Shown piece after piece: positions 1-64,000 of a stretch of DNA of 64,000 bases. A program made the translations under genes and the position numbers. Positions within the stretch are counted from its first letter, which is position 1, and each line of letters opens with the position of its first letter. Below the pieces are notes generated by a model. That model was not told the DNA's origin. It worked only from the letters and a program-made list of their open reading frames with translations, and made no database searches. This DNA comes from Polaribacter pacificus (GTDB lineage Bacteria; Bacteroidota; Bacteroidia; Flavobacteriales; Flavobacteriaceae), in NCBI RefSeq assembly GCF_038024035.1, contig NZ_CP150664.1:2046001-2110000 (forward strand). The letters run 5' to 3'.

Positions 1-801
1 AAAGAAATGCAAGACAGGGATGTCTGCCAAATAGAAACTGGTGTGGTCACTTGGCCCAATACCTGATTCTTTTTGAATCAATTTAAAATTGTCGTTATGC
101 GATTTTAATACCTGCTTAAAAATAGGAGAGGTTCCAGTTCCGTATACTGCAAGAGCACTGTCTTGCTTTAAACGGCCCACCATGTCCATATTAATCATAT
201 AATTTACCTTTTTAAGATCTATGGTTGGGTTTTTTACAAAGTAGTTAGACCCTAACAAACCCATTTCTTCACCAGAAAAGGCCATAAAGAGGTAATTGTT
301 GTTTTTGTGATTTCCTTTTAATTTTTCAATTAAATTTAGCATCACTGCCACACCACTTGCATTGTCATCAGCTCCATTATGAATGGCTTTGATAGAATCT
401 CTATACAAAGAACCATCACCTCCATACCCTAGGTGATCAAAGTGTGCTCCAATAACAATGGTGTTTTCGGCCTTGTTGTCTAAATACCCAACAACATTGG
501 TTCCTGTAATGGTGCCATCTGCATTTTCGGTAAATTTAATTTCTTCGTGTGGATGTGTCTTAGGTTTAAAACTAAAAGCTTGTAAAAAGCCATCAGTCCC
601 TTTTCCTTCTAGACCTAAATCTTTAAAACGCTTTTGAATGTATTCAACGGCCTTTTTTTCGCCGTCGGTTCCGGTTTGTCTTCCTTCTAATGCATCAGAA
701 GCTAAAAAGTTGGCATCGCTTTCTATGCTAACTTTTTGCTTGTTTTCTTGTTTGCAAGAAATTACAAGAGATAAAAAGAGTAAAAATAGAATGTTTCTCA
801 T
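1..801 (-). CDS. M28-family zinc aminopeptidase, lipoprotein (partial, C-terminus cut by window start)
   Basis: The reading frame starts at an ATG at 801 and runs off the window at base 1 without a stop (267 codons seen). The N-terminus is a short hydrophobic signal ending in the lipobox-like ISCK, so the protein is probably anchored in the envelope. The body carries the M28 metal-site pattern: GAHFDHLG, then HNGADDNASG, then FSGEEMGLLGS, then NMDMVGRL, and SDHTSF near the cut end. These match the two-zinc site (His, Asp, Glu, Asp, His) of M28 aminopeptidases that trim N-terminal residues from peptides. Substrate specificity cannot be read. It is divergent from the TolB-like gene that follows. 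Confidence 0.9.
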   Translation of the reverse strand, partial: MRNILFLLFLSLVISCKQENKQKVSIESDANFLASDALEGRQTGTDGEKKAVEYIQKRFKDLGLEGKGTDGFLQAFSFKPKTHPHEEIKFTENADGTITGTNVVGYLDNKAENTIVIGAHFDHLGYGGDGSLYRDSIKAIHNGADDNASGVAVMLNLIEKLKGNHKNNNYLFMAFSGEEMGLLGSNYFVKNPTIDLKKVNYMINMDMVGRLKQDSALAVYGTGTSPIFKQVLKSHNDNFKLIQKESGIGPSDHTSFYLADIPVLHFF

Positions 802-811
802 GAGATAATAT

Positions 812-828
812 TATTTTTGTCAAAATTA
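812..828. promoter_or_regulatory. Divergent -7 boxes between the M28 peptidase and TolB-like genes
   Basis: The plus strand reads TATTTTTG at 812-819 and the minus strand reads TAATTTTG at 828-821. Both fit the Bacteroidota -7 consensus TAnnTTTG and point away from each other, towards starts at 866 and 801. No TTG -33 element is visible at the usual 17-23 base spacing for either, so the call is tentative. Confidence 0.4.
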
Positions 829-865
829 AAGAATTATTACCATAATACTGAATAGATTTCAAAAA

Positions 866-1972
866 ATGAAAATACGAATCATCATTATCGCCCTGTGTAG
901 TTTAAGTGTTATTGCATGTAAAACAGATAAAAAATCGAAAACAGATGCTGCTTCTGGAGCTACAAAAAAATGGGTAGATACCCTTATATACCCAGAAGAG
1001 GTTCACTTTAAATCCATCAAGCAAATTACCTTTGGAGGAGATAATGCAGAGGCGTATTGGAGTTTTGACGATGAGCAAATTATTTTTCAATCTAACAATA
1101 CCAATTGGGGAGTTAACTGTGATCAGATGTTTTTAATGAATGTTGATGAAACATTTAAAGATAGCAAGCCACCGATGATTTCTACTGGTTTAGGAAGAAC
1201 CACCTGTGCTTATTTCTTGCCAGACAACAAACACTTTGTGTATGGTTCTACCCATTTAGGAGGCAATGAATGTCCACCAGCACCTTTGAGAAGAGAGGGT
1301 AAATACGTGTGGCCAATCTATGAAAGCTATGATATTTTTGTAGCAGATTTAAATGGAAACATCACAAAACAATTAACTAATGAACCGGGCTATGATGCAG
1401 AGGCAACTGTATCTCCTAAAGGGGATAAAATTGTGTTTACCTCAATGAGAACAGGTGATTTGGAATTGTTTACGATGAATATTGATGGTACAGATGTAAA
1501 GCAGATTACCACTGAGCTAGGGTATGATGGAGGTGCTTTTTTCTCACCAGACGGAAGCAAGCTAATTTTCCGTTCTTCGAGACCAAAAACTCCCGAAGAG
1601 ATTAAAGAATACAAAGATTTATTAAAAGAAGGTCTGGTAATGCCAACAGAGATGGAATTGTACATTTGTAATGCTGATGGTTCTGATCTTAGACAGCTAA
1701 CAGACCTTGGAAATGCCAACTGGAGTCCATTTTTTCATCCTTCTGGAGAGAAAATTTTATTCTCTTCAAACTTTGAATCTGAAAGAGGTTTTCCGTTTAA
1801 CTTATACATGATAGACCTTGATGGTAAAAACTTAAAACGCATTACTCATGGTGAAACTTTTGATGCGTTCCCAGTATTTTCTAACGACGGAAAAAAATTG
1901 ATTTTTTCTTCGAACAGAAATAATGGAGGAGGGCATGATACCAATCTGTTTATTGCAGAATGGCAAGACTAG
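866..1972 (+). CDS. TolB-like beta-propeller lipoprotein (PD40 repeats)
   Basis: A 368-residue protein with an N-terminal hydrophobic signal and lipobox (SVIAC, Cys18), so it is probably a periplasm-facing lipoprotein. The rest is built of repeats of the PD40/TolB type, each containing S-x-D/K-G-x-K-I/L-x-F-x-S followed by a short strand: around residues 66, 174, 219, 289 and 343. Such propellers mediate protein-protein contacts; Bacteroidota members are often annotated as biopolymer transporter TolR or TolB-like proteins. No catalytic site is visible. It has its own promoter box and no same-strand neighbour close enough to suggest an operon. The specific partner cannot be inferred. Confidence 0.85.
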   Translation: MKIRIIIIALCSLSVIACKTDKKSKTDAASGATKKWVDTLIYPEEVHFKSIKQITFGGDNAEAYWSFDDEQIIFQSNNTNWGVNCDQMFLMNVDETFKDSKPPMISTGLGRTTCAYFLPDNKHFVYGSTHLGGNECPPAPLRREGKYVWPIYESYDIFVADLNGNITKQLTNEPGYDAEATVSPKGDKIVFTSMRTGDLELFTMNIDGTDVKQITTELGYDGGAFFSPDGSKLIFRSSRPKTPEEIKEYKDLLKEGLVMPTEMELYICNADGSDLRQLTDLGNANWSPFFHPSGEKILFSSNFESERGFPFNLYMIDLDGKNLKRITHGETFDAFPVFSNDGKKLIFSSNRNNGGGHDTNLFIAEWQD

Positions 1973-1988
1973 TTTACTAGATTTTTCA

Positions 1989-2043
1989 ATACAAATTTGA
2001 TACAAATATATAAACTGCCAATAAATTTGTATCGAGTACTTAG
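1989..2043. repeat. Direct plus inverted repeat of ATACAAAT in the spacer before lepA
   Basis: ATACAAAT occurs at 1989-1996 and again at 2000-2007 (11-base period). GATACAAAT at 1999-2007 is exactly mirrored by ATTTGTATC at 2035-2043, giving a 9-base stem with a 27-base loop. It lies just downstream of the TolB-like stop. It could be an operator, a weak transcript end, or chance in AT-rich DNA. Confidence 0.4.
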
Positions 2044-2115
2044 TCGCTTCGGGGCCTTTTATTTACTGCTCCTTTGAAACTTTTTAAGTTTCCAATTTTT
2101 CAATCCCAAAAAACC

Positions 2116-2123
2116 TATATTTG
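2116..2123 (+). promoter_or_regulatory. -7 promoter box for lepA
   Basis: TATATTTG is a perfect TAnnTTTG match about 30 bases before the lepA ATG. I do not see a TTG at the expected -33 distance. Confidence 0.5.
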
Positions 2124-2152
2124 CAGACGATTTTAATAATCAATATTTATAG

Positions 2153-3949
2153 ATGAAGAACATAAGAAACTTTTGCATTATCGCTCATATCGATCACGGT
2201 AAAAGTACGTTGGCAGATAGATTGTTAGATTATACCGGGTCTGTAACCGATAGAGAAAAGAAAGATCAGTTGCTAGACAACATGGATTTAGAGCGTGAGC
2301 GTGGGATAACCATTAAGTCACATGCTGTCCAAATGGATTTTATCCATGAAGGAACTCAATATGTATTAAACTTAATTGACACACCGGGCCATGTAGATTT
2401 TTCGTACGAGGTTTCTCGTTCTATTGCGGCTTGTGAGGGTGCTTTGCTTATTGTAGATGCTGCTCAAAGCATTCAGGCGCAAACCATATCAAACCTATAT
2501 TTGGCTTTAGAAAATGATTTGGAAATTATTCCGATCCTTAATAAGGTAGACCTTCCAAGTGCCAATCCAGATGAGGTTACAGATGATATTGTAGATTTAT
2601 TGGGCTGTGATCCAGAAGATGTGATTCACGCTAGTGGAAAAACAGGCTTTGGAGTCGATAAAATTTTAGAAGCAATTATCAATAGAATTCCTGCTCCAAA
2701 AGGAGATCCAGATGCGCCGCTTCAGGCCTTAATTTTTGATTCAGTATACAATTCTTATAGAGGTATCGAAACCTACTTTAGAGTGATGAATGGCGAAATT
2801 AAAAAAGGGCAACGCATTAAATTTATGGCCACCAACAATGAGTATTTTGCTGATGAGGTTGGTACATTAAAATTGAGTCAAGTAGTAAAACAATCGGTAA
2901 AAACTGGTGATGTTGGGTATTTGATTACAGGTATAAAAACTGCAAAAGAAGTAAAAGTAGGAGATACCATTACCGATGCTGTAAATCCAACCCAAGAAAT
3001 TATCGATGGTTTTGAGGATGTAAAGCCAATGGTTTTTGCAGGGATCTATCCGGTAGATACAGAAGATTATGAAGAGTTGCGTTATTCTATGGAAAAATTG
3101 CAATTAAACGATGCGTCTTTAGTCTTTGCTCCAGAAAGTTCTGCAGCTTTAGGATTTGGTTTTCGTTGTGGGTTCTTAGGAATGCTGCATATGGAGATTA
3201 TTCAAGAGCGTTTAGAGCGCGAGTTTAATATGACAGTGATTACTACGGTACCCAATGTGTCATATCATGCATATACAAGGAAAAATCCAACAGAAGCGAT
3301 CATCTTAAACAACCCGACAGATTTACCAGATCCATCTAGTTTAGATCGTGTAGAAGAACCTTTTATCAAGGCATCCATAATTACCAAGTCTGATTTTGTT
3401 GGGCAGGTAATGAGTTTGTGTATAGAAAAACGAGGAGAAATTACCAATCAAACCTATTTAACCACAGAACGTGTAGAACTTACTTTTGATATGCCATTGG
3501 CAGAGATTGTATTTGATTTTTACGATCGATTAAAGACGGTGTCTAAAGGATATGCATCTTTTGATTACAGTCCGATAGGTATGCGTTCATCTAAGTTGGT
3601 ACGTGTTGATATCTTGTTAAACGCACAACCCGTAGATGCACTTTCTGCATTATTGCACGCAGATAATGCCTATTCTATTGGTAAAAAAATGTGTGAAAAA
3701 CTAAAGGAGTTAATACCTCGTCAACAATTTGATATTCCTATTCAGGCGGCAATTGGAGCAAAAATTATTGCCAGAGAAACCACCAAGGCACTTCGTAAAG
3801 ATGTTACGGCTAAGTGTTATGGAGGTGATATTTCTAGAAAGCGTAAGTTGTTAGAAAAACAAAAGAAAGGTAAGAAAAGAATGCGTCAGGTAGGGAACGT
3901 AGAAATTCCACAAGAAGCATTTATGGCCGTTTTAAAGTTGAACGATTAA
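2153..3949 (+). CDS. lepA: Elongation factor 4 (LepA), ribosome back-translocating GTPase
   Basis: 598 residues, the normal LepA length. The G domain shows the P-loop AHIDHGKST (residues 11-19), DTPGH (76-80) and NKVD (130-133). The middle and C-terminal parts contain the EF4-typical [14 protein letters not shown] segment and a lysine-rich C-terminal domain ([18 protein letters not shown]). LepA is a cytoplasmic translational GTPase that acts on stalled or mis-translocated ribosomes. The gene is monocistronic: a promoter box sits upstream and a strong hairpin terminator follows within 30 bases. Confidence 0.98.
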
Positions 3950-3975
3950 ACGATAACAACGCCATGATATAAATT

Positions 3976-4012
3976 AAAAAATGCCTTTTTGAGTGATCAA
4001 AAAGGCATTTTT
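3976..4012. terminator. Bidirectional terminator between lepA and the zinc peptidase
   Basis: AAAAATGCCTTTTTGA and its mirror around a short loop form a stem with A-tract on one side and T-tract on the other. It serves both convergent genes. Confidence 0.85.
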
Positions 4013-4029
4013 CTTTATTGTTTGTTTAC

Positions 4030-4728
4030 TTAATCTCTGTTTCCTAAAATTTGCAATCCCCAATACAATAACATAGCTAGTGATCCCAAAGCAGCAACCA
4101 AATAGGTTCTGGCCGCCCATTTTAAAGCATCTTTAGCGCCATCCAACTCTTGAGTCGTTAGCATCTCTTTGTTTCTTAACCAAGCCAAAGCTCGATTACT
4201 CGCATCGTATTCTACAGGTAAGGTGATAAAACTAAAAACGGTAGCGACTGCCATTAGGACTAATCCTCCAACGGCAATCATAAAACCAATTCCAGTATCT
4301 CCAGAAGTAGCTCCAAGTATAATACCTCCAATGACCATCCATTGTGAAAACTTAGAAGAAATGTTTACCATAGGCACTAATTTTGATCGCATACCTAGCC
4401 ATTTGTAAGCTTTTGCATGTTGTACTGCGTGACCTACCTCATGCGCTGCAACGGCAGCAGCTGCGGCATTTCTTTGGTTGTACACACCTTCACTTAAATT
4501 TACTGTTTTATTAACCGGGTTATAATGATCGGTTAGCATTCCGGCCGTCGAGATAACTTTGACATCCGTAATTCCGTGATCGGAGAGCATTTTTTCTGCA
4601 ATCTCGGCGCCACTCATCCCATTTTGTAAGTGGATTTTTCCGTAAGTTTTAAACTTTTTCTTTAGTGTATTGCTAATCAGCCAGCTGATCAAAGAAATGA
4701 TTCCAATTAATATGTAAAATCCTATCAT
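4030..4728 (-). CDS. Membrane zinc metallopeptidase, YugP/Zn_peptidase_2 family
   Basis: 232 residues. It begins with one transmembrane segment (residues 2-20), followed by a soluble stretch, the zinc-binding HEVGH motif (96-100) with a further His at 104, and two or three hydrophobic segments in the C-terminal half. This order and length match the PF04298 family (YugP), inner-membrane peptidases of unknown substrate. A consensus promoter precedes it and it ends against lepA at a shared terminator, so it looks monocistronic. Confidence 0.9.
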   Translation of the reverse strand: MIGFYILIGIISLISWLISNTLKKKFKTYGKIHLQNGMSGAEIAEKMLSDHGITDVKVISTAGMLTDHYNPVNKTVNLSEGVYNQRNAAAAAVAAHEVGHAVQHAKAYKWLGMRSKLVPMVNISSKFSQWMVIGGIILGATSGDTGIGFMIAVGGLVLMAVATVFSFITLPVEYDASNRALAWLRNKEMLTTQELDGAKDALKWAARTYLVAALGSLAMLLYWGLQILGNRD

Positions 4729-4783
4729 CTATTAAGTATTTATTATTCAATTATTCTTGATAAATTTACAGCATAAAGTATTC

Positions 4784-4814
4784 CAAATTTACTTTTTTGA
4801 ATAAATAATGCCAA
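4784..4814 (-). promoter_or_regulatory. Promoter for the zinc metallopeptidase
   Basis: On the minus strand, TTG (4814-4812), a 20-base spacer and TAAATTTG (4791-4784) match the Bacteroidota -33/-7 pattern. The -33 element lies directly against the divergent ansA start at 4816, so the two genes share regulatory DNA. Confidence 0.6.
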
Positions 4815-4815
4815 A

Positions 4816-5853
4816 ATGACAAACGTTCCAAAGATTTTATTGATATATACCGGTGGTACCATTGGTATGGTTAAGGACTATAAGACCAATGCGCTTAAAG
4901 CTTTTAATTTTGAAAAGTTGCTAGATAGGATTCCAGAACTACAGCAATTAGATTGTCATATTGATACCTATTCTTTTGATGAGCCTATTGATTCATCAAA
5001 TATGAATCCTGATTATTATAGAATGATCGCAGAGGTTATAGAGCAAAAGTATGCCAACTTTGATGGTTTTGTTGTTTTAACCGGGTCAGATACCATGTCA
5101 TATACTTCATCGGCCTTGAGTTTTATGCTTGAGAACCTAGAAAAACCTATTATTTTTACCGGATCTCAACTACCCATAGGGCATTTAAGGACTGATGCTA
5201 AAGAAAACTTGATTACCTCTATAGAGATTGCCTGTGCAAAAGACAAAAATGGAATTGCAATGATTTCTGAAGTTTGCCTGTATTTTGAATACAAATTATA
5301 CCGAGCAAACAGAACAACCAAAGTAAATGCAGAACAATTTGAAGCTTTTGCTTCTCTTAACTATCCTCCATTAGCAGAGAGTGGAGTTCATTTGCATTTT
5401 AATGAAAGTTTGTTACACCAACCCGCTAAGCGAAATCAAAAGCTGATTGTCCGAAAAATGCTCAATGAGCAGGTGGTTATTTTAAAATTATTTCCAGGCA
5501 TTACAGAGCATGTTGTAAAATCCATTTTAGAAATCCCTACTATAAAAGGAGTAGTCTTAGAAACTTATGGATCTGGCAACGCTCCAACCTACCCTTGGTT
5601 TATAGAGCTTTTAGATACAGCAATAAAAAGTGGCATACATATTGTTAATATTACTCAGTGTGTAAGTGGGAGTGTTAGTATGGGTCATTATGAAACCAGT
5701 GTAGAAATGAAAAACATAGGGGTGATTAACGGCAAGGACATGACCACAGAATCAGCGATTGCTAAGTTGATGTATTTATTAGGCCAAAAAGAAGAAGTAA
5801 AACAATTTAAAGAAATTTTTGAAAGTTCATTGAGAGGAGAGGTAGATGCCTAA
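4816..5853 (+). CDS. ansA: Type I L-asparaginase (cytoplasmic)
   Basis: 345 residues. The N-terminal TGGTIGM (12-18) supplies the catalytic threonine, and the second conserved block VLTGSDTMSYTSSA and the GSQLPIGHLRTDAKENL segment are typical of bacterial asparaginase/glutaminase. No signal peptide is present, consistent with the cytoplasmic type I enzyme that hydrolyses asparagine to aspartate and ammonia. The C-terminal domain includes the GSGNAPT and SVSMGHYE segments of the AnsA branch. Monocistronic; the following 275 bases are non-coding. Confidence 0.95.
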   Translation: MTNVPKILLIYTGGTIGMVKDYKTNALKAFNFEKLLDRIPELQQLDCHIDTYSFDEPIDSSNMNPDYYRMIAEVIEQKYANFDGFVVLTGSDTMSYTSSALSFMLENLEKPIIFTGSQLPIGHLRTDAKENLITSIEIACAKDKNGIAMISEVCLYFEYKLYRANRTTKVNAEQFEAFASLNYPPLAESGVHLHFNESLLHQPAKRNQKLIVRKMLNEQVVILKLFPGITEHVVKSILEIPTIKGVVLETYGSGNAPTYPWFIELLDTAIKSGIHIVNITQCVSGSVSMGHYETSVEMKNIGVINGKDMTTESAIAKLMYLLGQKEEVKQFKEIFESSLRGEVDA

Positions 5854-6062
5854 GGGCTTAATTCTACTGCATTATTGTTAACAAAACGTTAACATTATTG
5901 CCCTTTTTACATAAAAATCAGGCTATTTGTATTTTTTACCATAAAAATCTTGATTTTTTTTTATTGAGTCAACAATTTTTTGTTAATTGGCACTCTCAAA
6001 ACTGTAGAAAGTTTTTTAAGGAGTTTAATAGATGTAGTTTTTTAAATTCTGGTTTAGACTTT

Positions 6063-6094
6063 TTGCTTTATTGAAATTTAAATTAATATCTTTA
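6063..6094 (+). promoter_or_regulatory. Promoter for the exbB operon
   Basis: TTG at 6063-6065, a 21-base spacer and TATCTTTA at 6087-6094 match the Bacteroidota promoter pattern with one mismatch in the last base of the -7 box. The ATG of exbB is 35 bases downstream. The rest of the 275-base spacer (5854-6128) is AT-rich with no reading frame; it contains two GTTAAC palindromes 5 bases apart at 5877-5893. Confidence 0.5.
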
Positions 6095-6128
6095 ACCCGT
6101 TAACTATTAAAAATTAATTATAACAAAG

Positions 6129-6845
6129 ATGAAAAAAGTAGTAAATATCCTAACAGTAGCAGGATTCATGTTTTTTGGAGCTATTCAATCAACAGTTGCG
6201 CAAGAAGTAGCAGAAAAAACTTTTCACCAAGAATTGAAAACTCGTTTTATAGAAGGGGGTCCAGCATTCATGGGTATTGTATTAGTTGCCTTAATTTTAG
6301 GATTGGCAATTGCTATCGAGAGAATCATTTATTTAAACATGGCAACAACCAATACTAAGAAATTAGTCGCTAAGGTAGACGAAGCGTTAAATTCAGGTGG
6401 TGTTGATGCTGCAAAAGAAGTTTGTAGAAATTCAAAAGGACCTGTTGCGTCAATCTTTTATCAAGGTTTAGACAGAATGGATGAAGGCGTAGAAGCTGCA
6501 GAAAAAGCAGTTGTTGGTTACGGTGGAGTTCAAATGGGACTTTTAGAAAAAAACATCTCATGGTTATCATTGTTCATTGCTTTAGCACCGATGTTAGGGT
6601 TTATGGGAACAGTTATTGGTATGATTTCTGCTTTTGATTCTATTGAGCAATCGAATGACATCTCTCCAGGAGTTGTAGCAGGAGGTATTAAAGTTGCACT
6701 TTTAACAACTGTATTCGGTTTGATCGTTGCGATTATTTTACAAATTTTTTATAACTATATCGTTTCTAAAGTAGATGCTATTGTAAATAGCATGGAAGAT
6801 GCATCAATCTCTTTAGTAGACTTATTAGTAAAATATAAAAAATAA
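6129..6845 (+). CDS. exbB: ExbB/TolQ/MotA-type proton channel protein
   Basis: 238 residues. It starts with a cleavable-looking hydrophobic segment (1-24, ending VAQE), then a transmembrane helix at about 45-68, a cytoplasmic loop, and two helices at about 143-168 and 187-212. The conserved block LGFMGTVIGMISAF and the downstream GGIKVALLTTVFGLIVAI are the pore-lining helices of the ExbB/TolQ family. With ExbD it converts proton flow into force for TonB-dependent uptake, or for another envelope process. It is the first gene of a four-gene operon; five bases separate it from the next gene. Confidence 0.93.
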   Translation: MKKVVNILTVAGFMFFGAIQSTVAQEVAEKTFHQELKTRFIEGGPAFMGIVLVALILGLAIAIERIIYLNMATTNTKKLVAKVDEALNSGGVDAAKEVCRNSKGPVASIFYQGLDRMDEGVEAAEKAVVGYGGVQMGLLEKNISWLSLFIALAPMLGFMGTVIGMISAFDSIEQSNDISPGVVAGGIKVALLTTVFGLIVAIILQIFYNYIVSKVDAIVNSMEDASISLVDLLVKYKK

Positions 6846-6850
6846 TAAAA

Positions 6851-7324
6851 ATGAGTAAATTATCTAAAATATTAACAGGTGTTGCCGCGGTTATCGCAGT
6901 AATCGGTTTTTATTACTTTGTCATGATTCTTAATTATGGTGAGGATGCAATAAAATCCGACCCTGATGTTCAAGGAAGTACAATATCACCTTTTGTGACG
7001 TTTTCTGTGATCGTTTTGGTTTTGGCCATCGCATCAGCAGTGATTTTCTCGGTGATTAACATGGTTAAAAACCCTGAGAGTTTAAAAAAGACCCTACTTA
7101 GCTTAGCTGTGTTAGCAGTTATATTTGCTGTAGCTTATATGTTCTCTAAAGACACATCTTTAGTAGATGCTGTTGGAAACAAAGACTGGCAAGCTACTAT
7201 TGATAGTGGTGAAGCAGGTTCTATTAGCAAATGGGTTGATACAGGAATCAGATACAGTGTTGTCTTAGGTGCTATTGGTTTAGGACTTTTTGTAGTGGAC
7301 ATTGTAAAAGGACTTATAAAATAA
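6851..7324 (+). CDS. Four-helix membrane protein of unknown function between ExbB and ExbD
   Basis: 157 residues with hydrophobic segments at about 8-28, 46-68, 80-97 and 132-152, separated by short polar loops. I do not recognise a named domain. It is located between exbB and the two exbD genes with gaps of 5 and 6 bases, so it is certainly co-transcribed and probably a partner of the proton channel. The loop between helices 1 and 2 is short and acidic and the loop between helices 3 and 4 (about 98-130) has mixed charge. Function beyond the association is inference. Confidence 0.8.
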   Translation: MSKLSKILTGVAAVIAVIGFYYFVMILNYGEDAIKSDPDVQGSTISPFVTFSVIVLVLAIASAVIFSVINMVKNPESLKKTLLSLAVLAVIFAVAYMFSKDTSLVDAVGNKDWQATIDSGEAGSISKWVDTGIRYSVVLGAIGLGLFVVDIVKGLIK

Positions 7325-7330
7325 CACGAT

Positions 7331-7954
7331 ATGGCAAGAAGAGAAAACCCGGAAATTAATGCAGGTTCAATGGCAGATATTGCTTTCTTGCTACTTATCT
7401 TTTTCTTAGTAACTACTACTATGGATGTTGATTCAGGTATTTCTAAGAAGTTATCTGAAAAACCACCAAAAGATTTTGTTCCTCCAATTATTAAGGAGAG
7501 AAACATTTTTGAAGTAAATATCAATGGAAACAACGAATTGTTGGTAGAAAATGAAGCGATGAAGTTGAAAGACTTAAAAGCTGCAGCTATTAAATTTATT
7601 GATAACGGTGGAGGAGAAGGAAAAGTTGAAGACGGAGTGTCTACAGGTCCTTGTACGTATTGTAAAGGAGAAAAAGACCCTAGTTCTTCAGATCATCCAA
7701 ACAAAGCAGTTATTTCTGTAAACACAAATAGAGTTACAGAATATGAAACATATGTACTCGTTCAAAACGAACTATTAAAAGCGTATTCTGAGCTTAGAGA
7801 TAGATTGTCAAATGAGCGTTATGGTATATCTTTTAAAGCTCTAGAAGCTGCTTATTTAGATGATAAAAAGAACGAAGATTTGAAGAAAAAAGTTGAAGAT
7901 ATCCGAACAAGTTATCCTCAAATTATTTCTGATACAGAACCGAAATCAAATTAA
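7331..7954 (+). CDS. exbD: ExbD/TolR-type protein with an additional cysteine-containing insert
   Basis: 207 residues, longer than usual ExbD (about 140). After a short cytoplasmic start there is one transmembrane helix preceded by the proton-path aspartate (SMADIAFLLLIFFLV, about 12-27). The periplasmic domain follows. Between the two halves of this domain lies an insert with glycine/aspartate residues and a CTYC motif (about residues 110-113), giving two cysteines in a compartment where disulfides or metal ligands are possible. Third gene of the exb operon. Confidence 0.9.
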   Translation: MARRENPEINAGSMADIAFLLLIFFLVTTTMDVDSGISKKLSEKPPKDFVPPIIKERNIFEVNINGNNELLVENEAMKLKDLKAAAIKFIDNGGGEGKVEDGVSTGPCTYCKGEKDPSSSDHPNKAVISVNTNRVTEYETYVLVQNELLKAYSELRDRLSNERYGISFKALEAAYLDDKKNEDLKKKVEDIRTSYPQIISDTEPKSN

Positions 7955-7975
7955 TCATCATTAAAAGTAACAATT

Positions 7976-8443
7976 ATGTCTAAATTTGGAAAAAAGAAAA
8001 AAGGATTACCAGCTGTAAATACTGCTGCCTTGCCAGATATTGTATTTATGTTATTGTTTTTCTTTATGGTGACTACTACGATGAGAGAAACTGAACTTAA
8101 AATTCAAACACCAAAATTGCCTAGTGCAACAGAGGTTAAGAAATTAGAACACAAGAGTTTGGTAAGTACTATCTATGTTGGTAAAGCTAAAACAGAGAAA
8201 CAAGGTAAAGGAGATAAGATTCAGTTGAATGACAAAATCGCAACTGCAGAAGATGTTCCAGCATTTATTTTAAATGAAAGAACCTTAGTGAGTGAGGCAG
8301 AAATTCCATTTATGACTGTTTCTATCAAAGCTGATAAAAAATCTAGTGTTGGTACAATATCAGATATCAAATTAAAATTAAGAGATGTAAATGCTTTAAA
8401 ATTGAGTCTTTCTACACAAAAAGGAAGTGAGATTAAACAATAA
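7976..8443 (+). CDS. exbD: Second ExbD/TolR-type protein
   Basis: 155 residues. Basic N-terminus (KFGKKKKGLP), then the proton-path aspartate at the start of the single transmembrane helix (AALPDIVFMLLFFFMV), then a periplasmic domain. It lacks the cysteine insert of the preceding paralogue. Two different ExbD proteins next to one ExbB is a common arrangement in Flavobacteriia. It is the last gene of the operon and is followed by a terminator. Confidence 0.92.
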   Translation: MSKFGKKKKGLPAVNTAALPDIVFMLLFFFMVTTTMRETELKIQTPKLPSATEVKKLEHKSLVSTIYVGKAKTEKQGKGDKIQLNDKIATAEDVPAFILNERTLVSEAEIPFMTVSIKADKKSSVGTISDIKLKLRDVNALKLSLSTQKGSEIKQ

Positions 8444-8465
8444 GTATTACATGCTTTAGTATACT

Positions 8466-8497
8466 AAAAGGCAATCATTATATGATTGCCTTTTTTT
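8466..8497 (+). terminator. Terminator of the exb operon
   Basis: AAAAGGCAATCA / TGATTGCCTTTT hairpin with a 4-6 base loop and a run of seven T. Confidence 0.9.
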
Positions 8498-8517
8498 ATT
8501 GAAATATACTATCTTTA
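8486..8517 (+). promoter_or_regulatory. Promoter for the PorT-like gene, overlapping the exb terminator
   Basis: TTG at 8486-8488, a 21-base spacer and TATCTTTA at 8510-8517. The -33 element falls in the descending arm of the preceding terminator hairpin, a compact arrangement. Confidence 0.45.
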
Positions 8518-8544
8518 ACATTCTAAAGTTTATACTTCTATCTT

Positions 8545-9216
8545 ATGAAACAACTGCTAACTTTTGTTTTACTATTTATGACCAGTCTTGCCTTTTCTCA
8601 AAAGGATTCTCTTAGAACTGGTGATCGCTATTTAGAAGATCAGTTATATCTAACAATCAGTTATAATCAATTGTATAGCCAGCCTGCTTTGTTAAGAGGG
8701 AGCGGTTTTTCTTATGGTTTTAGCATGGGGTATATAAGAGATATTCCATTGGTTAAAAGCGGTCATTTAGCTTTTGGTGCTGGTCTAGGGTTTGGTTATG
8801 ATTCTTTTAATCACGGATTAAAAGTAACCGAACAAAATAATCAAGTTGTCTTTGATGTAGATGCCCAAGTTAGCTCAAATCCACTTAGAATCCACACGAT
8901 AGAGCTTCCGTTTGAATTTCGCTGGAGAACTTCAACTGCTAATAAATTTAAATTTTGGCGGGTTTATGCTGGAATTAAATTGAGTTATAACCTTAAAAAT
9001 CAATTTAGCTACGATAATGGCACAACTGTTATAGATTATAATAATGTAGATCGGTTTAATAATTTTCAATATGGCTTAACACTTTCTACTGGTTATGCCG
9101 CTTTTAATTTTCATGTGTATTATGGGTTAACGCCATTGCTTAAAGAATCTGCTTTAGGAACCCCTGATATTAATACAAAAGTTATAAAGATGGGCTTAAT
9201 CTTTTATATACTATAA
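8545..9216 (+). CDS. PorT-family outer-membrane beta-barrel protein
   Basis: 223 residues with a signal peptide (cleavage near LAFSQ, residue 18-19) and no transmembrane helices after it. The mature part alternates hydrophobic and polar residues in strands with frequent aromatic ends (YGFSMGYIRDIPL, AFGAGLGFGYDSF, AFNFHVYYGL) and closes with a strand ending IFYIL. This fits the PorT-type barrel associated with the type IX secretion system of Bacteroidota. PorT-like barrels are also used outside secretion, so the T9SS role is inferred. Its stop codon overlaps the convergent gene by 6 bases. Confidence 0.75.
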   Translation: MKQLLTFVLLFMTSLAFSQKDSLRTGDRYLEDQLYLTISYNQLYSQPALLRGSGFSYGFSMGYIRDIPLVKSGHLAFGAGLGFGYDSFNHGLKVTEQNNQVVFDVDAQVSSNPLRIHTIELPFEFRWRTSTANKFKFWRVYAGIKLSYNLKNQFSYDNGTTVIDYNNVDRFNNFQYGLTLSTGYAAFNFHVYYGLTPLLKESALGTPDINTKVIKMGLIFYIL

Positions 9217-9810
9217 CAGATAATAAAGTCCAAATTGACTGCAAAACCCAAGGAAAAACCCAAGATAAATTTCTAAAGGAGTATGTGCTTTTAAATGCAA
9301 ACGCGCGCTTGCAAGAATACCTGTTAAAACAAATAAGATAGCTATAATTGGCAATGCACTTACTGAGTTTGCCGAAGTAAAGATTAATACAAAAGCAATA
9401 GCGCTACTCATAGAGAGTATATGCAAGCTCGTTTTGATTTTTAGTACAAATAGGAGGTAAACTACTATTAAAGCGGCTACAGTGCCGTAAAAGAGCAATC
9501 CAAGCTCTCTAAAATCAGAAATGTTTACAAAAAGCTTTCCAAGGATACTAAAAATAACCAACATGATAAATAAGGGTATTTTTCGTTCTTTAATACTGTG
9601 CACTTGGTAACTTTCTACATAGCCTAGAAGTTTTAATACGATAAGTGAGGTAAGTGGAATGATATAGGTTGCAAAAAACACAATACTTATTAAAATATAT
9701 TGCCTTTGAATGCTAATAGGGCTAGGATTTAATAATAAAAAAAGCAAGATTCCTATCGTTGGTATTACGATAGGGTGTAAAATAACAGATATGAATTTAT
9801 AAAACTTCAC
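9211..9810 (-). CDS. Multi-pass membrane protein, apparently a degenerate PAP2-like phosphatase fold
   Basis: 199 residues with about six hydrophobic helices. The C-terminal ARLHLKAHTPLEIYLGFFLG resembles PAP2 motif 3 (SR...H...D..G), but the first Ser is Ala and the last Asp is Glu. KTSLHILSM sits where PAP2 motif 2 (PSGH) would be, and SIKERKIPL where motif 1 (K...RP) would be. So the fold may be PAP2-like while catalysis is doubtful. It follows rpoN on the same strand with a 5-base gap, so it is co-transcribed with asnS-rpoN. Confidence 0.65.
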   Translation of the reverse strand: MKFYKFISVILHPIVIPTIGILLFLLLNPSPISIQRQYILISIVFFATYIIPLTSLIVLKLLGYVESYQVHSIKERKIPLFIMLVIFSILGKLFVNISDFRELGLLFYGTVAALIVVYLLFVLKIKTSLHILSMSSAIAFVLIFTSANSVSALPIIAILFVLTGILASARLHLKAHTPLEIYLGFFLGFCSQFGLYYLL

Positions 9811-9815
9811 TAAGC

Positions 9816-11276
9816 TTAAATCTCTTTGCGTAATCGAGCCACAGGTATGTCTAATTGCTCTCTGTATTTTGCAATAGTTCTCCTTGCAATCGGATACCCT
9901 TTTTCTTTTAAAACCGCAGCTAATTTATCATCGGTTAAAGGTTTTCTTTTGTCTTCGTTTTTTATAACCGTCTCTAAAATTGTTTTAATTTCTCTGGTAG
10001 ATACATCTTCTCCTTGGTCATTTTTCATAGACTCAGAAAAGAATTCTTTGATTAGCTTGGTGCCGTAAGGAGTAGAGACATATTTGCTATTAGCCACACG
10101 AGATACTGTAGAAATATCCATGTTGATGGTGTCTGCAATATCTTTTAAAATCATGGGTTTTAATTTTCTGTCATCCCCAGTCAAAAAATAGTCATACTGA
10201 TAATGCATAATCGCACTCATAGTAATCATTAGTGTTTGCTGGCGCTGAATGATAGCATCAATAAACCATTTTGCTGCATCTAATTTTTGTTTGATAAAAC
10301 CAACAGCTTCTTTTTGAGATTTACTTTTTTCTTTAGATTCTTGGTAGCCCTTCAGCATATTGCTATAATCCCTAGAAATATGTAATTCGGGCGCATTTCT
10401 CGCATTTAGGGTAAGGTCTAATTCACCATCAATAATACGAATTGAAAAATCTGGTACAATTTGCTCCGCGATTTTATTATTACCTGCATAAGAACTACCC
10501 GGTTTAGGATTCAGTTTTTCTACCTCTTTAATAACTGCCTTTAAATCTTCTTCTGAGATCGAGTAGCGCTCCATTAATTTGGCATAATGTTTCTTTACAA
10601 AAAGATCAAAAGAGTTTTCAAGGATGTTAATGGTTAACGATCTTATTTTTTCTAAAGGCTTTGATTTTAATTGTATAATTAAACACTCCTTAAGGTTTCT
10701 AGCACCAACACCAATAGGATCCATTTTATGAACCACTTTGGTTAGCATTTCTGTTACCTTTTGTTCTGTGGTAAATACATTTTGTGTAAAAGCCAAATCA
10801 TCTACCAAATCAACTAGTTCTCGACGAATATAACCACTGTCATCAATACTACCCACCAAGAACTCTGCAATCAGTCGTTCTTCTTCAGTCATCCGAAAGG
10901 TGTTTAACTGATTGGTCAACGATTGATGAAAGCTGGTGCCTGCAGCATAAGGCATGGTTCTGTCTTCATCATCCGAAGAGTAATTATTTGCCTGAGTTTT
11001 ATAACTAGGAACTTCATCATCACTAAGGTACTCGTCAATATTGATATCTTCTGCGTCAATTTTTTCGTTACCATTATCATCATCATATTCATTCTGAAAA
11101 TCATCATCTGATGAATCCGTATTGTCTTTACCAGTATCTAGAGCAGGATTTTCTTCGATCTCTTGTTTTAAGCGCTCCTCAAAAGCTTGCGTAGGCAGTT
11201 GAATTAACTTCATCAACTGAATTTGCTGAGGAGATAATTTCTGTAACAGTTTAAAATTTAAACTTTGTTTTAACAT
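9816..11276 (-). CDS. rpoN: RNA polymerase sigma-54 factor (RpoN)
   Basis: 486 residues. The glutamine/leucine-rich region I (KLSPQQIQLMKLIQLP) is at the N-terminus, followed by a strongly acidic region II (about 50-90), the core-binding and helix-turn-helix regions, and the RpoN box ARRTIAKYR (464-472) that reads the -24 element. It directs polymerase to promoters that need an ATP-driven activator. No such activator gene lies in the window. It lies 26 bases after asnS. Confidence 0.97.
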   Translation of the reverse strand: MLKQSLNFKLLQKLSPQQIQLMKLIQLPTQAFEERLKQEIEENPALDTGKDNTDSSDDDFQNEYDDDNGNEKIDAEDINIDEYLSDDEVPSYKTQANNYSSDDEDRTMPYAAGTSFHQSLTNQLNTFRMTEEERLIAEFLVGSIDDSGYIRRELVDLVDDLAFTQNVFTTEQKVTEMLTKVVHKMDPIGVGARNLKECLIIQLKSKPLEKIRSLTINILENSFDLFVKKHYAKLMERYSISEEDLKAVIKEVEKLNPKPGSSYAGNNKIAEQIVPDFSIRIIDGELDLTLNARNAPELHISRDYSNMLKGYQESKEKSKSQKEAVGFIKQKLDAAKWFIDAIIQRQQTLMITMSAIMHYQYDYFLTGDDRKLKPMILKDIADTINMDISTVSRVANSKYVSTPYGTKLIKEFFSESMKNDQGEDVSTREIKTILETVIKNEDKRKPLTDDKLAAVLKEKGYPIARRTIAKYREQLDIPVARLRKEI

Positions 11277-11302
11277 TGCCTATACTTACTAAATTTTATT
11301 AA

Positions 11303-12736
11303 TTAAAATTCTGCGTTTTGTGGGGTTCTTGGAAAAGGGATCACGTCTCTAATATTTGCCATTCCAGTAGCAAATTGCACCAAACGTTCAAAACCTAGTC
11401 CAAAACCAGCATGTACTGCGGTTCCAAATTTTCTAGTGTCCAAATACCACCACAATTCTTTTTCATCAATTCCTAAAGCAGCCATTTTTTCTTTTAAAAC
11501 ATCTAATCGCTCTTCACGTTGTGCGCCTCCAACAATTTCTCCAATTCCAGGAAACAAAACATCCATAGCTCTTACTGTTTTTCCATCTTCATTTAAGCGC
11601 ATATAAAAGGCTTTAATGTTTGCTGGATAATCAAATAAAATAACCGGACATTTAAAGTGTTTTTCAACCAAATAACGTTCGTGTTCAGATTGTAAATCAG
11701 CTCCCCACTCGTTGATAGGAAATTGAAACTTCTTCTTTTTATTTGGTTTTGAGTTGCGCAATATATCGATCGCCTCTGTATAGCTAACTCGTTTAAAATT
11801 ATTTTCAGTAATAAAACGCAGCTTTTCTAGCAAGCTCATTTCACTTCTTTCTGCTTGTGGTTTTGATTTTTCTTCTTGACTTAATCGTTGGTCTAAGAAT
11901 GCTAAATCATCTTGACAATGTTCTAAAACATAGGCTAAAACAGATTTGATAAAATCTTCTGCCAAGTCCATATTGCCATCTAAATCCATAAAAGCCACTT
12001 CTGGCTCTATCATCCAAAACTCTGCCAAATGGCGAGTAGTATTTGAGTTTTCAGCTCTAAAAGTAGGACCAAACGTATATACTTTACCCAATGCCATTGC
12101 ATAGGTTTCTGCTTCTAGTTGTCCTGAAACTGTCAGGTTGGTTTCTTTTCCAAAAAAATCTTTTGAGTAGTCAATGTCACCTGCTTCAGTAAGAGGGGCC
12201 TTATTGGCTTCAAAAGAAGTCACTTTAAACATTTCACCAGCACCTTCGGCATCAGATCCAGTAATAACAGGTGTGTGAACATAATTAAAACCTTCATCTT
12301 GAAAGTACTTATGTACTGCAAAAGACAGTTTAGATCGCACTCTCATAACAGCACTAAAGGTGTTTGTTCTAACGCGTAAATGTGCGTTTTCACGCAAAAA
12401 CTCTAGACTGTGTTTTTTTGGCTGAATAGGGTATTCTTCTGGGTTTGAGTCTCCCAAAATTTCGATTTCACTTACTTGAATTTCTACCGATTGCCCTTTT
12501 CCTTGGCTTTCTACCAAAGTTCCTTTTACGGCAATTGCAGCGCCAGTTGTGATTCTTTTTAAGGTTTCTTCATCTGTGTTTTCAAAGTCGATTACACATT
12601 GAATATTATGAATGGTAGAGCCATCATTAAGTGCAATAAATCGATTGCTTCTAAATGTTCTAACCCAACCCTTTAACGAAACTTCTTGTAAAAAAAGTTC
12701 TGATTTTAATAAGTCTGAAACAGTCCCTTTAATCAT
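11303..12736 (-). CDS. asnS: Asparaginyl-tRNA synthetase (class II)
   Basis: 477 residues from the chosen start. It has an N-terminal OB-fold anticodon-binding domain ([20 protein letters not shown]) and class II motifs 2 ([17 protein letters not shown]) and 3 ([10 protein letters not shown]). It attaches Asn to tRNA-Asn. The frame is open to an ATG at 12781, but a promoter box (TATCTTTG, 12792-12785) ends only 4 bases before that codon, so transcription would begin at or after it. The ATG at 12736, preceded by AGAGAG and giving [10 protein letters not shown], is therefore preferred; the ATG at 12769 is less likely. Confidence 0.95.
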
Positions 12737-12784
12737 CTCTCTAAAATATTTATTTATATTGATTGCCATCTGTTCTGGCAATTA

Positions 12785-12815
12785 CAAAGATACTTTTTTA
12801 AGAGATAACGAGCAA
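12785..12815 (-). promoter_or_regulatory. asnS: Promoter for asnS (and probably rpoN and the PAP2-like gene)
   Basis: On the minus strand, TTG (12815-12813), a 20-base spacer and TATCTTTG (12792-12785), both perfect matches. The predicted transcription start is near 12779, which gives a leader of about 43 bases to the ATG at 12736. Confidence 0.7.
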
Positions 12816-12889
12816 TGAAAGAAGCATCAATAATTAAGCTTCGCTTTGAGGCTTCTATTGTTAAAAAATTAGTTTGTTCAGCGCTGTAA

Positions 12890-15259
12890 TTATGGCTTTT
12901 CTTCTTTTGGAGGAAGAATCTTTATGCTTGGTTCTTTGAATACTTTCTGGTTTGAGATTTTCTTTTCAAAAGAAAGTAGCAAAGAAGGTAGTAATAACAA
13001 GTTAGATACCATAGCAAACAAAAGAGTTACAGAAACCAGACCTCCTAAAGCAATAGTTCCTCCAAAACTAGAAATAGTAAAGACTAGAAAACCAAAAAAT
13101 AACACAATGGACGTGTAAAACATACTCACACCAGTTTCTCTTAATGCGCTGTATACTGATCGAGTAATTTTCCAGTTGTTGGCTTGTAATTCTTGCCTGT
13201 ATTTTGCTAAAAAGTGAATGGTATCATCCACAGATATACCAAAGGCAATACTAAACACCAAAATTGTTGACGGTTTAATAGGGATGCCTAAAAAGCCCAT
13301 CAATCCTGCTGTAATTAGTAGGGGTAATATATTAGGTAAAATTGAGATTAAGATCATTTGGTACGATCGAAACATCCATGCCATAAAAATTGCAATTAGT
13401 AAAATAGCTAATGACAAAGAAATGATTAGGTTTTTGATTAGGTAATTAGTCCCTTTTAAAAAGACCAAGGCCTTTCCGGTTAGGGTTACCTCATAAGTAT
13501 CTGCATCAAACTCTTTGTCTATAATGGCTTGTAATCGATTTTGAATATCATCCATTTTGTCAGTGCCCACATCCTTCATAAAGGTGGTGATTCTTGCATA
13601 TTGACCAGTAGAATCTACAAAATTATTAAGCATTTTGGCATTGCCATCAGAATTTTTGGTAAAGGCAAAAATATGACTCTGTTCTTGTGAGGTAGGAAGC
13701 TGATAATATTTAGGGTTCCCTTTGTAGTAGGCTTGTTTTGAGTATTTTACAAGGTTTACTACAGATATTGGTTTAGAAAGTTCAGGAAATTGCTCAATAA
13801 CTTCATTGATCTTTTCCATCTTTTTAAGTGTCGATAATTTCATGACACCATTTTCTTTTTTGGTATTTACCAATATTTCTAAAGGCATGATTCCTCCAAA
13901 TTCGGTTTCAAAAAACTTAATGTCTTTGTAGAAGTCTTTTCCTTTAGGCATGTCTTCTATTAGGCTTCCAGAAACGCGGATTTGATAGATGCCGATAATT
14001 CCAAAAATGATAATGATCACAGTAGAGATATAAATGGTGATTCTATTGTGTCTCACCATTTTTTCCATCCAGTTTACCACATTTTCAATCCATTTTTTTT
14101 CTAAGTGATTTAGATGTTTCTTTTTAGGAAGTGGCATAAAACTATAGATGATTGGAATAATCATCAAAGCCAAAATAAATATACAAACGATGTTGATCGA
14201 GGCAATAATTCCAAATTCTCTTAACAGTTGGCTCTTTACAAAAACAAAAGTTGCAAATCCAGAAGCTGTTGTAATATTGGTCATTAAAGTAGCGTTACCG
14301 ACCTTAGAAATGACTCTTTGCAATGATTTTGCCTGGTTTCCATGCTTCTTAACCTCTTGCTGGTATTTGTTAATTAAAAATACGGCATTGGGTACACCAA
14401 TAACAATGATTAATGGCGGAATTAATGCTGTTAAGACCGTAATTTCATATTGGAATAAGCCAATAAATCCAAAGGCCCAAACCACACCGATCATGACTAC
14501 AGATAGTGTAATAAATGTGGCTCTATACGAGCGGAAAAAGAAGTAAAAAATAATTGCGGTGATTCCTAGAGCTCCTAAGACAAATAATAAAATCTCATCT
14601 TGAATGTTTTGAGAATTTAAGGTTCTAATATAGGGCATTCCAGAAACACGTACGTTTAAGTCATTGTCTTTCTCAAATTTTTCTATGGTAGGGATAAGTA
14701 CATCAAAAATATAATCTCTTCGTTGCGGAGTGTTTACAATATCCTTTTTAATGTAAATAGCAGACTGTACAGTTCCAGTATTCTTATTGTAAAGTAGATT
14801 GTCATAAAACGGAAGGTTTTCAAACAGATCCTTTCTAATTTTATCTACTTCATTTTGTGTTTTTGGTGATTGTTCAATAAGGGGTTCTAAAACAAATTTT
14901 CTGTTTTTTCTATCTACTTCTAGCTTTTGAACATCGGCTATAGAAACGGTAAATTCTATTTCTTCTGCCTTGTCTAATTCTTTGGTAAGTGAATTCCAAG
15001 CTTCTAGTTTTTTTGGAGTAAATAAAGTAGTATCCTTAATTCCAAGCAGAATTAAATTTCCTTCTTCACCAAAAACTTTTAAAAATTGGTTGTATTGAAT
15101 GTTTGCTTCGTGATTTTCTGGAAGTAAGTTCGCCTCAGAATACGAAAACTTCATATACTTCATTTGACTGGCTAAAAAAGCAGTACAGATTGCAATTACA
15201 AGTAGAACTACATAGCGGTTTCTCAAGATTAAACCTGCAGCTTTGGTCCAGAAATTCAT
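12890..15259 (-). CDS. RND/MMPL-type exporter (hydrophobe exporter family)
   Basis: 789 residues, with one transmembrane helix at the N-terminus (16-34), a large periplasmic loop, a block of five helices with a sterol-sensing-like arrangement (about 220-370), a sixth helix (about 405-425) starting the second repeat, a second periplasmic loop and a final five-helix block (about 620-770). FGISVDDTIHF in the last block carries the paired aspartates typical of proton relay in this family. It resembles MMPL/HpnN/YdfJ exporters that move lipids or hydrophobic compounds. No membrane-fusion or outer-membrane partner is adjacent, so the substrate remains open. Confidence 0.88.
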   Translation of the reverse strand: MNFWTKAAGLILRNRYVVLLVIAICTAFLASQMKYMKFSYSEANLLPENHEANIQYNQFLKVFGEEGNLILLGIKDTTLFTPKKLEAWNSLTKELDKAEEIEFTVSIADVQKLEVDRKNRKFVLEPLIEQSPKTQNEVDKIRKDLFENLPFYDNLLYNKNTGTVQSAIYIKKDIVNTPQRRDYIFDVLIPTIEKFEKDNDLNVRVSGMPYIRTLNSQNIQDEILLFVLGALGITAIIFYFFFRSYRATFITLSVVMIGVVWAFGFIGLFQYEITVLTALIPPLIIVIGVPNAVFLINKYQQEVKKHGNQAKSLQRVISKVGNATLMTNITTASGFATFVFVKSQLLREFGIIASINIVCIFILALMIIPIIYSFMPLPKKKHLNHLEKKWIENVVNWMEKMVRHNRITIYISTVIIIIFGIIGIYQIRVSGSLIEDMPKGKDFYKDIKFFETEFGGIMPLEILVNTKKENGVMKLSTLKKMEKINEVIEQFPELSKPISVVNLVKYSKQAYYKGNPKYYQLPTSQEQSHIFAFTKNSDGNAKMLNNFVDSTGQYARITTFMKDVGTDKMDDIQNRLQAIIDKEFDADTYEVTLTGKALVFLKGTNYLIKNLIISLSLAILLIAIFMAWMFRSYQMILISILPNILPLLITAGLMGFLGIPIKPSTILVFSIAFGISVDDTIHFLAKYRQELQANNWKITRSVYSALRETGVSMFYTSIVLFFGFLVFTISSFGGTIALGGLVSVTLLFAMVSNLLLLPSLLLSFEKKISNQKVFKEPSIKILPPKEEKP

Positions 15260-15308
15260 TTAAAAAAATTTTAGCAAAGGTAACAAATGCCCTTTAAATA
15301 GCTGGCAT

Positions 15309-15338
15309 AAAAAAAAGCGTTTGTCAACGCTTTTTTTT
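15309..15338 (-). terminator. Terminator downstream of frr
   Basis: AAAAAAAAGCGTT, a 4-base loop and the mirror AACGCTTTTTTTT. It ends the pyrH-frr transcript before the RND exporter gene; it is symmetric and could also work on the other strand. Confidence 0.85.
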
Positions 15339-15354
15339 AATTTTTTATTTACAA

Positions 15355-15912
15355 TTAGACGGTCAAGATCTCTTTTTCTTTGACCGCTAAAAGTGCTTCT
15401 GTTTGTTTTACAAAATCATCTGTTAAAGTTTGAACATCAGCTTCTGCAATCTTTTTCATATCATCAGAAATGTCTACTTTTTTAATCTCGTTGTTGGCGT
15501 CTTTTCTTGCATTTCTAATCCCGATTTTGGCATCTTCAGCCTCAGCTTTTGCTTGTTTAGCCAAGCCTAAACGTCTTTCTTCTGTTAATGCAGGAACATT
15601 GATAATAATGTTTTCTCCATTATTCATGGGGTTAAAACCAATATTGGCAAGCATAATTGCCTTTTCAATTTCTTGAAGCATGTTTTTTTCCCAAGGTTGT
15701 ACAGTAATGGTACGTGCATCGGGTGTGTTTACATTGGCAATCTGACTTAAAGGTGTTTGAGAGCCATAATAGTCTACTTGAATTCCACCTAACATAGCAG
15801 GAGTTGCTCTACCAGCTCGAATATTTCTCAATTCTTTAATTAAATGCGCTATGGCATTTTGCATTTGTTCTTTGGCCGAGTCTAAAATAAATTCAATCTC
15901 TTCGTTCATCAC
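15355..15912 (-). CDS. frr: Ribosome recycling factor
   Basis: 185 residues, the standard length. The N-terminal helix is followed by LRNIRAGRATPAML and VDYYGSQTPLSQIANV, both diagnostic for RRF, and the ENIIINVPALTEERR segment near residue 110. With EF-G it splits post-termination ribosomes. It follows pyrH by 18 bases in the usual pyrH-frr order. A second ATG one codon later is an equally good start. Confidence 0.97.
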   Translation of the reverse strand: MMNEEIEFILDSAKEQMQNAIAHLIKELRNIRAGRATPAMLGGIQVDYYGSQTPLSQIANVNTPDARTITVQPWEKNMLQEIEKAIMLANIGFNPMNNGENIIINVPALTEERRLGLAKQAKAEAEDAKIGIRNARKDANNEIKKVDISDDMKKIAEADVQTLTDDFVKQTEALLAVKEKEILTV

Positions 15913-15930
15913 TTAAAATTTATACTTTAC

Positions 15931-16641
15931 TTATTTATTATCAACTATGGTTCCAATTTTTTCTCCAGAAACCAATTTCATGAAGTTTCCTTTTTTGTTC
16001 ATATCAAAAACAATAATTGGAAGCTTATTTTCTTCACTTAATGTAAACGCAGTCATGTCCATTACTTTTAAGCCTTTTTCTATGACTTCTTTAAAAGTAA
16101 TGCTTTGAAATTTAATTGCATCTTTATTTTTCTCAGGATCAGAATTGTAAATACCATCTACACGAGTCCCTTTTAAAATAGCATCTGCATTAATTTCTAT
16201 GGCTCTTAAGACAGCAGCTGTATCTGTAGTAAAATACGGATTTCCGGTACCTCCTCCAAAAATAACAACACGTCCTTTTTCTAGATGACGATTGGCTCTC
16301 CTTTTAATATAAGGCTCTGCAATTTCTTTAATCTCAATAGCTGTTTGGAGTCTTGTCTGAATACCTTCTGCTTCAAGGGCACTTTGTAGCGCTAAACCAT
16401 TAATGCAGGTTGCAAGCATCCCCATATGATCTCCTTGAACTCTATCCATACCGTTACTCGCTCCAGCAACACCTCTAAAGATGTTTCCTCCTCCAATTAC
16501 AATGGCTACTTCTATTCCTTTTTCTACAACTTCTTTAATTTCCTTGGCATACTCAGACAGTCGTTTTGGGTCTATCCCGTATTGTCTGTCACCCATTAAA
16601 GCTTCGCCACTTAATTTTAAAAGAATTCTTTTGTATTGCAT
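15931..16641 (-). CDS. pyrH: UMP kinase (UMP to UDP)
   Basis: 236 residues. KLSGEALMG near the N-terminus and [10 protein letters not shown] (about 48-57) form the nucleotide-binding loops of bacterial UMP kinase, and [19 protein letters not shown] (about 129-147) is the second conserved block. It is an amino-acid-kinase-fold enzyme that phosphorylates UMP using ATP and is normally allosterically controlled by GTP and UTP. It has its own promoter box and sits between tsf and frr. Confidence 0.97.
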
Positions 16642-16693
16642 GTATTGATTTGTATTTAATAAAATTCTCGCTCAAACGAGAACAAAGGTTTGG

Positions 16694-16701
16694 CAAATAT
16701 A
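16694..16701 (-). promoter_or_regulatory. -7 promoter box for pyrH-frr
   Basis: The minus strand reads TATATTTG, a perfect TAnnTTTG box about 53 bases before the pyrH ATG. The only nearby TTG on that strand is 11 bases upstream, too close for the usual spacing. Confidence 0.45.
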
Positions 16702-16759
16702 AGAAATTCCATCAAAGCATTTTTTGTTTTTAATAAATAGAGTGAAGTTCTATGCAAAA

Positions 16760-16786
16760 AAAAACCATCCGTATTGGATGGTTTTT
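16760..16786 (-). terminator. Terminator downstream of tsf
   Basis: AAAACCATCC and GGATGGTTTT around a 5-base loop; on the minus strand the stem is followed by nine T. It separates the ribosomal operon from pyrH-frr. Confidence 0.9.
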
Positions 16787-16811
16787 ATTATGGTTTTTTG
16801 AGAACTTAAGA

Positions 16812-17777
16812 TTATCCTAAAGTAACTCTTTTAAATCCGCTTACTGCAACATCTCCATACGTTTTAACGTATTGTGCAACATTCTTCTTTTCGTCTTTAA
16901 TAAACACTTGATCCAATAAACATTGTTCTTGATCTAAGGTTGTATTATCAGAAATAAAACGCTCCATTTTACCAGGTAAAATACGGTCCCAAATTTGTTC
17001 TGGTTTTCCTTCAGCTTTTAATTCAGCTTTTGCAGCTTCTTCAGCTTTTGCTAAAACATCTTCAGTTAACTGAGCCATAGAAATAAACTGTGGTACATTT
17101 TTCAATGTTTTCCCTAATCTACCTAACTCAATATTGTCTTTTTCGATTACAGCAATTCTCGCTTCAGTTTCTGATGCAATATAAGCTGGGTCAAAATCTT
17201 TATAAGATAAAGTAGTAGCTCCCATTGAAGCAATTTGCATTGCTAAGTCTTTAGTTAAAACATCAGCTTTATCAACTGCGTTTGTTAAACCAACGATAGC
17301 AGCAATTTTACCGATATGTGTATAAGAACCAACATAAGCAGCTTCAATTCTTTCAAAAGCAGTAATGTCTAATTTCTCTCCAATAACACCAGTTTGTTCA
17401 ACTAATTTATCTGCAACTGTCATTCCATCAAAATCAGCAGCTAAAAATTCTTCTTTAGTGTTGAAGTTTAAAGCGATGTCTGCAAGTTGACCAGCCAATG
17501 CTACGAATGAATCATTTTTACCAACAAAGTCAGTTTCACAAGCCAATACGATTGCTATTCCAGCAGTGTTATCAGCGTTAATTCTTGTAATTGCAACTCC
17601 TTCTGTAGATTCTCTATCAGCTCTTTTTGCAGCTACTTTTTGTCCTTTTTTACGTAAAACTTCAATTGCTTTGTCAAAGTTTCCTTCTGCTTCAACCAAT
17701 GCATTTTTACAATCCATCATTCCAGCACCAGTAGCTTCTCTTAAGTTTTTTACGTCTGCAGCACTTATTTTTGTCAT
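16812..17777 (-). CDS. tsf: Translation elongation factor Ts
   Basis: 321 residues from the chosen start. The UBA-like N-terminus (ISAADVKNLREATGAGMMDCKNAL) and the EF-Tu contact motif ETDFVGKN (TDFV) are clear. It exchanges GDP for GTP on EF-Tu. The open frame continues upstream to a TTG at 17804, but that codon lies in a perfect hairpin, so the ATG at 17777 (MTKISAADVK) is the start. It is 78 bases after rpsB with a hairpin between. Confidence 0.97.
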   Translation of the reverse strand: MTKISAADVKNLREATGAGMMDCKNALVEAEGNFDKAIEVLRKKGQKVAAKRADRESTEGVAITRINADNTAGIAIVLACETDFVGKNDSFVALAGQLADIALNFNTKEEFLAADFDGMTVADKLVEQTGVIGEKLDITAFERIEAAYVGSYTHIGKIAAIVGLTNAVDKADVLTKDLAMQIASMGATTLSYKDFDPAYIASETEARIAVIEKDNIELGRLGKTLKNVPQFISMAQLTEDVLAKAEEAAKAELKAEGKPEQIWDRILPGKMERFISDNTTLDQEQCLLDQVFIKDEKKNVAQYVKTYGDVAVSGFKRVTLG

Positions 17778-17799
17778 GTCACTTAGTATTTTTTGTAAA

Positions 17800-17833
17800 A
17801 ACAATTCTGATTTTTTGTGAAATCAGAATTGTT
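17800..17833 (-). terminator. Hairpin between rpsB and tsf, terminator or attenuator
   Basis: A perfect 14-base stem (AACAATTCTGATTT / AAATCAGAATTGTT, 17800-17813 and 17820-17833) with a 6-base loop. On the transcribed minus strand it is followed by only a few more T, so partial termination is likely, lowering tsf relative to rpsB. Confidence 0.65.
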
Positions 17834-17855
17834 ATACAGTTTATAGATTTGTTAA

Positions 17856-18620
17856 TTATTTAGCTTCTTCAGTAGTTTTAGCTTCTGCTTTTGGAGCTTC
17901 AGCAGCTTCTGGTTGAGCTTTTTCTTTTCCAGCTTTTCTTTCTGCCAAACCTTCAGCGATAGCATCAGTAATAAAACTTAATACTTTATCGATAGATTTA
18001 GAAGCGTCATCATTTGCAGGAATTACAAAATCAATCGGTCTTGGATCAGAGTTTGTATCTACCATTGCAAAGATTGGAATGTTTAATTTTTGAGCTTCTG
18101 CTACTGCAATATGCTCTTTTTTAACATCCACGATAAACAATGCACCAGGTAAACGAGTCATATCAGTAATAGAACCTAAATTCTTTTCTAATTTTTCTCT
18201 TTGACGGTTGATTTGTAATTTTTCTCTTTTAGATAAAGCATCGAAAGAACCATCTAATTTCATTCTGTCAATAGATGACATTTTCTTTACTGCTTTTCTA
18301 ATAGTGATAAAGTTGGTTAACATTCCACCAGGCCATCTTTCTGTAATGAAAGGCATATTGATGTTCTTTGCTTTTTCTGCAACGATATCTTTAGCTTGCT
18401 TTTTAGTTGCAACAAAAAGAATTTTACGTCCTGAGTTTGCTATTTTTTGTAGCGCTTCAGCAGTTTCTTCTATTTTAGCTGCAGTTTTATACAAGTCAAT
18501 GATGTGAACACCATTACGCTCTGTATAAATATAAGGAGCCATGTTTGGATCCCACTTTCTAGTTAAGTGTCCAAAATGAACACCATTGTCTAATAATTCT
18601 TTAATGTTTACTTTTGCCAT
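17856..18620 (-). CDS. rpsB: 30S ribosomal protein S2
   Basis: 254 residues. The S2 signature is clear: LLDNGVHFGHLTRKWDPNMAPYIY at the N-terminus, ATKKQAKDIV, ERWPGGMLTNF and VDTNSDPRPIDFVIPANDDA. The C-terminus is extended by about 30 residues rich in Ala, Glu and Lys, as in many Bacteroidota. It belongs to the rplM-rpsI-rpsB-tsf block, 142 bases after rpsI. Confidence 0.98.
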   Translation of the reverse strand: MAKVNIKELLDNGVHFGHLTRKWDPNMAPYIYTERNGVHIIDLYKTAAKIEETAEALQKIANSGRKILFVATKKQAKDIVAEKAKNINMPFITERWPGGMLTNFITIRKAVKKMSSIDRMKLDGSFDALSKREKLQINRQREKLEKNLGSITDMTRLPGALFIVDVKKEHIAVAEAQKLNIPIFAMVDTNSDPRPIDFVIPANDDASKSIDKVLSFITDAIAEGLAERKAGKEKAQPEAAEAPKAEAKTTEEAK

Positions 18621-18642
18621 TGTTTACTTTCTTTAATGTAGC

Positions 18643-18677
18643 AATACCTAAGTAGTCTTTTGAGAGTCTTAGGTATT
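18643..18677 (-). promoter_or_regulatory. Inverted repeat in the rpsI-rpsB spacer
   Basis: AATACCTAAG (18643-18652) and CTTAGGTATT (18668-18677) form a perfect 10-base stem with a 15-base loop, ending 23 bases before the rpsB start codon. No T-run follows, so it is not a normal terminator. It may be an mRNA element such as an S2 autoregulation site. A second, weaker 5-base stem (18737-18756) lies right after the rpsI stop. Confidence 0.45.
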
Positions 18678-18762
18678 TAGATGCTAAACTGTTATTTAAT
18701 TATAAATGAACAATTCACTTCTACGTTTGTAAAGCAACTCCAAATAGAATCGGAGTATGCGA

Positions 18763-19149
18763 TTAACGTTTCGAGAATTGGAACTTTTTTCTTGCTTTCT
18801 TTTGACCGAATTTCTTTCTTTCAACCATTCTAGGGTCTCTAGTCAATAATCCTTCTGGTTTTAAGACTGCTTTGTGCTCTTCGTTGATTGATACCAATGC
18901 TCTGGTAATTGCCAAACGGATTGCTTCTGCTTGTCCAGTTACTCCTCCTCCAAAAACATTTACTTTGATGTCGTAAGACGTTAAGTTGTCTGTTAATTGT
19001 AAAGGTTGGATAACTTTATATTGCAACGTTGATGTTGTAAAATAATTTTTAAACTCTCTTTTGTTGATTGTAATATTACCTTTACCTTCAGTAAGATAAA
19101 TACGTGCAACAGCGGTTTTTCTTCTACCTATTTTGTGTACTGTTTCCAT
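18763..19149 (-). CDS. rpsI: 30S ribosomal protein S9
   Basis: 128 residues. The start METVHKIGRRKTAVARIYL, the central VNVFGGGVTGQAEAIRLAITRAL and the C-terminal RKKFGQKKARKKFQFSKR tail, which reaches the P-site tRNA, are diagnostic. Its ATG overlaps the last base of the rplM stop region (one base shared), so the two are translationally coupled. Confidence 0.98.
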   Translation of the reverse strand: METVHKIGRRKTAVARIYLTEGKGNITINKREFKNYFTTSTLQYKVIQPLQLTDNLTSYDIKVNVFGGGVTGQAEAIRLAITRALVSINEEHKAVLKPEGLLTRDPRMVERKKFGQKKARKKFQFSKR

Positions 19150-19604
19150 TATCTAAGATCGTTAACGTTAATAGCTTTTGGGTTTTGAGCCGCATGTTGG
19201 TGCTCTGCTCCTGCATATACATATAAATTTCTGTACAATGCACTTCCTAATTTGTTTTTAGGTAACATCCCTTTTACTGCTTTCTCGATCAATCTTGTAG
19301 GATCTTTCTCAAACATTTCTGTAGCAGTAAGCGATCTTTGACCTCCTGGATATCCAGTGTGACGGATGTAAGACTTGTCAGTCCACTTCTTACCAGTTAG
19401 GTTGATTTTTTCTGCGTTGATTACTACAACATTATCACCACAATCTACGTGAGGTGTAAAGTTGGTTTTGTATTTTCCTCTAATTAGCATTGCTATTTTA
19501 GAAGCAAGACGACCCAAGGTTTGTCCGTCCGCATCAACAACCAACCACTCTTTATTAGCAGTGTTCTTGTTTGCCGATACTGTTTTGTAACTTAATGTGT
19601 TCAT
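19149..19604 (-). CDS. rplM: 50S ribosomal protein L13
   Basis: 151 residues. WLVVDADGQTLGRLASKIAMLIRGK, HVDCGDNVVVINAEKI and GYPGGQRSLTATEMFEKDP are L13 signatures. First gene of the ribosomal block, transcribed from a well-formed promoter about 60 bases upstream. Confidence 0.98.
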   Translation of the reverse strand: MNTLSYKTVSANKNTANKEWLVVDADGQTLGRLASKIAMLIRGKYKTNFTPHVDCGDNVVVINAEKINLTGKKWTDKSYIRHTGYPGGQRSLTATEMFEKDPTRLIEKAVKGMLPKNKLGSALYRNLYVYAGAEHQHAAQNPKAINVNDLR

Positions 19605-19659
19605 ACACTATTAGTTTTTGTCAATTAATAAATAAAAATTTTTCCTTAAAAAAGGTCTG

Positions 19660-19689
19660 CAAAGGTACGATTAAATATTAAATAGACAA
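19660..19689 (-). promoter_or_regulatory. Promoter of the rplM-rpsI-rpsB-tsf operon
   Basis: On the minus strand TTG (19689-19687), a 19-base spacer and TACCTTTG (19667-19660), both perfect. The leader before the rplM ATG is about 50 bases and AT-rich. Confidence 0.7.
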
Positions 19690-19792
19690 GCCTAGTTTTT
19701 CTTTAATTTACTGATTGAATATTAGATAGCGCCTCTCTGTTGTTTCTTAATTGTGTGATAGATGGCACTTTTGTTTTGAATGCTACTGGCTT

Positions 19793-21460
19793 TTAAAATT
19801 CTGGAGCTATTTTAATCCGCATTTTTTCTAAGGATGTTGGATGGGTAAACTCAATAGATTCTGCATGTAGATGAAGTCTATCTGCTTTAGAACCGTACAA
19901 GTCATCTCCCACGATTGCGGTGTTTAACCCTAAAATATGAGAAGTATGCATTCGCAATTGATGTGTTCTTCCGCTGATTGGATAAAGATAAACTCTCGTT
20001 TTTCCATCTTTTTCATCAATCTTTTCCCAATAGGTTGTGGCAGGTTTTCCGTGCTCAAAACAGACTAACTGCCGGGGTCTATCATCTAAATCTACACGTA
20101 AGGGCAAAGAAATTTTCCCTTTGTTGCCTTCTATCATACCATCCAAGACAGCGACATATCTTTTTTTGATACTTTTACTAATAAACTGCTCTTGTAACTG
20201 CTTATTGGCTTCTTTAGTTTTTGCTAATATTAAAAGTCCTGAGGTAGACATGTCTAAGCGATGAACAATTAAAGCGCCTGTTGCCTCAGGGTATTGTTTT
20301 TTTATTCGACTGTACACTGAATCTTGGATCACAATCCCTGGGACTGATAAAAATTCTGCTGGCTTGTTAACAATCAGCATCACATCGTCTTCAAATACAA
20401 TTTCTATTTCTTTTCCTACAGCAGGGTTTTGTAGTAGGGGGTTGGTGTCTACCTCTAAGCCTTTGAGCATATGGGTTAAAATAGGCTTGCACTTTCCTTG
20501 GCAGGCGGGGTAAAAATGCTGATGTTTTCTAATTTCGGTATTTGGAGATTGACCCCACCAAAACTCAGCCATGGCTATAGGTTTAAGTTTTTTCTCAAAA
20601 GCGTATTGTAATAGTTTTGGAACAGCACATTCTCCTGCACCTGCAGGAGGTTTTTGGTTTTCAAAGAGATTAAGTAAATTTTTAACCTTGCCGTCGGCGT
20701 TTAAAAACTGATATTGTTCAAATAAAAAATTCTGTAAGTTTCCTGATTTTTCTTTGCGTTCTGCTTTGAGTTCGTTTAGCCTATCATCATAAACTGATAC
20801 AGCGTTTTGAGCAGCAGCCAATCGGTGCTCCCAATATCTAATGACATTGTTTAGAAAATATTTACTCTCTAGACTTTCTTTAGCCAATACCTCACAAAGT
20901 TCTTGGTGAGCTTCAGTACTTAAGTGTTGCTTGCCTTTCTGTCTGCGTTGATCTCTATTGATTTTGGCTTCTTTACCTTGCAGTCTTTTTGCTGCAATAT
21001 CTTCTTGACTTTCTATAAGCTCTTTTTTATAAGCCGCTTGCAGTTTTTTATATGTTTGATTTTGCTCTAGGGTTTCAATCTCTAAATTAATCTGATTTAG
21101 CTTTTCTTCTTCTTTTAAAAAATAGCTTCCTTGATGTAGCATGTCAAATACTGGAGGTACAAATACTTGGTGTTCGTTGGTTGCTGCTAGTTTTCCAGAA
21201 ACAGCTGCTAAATAGCCAAGCTCTTGGTTTTGGTTCTCCACTACCAAAACGCCAAACATTTTGCCAAGTGGGGTTCCTTCCTTTTGAGGATTCAGACCAA
21301 AATTATGCTCCCAATCTGTTTGACTTGTCAGGTAATCTTGCAGCTCTTTAGCAGCCAACTCACAGAGAGGGTGAGGGTCATAATAAAAAGGGTAGGTAAA
21401 TTTTTCAGGAAGTTTAATGCCCGTAATTGAAGAAGTAAAATGCTGAAAATGATTTCCCAA
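19793..21460 (-). CDS. RluA-family pseudouridine synthase with long N-terminal extension
   Basis: 555 residues, far longer than the 220-330 of typical RluA enzymes. The catalytic domain is C-terminal: VNKPAEFLSVPG, then HRLDMSTSGLLILAKT (about 395-410) with the catalytic Asp, and GRTHQLRMH. Residues 1-330 hold a charged coiled-coil region (about 120-240) and a Cys pair in HFYPACQGKCKPIL, a layout known in Bacteroidota/gamma RluA-like proteins. It should isomerise uridine in rRNA or tRNA; the target is not evident. The only start before the conserved N-terminus is a TTG at 21460, with an in-frame stop at 21496 upstream. Confidence 0.88.
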   Translation of the reverse strand: MGNHFQHFTSSITGIKLPEKFTYPFYYDPHPLCELAAKELQDYLTSQTDWEHNFGLNPQKEGTPLGKMFGVLVVENQNQELGYLAAVSGKLAATNEHQVFVPPVFDMLHQGSYFLKEEEKLNQINLEIETLEQNQTYKKLQAAYKKELIESQEDIAAKRLQGKEAKINRDQRRQKGKQHLSTEAHQELCEVLAKESLESKYFLNNVIRYWEHRLAAAQNAVSVYDDRLNELKAERKEKSGNLQNFLFEQYQFLNADGKVKNLLNLFENQKPPAGAGECAVPKLLQYAFEKKLKPIAMAEFWWGQSPNTEIRKHQHFYPACQGKCKPILTHMLKGLEVDTNPLLQNPAVGKEIEIVFEDDVMLIVNKPAEFLSVPGIVIQDSVYSRIKKQYPEATGALIVHRLDMSTSGLLILAKTKEANKQLQEQFISKSIKKRYVAVLDGMIEGNKGKISLPLRVDLDDRPRQLVCFEHGKPATTYWEKIDEKDGKTRVYLYPISGRTHQLRMHTSHILGLNTAIVGDDLYGSKADRLHLHAESIEFTHPTSLEKMRIKIAPEF

Positions 21461-21603
21461 AATAGATAAATATAGTTTTGTGTCGCAGTCTTTTTACTGA
21501 TTAGCGAGTGGCTAACAATAAGGATTTTGCTGCTGCAAAAATACATATTTATTTACTGACACCTAAGTAGGTACAAAGAAAGAATATTGCAGTTTTTTAG
21601 GGG

Positions 21604-22098
21604 TTATCTGTTAAAAGAAATTTCCCAATAACCAGGTTCATAAATTTCAATTTCGAAATTGTTTAATAAAGAAGCAGTGTTGCTAAACGGGTTAACTTCA
21701 TAGTTTCCAGGAGCATTCATCGATATAGAAAAAGGAAATTGAACATTGTCATAGCCTTTTTTCTTGCCCATTACCAATGAGTTTCCACTAGATCTAATAA
21801 CGCTCATCTTTGGAATGTTTTTTGAACCGTTTTTAATAGAGAGCATAACTCTTTTTTGCTCTCCAATTTTTCGAATGGTGAACTTTAATGTAGGGTTTCT
21901 ACTAATCACTTTATACGCAACTTTTTCTTTAATACTGTCTTTGCTAATAGTGTCATTTAGCTGAGTAAATAAGCGTTCTTTTTGAGTATTTAGTGTACTG
22001 TCTTTTAATGCTTCTTTTTTTAGCTTATCGTCTGTAGAAGTATTAAAACCAAATAAAAGGCTTATTGAAAGTGCAGTTGTGATTAGATAAGAATTCAT
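21604..22098 (-). CDS. Secreted protein of unknown function
   Basis: 164 residues from the ATG at 22098. The frame is open further upstream (to 22137), but starting at MNSYLITTALSISLLFG gives a normal signal peptide. The mature part is a charged stretch rich in Lys, Asp and Thr, followed by a region of short beta strands (TFTIRKIGEQKRVMLSIKNGSKNIPKMSVI) ending EPGYWEISFNR. I recognise no named domain. It stands alone between the pseudouridine synthase and a second envelope protein, 71 bases from the latter. Confidence 0.65.
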   Translation of the reverse strand: MNSYLITTALSISLLFGFNTSTDDKLKKEALKDSTLNTQKERLFTQLNDTISKDSIKEKVAYKVISRNPTLKFTIRKIGEQKRVMLSIKNGSKNIPKMSVIRSSGNSLVMGKKKGYDNVQFPFSISMNAPGNYEVNPFSNTASLLNNFEIEIYEPGYWEISFNR

Positions 22099-22169
22099 TA
22101 GATGTGTTTTTTTAAAATAACGCAAGAAACATGCCAAAAATGTAAGTGAGTATTGCTTGTAAAATTATA

Positions 22170-22886
22170 TTAGTTTTGATATTTAAAAGAATCAAAAAGC
22201 ACATAATTTTCTTTGGTTGTTTTTATGTCTCCCATAAAATGTAAGTTCTCTAAGCTGGCATGAACCCTAAATGGAGTGTTAGATTTTACCTTAGTTTGTA
22301 GGGTTTTTACCAGTTTGTTATTGATTAACCATTTAACCAAATAAAAGCCATCCACATCAATAAGCTCTATAGTAAAATCTGAGTAAGCGCCCATTTTGAC
22401 TGCAAAATGACTAGAGTTAGATGGCTCAAATTGAGAAACACAGTAAACAATTGCCTCGTCTTCTTTTAAATGTATTTTGTCTCTGTCTTCTTTTGCTCCT
22501 GAACCAATTTCAAAATCAAATTCAAATTCTTTTATGTCATTGTGATATAAAAAAGCTCCAATGCTACATTGCTCATATAAGGTAAACTCTGGAATAAAAA
22601 TTCTCCACTGATAAGTACCTGTGGTAAAATTATTGCTTTTGGTTCTAACTTTAACCCGATCTAAAGAGTTGGCTCTAGTGCTTATTTTTAAATGCCCATT
22701 TTCTAGCGCATATGATTTTGGGCTTTTCCAAGAGTTGTTTTCCCAATAAGTTTTAAAATTTTCTAAATCCTCAAAATTATCTTGAAACACTATCTTTTTT
22801 TTAACCATGACAGCCTGGGTTGTACTGCAATTTAAACAGAAAAGACTAGTGATTACTAACAAAAAAAATCTAAATTTTTGAATCAT
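22170..22886 (-). CDS. Lipoprotein with a GH16/concanavalin-like fold
   Basis: 238 residues with a signal peptide and lipobox (LFCLNC, Cys20). The mature protein opens with IVFQDNFEDLENFKTYW, typical of the first strands of a laminarinase-like jelly roll, and contains EFDFEIGSG at about residue 120. GH16 enzymes of the no-bulge type carry E-x-D-x-E, and EFDFE meets that spacing, but Phe replaces the usual Ile/Leu/Val next to it. It could be a beta-glucan-active enzyme or only a binding protein. It is not in a polysaccharide-utilisation locus; the neighbours are unrelated. Confidence 0.55.
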   Translation of the reverse strand: MIQKFRFFLLVITSLFCLNCSTTQAVMVKKKIVFQDNFEDLENFKTYWENNSWKSPKSYALENGHLKISTRANSLDRVKVRTKSNNFTTGTYQWRIFIPEFTLYEQCSIGAFLYHNDIKEFEFDFEIGSGAKEDRDKIHLKEDEAIVYCVSQFEPSNSSHFAVKMGAYSDFTIELIDVDGFYLVKWLINNKLVKTLQTKVKSNTPFRVHASLENLHFMGDIKTTKENYVLFDSFKYQN

Positions 22887-22927
22887 AGCTTTTAAGATTT
22901 AAAGAGCTTTATTGGTCTATTTTTAGC

Positions 22928-22980
22928 CCAGCTTGCTGGATTAGGTTAATCCACAACAACCAATTGTAGCCTGCGGATTA
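22928..22980. repeat. Cluster of small palindromes after polA
   Basis: CCAGC-TT-GCTGG (22928-22939) overlaps GGATTA-GGT-TAATCC (22938-22952), and the TAATCC arm can instead pair with GGATTA at 22975-22980 over an inner ACAA/TTGT. The two folds exclude each other. The cluster follows the polA stop on the minus strand, but there is no T-run, so ordinary termination is unlikely. Confidence 0.45.
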
Positions 22981-22991
22981 ATTTTTGGAGT

Positions 22992-25856
22992 TTAATGTGC
23001 TTCTAGCCAGTTGTTCCCCATGTCAATTTCTACATCTAGAGGAACGGTTAATGTAAAGGCATTTTCCATTTCTTGTTTGATAATAGGCACGATTAAGTCG
23101 ATTTCATCTTTATGTGCATCAAAAACCAACTCATCATGTACCTGCAATAACATTTTTGATTTAAATTGTTCCTTTTTAAAGCGTTCATCAATATGAATCA
23201 TGGCTAATTTAATAATATCAGCTGCACTTCCCTGAATCGGTGCATTGACTGCATTTCTTTCTGCAGCACTTCGAACGATTGCATTTCTAGAGTTGATATC
23301 TTTTAAATAGCGTCTTCTTTGCAGTACAGTTTCTACATAGCCATGATCTCTTGCAAAATCAATCTGTTTTGCAATATAACTCTTTAGTTTTGGGTAGGTT
23401 TCATAATAGGCTTCTATCAGCTCTTTGGCCTCAGATCTGCTAAGATCTGTTTGATTGCTTAATCCAAAGGCCGAAACTCCATAAATGATTCCAAAATTGA
23501 CTGTTTTTGCATTGCTTCGTTGCTCTCTTGTAACTTCGTTAATCGGTACATTAAAAACCTTAGAAGCTGTAGAAGCATGAATGTCCTCGCCGTTTTTAAA
23601 AGCATCTATCATGGTGGTTTCTTCACTCAAGGCTGCAATGATACGCAGTTCTATTTGACTGTAATCTGCTGCCAACAATAAGTAGTTCTCATCTCTTGGG
23701 ATAAATGCTTTTCTCACTTCGCGACCGCGAGCTGTTCGGATCGGAATATTTTGCAAGTTTGGATTGTTAGAACTCAGTCTCCCAGTTGCGGCTACTGCTT
23801 GCGCATAAACCGTATGGATGCGTTGAGTTTTAGGATTTATTTCATTTGGCAAGGCATCTACATAGGTGCTTTGCAGTTTTTTATATTGACGATACTCAAG
23901 AATATCTCTAATAATTTGATGGTCTTTTGCCAAATAAGAAAGGATATCTTCTGAAGTCGCGTACTGTCCTGTCTTGGTTTTTTTAGGCTTGTCTACCAGT
24001 TTTAGATTTTCAAAAAGAACAATCCCTAACTGTTTAGGCGATGCAATATTAAAAGTTTCATTTGCTTCTTGATAGATGGCTTCTTCTAATCGATGAATGT
24101 CTTGGGCTAAAGCAGAAGAAAGTTCTTTTAAGAAAGGCACATCGATGTTGATTCCTTCAATTTCCATGGCAGCTAAAACAGAAACCAAAGGCATTTCTAA
24201 TTCTTTGCAAAGTTTGTTTACATTGCCGGCAATCATTTCTTTTTCAAAATGTACTTTTAGTTGTAAAGTAATATCTGCATCTTCAACCGCATATTCTGTT
24301 TGCTTATCCAGTTCAACAGACCTCATAGTCAATTGGTTTTTTCCTTTCCCGCCTGCCGAGCGGGCAGGTTTACCAATCAATTCGGTAAAAGAAATGGGTT
24401 GATAGTTTAAATAGGTCTCCGCTAAAACATCCATGCCGTGACGCATGTCTGGATTGATCAAGTAATGGGCAATCATCGTATCAAACAGTGGTCCTTTAAC
24501 TGCCATACCATAATTAGACAATACTTTAATATCGTATTTTAAATTGTGGCCAATTTTTTCAATAGTATCATTTTCAAAAAAGGGTCTAAATTCTTCTAGT
24601 ATAGCAGCGGTCTCTTCTTGATCTTCTGGAAAAGCCACATAATAGCCTTTTCCAATCTCATAGGCAAAGGCAATTCCGATTAGGCTTACTTCTAGTGCTT
24701 TTAAACCTGTGGTTTCTGTATCAAAACAGACTGATTTTTGCTGAAGTAAGTTTTTTAATAATAATTTTCTAGCTAGCGGAGAGTTTACCAATTGATAATT
24801 ATGCGCAGTATTTTCGATGGTTTTATAGCCTGACTCGCTTTCTGTTTCTGTTAGGTTTCCACCTCCTGGAGTTGCAAATAAATCAAATTGTCCACTAGTT
24901 TGAGTCTCAGCGGCTTGTTTTGAGTTCGCGGTAATCTCTGGATCTGCTTTTGATGTATTCTTGGCATCCATCGCGGCAAAAGTCTTTAAGAAATTTTCCG
25001 TTAAACGTCTAAATTCTAGCTCGTTAAAAATGTTTTTTGTGGCTTCAATATCTGGTTGACACATTTCAAAGTTTTCTTCATGAAACTCTACTGGAACATC
25101 AAGCATAATGGTTGCAAGTTCTTTAGATAAGAGTCCAAGCTCTTTGGCTCCTTCTACTTTCTCTTTCATTTTTCCTTTTAAATCGGCAGTATTGGCCAAG
25201 AGGTTTTCTATGCTCCCGTAAGCGGCTAAAAACTTTTTCGCAGTTTTTTCTCCAACTCCAGGTAGGCCTGGGATATTGTCTACAGAGTCTCCCATCATCC
25301 CTAAGAAGTCTATGACTTGCTCAGGTCTTTCTACGCCAAATTTTTCTTGTACTTCTGGGATACCCCAAATTTCATAACCTCCTCCAAAACTTCTGGGTCT
25401 GTACATAAATATGTTTTCAGAGACCAACTGAGCAAAATCTTTATCAGGAGTCACCATAAAGGTTTGGTAACCTTCTTTTTCGGCTTTCTTTGCTAAGGTT
25501 CCAATAATATCATCAGCCTCAAATCCTTCCTTTACAATGGCGGGGATTTTCATAGCTTCTAGTATGCGCTCAATATAAGGGACAGCAAGTCTAATAGCCT
25601 CTGGAGTTTCTTGTCTGTTTGCTTTGTAGGTTGGGAAAGCATCAGTTCTTGCAACACTACCACCTCGATCAAAACACACAGCCAAATGATCTGGGTTTTC
25701 TCTTTTAATCACATCAAGCAATGAATTGGTAAAACCCAAAATAGCAGAAACATCTAAGCCTTTTGAATTAATTCTTGGGTTTTTGATAAATGCGTAATAT
25801 CCTCTAAAAATTAATGCATACGCATCTAATAAAAATAGTCGTTTTTGTTTTGCCAT
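22992..25856 (-). CDS. polA: DNA polymerase I with active-looking 5' nuclease, 3'-5' exonuclease and polymerase domains
   Basis: 954 residues. The N-terminal FEN domain (1 to about 290) has LLDAYALIFRGYYAF and the helix-hairpin-helix GLPGVGEKTAKKFL. The exonuclease domain keeps the acidic FDTETTG (near 377) and NLKYDIKVL motifs, so proofreading is probably functional. The polymerase domain has motif A AADYSQIELRI, motif B RSNAKTVNFGIIYG and motif C VHDELVF (near 912). It fills repair gaps and removes Okazaki primers. Oddity: a GC-rich palindrome at 24352-24368 encodes an extra PARSAGG segment (about 495-501) after ELIGK, where homologues, as I recall, read straight into KGKNQ. Confidence 0.97.
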   Translation of the reverse strand: MAKQKRLFLLDAYALIFRGYYAFIKNPRINSKGLDVSAILGFTNSLLDVIKRENPDHLAVCFDRGGSVARTDAFPTYKANRQETPEAIRLAVPYIERILEAMKIPAIVKEGFEADDIIGTLAKKAEKEGYQTFMVTPDKDFAQLVSENIFMYRPRSFGGGYEIWGIPEVQEKFGVERPEQVIDFLGMMGDSVDNIPGLPGVGEKTAKKFLAAYGSIENLLANTADLKGKMKEKVEGAKELGLLSKELATIMLDVPVEFHEENFEMCQPDIEATKNIFNELEFRRLTENFLKTFAAMDAKNTSKADPEITANSKQAAETQTSGQFDLFATPGGGNLTETESESGYKTIENTAHNYQLVNSPLARKLLLKNLLQQKSVCFDTETTGLKALEVSLIGIAFAYEIGKGYYVAFPEDQEETAAILEEFRPFFENDTIEKIGHNLKYDIKVLSNYGMAVKGPLFDTMIAHYLINPDMRHGMDVLAETYLNYQPISFTELIGKPARSAGGKGKNQLTMRSVELDKQTEYAVEDADITLQLKVHFEKEMIAGNVNKLCKELEMPLVSVLAAMEIEGINIDVPFLKELSSALAQDIHRLEEAIYQEANETFNIASPKQLGIVLFENLKLVDKPKKTKTGQYATSEDILSYLAKDHQIIRDILEYRQYKKLQSTYVDALPNEINPKTQRIHTVYAQAVAATGRLSSNNPNLQNIPIRTARGREVRKAFIPRDENYLLLAADYSQIELRIIAALSEETTMIDAFKNGEDIHASTASKVFNVPINEVTREQRSNAKTVNFGIIYGVSAFGLSNQTDLSRSEAKELIEAYYETYPKLKSYIAKQIDFARDHGYVETVLQRRRYLKDINSRNAIVRSAAERNAVNAPIQGSAADIIKLAMIHIDERFKKEQFKSKMLLQVHDELVFDAHKDEIDLIVPIIKQEMENAFTLTVPLDVEIDMGNNWLEAH
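24352..24368. repeat. GC-rich palindrome inserted in frame in polA
   Basis: CCTGCC-GAGCG-GGCAGG, a perfect 6-base stem with 5-base loop. Its GC content is far above the surrounding coding DNA. It codes for part of a small Pro/Ala/Arg/Ser/Gly segment between the exonuclease and polymerase domains. It looks like a repetitive palindromic element; no second copy was found in the window. Confidence 0.55.
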
Positions 25857-25892
25857 AGGTTCTTTTGCTTCGATCCGATAAAGCTACGAAAC

Positions 25893-25909
25893 TTTAACAG
25901 GATGTTAAA
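25893..25909. promoter_or_regulatory. Inverted repeat between divergent polA and metallophosphoesterase genes
   Basis: TTTAACA-GGA-TGTTAAA, a perfect 7-base inverted repeat with 3-base spacer; TTAACAGG recurs at 25923-25930 directly before the -7 box of the rightward gene. It could be an operator shared by both genes. Confidence 0.4.
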
Positions 25910-25930
25910 ATGCATTTGCTTATTAACAGG

Positions 25931-25938
25931 TATATTTG
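25931..25938 (+). promoter_or_regulatory. -7 promoter box for the metallophosphoesterase
   Basis: TATATTTG, 20 bases before the ATG at 25959. No TTG at the usual -33 distance. Confidence 0.45.
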
Positions 25939-25958
25939 TTTGATTTTTAAAAAGTATT

Positions 25959-27185
25959 ATGTCTCGTTGGGTTGTTCGGATTTTGATTGTCGTAGTTCTC
26001 GTTTTTTTAGTTGAATTTTATGCCTTTCAGGCTATTACAACCATCACAGCAAACAAGATTTTCCTTTTTAGTTGGCTATTTATTGGCCTAGCGGTGTATG
26101 TATATTTTTTCTACATAGTATTAACTTATTCAAGGGCTAAGGGTCAGACCAAAGAGTTTCAATGGGCAGTAGGGCTTCTTATTACAGTCTTACTACCTAA
26201 GCTGTTTATTTTTATCGTTTTATTTGGAGAAGATGTGTTTAGGGGCATTTTAAAGTTGATTTCTGTATTTTTTGATTCAGAAACCAAATCAATGATTGGT
26301 AGACGAGTGCTTATCTCGCAATTTGCTTTGGGTTTGGCGGGTATCCCTTTTGTTGCTTTTATTTATGGAATTATTCAAGGAAAATACAACTACAAAGTTC
26401 TTAAGCACGAATTGAGTTTTAAAGATTTGCCAGCTGCTTTTGAAGGCTATACCATTACGCAAATATCTGATATTCATTCTGGGAGTTTTACCAACAGAGA
26501 AAAGATTGTAAAGGCGGTCAGTCTAATTAATAAACAACAATCTGATCTTCTTTTATTTACAGGTGATATTGTGAATAACAAGGCAGAAGAGATGGATAAT
26601 TGGATCGATGTTTTTGACAAGTTATACGCTAAGGATGGCAAATATTCCATTTTAGGGAATCATGATTATGGCGATTATAATGAGTGGGAATCGGCAGCTG
26701 ATAAAGCAAACAATTTTAAAAAAGTAAAAGAGATTCATCAAAAAATTGGTTTTGACCTGTTGTGTAATGAACACAGATACTTGCAAAAGGATGGCGAAAA
26801 AATAGCCTTGGTAGGTGTCGAAAACTGGGGAAAGGGAGGTTTTCAGAAAAAAGGTGATCTAAAAAAAGCAACTCAAAAAGTTAGCAAAGAAGAATTCAAA
26901 ATTTTAATGAGCCATGATCCAAGTCATTGGGATGCCCAAGTAAAAGACAATGACTTTAATTACCATCTGACACTTAGTGGTCATACACATGGTTTGCAAA
27001 TGGGTATAGAAATACCTGGATGGTTTAAATGGAGTCCATCAAAATATGTATACAAACAGTGGGCTGGGCTCTATCAAGAAGCGGATAGATACATCCATGT
27101 AAATCGAGGTTTTGGCTTTCATGCTTTTCCGGGGAGAGTGGGTATCTGGCCAGAAATTACGGTCATCACACTTAAAAAAGCTTGA
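25959..27185 (+). CDS. Membrane-anchored metallophosphoesterase
   Basis: 408 residues. Four hydrophobic helices occupy roughly residues 5-25, 33-55, 67-92 and 115-135. The soluble domain then shows the calcineurin-like two-metal signature in order: QISDIHSG, FTGDIVNN, LGNHDYGDY, and SGHTHGLQMG. It therefore cleaves phosphoester bonds, with the active site probably outside or on the membrane face. Similar proteins (YkuE/YaeI type) hydrolyse lipid-linked phosphates, but the substrate here is not known. A small thioredoxin-fold gene follows 86 bases later with its own -7 box. Confidence 0.9.
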   Translation: MSRWVVRILIVVVLVFLVEFYAFQAITTITANKIFLFSWLFIGLAVYVYFFYIVLTYSRAKGQTKEFQWAVGLLITVLLPKLFIFIVLFGEDVFRGILKLISVFFDSETKSMIGRRVLISQFALGLAGIPFVAFIYGIIQGKYNYKVLKHELSFKDLPAAFEGYTITQISDIHSGSFTNREKIVKAVSLINKQQSDLLLFTGDIVNNKAEEMDNWIDVFDKLYAKDGKYSILGNHDYGDYNEWESAADKANNFKKVKEIHQKIGFDLLCNEHRYLQKDGEKIALVGVENWGKGGFQKKGDLKKATQKVSKEEFKILMSHDPSHWDAQVKDNDFNYHLTLSGHTHGLQMGIEIPGWFKWSPSKYVYKQWAGLYQEADRYIHVNRGFGFHAFPGRVGIWPEITVITLKKA

Positions 27186-27211
27186 TAATCAGATAATTTA
27201 AACAGAAATGC

Positions 27212-27219
27212 TATATTTG
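27212..27219 (+). promoter_or_regulatory. -7 promoter box for the thioredoxin-like gene
   Basis: TATATTTG, about 53 bases before the ATG at 27272. The closest upstream TTG is 27 bases away, longer than usual. Confidence 0.4.
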
Positions 27220-27271
27220 TACCACAACAGTAACATTGCTGTACCAGTTTTTTTCCTAAAACGAATGGAAT

Positions 27272-27565
27272 ATGACAAAATTTGGAGAATTAATAAATAT
27301 AAGTAAGCCGGTCTTGATTGACTTTTATTTTGATTGGGCAGAAGAAGAAAACAACCTTGATACACTTAAGGATGTAGCTGCTGCACTTGGAGATAAAGCA
27401 AAGGTTATTAAAATAGATATAAAGAAGAACGAGATTCTTGCAGACACCTTGCGTGTTAAGGGGAATCCAACTTTTATGATCTATAAGAATGGCGAAATGA
27501 AATGGCGTCAAACCGGAGATCAGGATGCCAATACACTAATCGGTTTGGTACAACAGTACGTTTAA
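27272..27565 (+). CDS. Thioredoxin-fold protein lacking both active-site cysteines
   Basis: 97 residues without a signal peptide. The fold is clear: VLIDFYFDW at the first strand and the cis-proline loop VKGNPTFMIYKNGEMKWRQTG. But the usual W-C-G-P-C site is replaced by WAEEENN, so there is no cysteine in the whole protein and it cannot act as a disulfide reductase. It may bind a partner protein or be a structural relative. It converges with the polysaccharide deacetylase gene with a 5-base gap. Confidence 0.85.
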   Translation: MTKFGELINISKPVLIDFYFDWAEEENNLDTLKDVAAALGDKAKVIKIDIKKNEILADTLRVKGNPTFMIYKNGEMKWRQTGDQDANTLIGLVQQYV

Positions 27566-27570
27566 AACTG

Positions 27571-28215
27571 TTATCCTACCTTTTTAAATTCATAGCCCAA
27601 CTGACTGTAGTGTGCCAATACTTTTGGTAACGCATAGTAAAGTTTTTGTGAAGCTTTATCACTGTCATGAAATACGATAATACTTCCGTTTTTGGCGTTT
27701 TTAAGTACATTTTGTAAACAAGTTTCCTTACCTATTTTAGTGTCAAAGTCTGCGCTGAGTACATCCCACATAATAATATGATATCCTAAGCTGATTAGTT
27801 TCTTTGCTTGAGATTTTTTAATTTTTCCGTAAGGAGGTCTAAAAAGCTTGCTTTGATTGGCTGTTTTGTCTAGTTGCTGCATATTTTTTTCTGCAATCAA
27901 TACATTTTCTATATACTGCTTACAGTTGCTTTTAAAGCCTTTTAAATGATTGTGGGTGTGGTTGCCAACCGCGTGATTTTCATTTAAGATTCTCTTAAAA
28001 ATCAATGGATTTTTTACGGTGTTTTTACCGATACAAAAAAAGGTAGCCTGGGCATTGTACTTTTGAAGTTCATCTAGTACAAAAGAGGTTACTTTGGGAG
28101 TAGGTCCATCATCAAAAGTGAGGTATATTTCTTTCTTCTGATTTCCAAAACGCCAAGTATATTTTTTAAAAATATAAGGAATGAGCCTTGGCGTTTTGGT
28201 CAGATATAATCTCAT
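27571..28215 (-). CDS. Polysaccharide deacetylase (NodB homology domain)
   Basis: 214 residues. YLTFDDGPTP (about 31-40) carries the catalytic base and metal Asp, NHTHNH the metal-binding His pair, FRPPYGK the third motif and WDVLSADFD the fourth, so all carbohydrate esterase 4 motifs are intact. It should remove N-acetyl groups from a sugar polymer such as peptidoglycan or an exopolysaccharide. There is no signal peptide, only a basic N-terminus, so location is unclear. Its start codon lies 2 bases after the stop of the DUF2723 gene on the same strand, which suggests coupled translation. Confidence 0.9.
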   Translation of the reverse strand: MRLYLTKTPRLIPYIFKKYTWRFGNQKKEIYLTFDDGPTPKVTSFVLDELQKYNAQATFFCIGKNTVKNPLIFKRILNENHAVGNHTHNHLKGFKSNCKQYIENVLIAEKNMQQLDKTANQSKLFRPPYGKIKKSQAKKLISLGYHIIMWDVLSADFDTKIGKETCLQNVLKNAKNGSIIVFHDSDKASQKLYYALPKVLAHYSQLGYEFKKVG

Positions 28216-28217
28216 TG

Positions 28218-31200
28218 CTATTCTTCTGAGATTAGGTGTTCAAACAGTTTAACAGTTTCCATAAAACCAGCCTCTAACTTTTGAGTGTAAGTAGTGTCAG
28301 GATCCATTCTACTCACTGGGTCTAAGATCCAGCGTTTGTAAATTTGTAAATTATTTTCAATCTCGGCTCCGATAATTTCATAAAACGAAGCATCAAAAGT
28401 ACTGTACCAACGCAACTTTTGTTGGTAGATGTCAATTAGCTGAGCAGTTATAGCTCTAGCCTTTTCTCGTTCCCCAATTTTATAATACAAGCTCGGGTAA
28501 TCAATTACAATGGTATAAAACTCATATAAATCTAATGGCATTTTATCCAATGACAAGTCTAAGATCTCTTTGGCCTTGTTAAACTTGTTTTCATTAATCA
28601 GTGTCTCAGCTAAGCGAAGCATGTTATTTCTGATAGAGATAGCTCCTTTTTTGGTTTGCGCATCAATATAGATTTTACTATCATTACTATTTCTCCAATC
28701 CAATTTTTGAATATAATCATACAATTTATCAGAGTCTATTCTACCCATGTCAAACATGGTTTTATTTTCGTTTGATGTAAAAATAGGGACTAGTTTATAA
28801 GCTACTCCATCCAATTGTAAATAGTCTTTTAGCCAAATATATTCTGCAGGATCATTAGCTCCACCTGTAAAATAGATCGGTTGTTTCCAATCATTGTTGG
28901 CTAAAATATCTAACATTAAGATTCGGTTTTTACCAATGGCATTCGGATCAATGGTGATGTCAATATAATCGACAATCTTATCTGCGTCTTCTGCTTTGAC
29001 GATACCAGATTTAAGTACGTTTTCTTTGTTTACAGGTATTCTAATTTTATTGGTTGGGTAGGTTTTTAGCATTTCCCCACCTTCTGTATAATAGGTTAAT
29101 TTATTGTCGCTCTCCATCCATGTCATAAAATTCTCAATGCTCATCACACTGTCTTTAAACTGTGGATGTGGCAAATGATAGGCCACATCTAGAGAACCAA
29201 CTTTATATTTATCATGTGTTAATTGCGATGGAATAGGAGGTGCTTCATAGGTTGCCTTTTTCATTTGGTCAATATTCCAGTCCGTTGCAAATAAGCTGCT
29301 ATTGATTAATTTAATGTCTCTTCTAACTCCTTCTACCTCTTGAAGATACCATAGCGGGAAGGTATCATTGTCACCAATAGTAAACATAATGGCATTGGGA
29401 TCACAAGATTCTAGATAAGACATGGCATTAAAATGCGTCGTATAGCGATTTGATCGATCGTGATCATCCCAGTTTTCTGAAGCCATTAAGGTAGGGACCG
29501 CTAAAAATGAAACCACTGTAACTGCGATGGCAACTATTTTTCTGTTGCCGTATTTTTTGAGATATTCAAACAAAGCAAAGACACCCAATCCGATCCACAC
29601 TGCAAAAATATAGAAGGATCCAACGATGGCATAATCCCGTTCTCTAACTTCAAAAGATTTTGGGTTGGTGTAAAAAATGACTGCAAATCCGGTAAAGACA
29701 AAAAAGAGGACTAATGCATACCAATTTTTTTTATCAAACTTAACTTGATAAAACAAACCAATTAAACCTAATATAAGAGGTAAGAAATAATAGGTGTTCC
29801 GACCTTTGTTGTTTTTAACATCGTCAGGGAGGTCTTTTTGAGAACCCAAACGAGCTTCGTCTATAAAATCAATTCCGCTAAGCCAGTTTCCGTTAAAAAT
29901 ATCTAACTCTCCTTGGTTGTCATTTTGACGACCAACAAAATTCCACATAAAATAGCGTCCATACATATAACCAAACTGAAAACTAAACATAAACTTCATG
30001 TTTTCAGCAAAGGTGGGTCTTCGTTTAGAATTTGCGGGTATGCCTACTATGGATTTGTAGTTTTGCTCACGATCGGGGTCTACCATTCTAGGAATAAACC
30101 CTTTGTGTTTTGATGAATAATTAGGAACGGTGTTCTTATAATCGTTTACAATGATGTATTTTCCCAGAGCTTCGTCTTTTTCGTATTTGGGTTTACCATC
30201 TTTATAAGGTTGGTTTTTATCCAAGTCACGTCGATCGTAGGTGATAGAGTAGTAAGTGTCATAAAAAACATTGGCATCGCCATACTGCTCTCTGTTGTAA
30301 TAGGCTAATAATTCTCTGGCGCTAGAAGGATTGTTTTCATTAATTGTGGTGTTTGCATTGGCTCTAATCGGTAGCATGATCCATGAAGAGAAACCAATCA
30401 TAATAAACAAAATTCCTAAAATTACAGTATTGGCTAGTATTTGTTGTTTTTTATGAGTTCTTTTAAGTCCGTAGTAAAATAAGGCAATCAACACGATACC
30501 AGCTATGATGCTTCCACTGTTAAAAGGCATTCCTAAAGAATTTACAAAAAACAACTCTGAACTACTGAAGAATTGCAGGGTAAAAGGGAATAAGAATTTA
30601 AAAACAAAAGCTAATATTAAAGTGGCAACTACAGTTGCAATTGCGGTCGTTTTAACGGTGATGTTTTTGTACATTTTAAAAAAGTACAACATAACAACCG
30701 CTGGAATTACTAACAAGGATAAGATGTGGACCCCAAAAGAAAGGCCTACCACAAAACAAATGACAATAAACCATCTATTTCCTTGTGGAGATTTCATTTC
30801 ACTTTCCCATTTTAGCCCTAACCAGAACAATAAAGCCATTAAAAAAGAAGACATGGCGTACACTTCTCCCTCTACAGCACTAAACCAAAAACTATCAGAA
30901 TACGTATAGGCTAATGCGCCGACAATTCCACTTCCTAAGACTGCAATTACAGAAGGCAAGGTAAATTCTTCATCTGATTTTACTAATTTTTTAGCCAAAT
31001 TGGTGATGGTCCAAAACATAAACAAAATGGTAAAGGCACTGGCTAGTCCAGACATAAAGTTAACCATTTTAGCAATCTCAGTAAGCTCGTTGGTAAACAG
31101 TGCAAAAAAAGCACCCAGCATTTGAAATAACGGGGCTCCTGGTGGGTGGCCTACTTCTAATTTTACGGAAGTAGAGATGTATTCACCACAGTCCCAAGCA

Positions 31201-31301
31201 CTAACGGTTGGCTCTAGGGTAAGTGTGTAGGTTAGCAAAGCAATGGCAAAAACAATCCACCCTATAATGCTGTTCCATTTTTTATAGCTATCTGTTGTCA
31301 T
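28218..31301 (-). CDS. DUF2723 multi-pass membrane protein (GT-C-type glycosyltransferase-like) with TPR-like C-terminus
   Basis: 1027 residues. The N-terminal TLTLEPTVSAWDCGEYISTSVKLEVGHPPGAPLF segment contains the conserved acidic residues (WDCGE) of DUF2723 in the first periplasmic loop, as in GT-C protein O-mannosyltransferase-like enzymes. About 12-14 membrane helices follow (to about 600), then a periplasmic region with helical repeats (about 860-1000) resembling TPRs. This family is widespread in Bacteroidota and proposed to glycosylate proteins; the donor and acceptor are not shown. It is transcribed together with the deacetylase. Confidence 0.85.
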   Translation of the reverse strand: MTTDSYKKWNSIIGWIVFAIALLTYTLTLEPTVSAWDCGEYISTSVKLEVGHPPGAPLFQMLGAFFALFTNELTEIAKMVNFMSGLASAFTILFMFWTITNLAKKLVKSDEEFTLPSVIAVLGSGIVGALAYTYSDSFWFSAVEGEVYAMSSFLMALLFWLGLKWESEMKSPQGNRWFIVICFVVGLSFGVHILSLLVIPAVVMLYFFKMYKNITVKTTAIATVVATLILAFVFKFLFPFTLQFFSSSELFFVNSLGMPFNSGSIIAGIVLIALFYYGLKRTHKKQQILANTVILGILFIMIGFSSWIMLPIRANANTTINENNPSSARELLAYYNREQYGDANVFYDTYYSITYDRRDLDKNQPYKDGKPKYEKDEALGKYIIVNDYKNTVPNYSSKHKGFIPRMVDPDREQNYKSIVGIPANSKRRPTFAENMKFMFSFQFGYMYGRYFMWNFVGRQNDNQGELDIFNGNWLSGIDFIDEARLGSQKDLPDDVKNNKGRNTYYFLPLILGLIGLFYQVKFDKKNWYALVLFFVFTGFAVIFYTNPKSFEVRERDYAIVGSFYIFAVWIGLGVFALFEYLKKYGNRKIVAIAVTVVSFLAVPTLMASENWDDHDRSNRYTTHFNAMSYLESCDPNAIMFTIGDNDTFPLWYLQEVEGVRRDIKLINSSLFATDWNIDQMKKATYEAPPIPSQLTHDKYKVGSLDVAYHLPHPQFKDSVMSIENFMTWMESDNKLTYYTEGGEMLKTYPTNKIRIPVNKENVLKSGIVKAEDADKIVDYIDITIDPNAIGKNRILMLDILANNDWKQPIYFTGGANDPAEYIWLKDYLQLDGVAYKLVPIFTSNENKTMFDMGRIDSDKLYDYIQKLDWRNSNDSKIYIDAQTKKGAISIRNNMLRLAETLINENKFNKAKEILDLSLDKMPLDLYEFYTIVIDYPSLYYKIGEREKARAITAQLIDIYQQKLRWYSTFDASFYEIIGAEIENNLQIYKRWILDPVSRMDPDTTYTQKLEAGFMETVKLFEHLISEE

Positions 31302-31427
31302 ATATGAGTCTTAAAAAGTATGAGGCGAATTTACTAATTTTATATCAAATTATAAGTTGCTAAAATAGGATTCCTGCGCGCTTTTGATGCTAAAGAATTG
31401 TTAAATGAAAAAAATATAAAAAAATGT

Positions 31428-31457
31428 TTGCAATATTGAAAGTTTGATTTAAATTTG
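31428..31457 (+). promoter_or_regulatory. Promoter of tRNA-Gln
   Basis: TTG at 31428-31430, a 19-base spacer and TAAATTTG at 31450-31457, both perfect. The mature tRNA begins 11 bases after the -7 box. Upstream 31302-31427 holds no gene. Confidence 0.75.
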
Positions 31458-31467
31458 CACCCGCAAT

Positions 31468-31539
31468 TGGCCCATGGTGTAATTGGCAACACACCGGTTT
31501 TTGGTACCGACATTCAAGGTTCGAGTCCTTGTGGGCCAA
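31468..31539 (+). tRNA. tRNA-Gln (anticodon UUG)
   Basis: 72 bases. The acceptor stem TGGCCCA/TGGGCCA pairs fully, the D stem is GTGT/ACAC, the anticodon loop TTTTGGT gives UUG, and the T arm is CAAGG-TTCGAGT-CCTTG. The first pair of the anticodon stem (C27-A43) is mismatched. CCA is not encoded; the discriminator base is A. A hairpin terminator starts 2 bases downstream. Confidence 0.95.
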
Positions 31540-31540
31540 C

Positions 31541-31571
31541 AAAAACCTCACTTTTTAAGTGAGGTTTTTTT
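31541..31571 (+). terminator. Terminator of tRNA-Gln
   Basis: AAAAACCTCACTT / AAGTGAGGTTTTTTT with a 3-4 base loop. Confidence 0.9.
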
Positions 31572-31659
31572 ATACAACTAATTAAACTGTATTTAAAGTT
31601 TAAAGAAGCTTAGATGGTTTTTTAGTTGATGCTAGACATTGATTTAAAAGCGAAGCTAT

Positions 31660-31690
31660 TTGGGTATTAATGAATAAGTTAGTATATTTG
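31660..31690 (+). promoter_or_regulatory. Promoter of the rimP-nusA-infB operon
   Basis: TTG at 31660-31662, a 20-base spacer and TATATTTG at 31683-31690. It predicts a leader of about 55 bases before rimP. Confidence 0.7.
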
Positions 31691-31718
31691 CCCCGAAAAT
31701 AACGCAAATGAAGAATGA

Positions 31719-31744
31719 AGGGGACGCTTAGTCCCCTCTTTTTA
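31719..31744 (+). terminator. Terminator-like attenuator hairpin in the rimP leader
   Basis: AGGGGAC-GCTTA-GTCCCCT followed by CTTTTTAT. It lies between the predicted transcription start (near 31696) and the rimP ATG at 31753, so it would stop transcription before the first gene unless bypassed. Confidence 0.7.
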
Positions 31745-31752
31745 TACCATAA

Positions 31753-32214
31753 ATGGATACAAAAAAAGTTGAGTTTTTATTAGAAGAAGCCTTGGCCGAA
31801 AATCCATCCTTATTTCTTATTAGTTTGGATTATTTACCAGGGAATAAAATAAAGGTGGTGGTTGATGGAGATTCAGGTGTTTCTCTAAAAGAATGCATGA
31901 GGATTAGTAGAAATATTGATCACAATATGGGTGAGGAGTTAGATGATTTTACTTTAGAAGTTTCTTCTCCAGACATTTCTGAGCCCTTAAAGGTTCATAG
32001 GCAGTATCTTAAAAACTTAGGTAGAACTTTAGATGTAAAGGCAAATGATCAGTCTTTTGAAGGTGTTTTAAAAGAAGTGACTGATGACCATATTGTCCTA
32101 GCGTGGAAAGCCAGAGAGCCAAAACCTATTGGAAAAGGAAAAGTAACAGTAGAAAAGACGGCTACACTTACTCATAAAGAAATAAGTGAAGCAAAAGTGA
32201 AGATAATTTTTTAA
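31753..32214 (+). CDS. rimP: Ribosome maturation factor RimP
   Basis: 153 residues. The N-terminal alpha/beta domain has KVVVDGDSGVSLKECMRISRNID and LEVSSPDISEPLKVHRQYLKNLG, and the C-terminal SH3-like domain follows (about 85-153). It assists 30S subunit maturation and occurs before nusA in most bacteria. The next gene starts 12 bases after its stop. Confidence 0.95.
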   Translation: MDTKKVEFLLEEALAENPSLFLISLDYLPGNKIKVVVDGDSGVSLKECMRISRNIDHNMGEELDDFTLEVSSPDISEPLKVHRQYLKNLGRTLDVKANDQSFEGVLKEVTDDHIVLAWKAREPKPIGKGKVTVEKTATLTHKEISEAKVKIIF

Positions 32215-32226
32215 CAAAAGAGTTGA

Positions 32227-33483
32227 ATGGAAAATATAGATTTAATTGATTCATTTTCAGAATTTAAAGACAATAAAAGTATAGACAGAGTAACCTTAAT
32301 GTCTATTTTGGAAGAAGTTTTTAGAGCTGCCCTAAAGAGAAAATTTGGGTCAGATGATAATTTTGATATCATTATCAATCCAGATAAAGGAGATTTAGAG
32401 ATTTGGAGAAACCGTGTGGTGGTTGCTGATGGTATGTCTGAAGATGACAATGAAGAAATAGAACTTAGTGAAGCAAGAAAAATAGAACCTGACTTTGAAA
32501 TTGGAGAAGATGTTTCTGAAGAGGTAAAATTAATTGATTTAGGAAGAAGAGCTATTTTGGCGTTGCGTCAAAACTTGATTTCTAAAATTCAAGAACACGA
32601 TAGTACAAATATTTTTAAGCAATTTAAAGACTTAGAAGGAGAGTTATATAGTGCAGAGGTTCATCATATACGTCACAATGCAGTGATTTTATTGGATGAT
32701 GAAGGAAATGAATTGGTGCTTCCAAAAAGCGAGCAAATTAGATCTGACTTTTTTAGAAAAGGAGATTCTGTTAGAGCTGTTGTAAAAACAGTTGAGTTAA
32801 GAGGAACGAAGCCAGCAATTATTTTGTCGAGAACTTCACCAGAGTTTTTGGTTAAATTATTTGAACAAGAAATTCCAGAAGTGTTTGATGGTTTAATTAC
32901 CATAGAAGGTGTTGCTAGAATTCCAGGAGAAAAAGCAAAAGTTGCTGTAGATTCTTATGATGATAGAATAGACCCTGTAGGAGCCTGTGTGGGAATGAAA
33001 GGTTCTCGTATTCATGGAATCGTAAGAGAACTTGGAAATGAAAATATTGATGTAATTAACTATACTAAAAACGAACAATTGTATATTGCAAGAGCTTTGA
33101 GCCCTGCAAAGATTGTTTCTATGGTTATTCATCCAAGTGAAGATCCTAAAGAAGGTAAAAAAGGACGTGTTGACGTGTTTTTAAAACCAGAGGAGGTTTC
33201 TAAAGCTATTGGAAAAGGTGGTGTTAACATTCGATTGGCAAGCCAATTGACAGGTTATGAGATTGATGTACAACGTGAAGGTATCGAAGATGAGGATGTA
33301 GAATTGACAGAATTTGGAGATGAAATCGAAAACTGGGTTATCGATGAGTTGAAAAAGATTGGATTGGATACAGCGAGAAGCGTGCTTGAAAAAGACGTTT
33401 CAGAGTTATTAAAAAGAACTGACCTAGAAGAAGAAACTATCTTAGAGGTTCAGAAAATATTAAGAGAAGAATTTGAAGATTAG
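32227..33483 (+). CDS. nusA: Transcription elongation/termination factor NusA
   Basis: 418 residues. The N-terminal RNA-polymerase-binding domain (1-130) is followed by an S1 domain (about 140-205) and two KH domains (about 215-290 with CVGMKGSRIHGIVRELGNE, and about 295-360 with AIGKGGVNIRLASQLTG). The long acidic C-terminal repeats of Gammaproteobacteria are absent, and it ends soon after the KH domains with an acidic tail. It controls pausing, termination and antitermination. It sits between rimP and infB. Confidence 0.97.
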   Translation: MENIDLIDSFSEFKDNKSIDRVTLMSILEEVFRAALKRKFGSDDNFDIIINPDKGDLEIWRNRVVVADGMSEDDNEEIELSEARKIEPDFEIGEDVSEEVKLIDLGRRAILALRQNLISKIQEHDSTNIFKQFKDLEGELYSAEVHHIRHNAVILLDDEGNELVLPKSEQIRSDFFRKGDSVRAVVKTVELRGTKPAIILSRTSPEFLVKLFEQEIPEVFDGLITIEGVARIPGEKAKVAVDSYDDRIDPVGACVGMKGSRIHGIVRELGNENIDVINYTKNEQLYIARALSPAKIVSMVIHPSEDPKEGKKGRVDVFLKPEEVSKAIGKGGVNIRLASQLTGYEIDVQREGIEDEDVELTEFGDEIENWVIDELKKIGLDTARSVLEKDVSELLKRTDLEEETILEVQKILREEFED

Positions 33484-33538
33484 TTGCTAGTCAACAATCG
33501 GATCAATACAAATTAAAAAGGCTAAACAACAAAATTAT

Positions 33539-36370
33539 ATGGCTGACGGCAAAACAATGAGGCTTAATAAAGTTTTAAGAGAATTGAATATTTCTTTAGA
33601 TAGAGCAGTAGAACATTTATCAAAAAATGGGCATGAAATAGATGCACGACCTACTACCAAAATATCTGAAGATGTCTATCAAGTATTGCTTGATGGGTTT
33701 CAGACTGATAAAACTAAAAAGGCAGCTTCAAAAGAAGTAGGAGAAGAAAAAAGAAAAGAAAAAGAAGCCATACGTCTAGAAATTGAAGCTAAGTTAGAAA
33801 AGAAGAGAGTTGAGGAGGAGGCTAAAAAAGAAGTTTTAAAAGCAAAAGCAGAAAAGCTAGAAATTAAAACGGTTGGTAAAATTGATATCGATGCTCCTAT
33901 CGGTAAAAAAGAAGAACCAGTTGTTAAAGAAGAAGCTCCTGTTGTTAAAGAAGAGGCACCAGTTATTAAAGAAGAAGCTTCTGTCGAAACTGAAAAGCCT
34001 ACCGTCAAAGAAGAAACTCCAGTTGTTGAAGAAAAGCCTGTTGTTAAGGCTGATAAGCCAAAGACAAAAATTGAAAAAGCAGCAATCGAAAAAGAAGCAA
34101 CTAAAAAAGTTACTTCTAAGCAAGAGTCACCAAAAACTGCCGAAGTAGATCCAGAGATATTAGCAGAATCAGCAGAAAAGTTAACGACTCAATACAAGAA
34201 ATTAGACGGTCCAAAACTTACAGGTAAGACAATTGATTTAAAACAATTTGAAAAGCCTAAAAAGAAAAAGCCAGAAGCAACTAAAGCGAATGACAAAAAA
34301 GACAGTGCGAACGATTCTAAAAAGAAAAGAAAACGTATTGTTAAGCCAGCTAACCATAGACCTGGCGCCAACACTAGCGGTGGTAGAAGTCCAGCTGCAA
34401 ACGCAAGACATGGTGGAGGATTTAGAGGTAGAGGCCCTGCTCGTCCTGCTGTTAAAAAAGAAGAGCCAACAGAAGCAGAAGTTCAAAAACAAGTTCGTGA
34501 AACTTTAGAAAGATTACAAGGAAAATCTTCTAAAGGAAAAGGGGCAAAATACCGTAGAGATAAGAGAGATCAACACCGTCAGCAGACAGAAATTGATCAA
34601 GAAATCGCTGCAGCAGAAAGTAAAATTTTAAAAGTTACAGAGTTTGTAACAGTTAGTGAAGTTGCAACCATGATGGATGTACCAGTGATAGAAATTATCT
34701 CTGCTTGTATGTCATTAGGAATGATGGTGACCATGAACCAGCGTTTAGATGCTGAAACTTTAGCTATTGTTGCCGAAGAATTTAACTATAAAGTAGAGTT
34801 CGTAGGAGCAGAAGTAGAGGAAGCAATCACAGAAGAAGAAGATAAGCCAGAAGATTTAGTTGGACGTGCGCCAATTATTACGGTGATGGGTCACGTAGAT
34901 CACGGTAAGACATCTTTGTTAGATTATATTCGTAAAGCCAATGTAATCGAAGGGGAGTCAGGTGGAATAACGCAACATATTGGAGCGTACTCTGTAAAAG
35001 TAGGTGATCAAAAAATTGCCTTTTTAGATACGCCAGGTCACGAGGCCTTTACAGCCATGCGTGCTCGTGGTGCTCAAGTAACAGATTTAGTTATTATTGT
35101 TGTTGCAGCAGATGATGATGTGATGCCACAAACAAAGGAAGCTATTTCGCATGCTCAAGCAGCCGGTGTTCCAATTATATTTGCAATCAATAAGATAGAT
35201 AAGCCAAACGCCAATCCAGATAATATTAAAACACAGTTATCTACCATGAATCTTTTGGTAGAAGATTGGGGAGGTAAAATTCAATCCCAAGAGATTTCTG
35301 CAAAAACAGGACAAGGTGTTGAAGAATTATTAGAAAAAGTATTGTTAGAGGCTGAGGTGTTAGAGCTAAAAGCGAATCCAAACAAATTAGCAACAGGTGC
35401 TGTTGTTGAAGCTTTGTTAGATAAAGGTAGAGGTTATGTTACAACCATTTTGGTTCAGGCAGGAACTTTAAAAATTGGTGATTATATGCTTGCTGGTAAA
35501 AACAGCGGTAAAGTAAAAGCCATGTTTGATGACAAAGGAAATAATTTAACAGAAGCAGGTCCTTCTACTCCAGTATCTATTTTAGGACTGGATGGAGCAC
35601 CACAAGCTGGGGATAAATTTAATGTGTTTGAAGACGAAAGAGAAGCCAAGCAAATAGCCGCTAAGCGCTCACAATTGCAAAGAGAGCAGTCTGTAAGAAC
35701 TCAAAAAACATTGACCTTAGATGAAATTGGTCGTAGAATTGCCTTAGGTGACTTTAAAGAATTAAACATTATATTAAAAGGAGATGTTGATGGTTCTGTA
35801 GAGGCTCTAACAGATTCTTTCCAAAAATTATCTACAGATGAGATTCAAGTAAATATCATTCACAAGGGTGTTGGTGCAATTACAGAATCAGATGTTTTAT
35901 TGGCTTCGGCTTCTGACGCAATTATTATCGGATTTAATGTTCGACCACAAGGAAATGCAAGATTGGTTGCAGATAAAGAAGAGGTTGATATCAGAAATTA
36001 CTCGATTATTTACGATGCGATTAATGACCTTAAAGACGCCATGGAAGGAATGTTATCTCCAGATATGAAAGAAGAGGTTACTGGTAATGTAGAAGTTAGA
36101 GAAGTCTATAAAATTTCGAAAGTTGGAAACATTGCTGGTTGTATGGTTGTAAGTGGTAAAATCTACAGAAATTCTATGATTAGGATTATTAGAGATGGCA
36201 TTGTTGTTCATACAGGAGAGTTGAGCTCATTAAAACGTTTTAAAGACGATGTTAAAGAAGTAGCAAAAGGATATGATTGTGGATTGCAAATTAAAAACTA
36301 CAACGATATTCAAGAGCGCGATGTAATTGAAGCATACCAAGAAGTAGAAGTAAAAAAGAAGTTGAAATAA
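33539..36370 (+). CDS. infB: Translation initiation factor IF-2
   Basis: 943 residues. The N-terminal IF2N-type domain ([20 protein letters not shown]) is followed by a long Lys/Glu/Pro-rich linker (about 60-330) with tandem KEEAPVV-type repeats (around 124-170), then a second IF2N domain (about 365-425). The G domain begins with GHVDHGKT (about 453) and has DTPGHEAF and NKID. The C-terminal domains that bind initiator tRNA follow. The linker has biased codon use, which produces long false frames on the other strand. Last gene of the operon; a strong terminator follows. Confidence 0.98.
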
Positions 36371-36387
36371 GATCAACTATATTATAT

Positions 36388-36421
36388 AAAAAAAAGGAAC
36401 TGTTTTACAGTTCCTTTTTTT
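36388..36421. terminator. Bidirectional terminator between infB and the SPOR gene
   Basis: AAAAAGGAACTG-TTTTA-CAGTTCCTTTTT with A- and T-tracts on both sides; serves infB (plus) and the convergent SPOR gene (minus). Confidence 0.9.
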
Positions 36422-36469
36422 ATGAATTTAAGTGATGTGCATTCTTAAAGAAGCATATTTTTTTCTTGT

Positions 36470-36826
36470 TTATCTAGGGACAACGATAGCGCCTCTAAAT
36501 TTTTTTCTAAAGATATTAAGTGCTTTGTCTGCTTCTAAATTAGTCCTGAAATCACCGACTTGAACTTTCCATTCTGGAGATTCAAATAAAATATAACTGG
36601 CAATGGTTGGGTATTCTAATGCGAATAGCTCTCTAGTTTTTTTGATGTCAATTTCGTTTCCATTTGATAATTGAATTCTAAAGCCGTACCCTTTTTCTTT
36701 GTTATAATTTCTTTTTTTTGCAATCAATTGTTTAACCAGTTCTCCATCAGTATTTTGCGCGAAAATCTCTGGGAGTCCAGTCATAGAAAGGATTGTAAAA
36801 ATGAATGCTATTTGTTTTATTTTCAT
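36470..36826 (-). CDS. Small secreted SPOR-domain protein
   Basis: 118 residues with a signal peptide (1-23, ending IFAQ). The mature part contains a compact SPOR-like fold: GYGFRIQLSNGNEIDIKKTRELF and then PEWKVQVGDFRTNLEADKALNIFRKKF, the latter being the typical V-x-V-G-x-F/Y-R-x-x-x-x-A pattern. SPOR domains bind denuded glycan strands of peptidoglycan at septa. Single domain, no membrane anchor, so a soluble periplasmic role is likely. Monocistronic. Confidence 0.8.
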   Translation of the reverse strand: MKIKQIAFIFTILSMTGLPEIFAQNTDGELVKQLIAKKRNYNKEKGYGFRIQLSNGNEIDIKKTRELFALEYPTIASYILFESPEWKVQVGDFRTNLEADKALNIFRKKFRGAIVVPR

Positions 36827-36953
36827 GGTCTAACTTACTTTTCTACAAAAGTAATAACTTGTTCTAGAATAGTTTAGTATTTGCCTTTATTTAGAATCGG
36901 TATAAATTATATATTTACATAATATTAGCATTTCAAATTTTATAGATAAGTAG

Positions 36954-36961
36954 TACTTTTG
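36954..36961 (+). promoter_or_regulatory. -7 promoter box of the act-cox operon
   Basis: TACTTTTG, 83 bases before the actA ATG. No TTG at a normal distance. Nothing else is recognised in 36827-37044 except the hairpin listed next. Confidence 0.4.
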
Positions 36962-36970
36962 TTGCAATCG

Positions 36971-36999
36971 TTTAAAAAGGGTTTTTTGCGCTTTTTAAA
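36971..36999 (+). promoter_or_regulatory. Hairpin in the leader of the act-cox operon
   Basis: TTTAAAAAG (36971-36979) and CTTTTTAAA (36991-36999) form a perfect 9-base stem within the predicted 5' leader. AT-rich, no following T-run; may affect mRNA stability or translation. Confidence 0.4.
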
Positions 37000-37044
37000 T
37001 AATTACGATGTACCAAACTAGATACAAAATTTATATTTTAAAGT

Positions 37045-38337
37045 ATGAAAAGTGTGGATAAACACAGTCAATTAACCAGATTAATTCTAAAAAGTTTTAC
37101 CTTTCTTTTAATTTTTTTGTTAAGTTTTTCTTTACAAGCACAAGATGCAGTAGATGAGGCTCAGCAAAAAGAAGGTAAACAATTGTTTAAATCTCTTTGT
37201 GCTTCTTGTCACAAGTTAGATAAAAAATTAATCGGACCTGCGCTTGGGGGAATCTCAGAGCGTAGAGACATGGATTGGTTAAAATCTTGGATTAAAGATA
37301 ATGCAGCCTTAAGAGCTTCTGGAGATGCAGACGCTATTGCTATTTTTGATGAATACAACGGCTCTCCAATGACTCCTTTCCCTCAGTTGACGGATAAGAA
37401 TATTGAAGACATTATTTATTATACAACTGTAGGTGAGCCTGTAAAAGCAGGGGCGCAAACCGCTGTTGTTACAGAAGGTCAAGAGCCTCAATCATCACCT
37501 TGGTTAACCTATATTTTGGTTGCGATCATCGTTGTTGGTGTATTAATCATCGCCAATTTATTGAAAGTAATCAGTGAGTTAAAAGGAGCTCCTAAAACTC
37601 CAGGCTTAGCAGGAAACATTGATGACCTTTGGGTTGGTTTTAAAAAGAATTCATTTCTACATGTTTTAATAACCATCTTTTTAGCTCTAACAACTGCATA
37701 TGTTCTTTTTGGGACACTATTCCAGATTGGTGTTGATGAAGGTTACATGCCAATACAAGAGGTTGCTTTTTCTCATAAAATTCACGCAGGGGATAATAAA
37801 ATTGATTGTCAATATTGTCACTCATCAGCAAAACACAGTAAGACCTCTGGTATTCCTTCAGGAAACGTGTGTATGAATTGTCATAAGAATATCTCTGAAG
37901 TAGCAGATGATACCACTATGGAGTTTGATGGAATGACTTACGGAAAAGCTGAGTTGGATAAAGAAATTCAAAAATTATATACTGCTGTAGGTTGGGATAC
38001 TGAGACCCTAGAATATACAGGTGAAACCAAACCAATTAAATGGACACGAGTGCATAACTTAGCAGATTTTGTGTATTTTAATCACTCTCAACACGTTACT
38101 GTTGGAGGTCAAAAATGTCAAACTTGTCACGGTCCAGTTGAAACCATGGATGAGGTATTCCAATACTCTCCATTAACGATGGGTTGGTGTATTGATTGTC
38201 ATAGAGACACTAGTGTTGATTTAAAAGGCAGTCCGTATTATACAAAGGTTCACGAAGAATTATCTAAAAAGTACGGAGTAGAAAAAGTTACTGTAGCACA
38301 AATGGGTGGTATGGAATGTGGTAAGTGCCACTATTAA
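37045..38337 (+). CDS. actA: Alternative complex III cytochrome subunit ActA with N-terminal monohaem domain
   Basis: 430 residues with an N-terminal signal segment (about 12-33). Residues 40-125 form a class-I-like cytochrome c domain with CASCH and a possible axial Met in NGSPMTPF. Two transmembrane segments (about 152-172 and 203-227) separate it from a C-terminal pentahaem domain with CQYCH, CMNCH, CQTCH, CIDCH and CGKCH, giving six haem sites in all. ActA of some other phyla has only the pentahaem part, so the front domain is an extension; it may carry electrons to the oxidase. First gene of the act-cox operon. Confidence 0.93.
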   Translation: MKSVDKHSQLTRLILKSFTFLLIFLLSFSLQAQDAVDEAQQKEGKQLFKSLCASCHKLDKKLIGPALGGISERRDMDWLKSWIKDNAALRASGDADAIAIFDEYNGSPMTPFPQLTDKNIEDIIYYTTVGEPVKAGAQTAVVTEGQEPQSSPWLTYILVAIIVVGVLIIANLLKVISELKGAPKTPGLAGNIDDLWVGFKKNSFLHVLITIFLALTTAYVLFGTLFQIGVDEGYMPIQEVAFSHKIHAGDNKIDCQYCHSSAKHSKTSGIPSGNVCMNCHKNISEVADDTTMEFDGMTYGKAELDKEIQKLYTAVGWDTETLEYTGETKPIKWTRVHNLADFVYFNHSQHVTVGGQKCQTCHGPVETMDEVFQYSPLTMGWCIDCHRDTSVDLKGSPYYTKVHEELSKKYGVEKVTVAQMGGMECGKCHY

Positions 38338-38365
38338 TAATTAGAAAGTAAAAACACAGATATAC

Positions 38366-41300
38366 ATGGCTTCAAGCAGAAAATACTGGCAAAGTGTTGA
38401 AGAACTTAAAGAAGGTTCTATTGTTGAAACGCTGAGTAAAAATGAATTTGTAGAAGAAATACCTACTGATGAATTTTTAGGAGATAAAGAAACTTTAGAA
38501 GCGTCATCTACATCGAGAAGAGATTTTTTAAAGTACGTTGGATTTACAACTGCAGCAGCATCGTTGGCAGCTTGTGAAGGACCAGTGCGAAAATCAATTC
38601 CTTATGTTGTAAAACCAAATGATATTACCGTAGGTGTAGCAGATTGGTATGCAACAACCATGTCTGATGGATATGACTTCGCTAACATCTTAGTTAAAAC
38701 AAGAGAGGGTCGTCCTATTTTAGTGATGCCAAACAAAGAAGCAAACGGAACTACCAATGCGCGTGTTCAAGCTTCTGTTTTGTCTTTATATGATAGTCAA
38801 TTGCGTTTAAAAGAGCCTCAAGCTTCTGGAAAATCTATTTCTTGGGCAGATGCTGATAAGCAAATCGGAGCTACTTTAAACCAATTAAAAGAGGCTAATG
38901 AACCTGTTGTTTTGTTAACAGGAACTTTAGCAAGTCCATCAACTGAAAAAATTATCTCTGAATTTATCGCTGTATATCCAAACGTAAAACACGTTGTTTA
39001 TGATGCTGTATCTGAGTCAGGAGCCTTAGATGCTTTTGAAGCAGTTTACGGAAAAAGAGCCTTACCTACCTATCATTTTGATAAGGCTTCTGTAATTGTT
39101 TCTATTGGAGCAGATTTCTTAGGAGATTGGCAAGGAGGTTATGATAAAAGCTATATCGCTGGAAGAAAACCTGAAACAGGGAAGATGTCTCGCCATATTC
39201 AGTTTGAATCAATCATGTCTTTAACAGGAGCAAATGCTGATAAGCGTGTTAATGTTAAGCCAAGTGAGCAGGTATATGCCTTAATTAATTTATACAATGC
39301 TATTACAGGAAGTAATGAAACATCTAAGTCTACTCCTGCTGATGCTGAAATAAAAAAAGCGGCAAGTCAATTAAAACAAGCTGGATCTAAAGCAGTTGTA
39401 GTTACTGGCCTTAATGATAAAAATGCGCAATTAATTGCCATGGCAATTAACGATGCATTGCAGTCTGAAGTGATGGATGTTAATACTACCAATCACACTA
39501 GACAAGGAAATGATGCCGATGTTGCACAAGTTGTTGCTGATATCAAATCTGGAAAACTAAAAGGATTGATTACTCACAATGTAAACCCATTGTACTCTTT
39601 GGCAGCAGCTAATGATGTAAAAGCAGGGTTAAAAAACTTAAAATTATCAGTTGCATTATCAGTTCAAAATGATGAGACTACTAGCGAAACTGCTTTTGCT
39701 TTGCCAGTATCACATTATTTAGAATCTTGGGGAGATGTTCAAATGACATCAACTACTCACGGTTTGATGCAGCCAACGATTCAACCATTATTTAACTCTC
39801 GTCAGTTTCAAGACGTTTTGTTAAGCTGGACAGGAAATACAACTAGTTATTACGATTATTTAAAAGCATATTGGGCTTCTAATGTATTGGATGGTCAATC
39901 ATGGAACCAAGCTTTACACGATGGTGTCTTTAACAAAAAGAATGCAGAAACTACATCAGCAACTAGTTTTTCAGTTTCACAAGCAGCTAATACCTTGTTT
40001 AAAGCAACTAAATCATCAACCTTAGAATTAAACTTGTTTACTTCGACTGCTCTAGGAGATGGAAAACAAGCTAATAATCCTTGGTTACAAGAGTTGCCAG
40101 ATCCATTAACAAGAGCATCTTGGGATAATTATATTACTATGTCTATATCTGATGCTAGAGAATTAGGATTCTCTAATCCAGTGCAAGACAATGGTGCTAT
40201 TAACGGAAATTATGCAAATATTACCGTAAATGGAGTTACAGTATCTAATGTGCCTGTGATGATTCAACCAGGTCAAGCAAAAGGATCAATTGGTCTTGCT
40301 TTAGGATATGGAAGAAAACAAAACTTAAAAGATGCAATGCAAGTAGGAGTAAACGCTTACCCATTGTATTTTAATGCAAATCATATACAAACTGGTGTTA
40401 CCCTAGAAAAAACTAGTGGAACTCATAAGTTTGCCTGTACTCAAGTGCAGAAAACCATCGCAGGTAGACATGATATTTTAAAGCAAGCAAGCCTTGCTCA
40501 AATCACTGATCATTCTATAGATCCAAAACACACTTGGAACAAGCCAGCAATGGCATCGTTTAACCACAAAGAAATAGAAGCTAATTCTGTTGATTTATGG
40601 GATGAACACAACAGAGAGATAGGTCATCACTTTAACCTATCAATTGATTTAACATCTTGTACCGGTTGTGGTGCTTGTGTGGTTGCCTGTCATGCAGAAA
40701 ACAATGTTCCTGTAGTAGGTAAAAATGAAGTTCGAGTAGGTAGAGATATGCACTGGTTGCGTATTGATCGTTACTATTCTTCAGAAATTGAAACAAGAGA
40801 TGAAGCAAAAGCTCAAGGTTTAAGCGGAGGTGATTTATACGAAGCAATAGAAACAGTTGCAGAAAACCCATCAGTGGCTTTCCAACCAATGATGTGTCAG
40901 CACTGTAACCAAGCTCCTTGTGAAACAGTTTGTCCTGTTGCAGCAACTTCTCACGGTCGTCAAGGTCAAAACCAAATGGCGTATAACCGTTGTGTAGGTA
41001 CTCGTTACTGTGCAAACAACTGTCCATATAGAGTTCGTCGTTTTAACTGGTTTAATTACAGCAACAACAATGAATTTGACTTTAATATGAATGATGAATA
41101 CGGTAAGATGGTTTTAAATCCAGATGTTGTAGTTCGTTCTAGAGGAGTTATGGAAAAATGTTCTATGTGTATTCAAATGACACAAGCAACTATTTTAAAA
41201 GCTAAAAAAGAAGGTAGAAAAGTTGAAGCAGGAGAGTTTGAAACAGCATGTTCATCTGCTTGTTCTACTGGTGCTATGGTCTTTGGAGATGTTAACAATC

Positions 41301-41419
41301 CTGATGACGAAGTAGCACACTTAAAAGAAGATAAAAGAGCTTTCCACGTGTTAGACTATATTGGTACAAAACCAAATGTAGTGTATCAAGTAAAAGTTAA
41401 GAATACAAACGAAGCGTAA
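38366..41419 (+). CDS. actB: Alternative complex III iron-sulfur/molybdopterin-like subunit ActB
   Basis: 1017 residues. The N-terminal TSRRDFLKYVGFTTAAASLAAC resembles a twin-arginine signal followed by a possible lipobox. The middle (about 80-720) has the fold of molybdopterin oxidoreductases, which in this complex lacks the cofactor. The C-terminal ferredoxin-like domain (about 750-1000) has CTGCGACVVAC, CQHCNQAPCETVCP, CVGTRYCANNCP and CSMCIQM/CSSACSTGA, ligands for several Fe-S clusters. It sits on the periplasmic side next to ActA. Confidence 0.95.
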   Translation: MASSRKYWQSVEELKEGSIVETLSKNEFVEEIPTDEFLGDKETLEASSTSRRDFLKYVGFTTAAASLAACEGPVRKSIPYVVKPNDITVGVADWYATTMSDGYDFANILVKTREGRPILVMPNKEANGTTNARVQASVLSLYDSQLRLKEPQASGKSISWADADKQIGATLNQLKEANEPVVLLTGTLASPSTEKIISEFIAVYPNVKHVVYDAVSESGALDAFEAVYGKRALPTYHFDKASVIVSIGADFLGDWQGGYDKSYIAGRKPETGKMSRHIQFESIMSLTGANADKRVNVKPSEQVYALINLYNAITGSNETSKSTPADAEIKKAASQLKQAGSKAVVVTGLNDKNAQLIAMAINDALQSEVMDVNTTNHTRQGNDADVAQVVADIKSGKLKGLITHNVNPLYSLAAANDVKAGLKNLKLSVALSVQNDETTSETAFALPVSHYLESWGDVQMTSTTHGLMQPTIQPLFNSRQFQDVLLSWTGNTTSYYDYLKAYWASNVLDGQSWNQALHDGVFNKKNAETTSATSFSVSQAANTLFKATKSSTLELNLFTSTALGDGKQANNPWLQELPDPLTRASWDNYITMSISDARELGFSNPVQDNGAINGNYANITVNGVTVSNVPVMIQPGQAKGSIGLALGYGRKQNLKDAMQVGVNAYPLYFNANHIQTGVTLEKTSGTHKFACTQVQKTIAGRHDILKQASLAQITDHSIDPKHTWNKPAMASFNHKEIEANSVDLWDEHNREIGHHFNLSIDLTSCTGCGACVVACHAENNVPVVGKNEVRVGRDMHWLRIDRYYSSEIETRDEAKAQGLSGGDLYEAIETVAENPSVAFQPMMCQHCNQAPCETVCPVAATSHGRQGQNQMAYNRCVGTRYCANNCPYRVRRFNWFNYSNNNEFDFNMNDEYGKMVLNPDVVVRSRGVMEKCSMCIQMTQATILKAKKEGRKVEAGEFETACSSACSTGAMVFGDVNNPDDEVAHLKEDKRAFHVLDYIGTKPNVVYQVKVKNTNEA

Positions 41420-41441
41420 TTAAAAATTAAGATATACAAAT

Positions 41442-42836
41442 ATGTCTCATTACGAAGCACCCATTAGAGAGCCGTTAATATTAGGAGAAAAGAGTTACCA
41501 TGATATTACGGTTGATATTGCAAAACCTATTGAAGGAAAGGCAAATAAAAATTGGTATATAGCATTTTACATCGCTTTAGCAGCAATGCTTTGGGGATTT
41601 GGATGTATTTTTTATACCGTAGGTACAGGTATTGGAGTTTGGGGATTAAACAAGAACATTGGATGGGCTTGGGATATTACCAACTTTGTATGGTGGGTAG
41701 GTATCGGTCACGCGGGTACTTTGATTTCTGCTGTATTATTACTGTTCCGTCAAAAATGGCGTATGGCTATCAACCGTTCTGCGGAGGCCATGACAATCTT
41801 TGCCGTTTTTCAGGCAGGATTGTTTCCAATCATCCACATGGGTAGACCTTGGAACGGATATTGGGTATTGCCAATTCCAAACCAGTTTGGATCTTTATGG
41901 GTAAACTTTAACTCACCGTTATTGTGGGATGTATTCGCAATTTCTACGTATTTATCTGTGTCATTGGTTTTCTGGTGGACAGGATTATTACCAGATTTTG
42001 CAATGATTAGAGATAGAGCTGTAAAGCCTTTTCAAAAGAAAATTTATTCGTTATTGTCTTTTGGATGGTCAGGAAGAGCTAAAGATTGGCAACGCTTTGA
42101 AGAAGTATCATTGGTATTAGCCGGATTGGCAACACCTCTTGTACTTTCTGTACACACTATTGTATCGATGGACTTTGCTACTTCGATTAACCCAGGATGG
42201 CACTCGACAATTTTCCCTCCATATTTCGTAGCAGGAGCAATCTTTTCTGGATTTGCAATGGTACAAACTTTATTAGGGATTATGCGTAAAGTGACTAATA
42301 TGGAAGCATATATTACTCGTTTGCACGTAGAGTACATGAACATCGTAATCATCTTAACAGGTGGTATTGTTGCTGTTGCGTATGCATCTGAGTTTTTTAT
42401 CGCTTGGTATACAGGTTCTCCTTATGAAAACTATACATATATGTCTGTTGGAGCTGCAACAGGACCTTATGCTTGGGCATTTTGGTCTCTGATCATCTTT
42501 AACATTATCATACCTCAATTTTTATGGTTCAAAAAAGTTAGAAGAAGTTTTATTTGGTCTTTCTTAATTTCTATTGCCATTAATATTGGTATGTGGTTTG
42601 AGCGTTTTGATATCATTGCAATTGTATTGAGTAAAGGTCATTTACCATCAACATGGTGGCGTTTTGAGCCTACATTTATAGATGTTGGGATTTTTATCGG
42701 AACCATTGGATTCTTCTTTGTATTGTTCTTATTGTATGCAAGAACATTCCCAGTAATCGCACAAGCAGAGGTAAAAACCATCTTGAAATCTTCAGGAGAG
42801 AACTATAAAAAATTAAGAGACGGAAATCATGAGTAA
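41442..42836 (+). CDS. actC: Alternative complex III quinol-binding membrane subunit ActC (NrfD-like)
   Basis: 464 residues with about ten transmembrane helices. The IGHAGTLISAVLLLFRQKWR and FPIIHMGRPWNGYW segments are the conserved NrfD/PsrC parts, with the His in GHAG and in IHMGR near the expected quinol site at the periplasmic side. It should oxidise menaquinol and pass electrons to ActB. Its stop overlaps the start of actD by 8 bases. Confidence 0.95.
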   Translation: MSHYEAPIREPLILGEKSYHDITVDIAKPIEGKANKNWYIAFYIALAAMLWGFGCIFYTVGTGIGVWGLNKNIGWAWDITNFVWWVGIGHAGTLISAVLLLFRQKWRMAINRSAEAMTIFAVFQAGLFPIIHMGRPWNGYWVLPIPNQFGSLWVNFNSPLLWDVFAISTYLSVSLVFWWTGLLPDFAMIRDRAVKPFQKKIYSLLSFGWSGRAKDWQRFEEVSLVLAGLATPLVLSVHTIVSMDFATSINPGWHSTIFPPYFVAGAIFSGFAMVQTLLGIMRKVTNMEAYITRLHVEYMNIVIILTGGIVAVAYASEFFIAWYTGSPYENYTYMSVGAATGPYAWAFWSLIIFNIIIPQFLWFKKVRRSFIWSFLISIAINIGMWFERFDIIAIVLSKGHLPSTWWRFEPTFIDVGIFIGTIGFFFVLFLLYARTFPVIAQAEVKTILKSSGENYKKLRDGNHE

Positions 42837-43353
42837 TAAAGTTATACACGCATTTTATAATGATGATGATATCTTAATGGACGCCGTTAAGAAGGTAAAA
42901 TCAGCCAACCATCATATTGAAGAAGTATTTTGCCCTTTTCCAGTCCATGGATTAGATAAGGCCTTAGGTTTAGCACCTACTAGATTAGCAATTACTGCAT
43001 TTATGTACGGAGTTACCGGTTTAGGTGTAGCCATTTGGATGACCAACTATATGATGATTCAAGATTGGCCTCAAGATATTGGAGGGAAACCAAACTTTTC
43101 TTGGTGGTTAAACATGCCAGCCTTTGTGCCAATTATGTTTGAATTGACAGTCTTTTTTGCTGCCCACTTAATGGTAATTACCTTTTATATGCGAAGCAGA
43201 ATTTGGCCATTTAAAAAAGCTGAAAATCCAGATCCAAGAACTACGGATGACCATTTCTTAATGGAGATTCCAGTTCATAATAATGAAGAAGAATTGACTT
43301 CATTGTTAAAAGAAACGGGCGCTGTAGAAATTAACGTAGTAGAAAAGCATTAA
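42829..43353 (+). CDS. actD: Alternative complex III subunit ActD (DUF3341)
   Basis: 174 residues. A cytoplasmic N-terminal part (MSNKVIHAFYNDDDILMDAVKKVK) is followed by two transmembrane helices at about 60-80 and 100-122 and a short C-terminal tail. This matches the DUF3341 subunit of ACIII. It has no cofactor motif and stabilises the complex. Overlaps actC by 8 bases. Confidence 0.92.
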   Translation: MSNKVIHAFYNDDDILMDAVKKVKSANHHIEEVFCPFPVHGLDKALGLAPTRLAITAFMYGVTGLGVAIWMTNYMMIQDWPQDIGGKPNFSWWLNMPAFVPIMFELTVFFAAHLMVITFYMRSRIWPFKKAENPDPRTTDDHFLMEIPVHNNEEELTSLLKETGAVEINVVEKH

Positions 43354-43363
43354 TAAAGAGATC

Positions 43364-43912
43364 ATGAAGAATATTACCAAGATAATCATTGCGTTTGTAA
43401 CAATCATTAGTATTGTTTCTTGTGGAGACAAGCGTACACGTTCTGTACAGTATATGCCAGACATGTATGTATCGGTTCCTTATGATGCAAACTCTGCAAC
43501 AGGCATAAATGGAGAAGCTTCAAATTTAGAGCCAGTAGCAGGTACTATTGCTAGAGGACAAGTCCCTTATGAGTATCCTCATACCAACGAAGGATATGAT
43601 GCTGCTTTAAATAATTTGAAATCACCATTAGAAGCTACAGAAAAAAACTTAGCTAACGGTAAGGCCATGTATGCAATTTACTGTGCTACCTGTCATGGAG
43701 ACAAAGGAGACGGAAACGGTGTACTTTCTCAAAGAGATAAGTTTAACGGAATCCCTAGTTACAAAGACAGACCTATCACAGAAGGAAGTATTTATCATGT
43801 GATTATGTATGGTAGAAACTTGATGGGTTCTCATGCATCTCAATTAACTCACGATGAGCGTTGGCAAGTTGTTAGTTATGTAGAAAAACTAAGAAACGAT
43901 TTATTAAACTAA
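43364..43912 (+). CDS. actE: Alternative complex III monohaem cytochrome c subunit ActE
   Basis: 182 residues. Lipoprotein signal (IVSCGDK, Cys20), then a cytochrome c domain with CATCHGDKGDGNG (about 108) and the axial Met in GRNLMGSHASQL. It belongs to the periplasmic electron path of the complex. It is 10 bases after actD. Confidence 0.93.
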   Translation: MKNITKIIIAFVTIISIVSCGDKRTRSVQYMPDMYVSVPYDANSATGINGEASNLEPVAGTIARGQVPYEYPHTNEGYDAALNNLKSPLEATEKNLANGKAMYAIYCATCHGDKGDGNGVLSQRDKFNGIPSYKDRPITEGSIYHVIMYGRNLMGSHASQLTHDERWQVVSYVEKLRNDLLN

Positions 43913-43938
43913 GTCTTTAAAAGATAGAATTAAAAGAT

Positions 43939-45351
43939 ATGTATCAATTCTCAGGTAAATTAAAAACATTCTCAATTGCTTTAATGATTATTGGAGCTTT
44001 GGGTGTAGGATATAGCTTTTTTAGCGCACCAAAAACAGTTGAAGACGCAAAAGAAATCTTGGCAAGTCAGCATGACAGTCACGGTTCTGCTGTAGCAACT
44101 CATGATTCAGGTGCAGAAGAAACATCAGCACATGAAGAAGGCAAGAAGGAGGCACATGCAGAGGGATCAAGTCACTCAGAAGCAGATGCTGATGCACATG
44201 CAGAGCATGTTTTACATCAATTGCAAAACAGACCATGGGCTGCAACTTATGTAGCTTTGTTCTTTTCTTTAGGGATCACATTGTTAGTACTTGCTTTTTA
44301 TGCTTCACAACGTGTAGCACAAGCAGGATGGTCAGTGGTGTTGTTTAGAGTGATGGAAGCAATAACTGCAAACTTAGTCCCAACAAGTATTCTTATGTTT
44401 GTTGTGGTTATGTTATCTGCAACACACTTTAATCATTTATTTGTTTGGATGGCAGATGGAACTTTTGATCCTAGCAGTCCTAACTATGATGCCATCGTTG
44501 ATGGTAAGAAATGGTGGTTAAACATTCCAGGATGGGCTATTCGTAGTGCTGTATATTTACTTGGGTGGAACATATACCGTTATATTATTAGAAAAAATTC
44601 AATTGCAGAAGACACTGCTAATGATGGAAATAAAACTTATAAGAAAAACTACCACGCTTCAATTATCTTTTTAGTATTCTTTATGATTACAGAATCGATG
44701 ATGTCTTGGGATTGGATTATGGGATTAGACCCTCACTGGTTTAGTACTTTATTCGGTTGGTATGTTTTAGCAACCCTTTTGGTAAGTGCTTTGACTGTGA
44801 TCGCTTTTGTGACTATTTACTTGAGAGCAAAAGGACATTTACCATTTGTAAATGATAGTCATATTCACGATTTAGCAAAATTTATGTTTGGATTTAGTGT
44901 GTTTTGGACTTACTTATGGTTTGCACAGTTTATGCTTATCTGGTATGCAGATATGTCTGAAGAAACAGTGTATTTTATTGCTCGTTTTAATGACTATAAA
45001 GTACCATTCTTAGCTATGGTTGTCATGAACTTTGTGTTCCCAATTTTATTGTTAGTTAACAGTGACTTTAAGAGCAGACCTTGGTTTGTTGTTATTGGAG
45101 GATTGGTTATTTTAGCAGGACATTATATCGATGTTTTTGTAATGGTAATGCCAGCTACGGTTGGAGACCAATGGTTTATAGGAATTCCAGAAATTAGCGC
45201 TATGCTTTTATTCTTTGGAATCTTTATTTACGCTGTATTTAGCTCATTTGCTAAAGCATCACCATTGGCAAAAGGAAATCCATTTTTACATGAAAGTGAG
45301 CATTTCCACTATTACAATATTGAACATCAAGGAGAAGAAAATCAACATTAA
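43939..45351 (+). CDS. actF: Alternative complex III membrane subunit ActF with His-rich loop
   Basis: 470 residues with about ten transmembrane helices; the second NrfD-like subunit, related to ActC. Between helix 1 (about 8-28) and helix 2 (about 102-120) lies a loop with nine histidines, mixed with Asp, Glu, Ser and Ala, over about 55 residues. Such a loop could bind metal ions (for example copper needed by the neighbouring oxidase), but that is inference. The rest is typical of ActF, including WWLNIPGWAIRSAVYLLGWN and the WYADMSEETVYF segments. Confidence 0.93.
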   Translation: MYQFSGKLKTFSIALMIIGALGVGYSFFSAPKTVEDAKEILASQHDSHGSAVATHDSGAEETSAHEEGKKEAHAEGSSHSEADADAHAEHVLHQLQNRPWAATYVALFFSLGITLLVLAFYASQRVAQAGWSVVLFRVMEAITANLVPTSILMFVVVMLSATHFNHLFVWMADGTFDPSSPNYDAIVDGKKWWLNIPGWAIRSAVYLLGWNIYRYIIRKNSIAEDTANDGNKTYKKNYHASIIFLVFFMITESMMSWDWIMGLDPHWFSTLFGWYVLATLLVSALTVIAFVTIYLRAKGHLPFVNDSHIHDLAKFMFGFSVFWTYLWFAQFMLIWYADMSEETVYFIARFNDYKVPFLAMVVMNFVFPILLLVNSDFKSRPWFVVIGGLVILAGHYIDVFVMVMPATVGDQWFIGIPEISAMLLFFGIFIYAVFSSFAKASPLAKGNPFLHESEHFHYYNIEHQGEENQH

Positions 45352-45376
45352 TCATTAAATAATTAAGACAGATAAT

Positions 45377-46402
45377 ATGCTAGCTTTATTTTATATTTTT
45401 ATAGCTGTTGCAATTGGTGTAAGCATTTGGCAAATCACGAGAATTTTAAATCTTCGAAGTGTCATCGCTACAGATAAAGATAACAACACCCAAGGGAAAA
45501 TGTTCCTGATATTTTTGGTAGGACTTTATGCAATGATGATTTATTGTTTGATTTTCATGAATGTCATTATGTTGCCAGAGTCGGCATCAATAGAAGGAGA
45601 ACACGATGATAATTTATTTAACATCACTTTTATATTAATTGGAATTGTTCAATTTCTTATGCAGTTTCTTATTTTATATCTTCCGTATAAATACAGAGGA
45701 AAAAAAGGAAACAAAGCCTTATTCTTTGCTGATAGCCATAAATTAGAGGCAATTTGGACAATTACTCCAGCCGTTGTTTTGGTTGTGTTGATTGGTTACG
45801 GATTGTGGCAATGGAACAACGTTATGGATTTATCTGACGCAGAAAATCCAGTTGTTATAGAAGTTTATGCAAAACAGTTTCAATGGGAAGCTCGTTATGC
45901 CGGAGATGATAATACGCTAGGTAGAGGAAATGTTAATTTCATTAAAGGAATCAATACCATGGGTGTTGATATGGGTGATCTAAACGCACAAGACGACAAG
46001 AAATTACCATTGGTTAATCCAGTGATGTATTTGCCAAAAGGACGTAAAGTGATTTTTAAATTTAGATCACAAGATGTACTTCACTCTGCATATATGCCTC
46101 ACTTTAGAGCTCAGATGAACTGTGTTCCAGGGATGGTTACTCAATTTGGTTTTACACCAAAATATACCACAGAAGAAATGAGACAACAGTCTGAGGTGGT
46201 TGAGAAAACAGCAGGTATTAATAAGATTCGTCAAGAAAAAGGAGAAGATCCTTATGAGTTTGATTACCTACTATTATGTAATAAAATTTGTGGAGCCTCT
46301 CACTACAATATGCAAATGAAGATTGTTGTTGTTGAGCAAGAAGAGTTTGACAAATGGTATGCAGACCAACCAACATTAGGTGAGGAATTAGCGATTAATT
46401 AA
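45377..46402 (+). CDS. coxB: Cytochrome c oxidase subunit II (CuA site)
   Basis: 341 residues. There is an N-terminal hydrophobic helix, then two transmembrane helices (about 50-72 and 85-108, and one further near 130-148), followed by the periplasmic cupredoxin domain. The CuA ligands are present: HSAYMPHFRAQMNCVPG upstream and CNKICGASHYNM (C-x3-C-x3-H-x2-M) downstream. It accepts electrons from a cytochrome, here probably from the ActA/ActE haems. Confidence 0.95.
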   Translation: MLALFYIFIAVAIGVSIWQITRILNLRSVIATDKDNNTQGKMFLIFLVGLYAMMIYCLIFMNVIMLPESASIEGEHDDNLFNITFILIGIVQFLMQFLILYLPYKYRGKKGNKALFFADSHKLEAIWTITPAVVLVVLIGYGLWQWNNVMDLSDAENPVVIEVYAKQFQWEARYAGDDNTLGRGNVNFIKGINTMGVDMGDLNAQDDKKLPLVNPVMYLPKGRKVIFKFRSQDVLHSAYMPHFRAQMNCVPGMVTQFGFTPKYTTEEMRQQSEVVEKTAGINKIRQEKGEDPYEFDYLLLCNKICGASHYNMQMKIVVVEQEEFDKWYADQPTLGEELAIN

Positions 46403-46437
46403 GATATTTTATAAAAGGATACAATAAAAAATTAGAT

Positions 46438-48207
46438 ATGTCAGAGCATCATCATAAAGAAACATTTGTTACTAAATACATATTTAGTCAAGATCACAAA
46501 ATGATTTCAAAACAGTTTTTAATAACTGGGATATTTATGGGAGTCATTGGAGTGTTTATGTCCATGTTATTTCGTTTGCAAATCGCTTGGCCAGAAAAAT
46601 CATTTACCATTATTGAAGCGTTTTTAGGGACTCATCAATCAGGTGGAGTTATGGAGCCAGATATGTACCTAGCCCTAGTAACTATCCACGGTACCATCAT
46701 GGTATTCTTTGTTTTAACAGCAGGTTTAAGTGGTACTTTTTCTAACTTACTAATTCCATTGCAAATTGGAGCAAGAGATATGGCCTCAGGTTTTTTAAAC
46801 ATGGTGTCGTACTGGATGTTCTTTATTTCTAGTGTAATCATGGTAATTTCTCTGTTTGTAGAAACAGGACCAGCTTCTGCAGGTTGGACTATCTACCCAC
46901 CATTAAGTGCATTGCCACAAGCAATACCTGGATCTGGTTTAGGAATGACTTTATGGTTAACATCAATGGCTATTTTTATTGCATCGTCTTTAATAGGTTC
47001 ATTAAATTATATAGTTACCATTTTTAACTTGCGTACTAAAGGAATGAAAATGACAAGATTGCCACTAACCATGTGGGCTTTCTTTATCACCGCTGTAATT
47101 GGTGTTGTTTCTTTCCCTGTTTTATTATCGGCAGCTTTGTTGTTGATTATGGACCGTAGTTTTGGTACTTCATTCTTTTTGTCTGATATTTTTATCAGTG
47201 GAGAAGTATTGCACTATCAAGGAGGTTCGCCAGTATTGTTTGAACACTTATTCTGGTTCTTAGGACACCCAGAAGTATATATCGTATTATTACCAGCCTT
47301 GGGGATTACCTCTGAGATTATCGCAACCAACTCTAGAAAACCAATTTTTGGATATAGAGCAATGATTGGATCAATTATAGCTATTGCATTTTTGTCTACA
47401 ATTGTTTGGGGACACCATATGTTTATTTCAGGAATGAATCCATTCTTAGGTTCGGTATTTACATTTACAACTTTGTTAATTGCAATCCCATCAGCGGTAA
47501 AAGCATTTAACTATGTCACCACACTCTGGAAAGGAAACTTACAATTAAATCCAGCCATGCTGTTTTCTATTGGTTTGGTTTCTACTTTCGTAACAGGTGG
47601 TTTAACAGGATTGGTTTTAGGAGATTCAGCTTTAGATATTAACGTACACGATACGTACTTTGTGGTAGCGCATTTCCACCTGGTAATGGGAGTTTCTGCC
47701 ATCTTAGGGATGTTTGCAGGAGTTTATCACTGGTTCCCTAAAATGTATGGAAGAATGATGAATAAAACTATGGGATATTGGCATTTTTGGTTAACTATGA
47801 TTGCTGCTTATGGGGTGTTTTTCCCAATGCACTTTATCGGATTAGCAGGTCTTCCAAGAAGATATTATACCAATACTAATTTCCCAATGTTTGATGATGT
47901 TGCAGATATCAATGTGGTAATTACCATCTTTGCAATCTTAGGAGGTCTGTCTCAGTTGATTTTCTTAGCCAACTTCTTTATCTCTATCTATAGAGGTCAA
48001 AAAGCGACTCAAAACCCATGGAGATCTAATACTTTAGAATGGACAACTCCTGTAGAGCATATTCACGGAAACTGGCCAGGAAAAATTCCAGAAATATTCC
48101 GTTGGCCTTATGACTATAGTAAGGTTGATGCAAATGGAGATTACATTCACGGAGAAGATTTTGTTTTACAAACGACTCCACTAAAAGATGGTGAAGATCC
48201 TTCTTAA
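46438..48207 (+). CDS. coxA: Cytochrome c oxidase subunit I
   Basis: 589 residues with about twelve helices. The redox ligands are present: TIHGTIM (haem a His), GHPEVYIVLLP (CuB His and the cross-linked Tyr), WGHHMFISG (CuB His pair) and VAHFHLVMG (haem a3 and haem a His). The conserved proton-path residues lie in the helix 2-3 region. It reduces oxygen to water with proton pumping. The operon ends here; no subunit III or assembly gene follows. Confidence 0.97.
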   Translation: MSEHHHKETFVTKYIFSQDHKMISKQFLITGIFMGVIGVFMSMLFRLQIAWPEKSFTIIEAFLGTHQSGGVMEPDMYLALVTIHGTIMVFFVLTAGLSGTFSNLLIPLQIGARDMASGFLNMVSYWMFFISSVIMVISLFVETGPASAGWTIYPPLSALPQAIPGSGLGMTLWLTSMAIFIASSLIGSLNYIVTIFNLRTKGMKMTRLPLTMWAFFITAVIGVVSFPVLLSAALLLIMDRSFGTSFFLSDIFISGEVLHYQGGSPVLFEHLFWFLGHPEVYIVLLPALGITSEIIATNSRKPIFGYRAMIGSIIAIAFLSTIVWGHHMFISGMNPFLGSVFTFTTLLIAIPSAVKAFNYVTTLWKGNLQLNPAMLFSIGLVSTFVTGGLTGLVLGDSALDINVHDTYFVVAHFHLVMGVSAILGMFAGVYHWFPKMYGRMMNKTMGYWHFWLTMIAAYGVFFPMHFIGLAGLPRRYYTNTNFPMFDDVADINVVITIFAILGGLSQLIFLANFFISIYRGQKATQNPWRSNTLEWTTPVEHIHGNWPGKIPEIFRWPYDYSKVDANGDYIHGEDFVLQTTPLKDGEDPS

Positions 48208-48225
48208 GAAAAAATTAAACTCATT

Positions 48226-48260
48226 AAAAAAACCTTTCCAAATTTCGGAAAGGTTTTTTT
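48226..48260 (+). terminator. Terminator of the act-cox operon
   Basis: AAAACCTTTCC-AAATTTC-GGAAAGGTTTT with seven T. Confidence 0.92.
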
Positions 48261-48329
48261 ATTTTTAAAACTGCTTAGATCGGTTTTCAGAATGTAACAA
48301 ATATCACATACAAACCATCTAAATTCAAT

Positions 48330-48337
48330 TATATTTG
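48330..48337 (+). promoter_or_regulatory. -7 promoter box for ruvB and the sulfur cassette
   Basis: TATATTTG ends only 5 bases before the ruvB ATG (48343), so the transcript would start at or next to the start codon (leaderless or nearly so). No TTG at the expected -33 distance. Confidence 0.5.
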
Positions 48338-48342
48338 TAACT

Positions 48343-49365
48343 ATGAACGAAAACTTAAATCCTGACAATTCAAACTTTACACCTGAGGAATTAGATGTAG
48401 AAAAAAAATTGCGTCCACTTAGTTTTGACGATTTTACAGGTCAGGATCAGGCAATTGACAACTTGAAGGTTTTTGTAGAGGCAGCCAATCAACGAGCCGA
48501 AGCGTTAGATCACACTTTGTTTCACGGCCCTCCCGGATTGGGTAAAACTACTTTGGCTCATATTCTAGCCAATGAGTTAGGTGTAGGGATAAAAGTTACC
48601 TCAGGACCTGTTTTAGACAAACCTGGAGACTTAGCAGGTTTGCTAACCAACCTTGATGAGAGAGATGTCTTGTTTATTGATGAAATTCATCGATTAAGTC
48701 CAATTGTAGAAGAGTATTTGTATTCTGCAATGGAGGATTATAAGATTGATATTATGATAGAATCTGGCCCTAATGCCAGAACAGTTCAAATCCATTTAGA
48801 GCCATTTACACTTATTGGAGCAACAACCCGATCAGGCTTGTTAACTTCTCCAATGCGTGCTCGATTTGGGATTAGTAGTCGCTTAAATTATTACAAAAAA
48901 GAATTACTAACAACCATCATTCAACGTAGTTCTCAAATTTTAAAAGTACCCATTTCTATGGAGGCAGCTATTGAGATTGCAGGTAGAAGTAGAGGAACTC
49001 CTAGAATTGCAAACGCGCTATTGCGTAGAGTTAGAGATTTTGCACAAATTAAAGGAGATGGAACCATCACTATAGAGATCGCTCAATATGCTTTAAAAGC
49101 TTTGCGAGTTGATGCACATGGATTGGATGAGATGGATACCAAAATTTTAACCACTTTGATAGATAAATTTAAGGGAGGCCCAGTAGGTATTTCTACACTG
49201 GCAACTGCGGTAGGTGAAAATGGAGAAACCATAGAAGAAGTATATGAGCCTTTTTTAATCCAAGAAGGTTTTATCGTTAGAACGCCTAGAGGAAGAGAAG
49301 TAACCGAAGCAGCCTATACACATTTAGGCAAAGAAAGAGGATTAAATCAGGGAGAATTGTTTTAG
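48343..49365 (+). CDS. ruvB: Holliday junction branch migration ATPase RuvB
   Basis: 340 residues. [11 protein letters not shown], Walker [10 protein letters not shown] (62-70), Walker B FIDEIH (111-116) and the [18 protein letters not shown] sensor region are standard. The winged-helix C-terminus includes [21 protein letters not shown]. With RuvA it drives branch migration in recombination. RuvA and RuvC are not in the window. The SulP gene follows with a 10-base gap. Confidence 0.98.
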
Positions 49366-49375
49366 TATATAACGA

Positions 49376-51103
49376 ATGAATTTAAAAAAACTCATACCAA
49401 TTTTAGAATGGTTGCCCAACTATACCAGCAGTCGCTTTAAGGGCGATTTGGTAGCTGGAATTACTGTGAGTATTATTTTAATTCCTCAAGGGATCGCTTA
49501 TGCAATGATTGCAGGATTGCCGCCAATTTACGGTTTGTATTCTGCTCTGGTTCCGCAATTAATGTATGCTATTTTTGGATCTTCAAGACAGGTTGCTATC
49601 GGTCCAGTGGCTATGGATTCATTAATTGTCGCAGCAGGAGTATCTACATTGGCATTGACAGGCTCTACAGGTTATATAAGTATAGCCATACTTTTAGCAT
49701 TTGTCGTTGGGGCTATCCAATTGCTCATGGGATTATTTAGATTGGGCTTTATAGTAAACTTTTTATCTAGACCAGTAATTTCTGGGTTTACATCGGCTGC
49801 TGCACTAATAATCGGATTTAATCAATTCCGAAATTTATTGGGAGTAGATTTTGTAAGAAGTAACCAGATTCAACATGTAGTCAAAGACATTTGGAATCAA
49901 ATAGACTCATATCATCTAAGCACTACAGTGATAGGTCTAATAGCCATGCTAGTTATTATTACACTGAGAAAAGTAAATAAAAAAATACCAAATTCTTTAG
50001 TCGTAGTTGGCTTTGGGATTTTACTAATTAAATTCTTTGGAAACTCTTTTGAAGGAGTCGCCATTATCAAAGACATTCCATCTGGTTTGCCAAGCTTTTC
50101 AATGCCGGTGTTTGATATTGATCAAATTAAAGAATTGCTTCCAATTGCATTAACATTAGTGTTGGTCGGTTTTTTAGAAACCATTTCAATTGGTAAATCT
50201 TTGGAGTCTAAACAAGATGAATACAGAATCAGACCCAATCAAGAGTTGGTTGCTTTGGGTTTGGCAAATATGGTAGGCTCACTTTTTAAAGCTTATCCTT
50301 CTGCTTCGAGTTTTTCTCGATCTGCAATCAATCAAGAGTCTGGAGGTACCACAGGGATGTCTGCCATTATTTCTGTAATTATGGTGGTCTTAACACTCTT
50401 GTTTTTGACACCTATTTTTTATTATCTACCCAAAACCATTCTTGCAGCAATTATTATTGTCGCGGTTTTTAATTTGGTAAATATTAAAGAAGCCAAGCAT
50501 TTATGGAGAACAAACAACCTTGATTTTTGGTTGCTATTTGCAACCTTTATAGCTACGCTGTTTTTTGGTATAGAATATGGGATTTTTGCAGGTGTAGGTT
50601 TGTCGATTGTTGTTTTAATCTTTAGAACCTCAAAGCCCTATATTGCAGTTTTAGGTGCTGTTCCAGATTCTGATTTTTATAAGAACAGTGAGCGATTTAA
50701 AAATGTAATTGTAGAAGACGATGTTTTGATAATTCGTTTTGATGCCCAATTGTTTTTTGCCAATGCAAGTTATTTTAGAGACAATTTAGACGAATTGGCA
50801 GCAAAAAAAGGAAAGGCACTAAAATTGATAGTTATTGATTCAGAGAGTATCAATCGAGTAGATAGTACTGGAGTTGATATGCTAATAGAACGCATTAAAT
50901 ACTACAAAAAGAAAGATATCACTTTTTATTTTGCAGGTGTAAAAGGACCTGTGAGAGATGCTCTTTTTAGAGCAGGACTGCTAGATGTGATTGGTATTGA
51001 TCATTTCTTTATGAACATTTACACAGCAGTTAAGTACTATAGAACAGGAGATAGAGAACATCAATTGAAGTATGCTCAGTACATACATCAAGCCTATAAA
51101 TAA
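49376..51103 (+). CDS. SulP-family inorganic anion transporter with STAS domain
   Basis: 575 residues. The membrane domain (about 20-420) opens with ILIPQGIAYAMIAGLPPIYGLYSALVPQLMYAIFGSSRQVAIGPVA, the SulP/SLC26 signature. The cytoplasmic STAS domain (about 445-550) has the LIVIDSESINRVDSTGVDML strand-helix pattern. Family members carry sulfate, bicarbonate or other anions. Because it precedes persulfide dioxygenase and rhodanese genes, sulfate, sulfite or thiosulfate is a reasonable guess. The next gene starts 22 bases after it. Confidence 0.93.
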   Translation: MNLKKLIPILEWLPNYTSSRFKGDLVAGITVSIILIPQGIAYAMIAGLPPIYGLYSALVPQLMYAIFGSSRQVAIGPVAMDSLIVAAGVSTLALTGSTGYISIAILLAFVVGAIQLLMGLFRLGFIVNFLSRPVISGFTSAAALIIGFNQFRNLLGVDFVRSNQIQHVVKDIWNQIDSYHLSTTVIGLIAMLVIITLRKVNKKIPNSLVVVGFGILLIKFFGNSFEGVAIIKDIPSGLPSFSMPVFDIDQIKELLPIALTLVLVGFLETISIGKSLESKQDEYRIRPNQELVALGLANMVGSLFKAYPSASSFSRSAINQESGGTTGMSAIISVIMVVLTLLFLTPIFYYLPKTILAAIIIVAVFNLVNIKEAKHLWRTNNLDFWLLFATFIATLFFGIEYGIFAGVGLSIVVLIFRTSKPYIAVLGAVPDSDFYKNSERFKNVIVEDDVLIIRFDAQLFFANASYFRDNLDELAAKKGKALKLIVIDSESINRVDSTGVDMLIERIKYYKKKDITFYFAGVKGPVRDALFRAGLLDVIGIDHFFMNIYTAVKYYRTGDREHQLKYAQYIHQAYK

Positions 51104-51125
51104 TAGAATAAACGAAGTTAGAATT

Positions 51126-52538
51126 ATGAAAATAGAGCAGATTTACACAGGTTGTTTGGCACAAGGTGCCTACTATATAGAAAGCAATGGAGAAGTTGCA
51201 ATTATAGATCCATTAAGAGAAGTTGCACCCTATATTGAAAGAGCAAAAAAGGATAATGCTAAGATCAAATATATTTTTGAAACGCATTTTCATGCCGATT
51301 TTGTTAGTGGTCATGTAACTTTAGCAGAAAAAACAGGAGCGACCATTGTTTACGGTCCAAATGCAGAAACTAATTTTGCTTCACATACAGCAAAAGATGG
51401 CGAAGTCTTTCAGTTGGGAGATATCACATTTACGGTGTTGCACACGCCAGGCCATACCATGGAGAGTAGCTGCTATTTATTAAAAGACAACAAAGGAAAA
51501 GAGTATGCATTGTTTAGTGGAGATACCTTGTTTTTAGGCGATGTAGGTCGACCAGATTTGGCTCAAAAGATGGGTGAATTAACAGAAGCAGATCTTGCAG
51601 GTTTTTTATATACTAGCTTGCGTACTAAGGTAATGACCTTAGCTGATGATGTTATTGTATACCCAGCTCATGGAGCAGGATCAGCTTGCGGAAAAAACCT
51701 GAGCAAAGAAACCGTAGGGACCATTGGCAATCAAAAGGAAACCAATTATGCTTTACGCGCAGATATGACCAAAGAAGAGTTTATAAAAGAAGTTACTGAT
51801 GGCCTATTGCCACCACCAGCATATTTCCCTTTAAATGTAAAATTAAATAAGGAAGGTTATGAGTCTATAGATGCTGTGATCAAAAAAGGAGCAGTTGGCT
51901 TATCCGCGGCAGAGTTTGAGCAAATAGCCAATGAGCATAATGCTCTTATTTTAGATGTAAGACATCAATCAGAATTTATCAAAGGTTTTATACCTCAATC
52001 AATTTTTATTGGTATTGATGGTGGGTTTGCACCTTGGGTAGGTGCTCTTATTAAAGACATTGAGCAACCAATTTTATTAGTTGCTCCAGAGGGTAGAGAA
52101 GAAGAAGTAATCATTCGTTTATCTCGAGTAGGTTTTGATAATACACTGGGGTACTTGCAAGGAAGTTTTGATGCTTGGGTAAAAGCAGGAAAAGAAACAG
52201 ACAGTATAGTTTCTGTTTCTGCTGGCACTTTAGCTCAAGAGGTAAAGGAGCATCAAGTTCCTGTTTTTGATGTCAGAAAACCTGGAGAGTATGAAAGTGA
52301 GCATGTAGTTAATGCTACTAATACTCCTTTGGATTATTTAAATAACTATATTTCTGAGTTCCCAACAGACAAAACATTTTACCTTCATTGCGCAGGTGGA
52401 TATCGATCTGTTATAGCGGCCTCAATTTTAAAAGCTAGAGGCATTCATAATCTTATAGACGTTGCTGAAGGTTATAGTTCAATTCAATTGACAGACATAG
52501 AAAAAACAGCCTATGTTTGCCCTTCAACCTTAAAATAA
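51126..52538 (+). CDS. Persulfide dioxygenase-type MBL hydrolase fused to two rhodanese domains
   Basis: 470 residues from the ATG at 51126 (MKIEQIYTGC); the frame is open to 51072 but that would overlap the SulP gene. The N-terminal metallo-beta-lactamase domain (1-240) has THFHADF, HTPGHT and FSGDTLFLGDVGRPD, the ETHE1-like iron site, with Phe where many relatives have a final His. The first rhodanese domain (about 270-360) has LLVAPEGREEE with no cysteine at the catalytic loop, so it is probably inactive. The second (about 375-465) has YLHCAGGYRS, an active cysteine. The enzyme oxidises glutathione or related persulfide to sulfite. Confidence 0.9.
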   Translation: MKIEQIYTGCLAQGAYYIESNGEVAIIDPLREVAPYIERAKKDNAKIKYIFETHFHADFVSGHVTLAEKTGATIVYGPNAETNFASHTAKDGEVFQLGDITFTVLHTPGHTMESSCYLLKDNKGKEYALFSGDTLFLGDVGRPDLAQKMGELTEADLAGFLYTSLRTKVMTLADDVIVYPAHGAGSACGKNLSKETVGTIGNQKETNYALRADMTKEEFIKEVTDGLLPPPAYFPLNVKLNKEGYESIDAVIKKGAVGLSAAEFEQIANEHNALILDVRHQSEFIKGFIPQSIFIGIDGGFAPWVGALIKDIEQPILLVAPEGREEEVIIRLSRVGFDNTLGYLQGSFDAWVKAGKETDSIVSVSAGTLAQEVKEHQVPVFDVRKPGEYESEHVVNATNTPLDYLNNYISEFPTDKTFYLHCAGGYRSVIAASILKARGIHNLIDVAEGYSSIQLTDIEKTAYVCPSTLK

Positions 52539-52545
52539 AATACTT

Positions 52546-52941
52546 ATGAAGAATTATATCGTACTTAGTTTGCTTTTCGTTTTTGTTTCTTGTACTAGTC
52601 AAGAAAAAAAGCCCATCCAGGTTGTTCAAAATGTATCTGTAGAAGAGTTTAATAAAATGATCGCTCAGAAAGGAACTCAACTGGTTGATGTTCGCACCCC
52701 AACTGAATTTAAAGCAGGACATCTAGAAAAAGCAAAACTGATCAATATTTTTGATAAAGATTTTGAGGAGCAATCTCTTAAAGTTTTAGACAAAAGCAAA
52801 CCTGTTTATGTATATTGTAGATCAGGTGGTAGAAGCGCGAATGCTGCAGAAATATATAAAAAAGCAGGATTTACAAAAGTGTATAATTTAGTAGGCGGCT
52901 ACGGAGCTTGGTCTGCTAAAAAACTAAAAACTATAAAATAA
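52546..52941 (+). CDS. Rhodanese-domain lipoprotein
   Basis: 131 residues. Signal and lipobox (FVFVSC, Cys16) anchor it in the envelope. One rhodanese domain follows with the conserved LVDVRTPTEFKAGHL and the active-site loop VYCRSGGRSANA (cysteine about residue 89). It transfers sulfane sulfur, for example to thiol acceptors. It starts 7 bases after the persulfide dioxygenase and its stop codon overlaps the next start. Confidence 0.9.
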   Translation: MKNYIVLSLLFVFVSCTSQEKKPIQVVQNVSVEEFNKMIAQKGTQLVDVRTPTEFKAGHLEKAKLINIFDKDFEEQSLKVLDKSKPVYVYCRSGGRSANAAEIYKKAGFTKVYNLVGGYGAWSAKKLKTIK

Positions 52942-53207
52942 TGAAAACAACTATACAAATAGAGAATTTAAAGTGTGGTGGTTGTGCAGCAACCATTAGC
53001 AAAGGATTACTAAACATTGATGGCGTAACAGATGTAGCTGTTGATGTAGATGCATCTACTGTTCATGTTACTAGCACTAGTGCTCTTGATGAACAGCTTA
53101 AGGATAAGTTGTCTAGTATGGGCTACCCTGAGGTTGGCGCCAACAACAATTTAATCCACAAAACCAAATCATATATTAGTTGCGCAACGGGCAAAATGAG
53201 CTCTTAA
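52941..53207 (+). CDS. Heavy-metal-associated (HMA) domain protein with a C-terminal cysteine
   Basis: 88 residues. IENLKCGGCAATISKGL carries the CxxC copper site of the ferredoxin-like HMA fold (residues 12-15). The C-terminus has a further cysteine in SYISCATGKM. The start overlaps the rhodanese lipoprotein stop by one base, so the genes are coupled. Small HMA proteins carry Cu(I) or other soft metals. A link to persulfide is possible because of the neighbours. The gene ends before a strong terminator. Confidence 0.85.
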   Translation: MKTTIQIENLKCGGCAATISKGLLNIDGVTDVAVDVDASTVHVTSTSALDEQLKDKLSSMGYPEVGANNNLIHKTKSYISCATGKMSS

Positions 53208-53223
53208 GCAAATACTATAAATA

Positions 53224-53263
53224 AAACGCCCCGATGATATTCATCGGGGCGTTTTGCTTTTTA
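53224..53263. terminator. Terminator after the sulfur cassette (shared with the TonB receptor gene)
   Basis: AAAACGCCCCGATGA-TAT-TCATCGGGGCGTTTT, a perfect GC-rich stem of 15 bases; T-rich tract after it on the plus strand and A/T on the minus side. It serves both converging operons. Confidence 0.93.
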
Positions 53264-53277
53264 ATAGGTTGTGTCGC

Positions 53278-55638
53278 TTAAAACTTAAGCGTCACACCTA
53301 CTAAGAAATTTCGAGTCGCTTGCGGGTAATACCCAGCGCCATCAACAGTGGTCGTTTGGTTAGCGTTAGACCAGGTATCATCATAGGTAAAATAATATCC
53401 TCTATCTACATACTCTCTACCGAATAGGTTATTAACCAATCCAGTAAATAAAATAGATTTAAAAACCTTATTGGTTTTCCACTCATACGAGATGTTAAAA
53501 TCACTTGTAAAATAATCATCTAAAACATCGTTCTCAGTAACAGCGCTATTAAGATTGCTCATGTATTGAGATCCAACATATTTTGATAATAAAGCAACTT
53601 GAAATTGTTCTGTTGGGTGATACACCAAAGCATTCCCAGCAACAACATTCGGGCTAAAAGAAAGGTTTGTCTTTCCAAGGTTAGCAATTTGCCCGTTAAT
53701 AGGTGCTTTAAAATCTAGGTTTTTATTGTCGCTTATGGCGATGTTTGGACGTAATGAGAAGTTTTTATTGAAACGAATTTCTGCATCAACTTCAAGTCCT
53801 AAGCGATAACTCTTACCACTAGTAGCTCTTATTGGGTTCCCAGAATTGTCAATCGCTCCAGTAAGCACTAACTGATTGGTATAACGCATATAATAAACAT
53901 TTGAGTTTATGGTAATATTTTGGCTGTTAAAACGCCATCCCAATTCATAATCATGTAAGTTTTCATGAGCGCGAATCCCTCCTTCAAAATCATTTCTGTT
54001 TGGCTCTTTATTGGCAACACCAAACGATGCATACAGCTGTTGTTGGTTGTTGATGTTAAAGCTAGCTCCAAACTTTGGATTGAAAAAACTAAAGTTGGTG
54101 TCTACATCAATTGGAGCAATATCTGATGTAATTCCTTTGGTTTGATAGTTTACAAAACGTCCTTGCAAATCTACATAAGCACTAAAACGATCTGTAACTT
54201 TAAACGTTGCTTTAGAAAATATAGAAAAATCATTTTTAGAAGCATCACTAAAGTAATAACGATCTCTAATAGCTGCATTTGGAGCAAACTGCTTGGCCCA
54301 AATAACTTCTCCATAATGATCGTTAGAATAGCTGCTGTAAGAAAGTCCACTGATCAATTCTAATCGATCGTCTTGGTAGTTTGCATTAAAATTAGCCACA
54401 TAAAATTTGTTGTCTAACCATCTGCGAACAATCAAATCTGTTTCTCCACTTCCGTTGGTAGCAAGTACGATACCATTAAAATCTGCAACATCTTCATCCT
54501 CTTTAAACTGCTCAAAGAAACCTTGTCCTTTGGTAAAGTTTAATCCGACGTTGGTAGACCAATGATCGTTAAGTTTCTGATTCCAGTGCAACTGATAATG
54601 ATCTTGTTGGTAATCATCTACTTCGTTTTCATAAGTATATGGATTTTGTCTTCTGTTATCCTTTAATTGAGTTGCGTCAATACCATACCAAGCTTGATAG
54701 GTTTTTTCTTTTCCACCAAAAGTAACCGCTTTAATTAGAGTGTTTTCATCGGTATAAGAAGCTTGTAAAAAATACGATTTTAAATCAGTAAAGGCTCTAT
54801 CAATATAGCCATCAGAATAAATTTTAGACAGACGTCCAGCAATTTCTACATGCTCGTTAATTTTACCAGTACTAAATTTTACGGTATGCTTTCTGGTGTT
54901 GTAAGATCCAAAAGAATTGGCAATTTCACCGTAAGCATTCTCAGAAGTAGCATCGGTTAAAATATTTAAAGAGGCTCCAAAGGCACCTGTTCCGTTAGTA
55001 GAGGTACCAACACCACGTTGCAATTGCAAACTTTGTGTAGAAGAAGCAAAATCTCCTAGATTAACCCAAAAAGTACCTTGACTTTCTGCATCGTTATAAG
55101 GAATTCCGTTAATCGTCACATTTACGCGCTCTGCATTTGAACCTCTCACATTAATGTAGGTATAACCAACACCAGCTCCAGCATCTGAAGATGATACCAC
55201 AGACGGTAAATAGTTAAGAAGCATCGGAATGTCTTGCCCTAAATTGCGTTTTTCAATCTGCTTTTTACTCAAATTAGAGTGGGTTACCGGTGCGTTTGAT
55301 TTGACTCTCACTGCAGCAACTAAAACCTCGTCCAACAGATTGGTTTCTGGAGTTAAATAAAAGAACAACTCTTTGTTTTGGCGACCAATGCTTATTGGTT
55401 TTACCTGAGTTTTGTAGCCAATATAACGAACCTCTACTTGATAAGTTCCTGGTGAAACTTGCAGTTGGTACTTTCCTTCAAAATCAGATGAAGTTCCTTT
55501 GTTGGCATTTTTAATGAAGACAGTGGCCTGTGCTAAAGGTTGGTTGTTTTCATCATAGATTTTACCAGAAATGGTAAAGCTTTGGGAGTTTACAAGTGCG
55601 CTTGTAAACAAGAATAAAAAAATGGTAATTTTTTTCAT
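53278..55638 (-). CDS. TonB-dependent outer-membrane receptor under TPP riboswitch control, probable thiamine transporter
   Basis: 786 residues. Signal peptide (1-18), a carboxypeptidase-regulatory-like beta domain (about 22-95, SGKIYDENNQPLAQATVFI), a plug domain (about 110-225, with VNVRGSNAERVNVTINGIPYNDAE-like sequence) and the C-terminal barrel ending in FLVGVTLKF. It is preceded by a TPP riboswitch, and receptors with this arrangement are considered thiamine or thiamine-derivative transporters in Bacteroidota. The energy comes from TonB/ExbBD. It is monocistronic, bounded by the shared terminator. Confidence 0.9.
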   Translation of the reverse strand: MKKITIFLFLFTSALVNSQSFTISGKIYDENNQPLAQATVFIKNANKGTSSDFEGKYQLQVSPGTYQVEVRYIGYKTQVKPISIGRQNKELFFYLTPETNLLDEVLVAAVRVKSNAPVTHSNLSKKQIEKRNLGQDIPMLLNYLPSVVSSSDAGAGVGYTYINVRGSNAERVNVTINGIPYNDAESQGTFWVNLGDFASSTQSLQLQRGVGTSTNGTGAFGASLNILTDATSENAYGEIANSFGSYNTRKHTVKFSTGKINEHVEIAGRLSKIYSDGYIDRAFTDLKSYFLQASYTDENTLIKAVTFGGKEKTYQAWYGIDATQLKDNRRQNPYTYENEVDDYQQDHYQLHWNQKLNDHWSTNVGLNFTKGQGFFEQFKEDEDVADFNGIVLATNGSGETDLIVRRWLDNKFYVANFNANYQDDRLELISGLSYSSYSNDHYGEVIWAKQFAPNAAIRDRYYFSDASKNDFSIFSKATFKVTDRFSAYVDLQGRFVNYQTKGITSDIAPIDVDTNFSFFNPKFGASFNINNQQQLYASFGVANKEPNRNDFEGGIRAHENLHDYELGWRFNSQNITINSNVYYMRYTNQLVLTGAIDNSGNPIRATSGKSYRLGLEVDAEIRFNKNFSLRPNIAISDNKNLDFKAPINGQIANLGKTNLSFSPNVVAGNALVYHPTEQFQVALLSKYVGSQYMSNLNSAVTENDVLDDYFTSDFNISYEWKTNKVFKSILFTGLVNNLFGREYVDRGYYFTYDDTWSNANQTTTVDGAGYYPQATRNFLVGVTLKF

Positions 55639-55739
55639 TTTAAAAAATTTAAAACGAATAAAAAGAGGTAATTATTCTTGTGAATAATAGTGAATAATTA
55701 ATTGTTGTTAGTACTTCAGAACATTTCCTAATAATAACA

Positions 55740-55852
55740 TTCATTTCCCTAAACAGCATTACCTGTTCTAGGTTCTTTGGGTATGATCTCAGCCTTTGTG
55801 TAAGTTTTGAGTTATTTACAACTCTTAACTAAAAAAAGCACCCCTTTATGAG
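55740..55852 (-). ncRNA. TPP (THI-box) riboswitch
   Basis: On the minus strand the conserved core is visible in order: GGGGTGC (55844-55838), GGCTGAGA with ACCC (55794-55779), GAACCTG-type and AGGTAATGCTG (about 55770-55754), and GGGA (55750-55746). Outer bases CAT/ATG can close the first stem. The predicted transcription start is just before it, so the element starts the mRNA of the TonB receptor. About 100 bases separate it from the start codon; a hairpin ATTATTC-ACAA-GAATAAT lies in this part, close to the ribosome site, and may belong to the expression platform. Confidence 0.93.
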
Positions 55853-55859
55853 AACGGGG

Positions 55860-55893
55860 CAAATGTAAAATAGATTTTTGAATTGGGAAACAA
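55860..55893 (-). promoter_or_regulatory. Promoter upstream of the TPP riboswitch
   Basis: On the minus strand TTG (55893-55891), a 23-base spacer and TACATTTG (55867-55860). Predicted transcription start near 55853. Confidence 0.55.
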
Positions 55894-55977
55894 GAATCGT
55901 TTTTTTATTCCCTTAGTTTTTATTGTGCTATGTTTAAACGTCTTAATTTTATATCTTTATCGCAAACAGATATTATT

Positions 55978-57030
55978 TTGAAAAAACTACTCATATTGTT
56001 TTTCTTAGCCTCAGTTTGTTTGAGTTGCACAAAAGAAAAAACTTTTCTCATAAAGGGAACAATTTCTGGCGATCTGCCTAAGTATATTTATTTGTCTTAT
56101 GATGAAAAAAAGGACAGCGCTTTAATACGTAACAACAATTTTATTTTTAGAGGTAAAGTTTTAAAACCAACACAAGCGAGTTTTTATATAATTGGAGTTT
56201 CTACGATAAATAAGTTTTTTTATATTGACAATAGTAACCTTCAAATAAAATTAACAAATACCATAAAAACTTACCAAAAAAATGGAAATGATATTCAGGT
56301 AAATTTTATAAACATAGATACCGTTTTTGGAAATGATCTTTCAGTATTAGAGGCTAATTTTGAGAGATTTAAAGCAAATAATAAAACTCAAAATAATTGG
56401 AAAGAAAAAGTATATGAAAGGTTAGATAGTTTGATTTCTATCAATCCCAAGAATCTATTTTTTGGAGATCAACTATACAGTCTAGCTTTAAAAAAGACAT
56501 TGACTCCTACTGAAATAGAAAGCTTGTTTTCTAAACTAAATTTAGAGTATCAGTCTAAAGAGAGTATAAATGGAATTCAAGAATATATTAACCCTGTTAA
56601 AAAAATAGCAGTAGGTAATGTTATTTTTGATTTTCAATTACCAACTCCAGATAAAACATTTATAAACACAACTCAGTATAGAGGTAAGTATTTGTTCATT
56701 CATTTCTGGGCTTCATGGTGTGCACCTTGTAGAAAAGATAATATTGAGCTAAAAGAAGTGTATGCAAAATATAAAAAACATCCCTTACACATACTTAACG
56801 TTTCAACAGATACAGATTTAACCAAGTGGAAAAATGCGATTAAAGCAGATGGTGTTTCCTGGGATAATGTAGTTGACGATAGAAAATCAATGAGTGATAT
56901 ACTGGCAAAATATGACGCAATATCTTCAATCCCCAAAAGTTATTTAATAGATCCTGATGGACAGGTGATTCTCGCAAATCCAACGATTGAAGAATTGAAA
57001 AAAAAGCTTAACGAAGTTATCAAAAATTAA
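55978..57030 (+). CDS. TlpA-type thioredoxin lipoprotein (DUF4369-like N-terminus)
   Basis: 350 residues from a TTG at 55978. The frame is open to an ATG at 55930, but TATCTTTA at 55952-55959 looks like a -7 box inside it, and the signal peptide (KKLLILFFLASVCLSC) begins right after the TTG. After the lipobox, a beta-rich domain (about 25-110, FLIKGTISGDLPKYIYLSY) resembles DUF4369, followed by a linker and a C-terminal thioredoxin domain with FWASWCAPCRK (about 242) and PKSYLIDPDGQV. It likely reduces disulfides in the periplasm. It runs opposite to the thiamine genes on both sides. Confidence 0.85.
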   Translation: MKKLLILFFLASVCLSCTKEKTFLIKGTISGDLPKYIYLSYDEKKDSALIRNNNFIFRGKVLKPTQASFYIIGVSTINKFFYIDNSNLQIKLTNTIKTYQKNGNDIQVNFINIDTVFGNDLSVLEANFERFKANNKTQNNWKEKVYERLDSLISINPKNLFFGDQLYSLALKKTLTPTEIESLFSKLNLEYQSKESINGIQEYINPVKKIAVGNVIFDFQLPTPDKTFINTTQYRGKYLFIHFWASWCAPCRKDNIELKEVYAKYKKHPLHILNVSTDTDLTKWKNAIKADGVSWDNVVDDRKSMSDILAKYDAISSIPKSYLIDPDGQVILANPTIEELKKKLNEVIKN

Positions 57031-57063
57031 GGAACATTCATGAAAATGAATATATTTTGCTTA

Positions 57064-57468
57064 TTATTCCAACCCCGGTTTTTTACGCAAAGCTTTCTTT
57101 ACAGAGGTCTTCTTTTTGTTTTCTGCTTTTCTTTTTATTGAAGCTTTACTCGGCTTTGTAGGTCTTCGTTTTTTAGGAATAATGAGACTGAGCTTGATGA
57201 GTTCAAGAAAACGTTGAATGACCAATTCTTTATTCTTGTGCTGACTTCTACTTTCATCACAGGTGAGTAATAAGACGTTTTCTTTTGTAAGTCGGGTTGC
57301 TAAGTTTTTTAGCAAGAGCAATTTTTCTTCTTCAGAAAATTCAAGAGAGTTTTCTAGATCAAAAAACAATTCAATTTTAGACGAAACCTTATTTACATGT
57401 TGTCCGCCAGCACCACTACTTCTAGTTGCTTTAAAATTGAGTTCTTTGATGAGTTTTTCTGTGTCCAA
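57064..57468 (-). CDS. arfB: Peptidyl-tRNA hydrolase ArfB (YaeJ), ribosome rescue
   Basis: 134 residues. The N-terminal GGQ motif SSGAGGQHVNKVSSKIEL and the basic C-terminal tail (KRKAENKKKTSVKKALRKKPG), which enters the mRNA channel of stalled ribosomes, are both present. Domain 2 of release factors is missing, as expected. It frees stalled ribosomes by hydrolysing peptidyl-tRNA. It is 9 bases after the kinase gene on the same strand. Confidence 0.95.
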   Translation of the reverse strand: MDTEKLIKELNFKATRSSGAGGQHVNKVSSKIELFFDLENSLEFSEEEKLLLLKNLATRLTKENVLLLTCDESRSQHKNKELVIQRFLELIKLSLIIPKKRRPTKPSKASIKRKAENKKKTSVKKALRKKPGLE

Positions 57469-57477
57469 AATAAGTTT

Positions 57478-58080
57478 TTATTTTTCTAAGCTTTTAGAGA
57501 AAGAGGCTAAGTTCTTTTTGTTTGCAATGATTTTATCTATAGCATTTACGGCAATTTGCAATCTAGCTTCTTTACTGCCCGTTAAAAGAACATAAGGACG
57601 ATTGTATTTTTTTAAAGCAGATTCAAAAGCATCAAACATCTCTTTTCTTTGCCCCGGACGATCTCTTAAATCATCTTCTTCCCAAGGAGTGTCTATATAG
57701 GTTAATAGATACAAATTGTAGGTGTTTTCTTTTGCTGCCTTGTCTAATAAAGGATCTACAAATCCACCGTAATATTCTTCTGAGTACACCTTGGTTTCTA
57801 ATAAATCAGTATCGCAAATGAGTACTCTGTCTGCTTTTTTTGCCAACTTGTTTTCTAATTTCATTTGCCCAACAGCAATAGGGATCAAATCATCGGCTTC
57901 ACAGGTTTTACGCTCGTTATTCCATTTTTTCTGTAAGTATTCACGTGCGTATTCTGGTGCCCAAACAGTATTGTAATGTCTGGCCAATTGTTTTGAAAGG
58001 GTTGTTTTTCCTGTAGATTCAGGACCAAATAAAACAACCTTTACGATGTTTGCTTTTTGCTGTCTAAGTTTTTTTTCCAT
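57478..58080 (-). CDS. NadR-type P-loop kinase (AAA_28), probable ribosylnicotinamide or thiamine kinase
   Basis: 200 residues. P-loop GPESTGKTT (19-27), EYAREYL, CDTDLLETKVYS (Walker B-like) and YIDTPWEEDDLRDRPGQR are the motifs of the C-terminal kinase domain of NadR, here without the NMN adenylyltransferase part. NadR kinases phosphorylate nicotinamide riboside using ATP. Because a thiamine-binding-type protein and a PnuC-type transporter are encoded just before it, thiamine cannot be excluded as substrate. Its start overlaps the transporter gene by 40 bases. Confidence 0.85.
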   Translation of the reverse strand: MEKKLRQQKANIVKVVLFGPESTGKTTLSKQLARHYNTVWAPEYAREYLQKKWNNERKTCEADDLIPIAVGQMKLENKLAKKADRVLICDTDLLETKVYSEEYYGGFVDPLLDKAAKENTYNLYLLTYIDTPWEEDDLRDRPGQRKEMFDAFESALKKYNRPYVLLTGSKEARLQIAVNAIDKIIANKKNLASFSKSLEK

Positions 58081-58670
58081 GCCAAATAGCCTTGATAGGC
58101 TAAGATTAAAAAGATGGTAAATTGTAGCCCAGAAAAACCGAGCCCTTTAATAAAATACAAGGGTACAGAAACTGTGTTTCCGATAATCCACAAGCTCCAA
58201 TGTTCTATTTTTTTATTTGCCATTAACCACATTGCTGCAAAAAAGATACCCGTAGTAAAAGTGTCAAAGTAATCAGTTAATCGATCAAAACGGTTAAAAT
58301 AAATGTATACAAGAATTACAAATAACGCGGTGATTAAAAAGATACCAAGTGCCTTTAGTTTGTCTTTCTTGGTCGTTCGGCTTATTTCTAAGTGATAATT
58401 CCCAACAACGCGAGTCCACATATACCATCCAAAGATGCTCATACCTGTATAGTAGATATTGATAATTAGATCACCGTACAAGGTAAATTGGTAGCAGATA
58501 TACACATAAATTACCGTACTTATAATCCCGGTAGGATAAACCCAAATACTTTCTTTTTTAGCAAACCAAACACTGGCAATACCAAAGATTACAGCTAAAA
58601 TTTCTAGAAAAATATTTAAACTGCTCGCTGTGCGATAAGGCTCTAAAAAAAAATCAAAAATTTGGTTCAT
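58041..58670 (-). CDS. pnuC: PnuC-family vitamin transporter (nicotinamide riboside or thiamine)
   Basis: 209 residues with about seven transmembrane helices. WFAKKESIWVYPTGIISTVIYVYICYQ near the N-terminus and GWYMWTRVVG are characteristic of PnuC, and the C-terminal WIIGNTVSVPLYFIKGLG matches the substrate-binding helix of the family. PnuC lets nicotinamide riboside diffuse in, trapped by phosphorylation; the related PnuT branch takes thiamine. Overlaps the upstream gene by 17 bases and the downstream kinase by 40. Confidence 0.9.
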   Translation of the reverse strand: MNQIFDFFLEPYRTASSLNIFLEILAVIFGIASVWFAKKESIWVYPTGIISTVIYVYICYQFTLYGDLIINIYYTGMSIFGWYMWTRVVGNYHLEISRTTKKDKLKALGIFLITALFVILVYIYFNRFDRLTDYFDTFTTGIFFAAMWLMANKKIEHWSLWIIGNTVSVPLYFIKGLGFSGLQFTIFLILAYQGYLAWKKNLDSKKQTS

Positions 58671-58914
58671 AATTGCTTCTGTCTGATTTGACCATTTTTA
58701 AATTAACAACTATATTTTCTTGCTGATCAAAAGCTAACTTAATTTCCTTGTTTAAAAAGTTCATCAGGCTGTCATACTCCCCGTAAATTTGAGTGCTCAT
58801 CGGATTTTCTAATAGCGTAAATTCTGAAGCTCTTAGTCTAATAATAAAATCTTTAATAGCCGTCTCAAAATCATTGTTAAGAGGTAGCAAGGTTAATTCT
58901 ATAGATACATTCAT
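58654..58914 (-). CDS. Thiamine-binding-type small protein (MTH1187/YkoF family, DUF77)
   Basis: 86 residues without a signal peptide, so cytoplasmic. MNVSIELTLLPL, FTLLENPMSTQIYGEYDSLMNFL and IVVNLKMVKSDR match the ferredoxin-like fold of the MTH1187/YkoF family, whose members bind thiamine or its hydroxymethyl pyrimidine part. First gene of the operon with pnuC, the kinase and arfB; a -7-like TACTTTTA lies at 58935-58928. The 71-base spacer upstream is too short for a TPP riboswitch. Confidence 0.75.
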   Translation of the reverse strand: MNVSIELTLLPLNNDFETAIKDFIIRLRASEFTLLENPMSTQIYGEYDSLMNFLNKEIKLAFDQQENIVVNLKMVKSDRSNYEPNF

Positions 58915-58985
58915 GATGTTTTTTTTGTAAAAGTAAAATTTTATATGAGTCTAAGACTGTTTTACCGATGAAAACAAATTATTTT

Positions 58986-59699
58986 TTATGAATCAAAAAA
59001 ATTGAGGTTTAATTCAAAAGCGGTTCCAATAACTACCAAATCAGCACCTGCAATATAGGCTTGTTCTAATTGCTGTTTATTTCGGATTCCTCCACCGACA
59101 ATTAATGGAACTGAAATTTGTTTTTTTACCTCTTTGATTATCGTAGTCGAAACTGGTTTTTTTGCGCCAGATCCGGCCTCTAAATAAATGAGTTTTTGAC
59201 CTAAATATTCACTAGCTAAAGCAGTAGAAACAATTTCTTTTAGTTGATCTTGTGCAAGCGGTGTTGTTTTACTTACTCTTTGGACAGCTGTTTCTGTTCC
59301 TCCATCTATCAACAAGTATCCAGTTGGAATTATTTCTAAGCTATTTCTTTTTAAAGTCTGGGCAGCTTTTATTTGTTGACCAATTAAATACTCTGAATTT
59401 CTTCCAGAAACGAGGCTTAAAAACAACAAGCCGTCTGCAGCATTTATTACCTGCTCTGAACTTCCTGGGAAAAGAATTACTGGTAATTTACTCAGTTTCT
59501 TTAAGGCATTTACGAGGGTTTCTATTTGTTGATTTTCATCAGTGCTACCTCCTACAAAAATATGAGTAACCATTGATTTGTGAATTTTATCCAAGAAAGA
59601 AGGAAGCTTTTCTATGTCTACCTTTTCAGGATCTAATAAAACCGCAAGAAGTTTTTTTTGGTCTGTCTTTGCGCTAAGGATGTTTTTATAAATATTCAC
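58986..59699 (-). CDS. Geranylgeranylglyceryl phosphate synthase (GGGPS/PcrB family)
   Basis: 237 residues. The TIM-barrel signature is clear: AVLLDPEKVD, VGGSTDENQ, ILFPGSSEQV, PTGYLLIDGG, YLEAGSGAKKPV, VGGGIRN and GADLVVIGTAFE. It attaches an isoprenyl chain to sn-glycerol-1-phosphate, the ether-lipid step known from Archaea; bacterial homologues exist in Bacteroidota and Firmicutes. The chain length used here cannot be read. It is 40 bases after the phosphopantetheinyl transferase on the same strand. Confidence 0.93.
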   Translation of the reverse strand: MNIYKNILSAKTDQKKLLAVLLDPEKVDIEKLPSFLDKIHKSMVTHIFVGGSTDENQQIETLVNALKKLSKLPVILFPGSSEQVINAADGLLFLSLVSGRNSEYLIGQQIKAAQTLKRNSLEIIPTGYLLIDGGTETAVQRVSKTTPLAQDQLKEIVSTALASEYLGQKLIYLEAGSGAKKPVSTTIIKEVKKQISVPLIVGGGIRNKQQLEQAYIAGADLVVIGTAFELNLNFFDS

Positions 59700-59739
59700 A
59701 GGGGGGCTAATTCAAAAGATTGTATATAAAAATATGTTT

Positions 59740-60369
59740 TTAGGAGTATGCATACACGCAAGTAAAACCTTCAAATTCTAAAAAGTGCACATGAAAGGGG
59801 TAGGTCTCGCCACGATAACGAATTTCACCCTTAGTATATGACTCTTCAAAGTTAAAATCATAAATGTAAATATGCTCTAAAAAGCGAAGCTTTTTTTTGC
59901 CGTAGATCTTGTACAAGCTTTCTTTGGCTCCCCAAACAATGGTTAATTTGCTAATTAAAGCAGCATGGTTTGCGATGGTTTTATACTCTTCTACGGGTGT
60001 AAACTTATGTGCAATTGTTAAAATCTTATCGCGTTGCTTTTCAATATCAATACCAACATATTGATTTTCTGAAATGATAATTGCGGTAAAGTTAAAAGAG
60101 TGGGTAATAGAAATGTGTTTTCCGTCCTTTAAAAAAGGTTTACCATGCTCATCATAATACAAATCACTATCACTATAACCAGCTTCTTTTAACAAATGAC
60201 GTATACTTACAAAGCCTCGTTGATGTAAGTCAGATTTCATTGAGTCTAAGCGCTGTTGACTGTTGGTTGTCAACATAATTGGAGCTATCAAGCTATCTAA
60301 AGATTCTTCAATCTTCCAGATATAAAGCTTACAGCTTTCATTAACAAGGATCCTTTTGTAAAGAGGCAT
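59740..60369 (-). CDS. 4'-phosphopantetheinyl transferase (Sfp family)
   Basis: 209 residues. The magnesium and CoA-binding motif [11 protein letters not shown] (about 104-114) and the second motif [14 protein letters not shown] (about 150-163) are intact, as is the N-terminal ISITHSFN block. It loads carrier proteins with the phosphopantetheine arm of CoA. No polyketide or peptide synthase is near, so its target is probably a carrier protein elsewhere. It is divergent from ahcY. Confidence 0.93.
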
Positions 60370-60388
60370 AATTTTAAAAGTTATTCCG

Positions 60389-60396
60389 TAACTTTG
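60389..60396 (+). promoter_or_regulatory. -7 promoter box of ahcY
   Basis: TAACTTTG is a perfect TAnnTTTG match, ending 36 bases before the chosen ATG at 60433. A TTG at 60356 is 30 bases upstream, longer than usual spacing. Confidence 0.5.
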
Positions 60397-60432
60397 CAGT
60401 TCGAAAAAAGGTTATTAAACAAAGATAAGAAT

Positions 60433-61749
60433 ATGAGCACAAAAACAGCTACCTACACACCGTTTAAAGTAAAAGATATCAACTTAGCCGACTGGGGTCG
60501 AAAAGAAATTGAATTAGCAGAGGCAGAAATGCCAGGATTAATGAGTCTTAGAGAAGAGTATAAAGATTCTCAACCTCTTAAAGGAGCTCGTATAGCAGGT
60601 TGTTTGCATATGACTATCCAGACAGCAGTTCTTATTGAAACTTTAATTGCATTAGGTGCAGAGGTTACTTGGAGCTCTTGTAATATTTTTTCTACACAAG
60701 ATCAAGCTGCTGCTGCAATTGCTGCTGCAGGAATCCCTGTGTATGCTTGGAAAGGAATGAACGAAGAAGAATTTGACTGGTGTATAGAACAAACCTTGTT
60801 TTTTGGAGAAGATAAAAAACCATTAAACATGATCTTGGATGATGGTGGAGATTTAACCAATATGGTTTTAGATAGATATCCAGAATTAGCTGCAGGAATC
60901 AAAGGTTTATCAGAAGAAACTACAACTGGAGTGCATAGATTATATGAGCGTGTAAAAAACGGAACGCTACCTATGCCAGCAATTAATGTAAATGATTCTG
61001 TAACCAAATCTAAGTTTGATAACAAATACGGTTGTAAAGAATCTGCTGTGGATGCTGTTCGTAGAGCAACAGATATTATGTTAGCAGGAAAACGTGTTGT
61101 GGTTTGTGGATATGGTGATGTTGGTAAAGGTACAGCTGCTTCTTTTAAAGGTGCAGGAAGTATTGTTACAGTTACAGAAATAGATCCAATATGTGCATTA
61201 CAAGCTGCAATGGATGGTTTTGAAGTAAAACGCTTGGAAACTGTCGTTGGAAATGCAGACATCATCATTACTACTACTGGTAATAAAGACATCATACAGT
61301 CTCAACATTTTGAGGCAATGAAAGACAAAACGATTGTGTGTAATATCGGGCACTTTGATAATGAAATTGATATGGCATGGATGAATAAAAACTACGGTTC
61401 AACTAAAGTAGAAATTAAGCCACAGGTTGATAAATATACCATCAACGGAAAAGATATTATAATTTTAGCCGAAGGTCGTTTGGTAAACTTAGGTTGTGCA
61501 ACAGGACATCCAAGTTTTGTAATGTCTAATTCATTTACCAACCAAACATTGGCTCAAATTGAATTATGGACCAATACAGAGGCTTATAAGAATGATGTAT
61601 ATATGTTACCAAAACATCTTGATGAAAAAGTAGCAAAGTTACACCTTGCAAAAATTGGTGTTGAGTTAACAGAGTTAAGAAATGATCAAGCAGCTTATAT
61701 TGGAGTTCCAGTAGAAGGGCCATTTAAGCCAGAATACTACAGATACTAG
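60433..61749 (+). CDS. ahcY: S-adenosylhomocysteine hydrolase
   Basis: 438 residues from the ATG at 60433 ([15 protein letters not shown]). The frame is open to 60394, but that codon is a TTG inside the -7 box, so it is not the start. [53 protein letters not shown] and the NAD-binding [10 protein letters not shown] are diagnostic, as is the C-terminal PFKPEYYRY. It splits SAH into adenosine and homocysteine, keeping methylation going. A terminator follows 17 bases after the stop. Confidence 0.98.
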
Positions 61750-61766
61750 TACAAAACAATAAATAT

Positions 61767-61803
61767 TAAAAAACCTTTGCATTTTATGCGAAGGTTTTTT
61801 TTT
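61767..61803 (+). terminator. Terminator of ahcY
   Basis: AAAACCTTTGCAT-TTT-ATGCGAAGGTTTT stem with a nine-base T-run; one G-T wobble. Confidence 0.9.
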
Positions 61804-61851
61804 GGTCTTATAAATTCTGCTACCTTTAACATTCAACAAAAATAATTTCAG

Positions 61852-62340
61852 ATGAAAAAAATAATCATGGTCCTATTCATAGGATTGTTTACACTTAGTT
61901 TAAGTGCTCAAACAGAGAAGGTAGATTTGTACAATCCAAATGCAAACGCTAAATCAGATATCGCAAACGCTGTTGCGAAGGCAAAAAAAGAAGGCAAAAA
62001 TGTGCTAATTCAGGCCGGAGGAAACTGGTGTGGCTGGTGTATCTTATTTGATAAAAAAGTAAAAGCCGATCCTGTCTTAAAAAAGGCAATGAATGATAAT
62101 TATGTTTCGTATCATTTAAATTACTCTCAAGAAAATAAGAACGAGGCTGTTTTTGCAAGTTTAGGATACCCAGAGCGTTTTGGTTTTCCGGTTTTTATTG
62201 TTTTAGATGGAAATGGCAAACGTTTGCATACCCAAAATTCTGCTTATTTAGAAGAAGGAAATGGACACAATACAGCAAAGATTTTAGAATTTTTTAGACA
62301 TTGGACGGTATCTGCGGTTAATCCAAAACTAAAAAAATAA
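61852..62340 (+). CDS. Secreted thioredoxin-like protein (Thioredoxin_7 type)
   Basis: 162 residues. Signal peptide (1-20, ending LSLSAQ). The mature protein has IQAGGNWCGWCILFDKKVKADP, where WCGWC is the active-site CxxC, and a cis-proline loop GFPVFIVLDGNGKRLHTQNS. This is the DsbD/YyaL-like thioredoxin_7 pattern, which reduces or isomerises disulfides in the periplasm. It follows ahcY but is separated by a terminator. Confidence 0.88.
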   Translation: MKKIIMVLFIGLFTLSLSAQTEKVDLYNPNANAKSDIANAVAKAKKEGKNVLIQAGGNWCGWCILFDKKVKADPVLKKAMNDNYVSYHLNYSQENKNEAVFASLGYPERFGFPVFIVLDGNGKRLHTQNSAYLEEGNGHNTAKILEFFRHWTVSAVNPKLKK

Positions 62341-62412
62341 CTCTTTAGGAAAAAGGAGTTGTCTGTTAAATAAGAATGCAGTCAATAGATTTTCAGTCTC
62401 AATTGCTTTTAT

Positions 62413-62517
62413 TTATTGCTGTTTAGTTTTTTTAAAAAAATATTTAAGTACCCAAACTAAAATTAGTGCGTATAAAACAAAATTTAGCATTTGCCATAGA
62501 GTAAGTTTAAAATCCAT
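62413..62517 (-). CDS. Small single-helix membrane protein (34 residues)
   Basis: ATG at 62517 and TAA at 62413. The product starts MDFKLTLWQMLNF, has one hydrophobic helix (about 11-27, LNFVLYALILVWVLKYF) and a basic tail (KKTKQQ), fitting the positive-inside rule for a single-pass protein. It occupies the otherwise empty 62341-62624 spacer. I do not recognise it and no ribosome-binding site is obvious. It could be chance, but the composition is typical of small membrane proteins. Confidence 0.5.
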   Translation of the reverse strand: MDFKLTLWQMLNFVLYALILVWVLKYFFKKTKQQ

Positions 62518-62624
62518 AATTTATATTTTAATAGTACATTGAAATTTGATAAGAAACTCTTTTGTTAGATATTGTTTCTTTAGCATAGTTTATAGTATCA
62601 AAGGTAAGTTTTTTTATAAAAAAC

Positions 62625-64000
62625 CTAACTCAACCAGCCCTCTCTGTCTAAGCTCCTGTATTGAATAGCTTCTGCGATGTGCTTAGATTCAATATTGGTA
62701 GAGGCATCCAAATCAGCAATGGTACGGGCTACTTTTAAAATTCTATCATAAGCTCTTGCAGAAAGGTTTAGCCTCTCCATTGCATTCTTTAATAATGACG
62801 TACTTTCTTCTGATAATTTGCAAAATTTCCGAATCTGTTTAACATTCATCTGTGCATTATAGTGTACATTTTCAAATTCATTAAACCGATTTGATTGTAT
62901 TTCTCGTCCAGCAGTTACCCGTTTTCTAATGGCGACACTCCCTTCACCTCTTCGCTCTTCAGAAAGTTTATCAAAAGGAACAGGCGTTACCTCAATATGA
63001 ATATCAATCCTATCTAATAAGGGTCCAGAAATTTTACCCAAATAGCGTTGCATTTCTGCAGGCGATGAAGTCATCGGCGCGTTAGGGTCATTAAAATAAC
63101 CAGATGGACTCGGATTCATGCTTGCTACTAACATAAAACTACTAGGATAAGTCACTGTAAACCGCGCTCTAGAAATGGTAACCTCTCTATCTTCTAATGG
63201 TTGACGCATTACCTCTAGGACAGACCGTTTAAACTCTGGAAGCTCATCTAAAAATAGAACACCGTTGTGAGACAGTGAAATTTCACCAGGTTGAGGATAT
63301 TGTCCACCACCCACTAGAGCAACATCAGAAATGGTATGATGCGGAGAACGAAATGGACGAAGACAGAGCAAACCATTGTTTTTGGTTTTGCCAACCACCG
63401 AATGAATTTTTGTAGTTTCTAGGGCTTCTTGTAAAGACATAGGAGGTAAAATAGAAGGTAATCTCTTTGCGAGCATGGTTTTTCCAGAGCCAGGAGGGCC
63501 TATTAAGATAATATTATGACCACCCGCTGCCGCTATCTCCATACAGCGCTTAATAGATTCCTGTCCTTTTACATCCGAAAAATCGTGTTCAGGTAATTCT
63601 AATTTTTTTTCAAAAATAGCTTTGATATCAACAAAGGTGGGTTCAATTTTTGTTTTTGAATTGAAATGATCAATGACTTCTTGGATGGTTTCTGCGCCAA
63701 GTACTTTTATTTGATTTACAATGGCTGCCTCTTCTGCATTTGCTTTTGGTACAATTAAATATTGAAAATCATCATCAAGCGCATTTAAGGCAATGGGCAA
63801 GGCCCCTCTAATAGGTAGTAAACTTCCATCTAAAGAGAGTTCCCCCATAATAAGGTACTTCTCAAGCTCATCTGCTTTTATCTGGTTTGAAGCGGCCAAG
63901 ATGCCGATGGCTAATGTTAAATCGTAAGAAGCTCCTTCTTTCCTCAAATCGGCAGGAGCCATGTTAATGGTGATTTTTTTACCAGGAAATTTAAACTGAT
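62625..64000 (-). CDS. YifB/ComM-family Mg-chelatase-like ATPase (partial, N-terminus beyond window)
   Basis: The frame is open to base 64000 with no stop, and the residues before the first visible ATG (QFKFPGKKITIN) match the family, so the N-terminus (about 70-80 residues) is outside the window. The Lon-protease-like domain MAPADLRKEGASYDLTLAIGIL is followed by the AAA+ core with IGPPGSGKTMLAKRLPSILPP and LSHNGVLFLDELPEF, and the C-terminal Mg-chelatase-like domain. ComM-type proteins act in branch migration during natural transformation. Confidence 0.9.
   Translation of the reverse strand, partial: QFKFPGKKITINMAPADLRKEGASYDLTLAIGILAASNQIKADELEKYLIMGELSLDGSLLPIRGALPIALNALDDDFQYLIVPKANAEEAAIVNQIKVLGAETIQEVIDHFNSKTKIEPTFVDIKAIFEKKLELPEHDFSDVKGQESIKRCMEIAAAGGHNIILIGPPGSGKTMLAKRLPSILPPMSLQEALETTKIHSVVGKTKNNGLLCLRPFRSPHHTISDVALVGGGQYPQPGEISLSHNGVLFLDELPEFKRSVLEVMRQPLEDREVTISRARFTVTYPSSFMLVASMNPSPSGYFNDPNAPMTSSPAEMQRYLGKISGPLLDRIDIHIEVTPVPFDKLSEERRGEGSVAIRKRVTAGREIQSNRFNEFENVHYNAQMNVKQIRKFCKLSEESTSLLKNAMERLNLSARAYDRILKVARTIADLDASTNIESKHIAEAIQYRSLDREGWLS

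Follow-up and report, generated by a model that had tools for sequence, protein, structure and literature searches.

Which vitamin is served by a minus-strand operon that joins a PnuC-type permease to a NadR-type kinase, 2-3 kb upstream of a TPP riboswitch and a TonB receptor? We met this arrangement in a window of 64,000 nucleotides (the whole stretch of DNA analysed) from Polaribacter pacificus, in which the operon encodes a small protein, the permease and the lone NadR-type kinase that we label KIN (Table 1). The preliminary description had proposed that thiamine is imported and then trapped by the kinase, and this proposal found support in which genes are present or missing, how they are ordered and what surrounds them across 120 genomes of the window genome's family and 246 genomes of its class. 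We consider it probable that the locus serves thiamine (vitamin B1) salvage, in which receptor and permease would import thiamine, KIN would trap it as thiamine monophosphate (TMP) and ThiL would finish the pathway.

Table 1. Parts of the locus, with coordinates in the window and the profile matches on which the assignments rest.
Feature	Coordinates	Strand	Match
TonB-dependent receptor of the outer membrane, probably for thiamine (OMthi/Omr1 type)	53278..55638	-	CarboxypepD_reg (CarbopepD_reg_2), Plug, barrel (Pfam)
TPP riboswitch aptamer, receptor gene leader	55729..55856	-	RF00059, 38.9 bits, E 2.5e-5
TlpA/ResA-like thioredoxin lipoprotein	55930..57030	+	Pfam AhpC-TSA, Thioredoxin_8, DUF4369
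arfB, ribosome rescue hydrolase	57064..57468	-	NF006718, 127.1 bits, over cut-off
KIN, predicted thiamine kinase (stand-alone P-loop protein of NadR type)	57478..58080	-	PF13521, 147.6 bits
PnuC-superfamily permease, predicted PnuT-type thiamine permease	58041..58670	-	PF04973, 178.5 bits
MTH1187/YkoF-type small protein, possible cytoplasmic thiamine binder	58654..58914	-	PF01910, 25.7 bits

The identities first given to the receptor, the permease, the NadR-type kinase and the MTH1187/YkoF-type protein were all matched by Pfam, and the operon is as tightly overlapping as had been described, the small-protein and permease genes sharing 58654-58670 and the permease and KIN genes 58041-58080. The match of the small protein is borderline, since its 25.7 bits barely exceed the gathering score of 24.9 of PF01910 (Thiamine_BP). 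No NCBIfam model matched the small protein (58654-58914), whose nearest solved structure is 2ibo (E 5.5e-7), and the small proteins found in the same slot of other loci match PF01910 or PF07615 (Ykof), some of them under the cut-off. The window protein resembles the MTH1187/YkoF proteins (PF01910, PF07615) by a match at or near the cut-off beside thiamine-linked genes, and differs in being encoded with a PnuC-type permease instead of a YkoEDC ABC transporter. The slot directly upstream of the permease is without a small-protein gene in 52 of the 76 related loci with room for one, so that we regard the protein as an accessory part.

The riboswitch, initially placed at 55740-55852 in front of the TonB receptor, was recovered by Rfam within a few bases of this position (55856-55729) and is the sole RF00059 match in the 2.72 Mb genome. 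The match covers the full model (1-105) yet is missed at the gathering threshold, because its 38.9 bits lie under the curated 54.3. It is more than a chance match, since the position of the TPP element is conserved: in 90 of the 115 KIN-bearing family genomes one lies no more than 12 kb from KIN, in every case downstream of it and on the same strand, while 16 have TPP elements only elsewhere and in 9 none was found. Among 61 named loci with enough sequence, the receptor directly follows the TPP motif in all 52 that show the motif. As had already been stated, no riboswitch was seen for the operon itself: no further Rfam match was obtained in 55600-59200 up to E 1. Folding of the leader RNA (z -1.84) gave no clear readout.

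The distribution of KIN was compared with that of the other routes. KIN was detected in 115 of the 120 family genomes and classical thiamine pyrophosphokinase (TPK, PF04263) in 8. Of the five genomes without KIN, four carry TPK (Fisher p 4e-5, genomes being taken as independent), and the fifth, G018, has ThiE and is missing both KIN and the permease. KIN and TPK occur together in four of the 120 (G054, G062, G101 and G111); genus g112, to which G111 belongs, has four sampled genomes with both. In 79 family genomes out of the 120, KIN is accompanied by neither TPK nor ThiE; the number becomes 80 if the doubtful 33-bit call that made G022 ThiE-bearing is left out. The window genome is one of them: it has ThiL, and gave no match for TPK (PF04263), TMP-TENI or ThiK. 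Across the family, ThiK (TIGR02721) passed its cut-off in none of the 120 genomes, nine of which showed a weak match.

In the 246 class genomes, of which nine belong to the window genome's family and three are also among the 120, the same alternation was recovered, with KIN in 142, TPK in 51 and both in 5 (Fisher p 1.8e-15); both p-values take genomes as independent, and the exclusion rests on fewer independent events, namely five genera of the family that have TPK without KIN, a single genome of family f32 and the sister family f2. G314 was taken out of the class KIN count as NadR, and the class table was made both with and without the weak or split KIN matches of G126, G166, G209, G215, G226 and G355. 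When ThiE was scored at a best E of at most 1e-25 (weaker TMP-TENI matches occur), 158 class genomes were without a strong ThiE: 118 had KIN only, 34 TPK only, one both, its KIN match being weak, and five neither, being without any of the three routes KIN, TPK and ThiE. This comparison of genomes suggests that KIN fills the place of the missing enzyme for activating vitamin B1 in a large bacterial group.

Gene order points in the same direction. The PF04973 permease, present as a single copy in the window genome, immediately precedes KIN in 112 of the 115 KIN-bearing family genomes, the exceptions being G015, G084 and G038, whose KIN is at a contig edge. In the KIN-less genome G014, locus L095 reads TPP, TonB, permease, TPK, the one genome in which TPK stands in KIN's place after the permease. 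In another (L097 of G085), the block of permease, DUF4301 and ArfB is kept and KIN is missing, with TPK elsewhere in the genome and a TPP element some 7.4 kb beyond the permease on its downstream side. Outside the family, we examined 34 KIN loci, from 35 regions hand-chosen among 134 class KIN genomes (some families being repeated) after L136 had been dropped as NadR. The permease is directly upstream in 29 of them. A TMP-TENI gene is present at nine (four of these genes being the search queries themselves), a thiamine-binding-type gene at six and a downstream TPP motif at nine, and Rfam places a TPP element at L126 as well; 21 loci have at least one thiamine link and 13 are missing any thiamine-linked neighbour.

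These neighbours bear on an alternative in which the operon would salvage nicotinamide riboside (NR), PnuC importing NR and the NadR-type kinase making NMN, next to a TPP-controlled receptor that is a mere neighbour. The locus does share with PnuC-NadR salvage the permease and kinase superfamilies, the catalytic motifs and the gene pairing. NadR and the NR-transporting PnuC come closest among solved structures and curated models, and KIN relatives are in several cases listed under NadR-like source names ("NadR / NMN adenylyltransferase"). The locus differs by the thiamine-linked neighbours, the operon holding TMP-TENI and thiamine-binding-type genes in some other families, and by the near exclusion between KIN and TPK that leaves KIN as the only one of the three routes in so many family genomes. 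Furthermore, the two systems coexist: a KIN match is accompanied by a real, full-length NadR in six genomes (G001, G132, G170, G237, G251 and G294; the KIN calls of G132, G237 and G294 are based on the match and a short open frame alone), and a permease adjoins five of these six NadR genes. No TPP element exceeded the Rfam threshold at six scanned PnuC-NadR loci.

The kinase sequence likewise bears on NR salvage. KIN is 200 aa long and consists of the kinase domain only, profile searches having recovered no NMN adenylyltransferase domain, and the NadR model TIGR01526 aligns with it only over profile positions 162-319 of 325, with 125.5 bits against a cut-off of 341.15. By fold, KIN is best matched by NadR and then by thymidylate kinases, and it keeps the catalytic motifs of NadR's NR kinase domain. 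Among the alignment columns in which at least 85% of 61 KIN rows agree, residues absent from three NadR domains were found at positions 76 and 142 only, and motif residues were rejected as a substrate assignment on this account. In the kinase tree, KIN did not group with the NadR kinase domains, a single branch (99/70) separating 66 KIN rows from 8 NadR rows.

Both the kinase tree and the permease tree were built from roughly one in four of the 80 named loci and most of the other fetched rows. A permease tree had been put forward as a check, and its outcome leaned towards thiamine: two NadR-linked PnuC and the PnuC of E. coli formed a separate group (100/98) with the window permease outside it, but the AU test did not reject a joint clade of the window permease with the NadR-linked PnuC (p 0.25), as NR salvage would allow. 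Because of this value and of the long branches of many class rows, the permease tree is not decisive, and we rejected it as the deciding test. The PnuC model TIGR01528 was also rejected as evidence for NR transport. It passes its cut-off on the L108 permease, encoded behind TPP-TonB, and on the TPK-linked permease of L095, and for the latter reason it cannot tell NR from thiamine. Altogether, we regard NR salvage as very improbable.

KIN could also belong to the thiamine pathway and take as its substrate, instead of thiamine, one of its precursors or breakdown products (HMP, thiazole alcohol or formylaminopyrimidine). The TMP-TENI genes found in the operon in some families would fit such a role, as would the presence of KIN in 32 ThiE-bearing, TPK-less family genomes. 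However, the gene that alternates with KIN is TPK, whose substrate is thiamine itself, and genomes without ThiE could not join a phosphorylated precursor into thiamine phosphate by the usual route, to which YjbQ is named as an alternative in PMC5613172. We thus find a precursor kinase very improbable. The alternation with a pyrophosphokinase could further mean that KIN passes on pyrophosphate like TPK and forms TPP in a single step, but with a P-loop fold. This is very unlikely in our opinion: the fold relatives of KIN are phosphoryl-transferring nucleoside and nucleotide kinases, and ThiL, which converts TMP into TPP, is over its cut-off in 119 of the 120 family genomes. ThiL is kept in TPK-only genomes too (e.g., G014 and G105), so that it cannot show whether KIN makes TMP or TPP, and we rejected it as proof of a TMP product.

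For thiamine salvage, we propose that scarcity of TPP would let the riboswitch permit production of the TonB receptor, which would carry thiamine over the outer membrane, the PnuC-type permease equilibrating it across the inner membrane. Where present, the small MTH1187/YkoF-type protein may hold thiamine in the cytoplasm. With ATP, KIN would phosphorylate the hydroxyethyl group of thiamine, giving a monophosphate unable to leak out, to which ThiL would add the second phosphate to form TPP. KIN would therefore do the same trapping job as Tnr3/ThiN of Bacteroides and ThiK of E. coli (TIGR02721), the latter sharing its predicted reaction, from thiamine to TMP before ThiL. ThiK has an aminoglycoside-phosphotransferase-like fold, unrelated to that of KIN.

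Judged from sequence, the locus is best read as a variant of the OMthi (Omr1)-PnuT-Tnr3 salvage system of Bacteroidetes, described in PMC5613172 for B. thetaiotaomicron (BT2390, BT2396-BT2397), in which a NadR-type kinase would replace Tnr3. Both have a TPP riboswitch, a TonB receptor, a permease of the PnuC superfamily and a kinase whose predicted role is to trap thiamine. In contrast to Tnr3, a TPK, the window kinase is of the NadR P-loop type (PF13521), and the genome is without PF04263; in the window locus the riboswitch does not precede permease and kinase, and blocks of its type include ArfB and often DUF4301. DUF4301, of unknown function and weakly similar to UDP-sugar pyrophosphorylases, is fused to KIN or comes next after it in some lineages. 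A bolder version, which we hold to be highly improbable, would make KIN a new thiamine-activating family replacing TPK in more than half of the class, with DUF4301 acting on its product to give an unknown thiamine nucleotide derivative.

Predicted B1 auxotrophs occur among marine flavobacteria (PMC8552899), and the relevant passages of PMC12236431 record as salvage eight Flavobacteriales MAGs with ThiL and omr1 and without biosynthesis, naming no thiamine kinase for them. If KIN is a thiamine kinase, it would complete the pathway in over half of the sampled class genomes, correct the "NadR / NMN adenylyltransferase" labels, provide a metagenome marker for thiamine salvage and show a NadR-type kinase taking over another vitamin.

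The preliminary description had also viewed the locus as a formerly contiguous one that had been split, and had called for a comparison of gene order around TPP riboswitch receptors. In this comparison, relatives keep one block on one strand, consisting of permease, kinase, often DUF4301, ArfB, TPP riboswitch and receptor. The idea of a split fits the TlpA-like gene, on the opposite strand inside this block, and fails for ArfB, which is a usual member and no intruder, being found downstream of KIN in 49 of the 61 related loci with room. A TlpA-like gene between ArfB and the TPP motif had no tblastn match in 80 related loci; it is not part of the thiamine system, and arfB is a conserved neighbour for which we propose no role in it. 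Further out in the window, sulfur/rhodanese genes are located at 49-53 kb and PcrB/PPTase genes at 59-60 kb.

The 2.72 Mb genome holding the window carries one TPP riboswitch, with a TonB-dependent receptor behind it and an overlapping operon upstream that includes a stand-alone NadR-type P-loop kinase, here called KIN. Its close relatives that bear names belong to Flavobacteriaceae, with Polaribacter the closest. DUF4301 (PF14134, with weak UDPGP similarity seen in locus L097) was absent from the place after KIN.

Features of the thiamine-related locus in the window
Feature	Coordinates	Strand	Remarks
TonB-dependent receptor	53278-55638	-	directly behind the TPP riboswitch
TPP riboswitch	55856-55729	-	full-length RF00059 match, 38.9 bits (gathering score 54.3, not reached), E 2.5e-5
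TlpA-like gene	55930-57030	+	between arfB and the riboswitch
arfB	57064-57468	-	next after KIN
KIN, stand-alone kinase (PF13521)	57478-58080	-	overlapping operon
Permease (PF04973)	58041-58670	-	overlapping operon; sole PnuC-family gene of the genome
Small PF01910 protein	58654-58914	-	first gene of the overlapping operon, upstream of the riboswitch
PcrB/GGGP-type synthase and phosphopantetheinyl transferase (PPTase)	58986-60369		ahead of the operon; no evident thiamine link

The preliminary description proposed that this set imports and traps thiamine, and comparative evidence supported that reading. OMthi, PnuT and Tnr3, a thiamine pyrophosphokinase (TPK), have been described in gut Bacteroidetes (Costliow and Degnan, 2017; PMC5613172). 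Judging from gene content and neighborhoods, the present system appears to be a variant of this known salvage system in which the kinase has been replaced, and thiamine is most likely the substrate of KIN. Flavobacteriales MAGs with thiL and omr1 and without biosynthesis have been reported, some Flavobacteria being counted as B1 producers in the same source (PMC12236431), and omr1 and pnuC are counted as B1 uptake genes of Bacteroidetes (PMC12442306). A NadR-type thiamine kinase was not proposed in the titles or abstract openings of the literature matches listed, though an earlier prediction may exist.

All genes were searched in the same 120 evenly drawn genomes of the family, at least 90% complete (three with >5% contamination). 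KIN was found in 115 (weakest of the best matches E 1.3e-49), the PF04973 permease in 119, a TPP riboswitch in 111 and TPK (PF04263) in 8; ThiL (TIGR01379) matched in 120 and exceeded the cut-off in 119, the TMP-TENI gene ThiE (PF02581) did so in 38, and ThiK (TIGR02721) in 0/120, with 9 weak matches and none in the window genome. KIN was the sole one of KIN, TPK and ThiE in 79/120 genomes, that of the window included. The five KIN-less genomes had TPK and ThiE (G002 and G085), TPK (G014 and G105), or ThiE without TPK or permease (G018); KIN versus TPK gave a Fisher p of 4e-5, a value that ignores descent. The permease lay directly upstream of KIN in 112/115 genomes (exceptions G015, G038, and G084). 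A TPP element lay within 12 kb of KIN on the same strand in 90/115, downstream in all 90 (median 2.0 kb), 16 had TPP elements only elsewhere, and none was found in 9.

In KIN-less G014, locus L095 contained, in that order, a TPP riboswitch (60.5 bits), a TonB receptor, the permease and TPK (over the TIGR01378 cut-off). This is a classical OMthi-PnuT-Tnr3 operon, not the PPTase-ArfB block described below, with TPK in the post-permease slot that KIN would take. In G085, the block (L097) retained permease, DUF4301 and ArfB, with KIN missing and TPK elsewhere in the genome. Its permease was followed, some 7.4 kb downstream and on the same strand, by a TPP element of 45.9 bits.

Across 246 genomes of the class (9 from the window's family, 3 of them also among the 120), 143 had KIN-like matches and 51 had TPK. 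The KIN-like match of G314 was rejected as a NadR with its own permease and dropped; KIN and TPK then co-occurred in 5 genomes, namely four members of genus g112 and one whose match is weak (Fisher p 1.8e-15, again ignoring descent). Strong ThiE (best E ≤ 1e-25) was lacking in 158 genomes: 118 of them had KIN alone, 34 had TPK alone, one had both, and five (G149, G208, G231, G275, and G293) had neither. Switches that looked independent included those of G319, which had TPK without KIN, the other four sampled members of g112 having both, and of G184, which had TPK without KIN, six others of its family (f32) having a KIN match without TPK. In g112 (L088 and L138), a DUF4249 gene and one of receptor size lay close to TPK, unlike the PnuT-Tnr3 arrangement.

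Gene order was compared in 80 named loci of relatives, found via the permease (the best 80 of 229 confirmed). KIN directly followed the permease in 78/80. Where sequence sufficed upstream, the small protein directly preceded the permease in 24/76 loci and a PcrB/GGGP-type synthase lay ahead of the operon in 60/76; downstream, a TPP motif directly followed by a TonB receptor was present in 52/61, arfB in 49/61 and DUF4301 after KIN in 26/61. From these counts, the usual block runs along one strand in the order PPTase, PcrB-type synthase, (small protein), permease, KIN, (DUF4301), ArfB, TPP riboswitch, receptor. Across the 80 loci, tblastn detected nothing TlpA-like in the stretch from ArfB to the TPP motif. 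The suggestion that the locus had been split thus held for the TlpA-like gene, which sits inside the block here, but not for ArfB, since it is a regular block member in relatives.

Outside the family, 35 regions around KIN-like matches were chosen by hand; L136 proved to be a NadR locus and was rejected, leaving 34. The permease was directly upstream of KIN in 29/34. Nine loci had a TMP-TENI gene within the operon, 6 a thiamine-binding-type gene and 9 a downstream TPP motif, to which L126 adds a case reaching the Rfam threshold without the motif. By manual count, 21/34 had at least one thiamine-linked neighbor and 13 none. In a scan of part of these regions, TPP reached the Rfam threshold in L119, L126, L128, L129, L159, and L168. 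Pfam placed five of seven TMP-TENI genes over the cut-off (L118, L120, L123, L132, and L134) and two below (L122 and L127). The small proteins in the operon slot in other families matched Thiamine_BP or Ykof, some below cut-off.

Nicotinamide riboside (NR) salvage by PnuC-NadR is an unlikely alternative. Among 73 permeases placed in a tree, the PnuC of E. coli grouped with two NadR-linked permeases (100/98) to the exclusion of the window's permease, which joined (99/92) four permeases adjoining a monooxygenase-like gene; two of these reached the Rfam TPP threshold (L100 and L104) and two had weaker TPP matches just upstream (G105 and G010). Joining the window's permease with the NadR-linked ones was nevertheless not rejected (AU test, p 0.25). 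In a tree of 74 kinases, one branch (99/70) split 66 KIN from 8 NadR kinase domains. Six genomes (G001, G132, G170, G237, G251, and G294) carried a NadR possessing an adenylyltransferase-type domain in addition to a KIN match; for G132, G237 and G294, KIN was judged by match and short open frame only. A permease adjoined NadR in all six loci (L099, L157, L158, L160, L161, and L162) except L158, and no TPP element reached threshold in the PnuC-NadR loci scanned (L099, L136, L157, L160, L161, and L162). The NR systems thus appear separate from the KIN system.

The structure model of KIN (mean pLDDT 92.3) best matched NadR among solved structures (8x7f, TM 0.80 on query), followed by thymidylate kinases. 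Residues invariant in 57 KIN sequences included G19, E21, K25, E43, R46, Q72, D90, T91, D130, D136, R139 and R173; E76 and P142 of KIN were absent from the three NadR domains compared. From its fold class, KIN is predicted to transfer a single phosphate, which would yield TMP. ThiL was rejected as settling this product, because genomes with only TPK also keep it.

KIN was fused to DUF4301 in L149 (one 737 aa frame, by Pfam) and L148 (a single frame, by tblastn), and in L093, G206 and G279 as judged by long open frames only. Other fusions joined it to an aldose-epimerase domain (L159:3163-4659, in a TPP-TonB locus) and a GNAT acetyltransferase domain (L163:3658-4707). In L098, L100, L101 and L104, a TPP match lay just ahead of a second PnuC-type permease and the acyl-CoA-dehydrogenase/HsaA-like oxidase that followed it (4/4); the pair possibly salvages a thiamine derivative. 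A 2OG-Fe(II) oxygenase gene lay directly ahead of a divergent PnuC-type permease in L103, L107 and L109, in the last behind a TPP-controlled receptor. Finally, a permease from the KIN-linked group adjoined a 5'-nucleotidase gene (PF06189) in L102:6594-8058, with a Flavo-1 sRNA match nearby.
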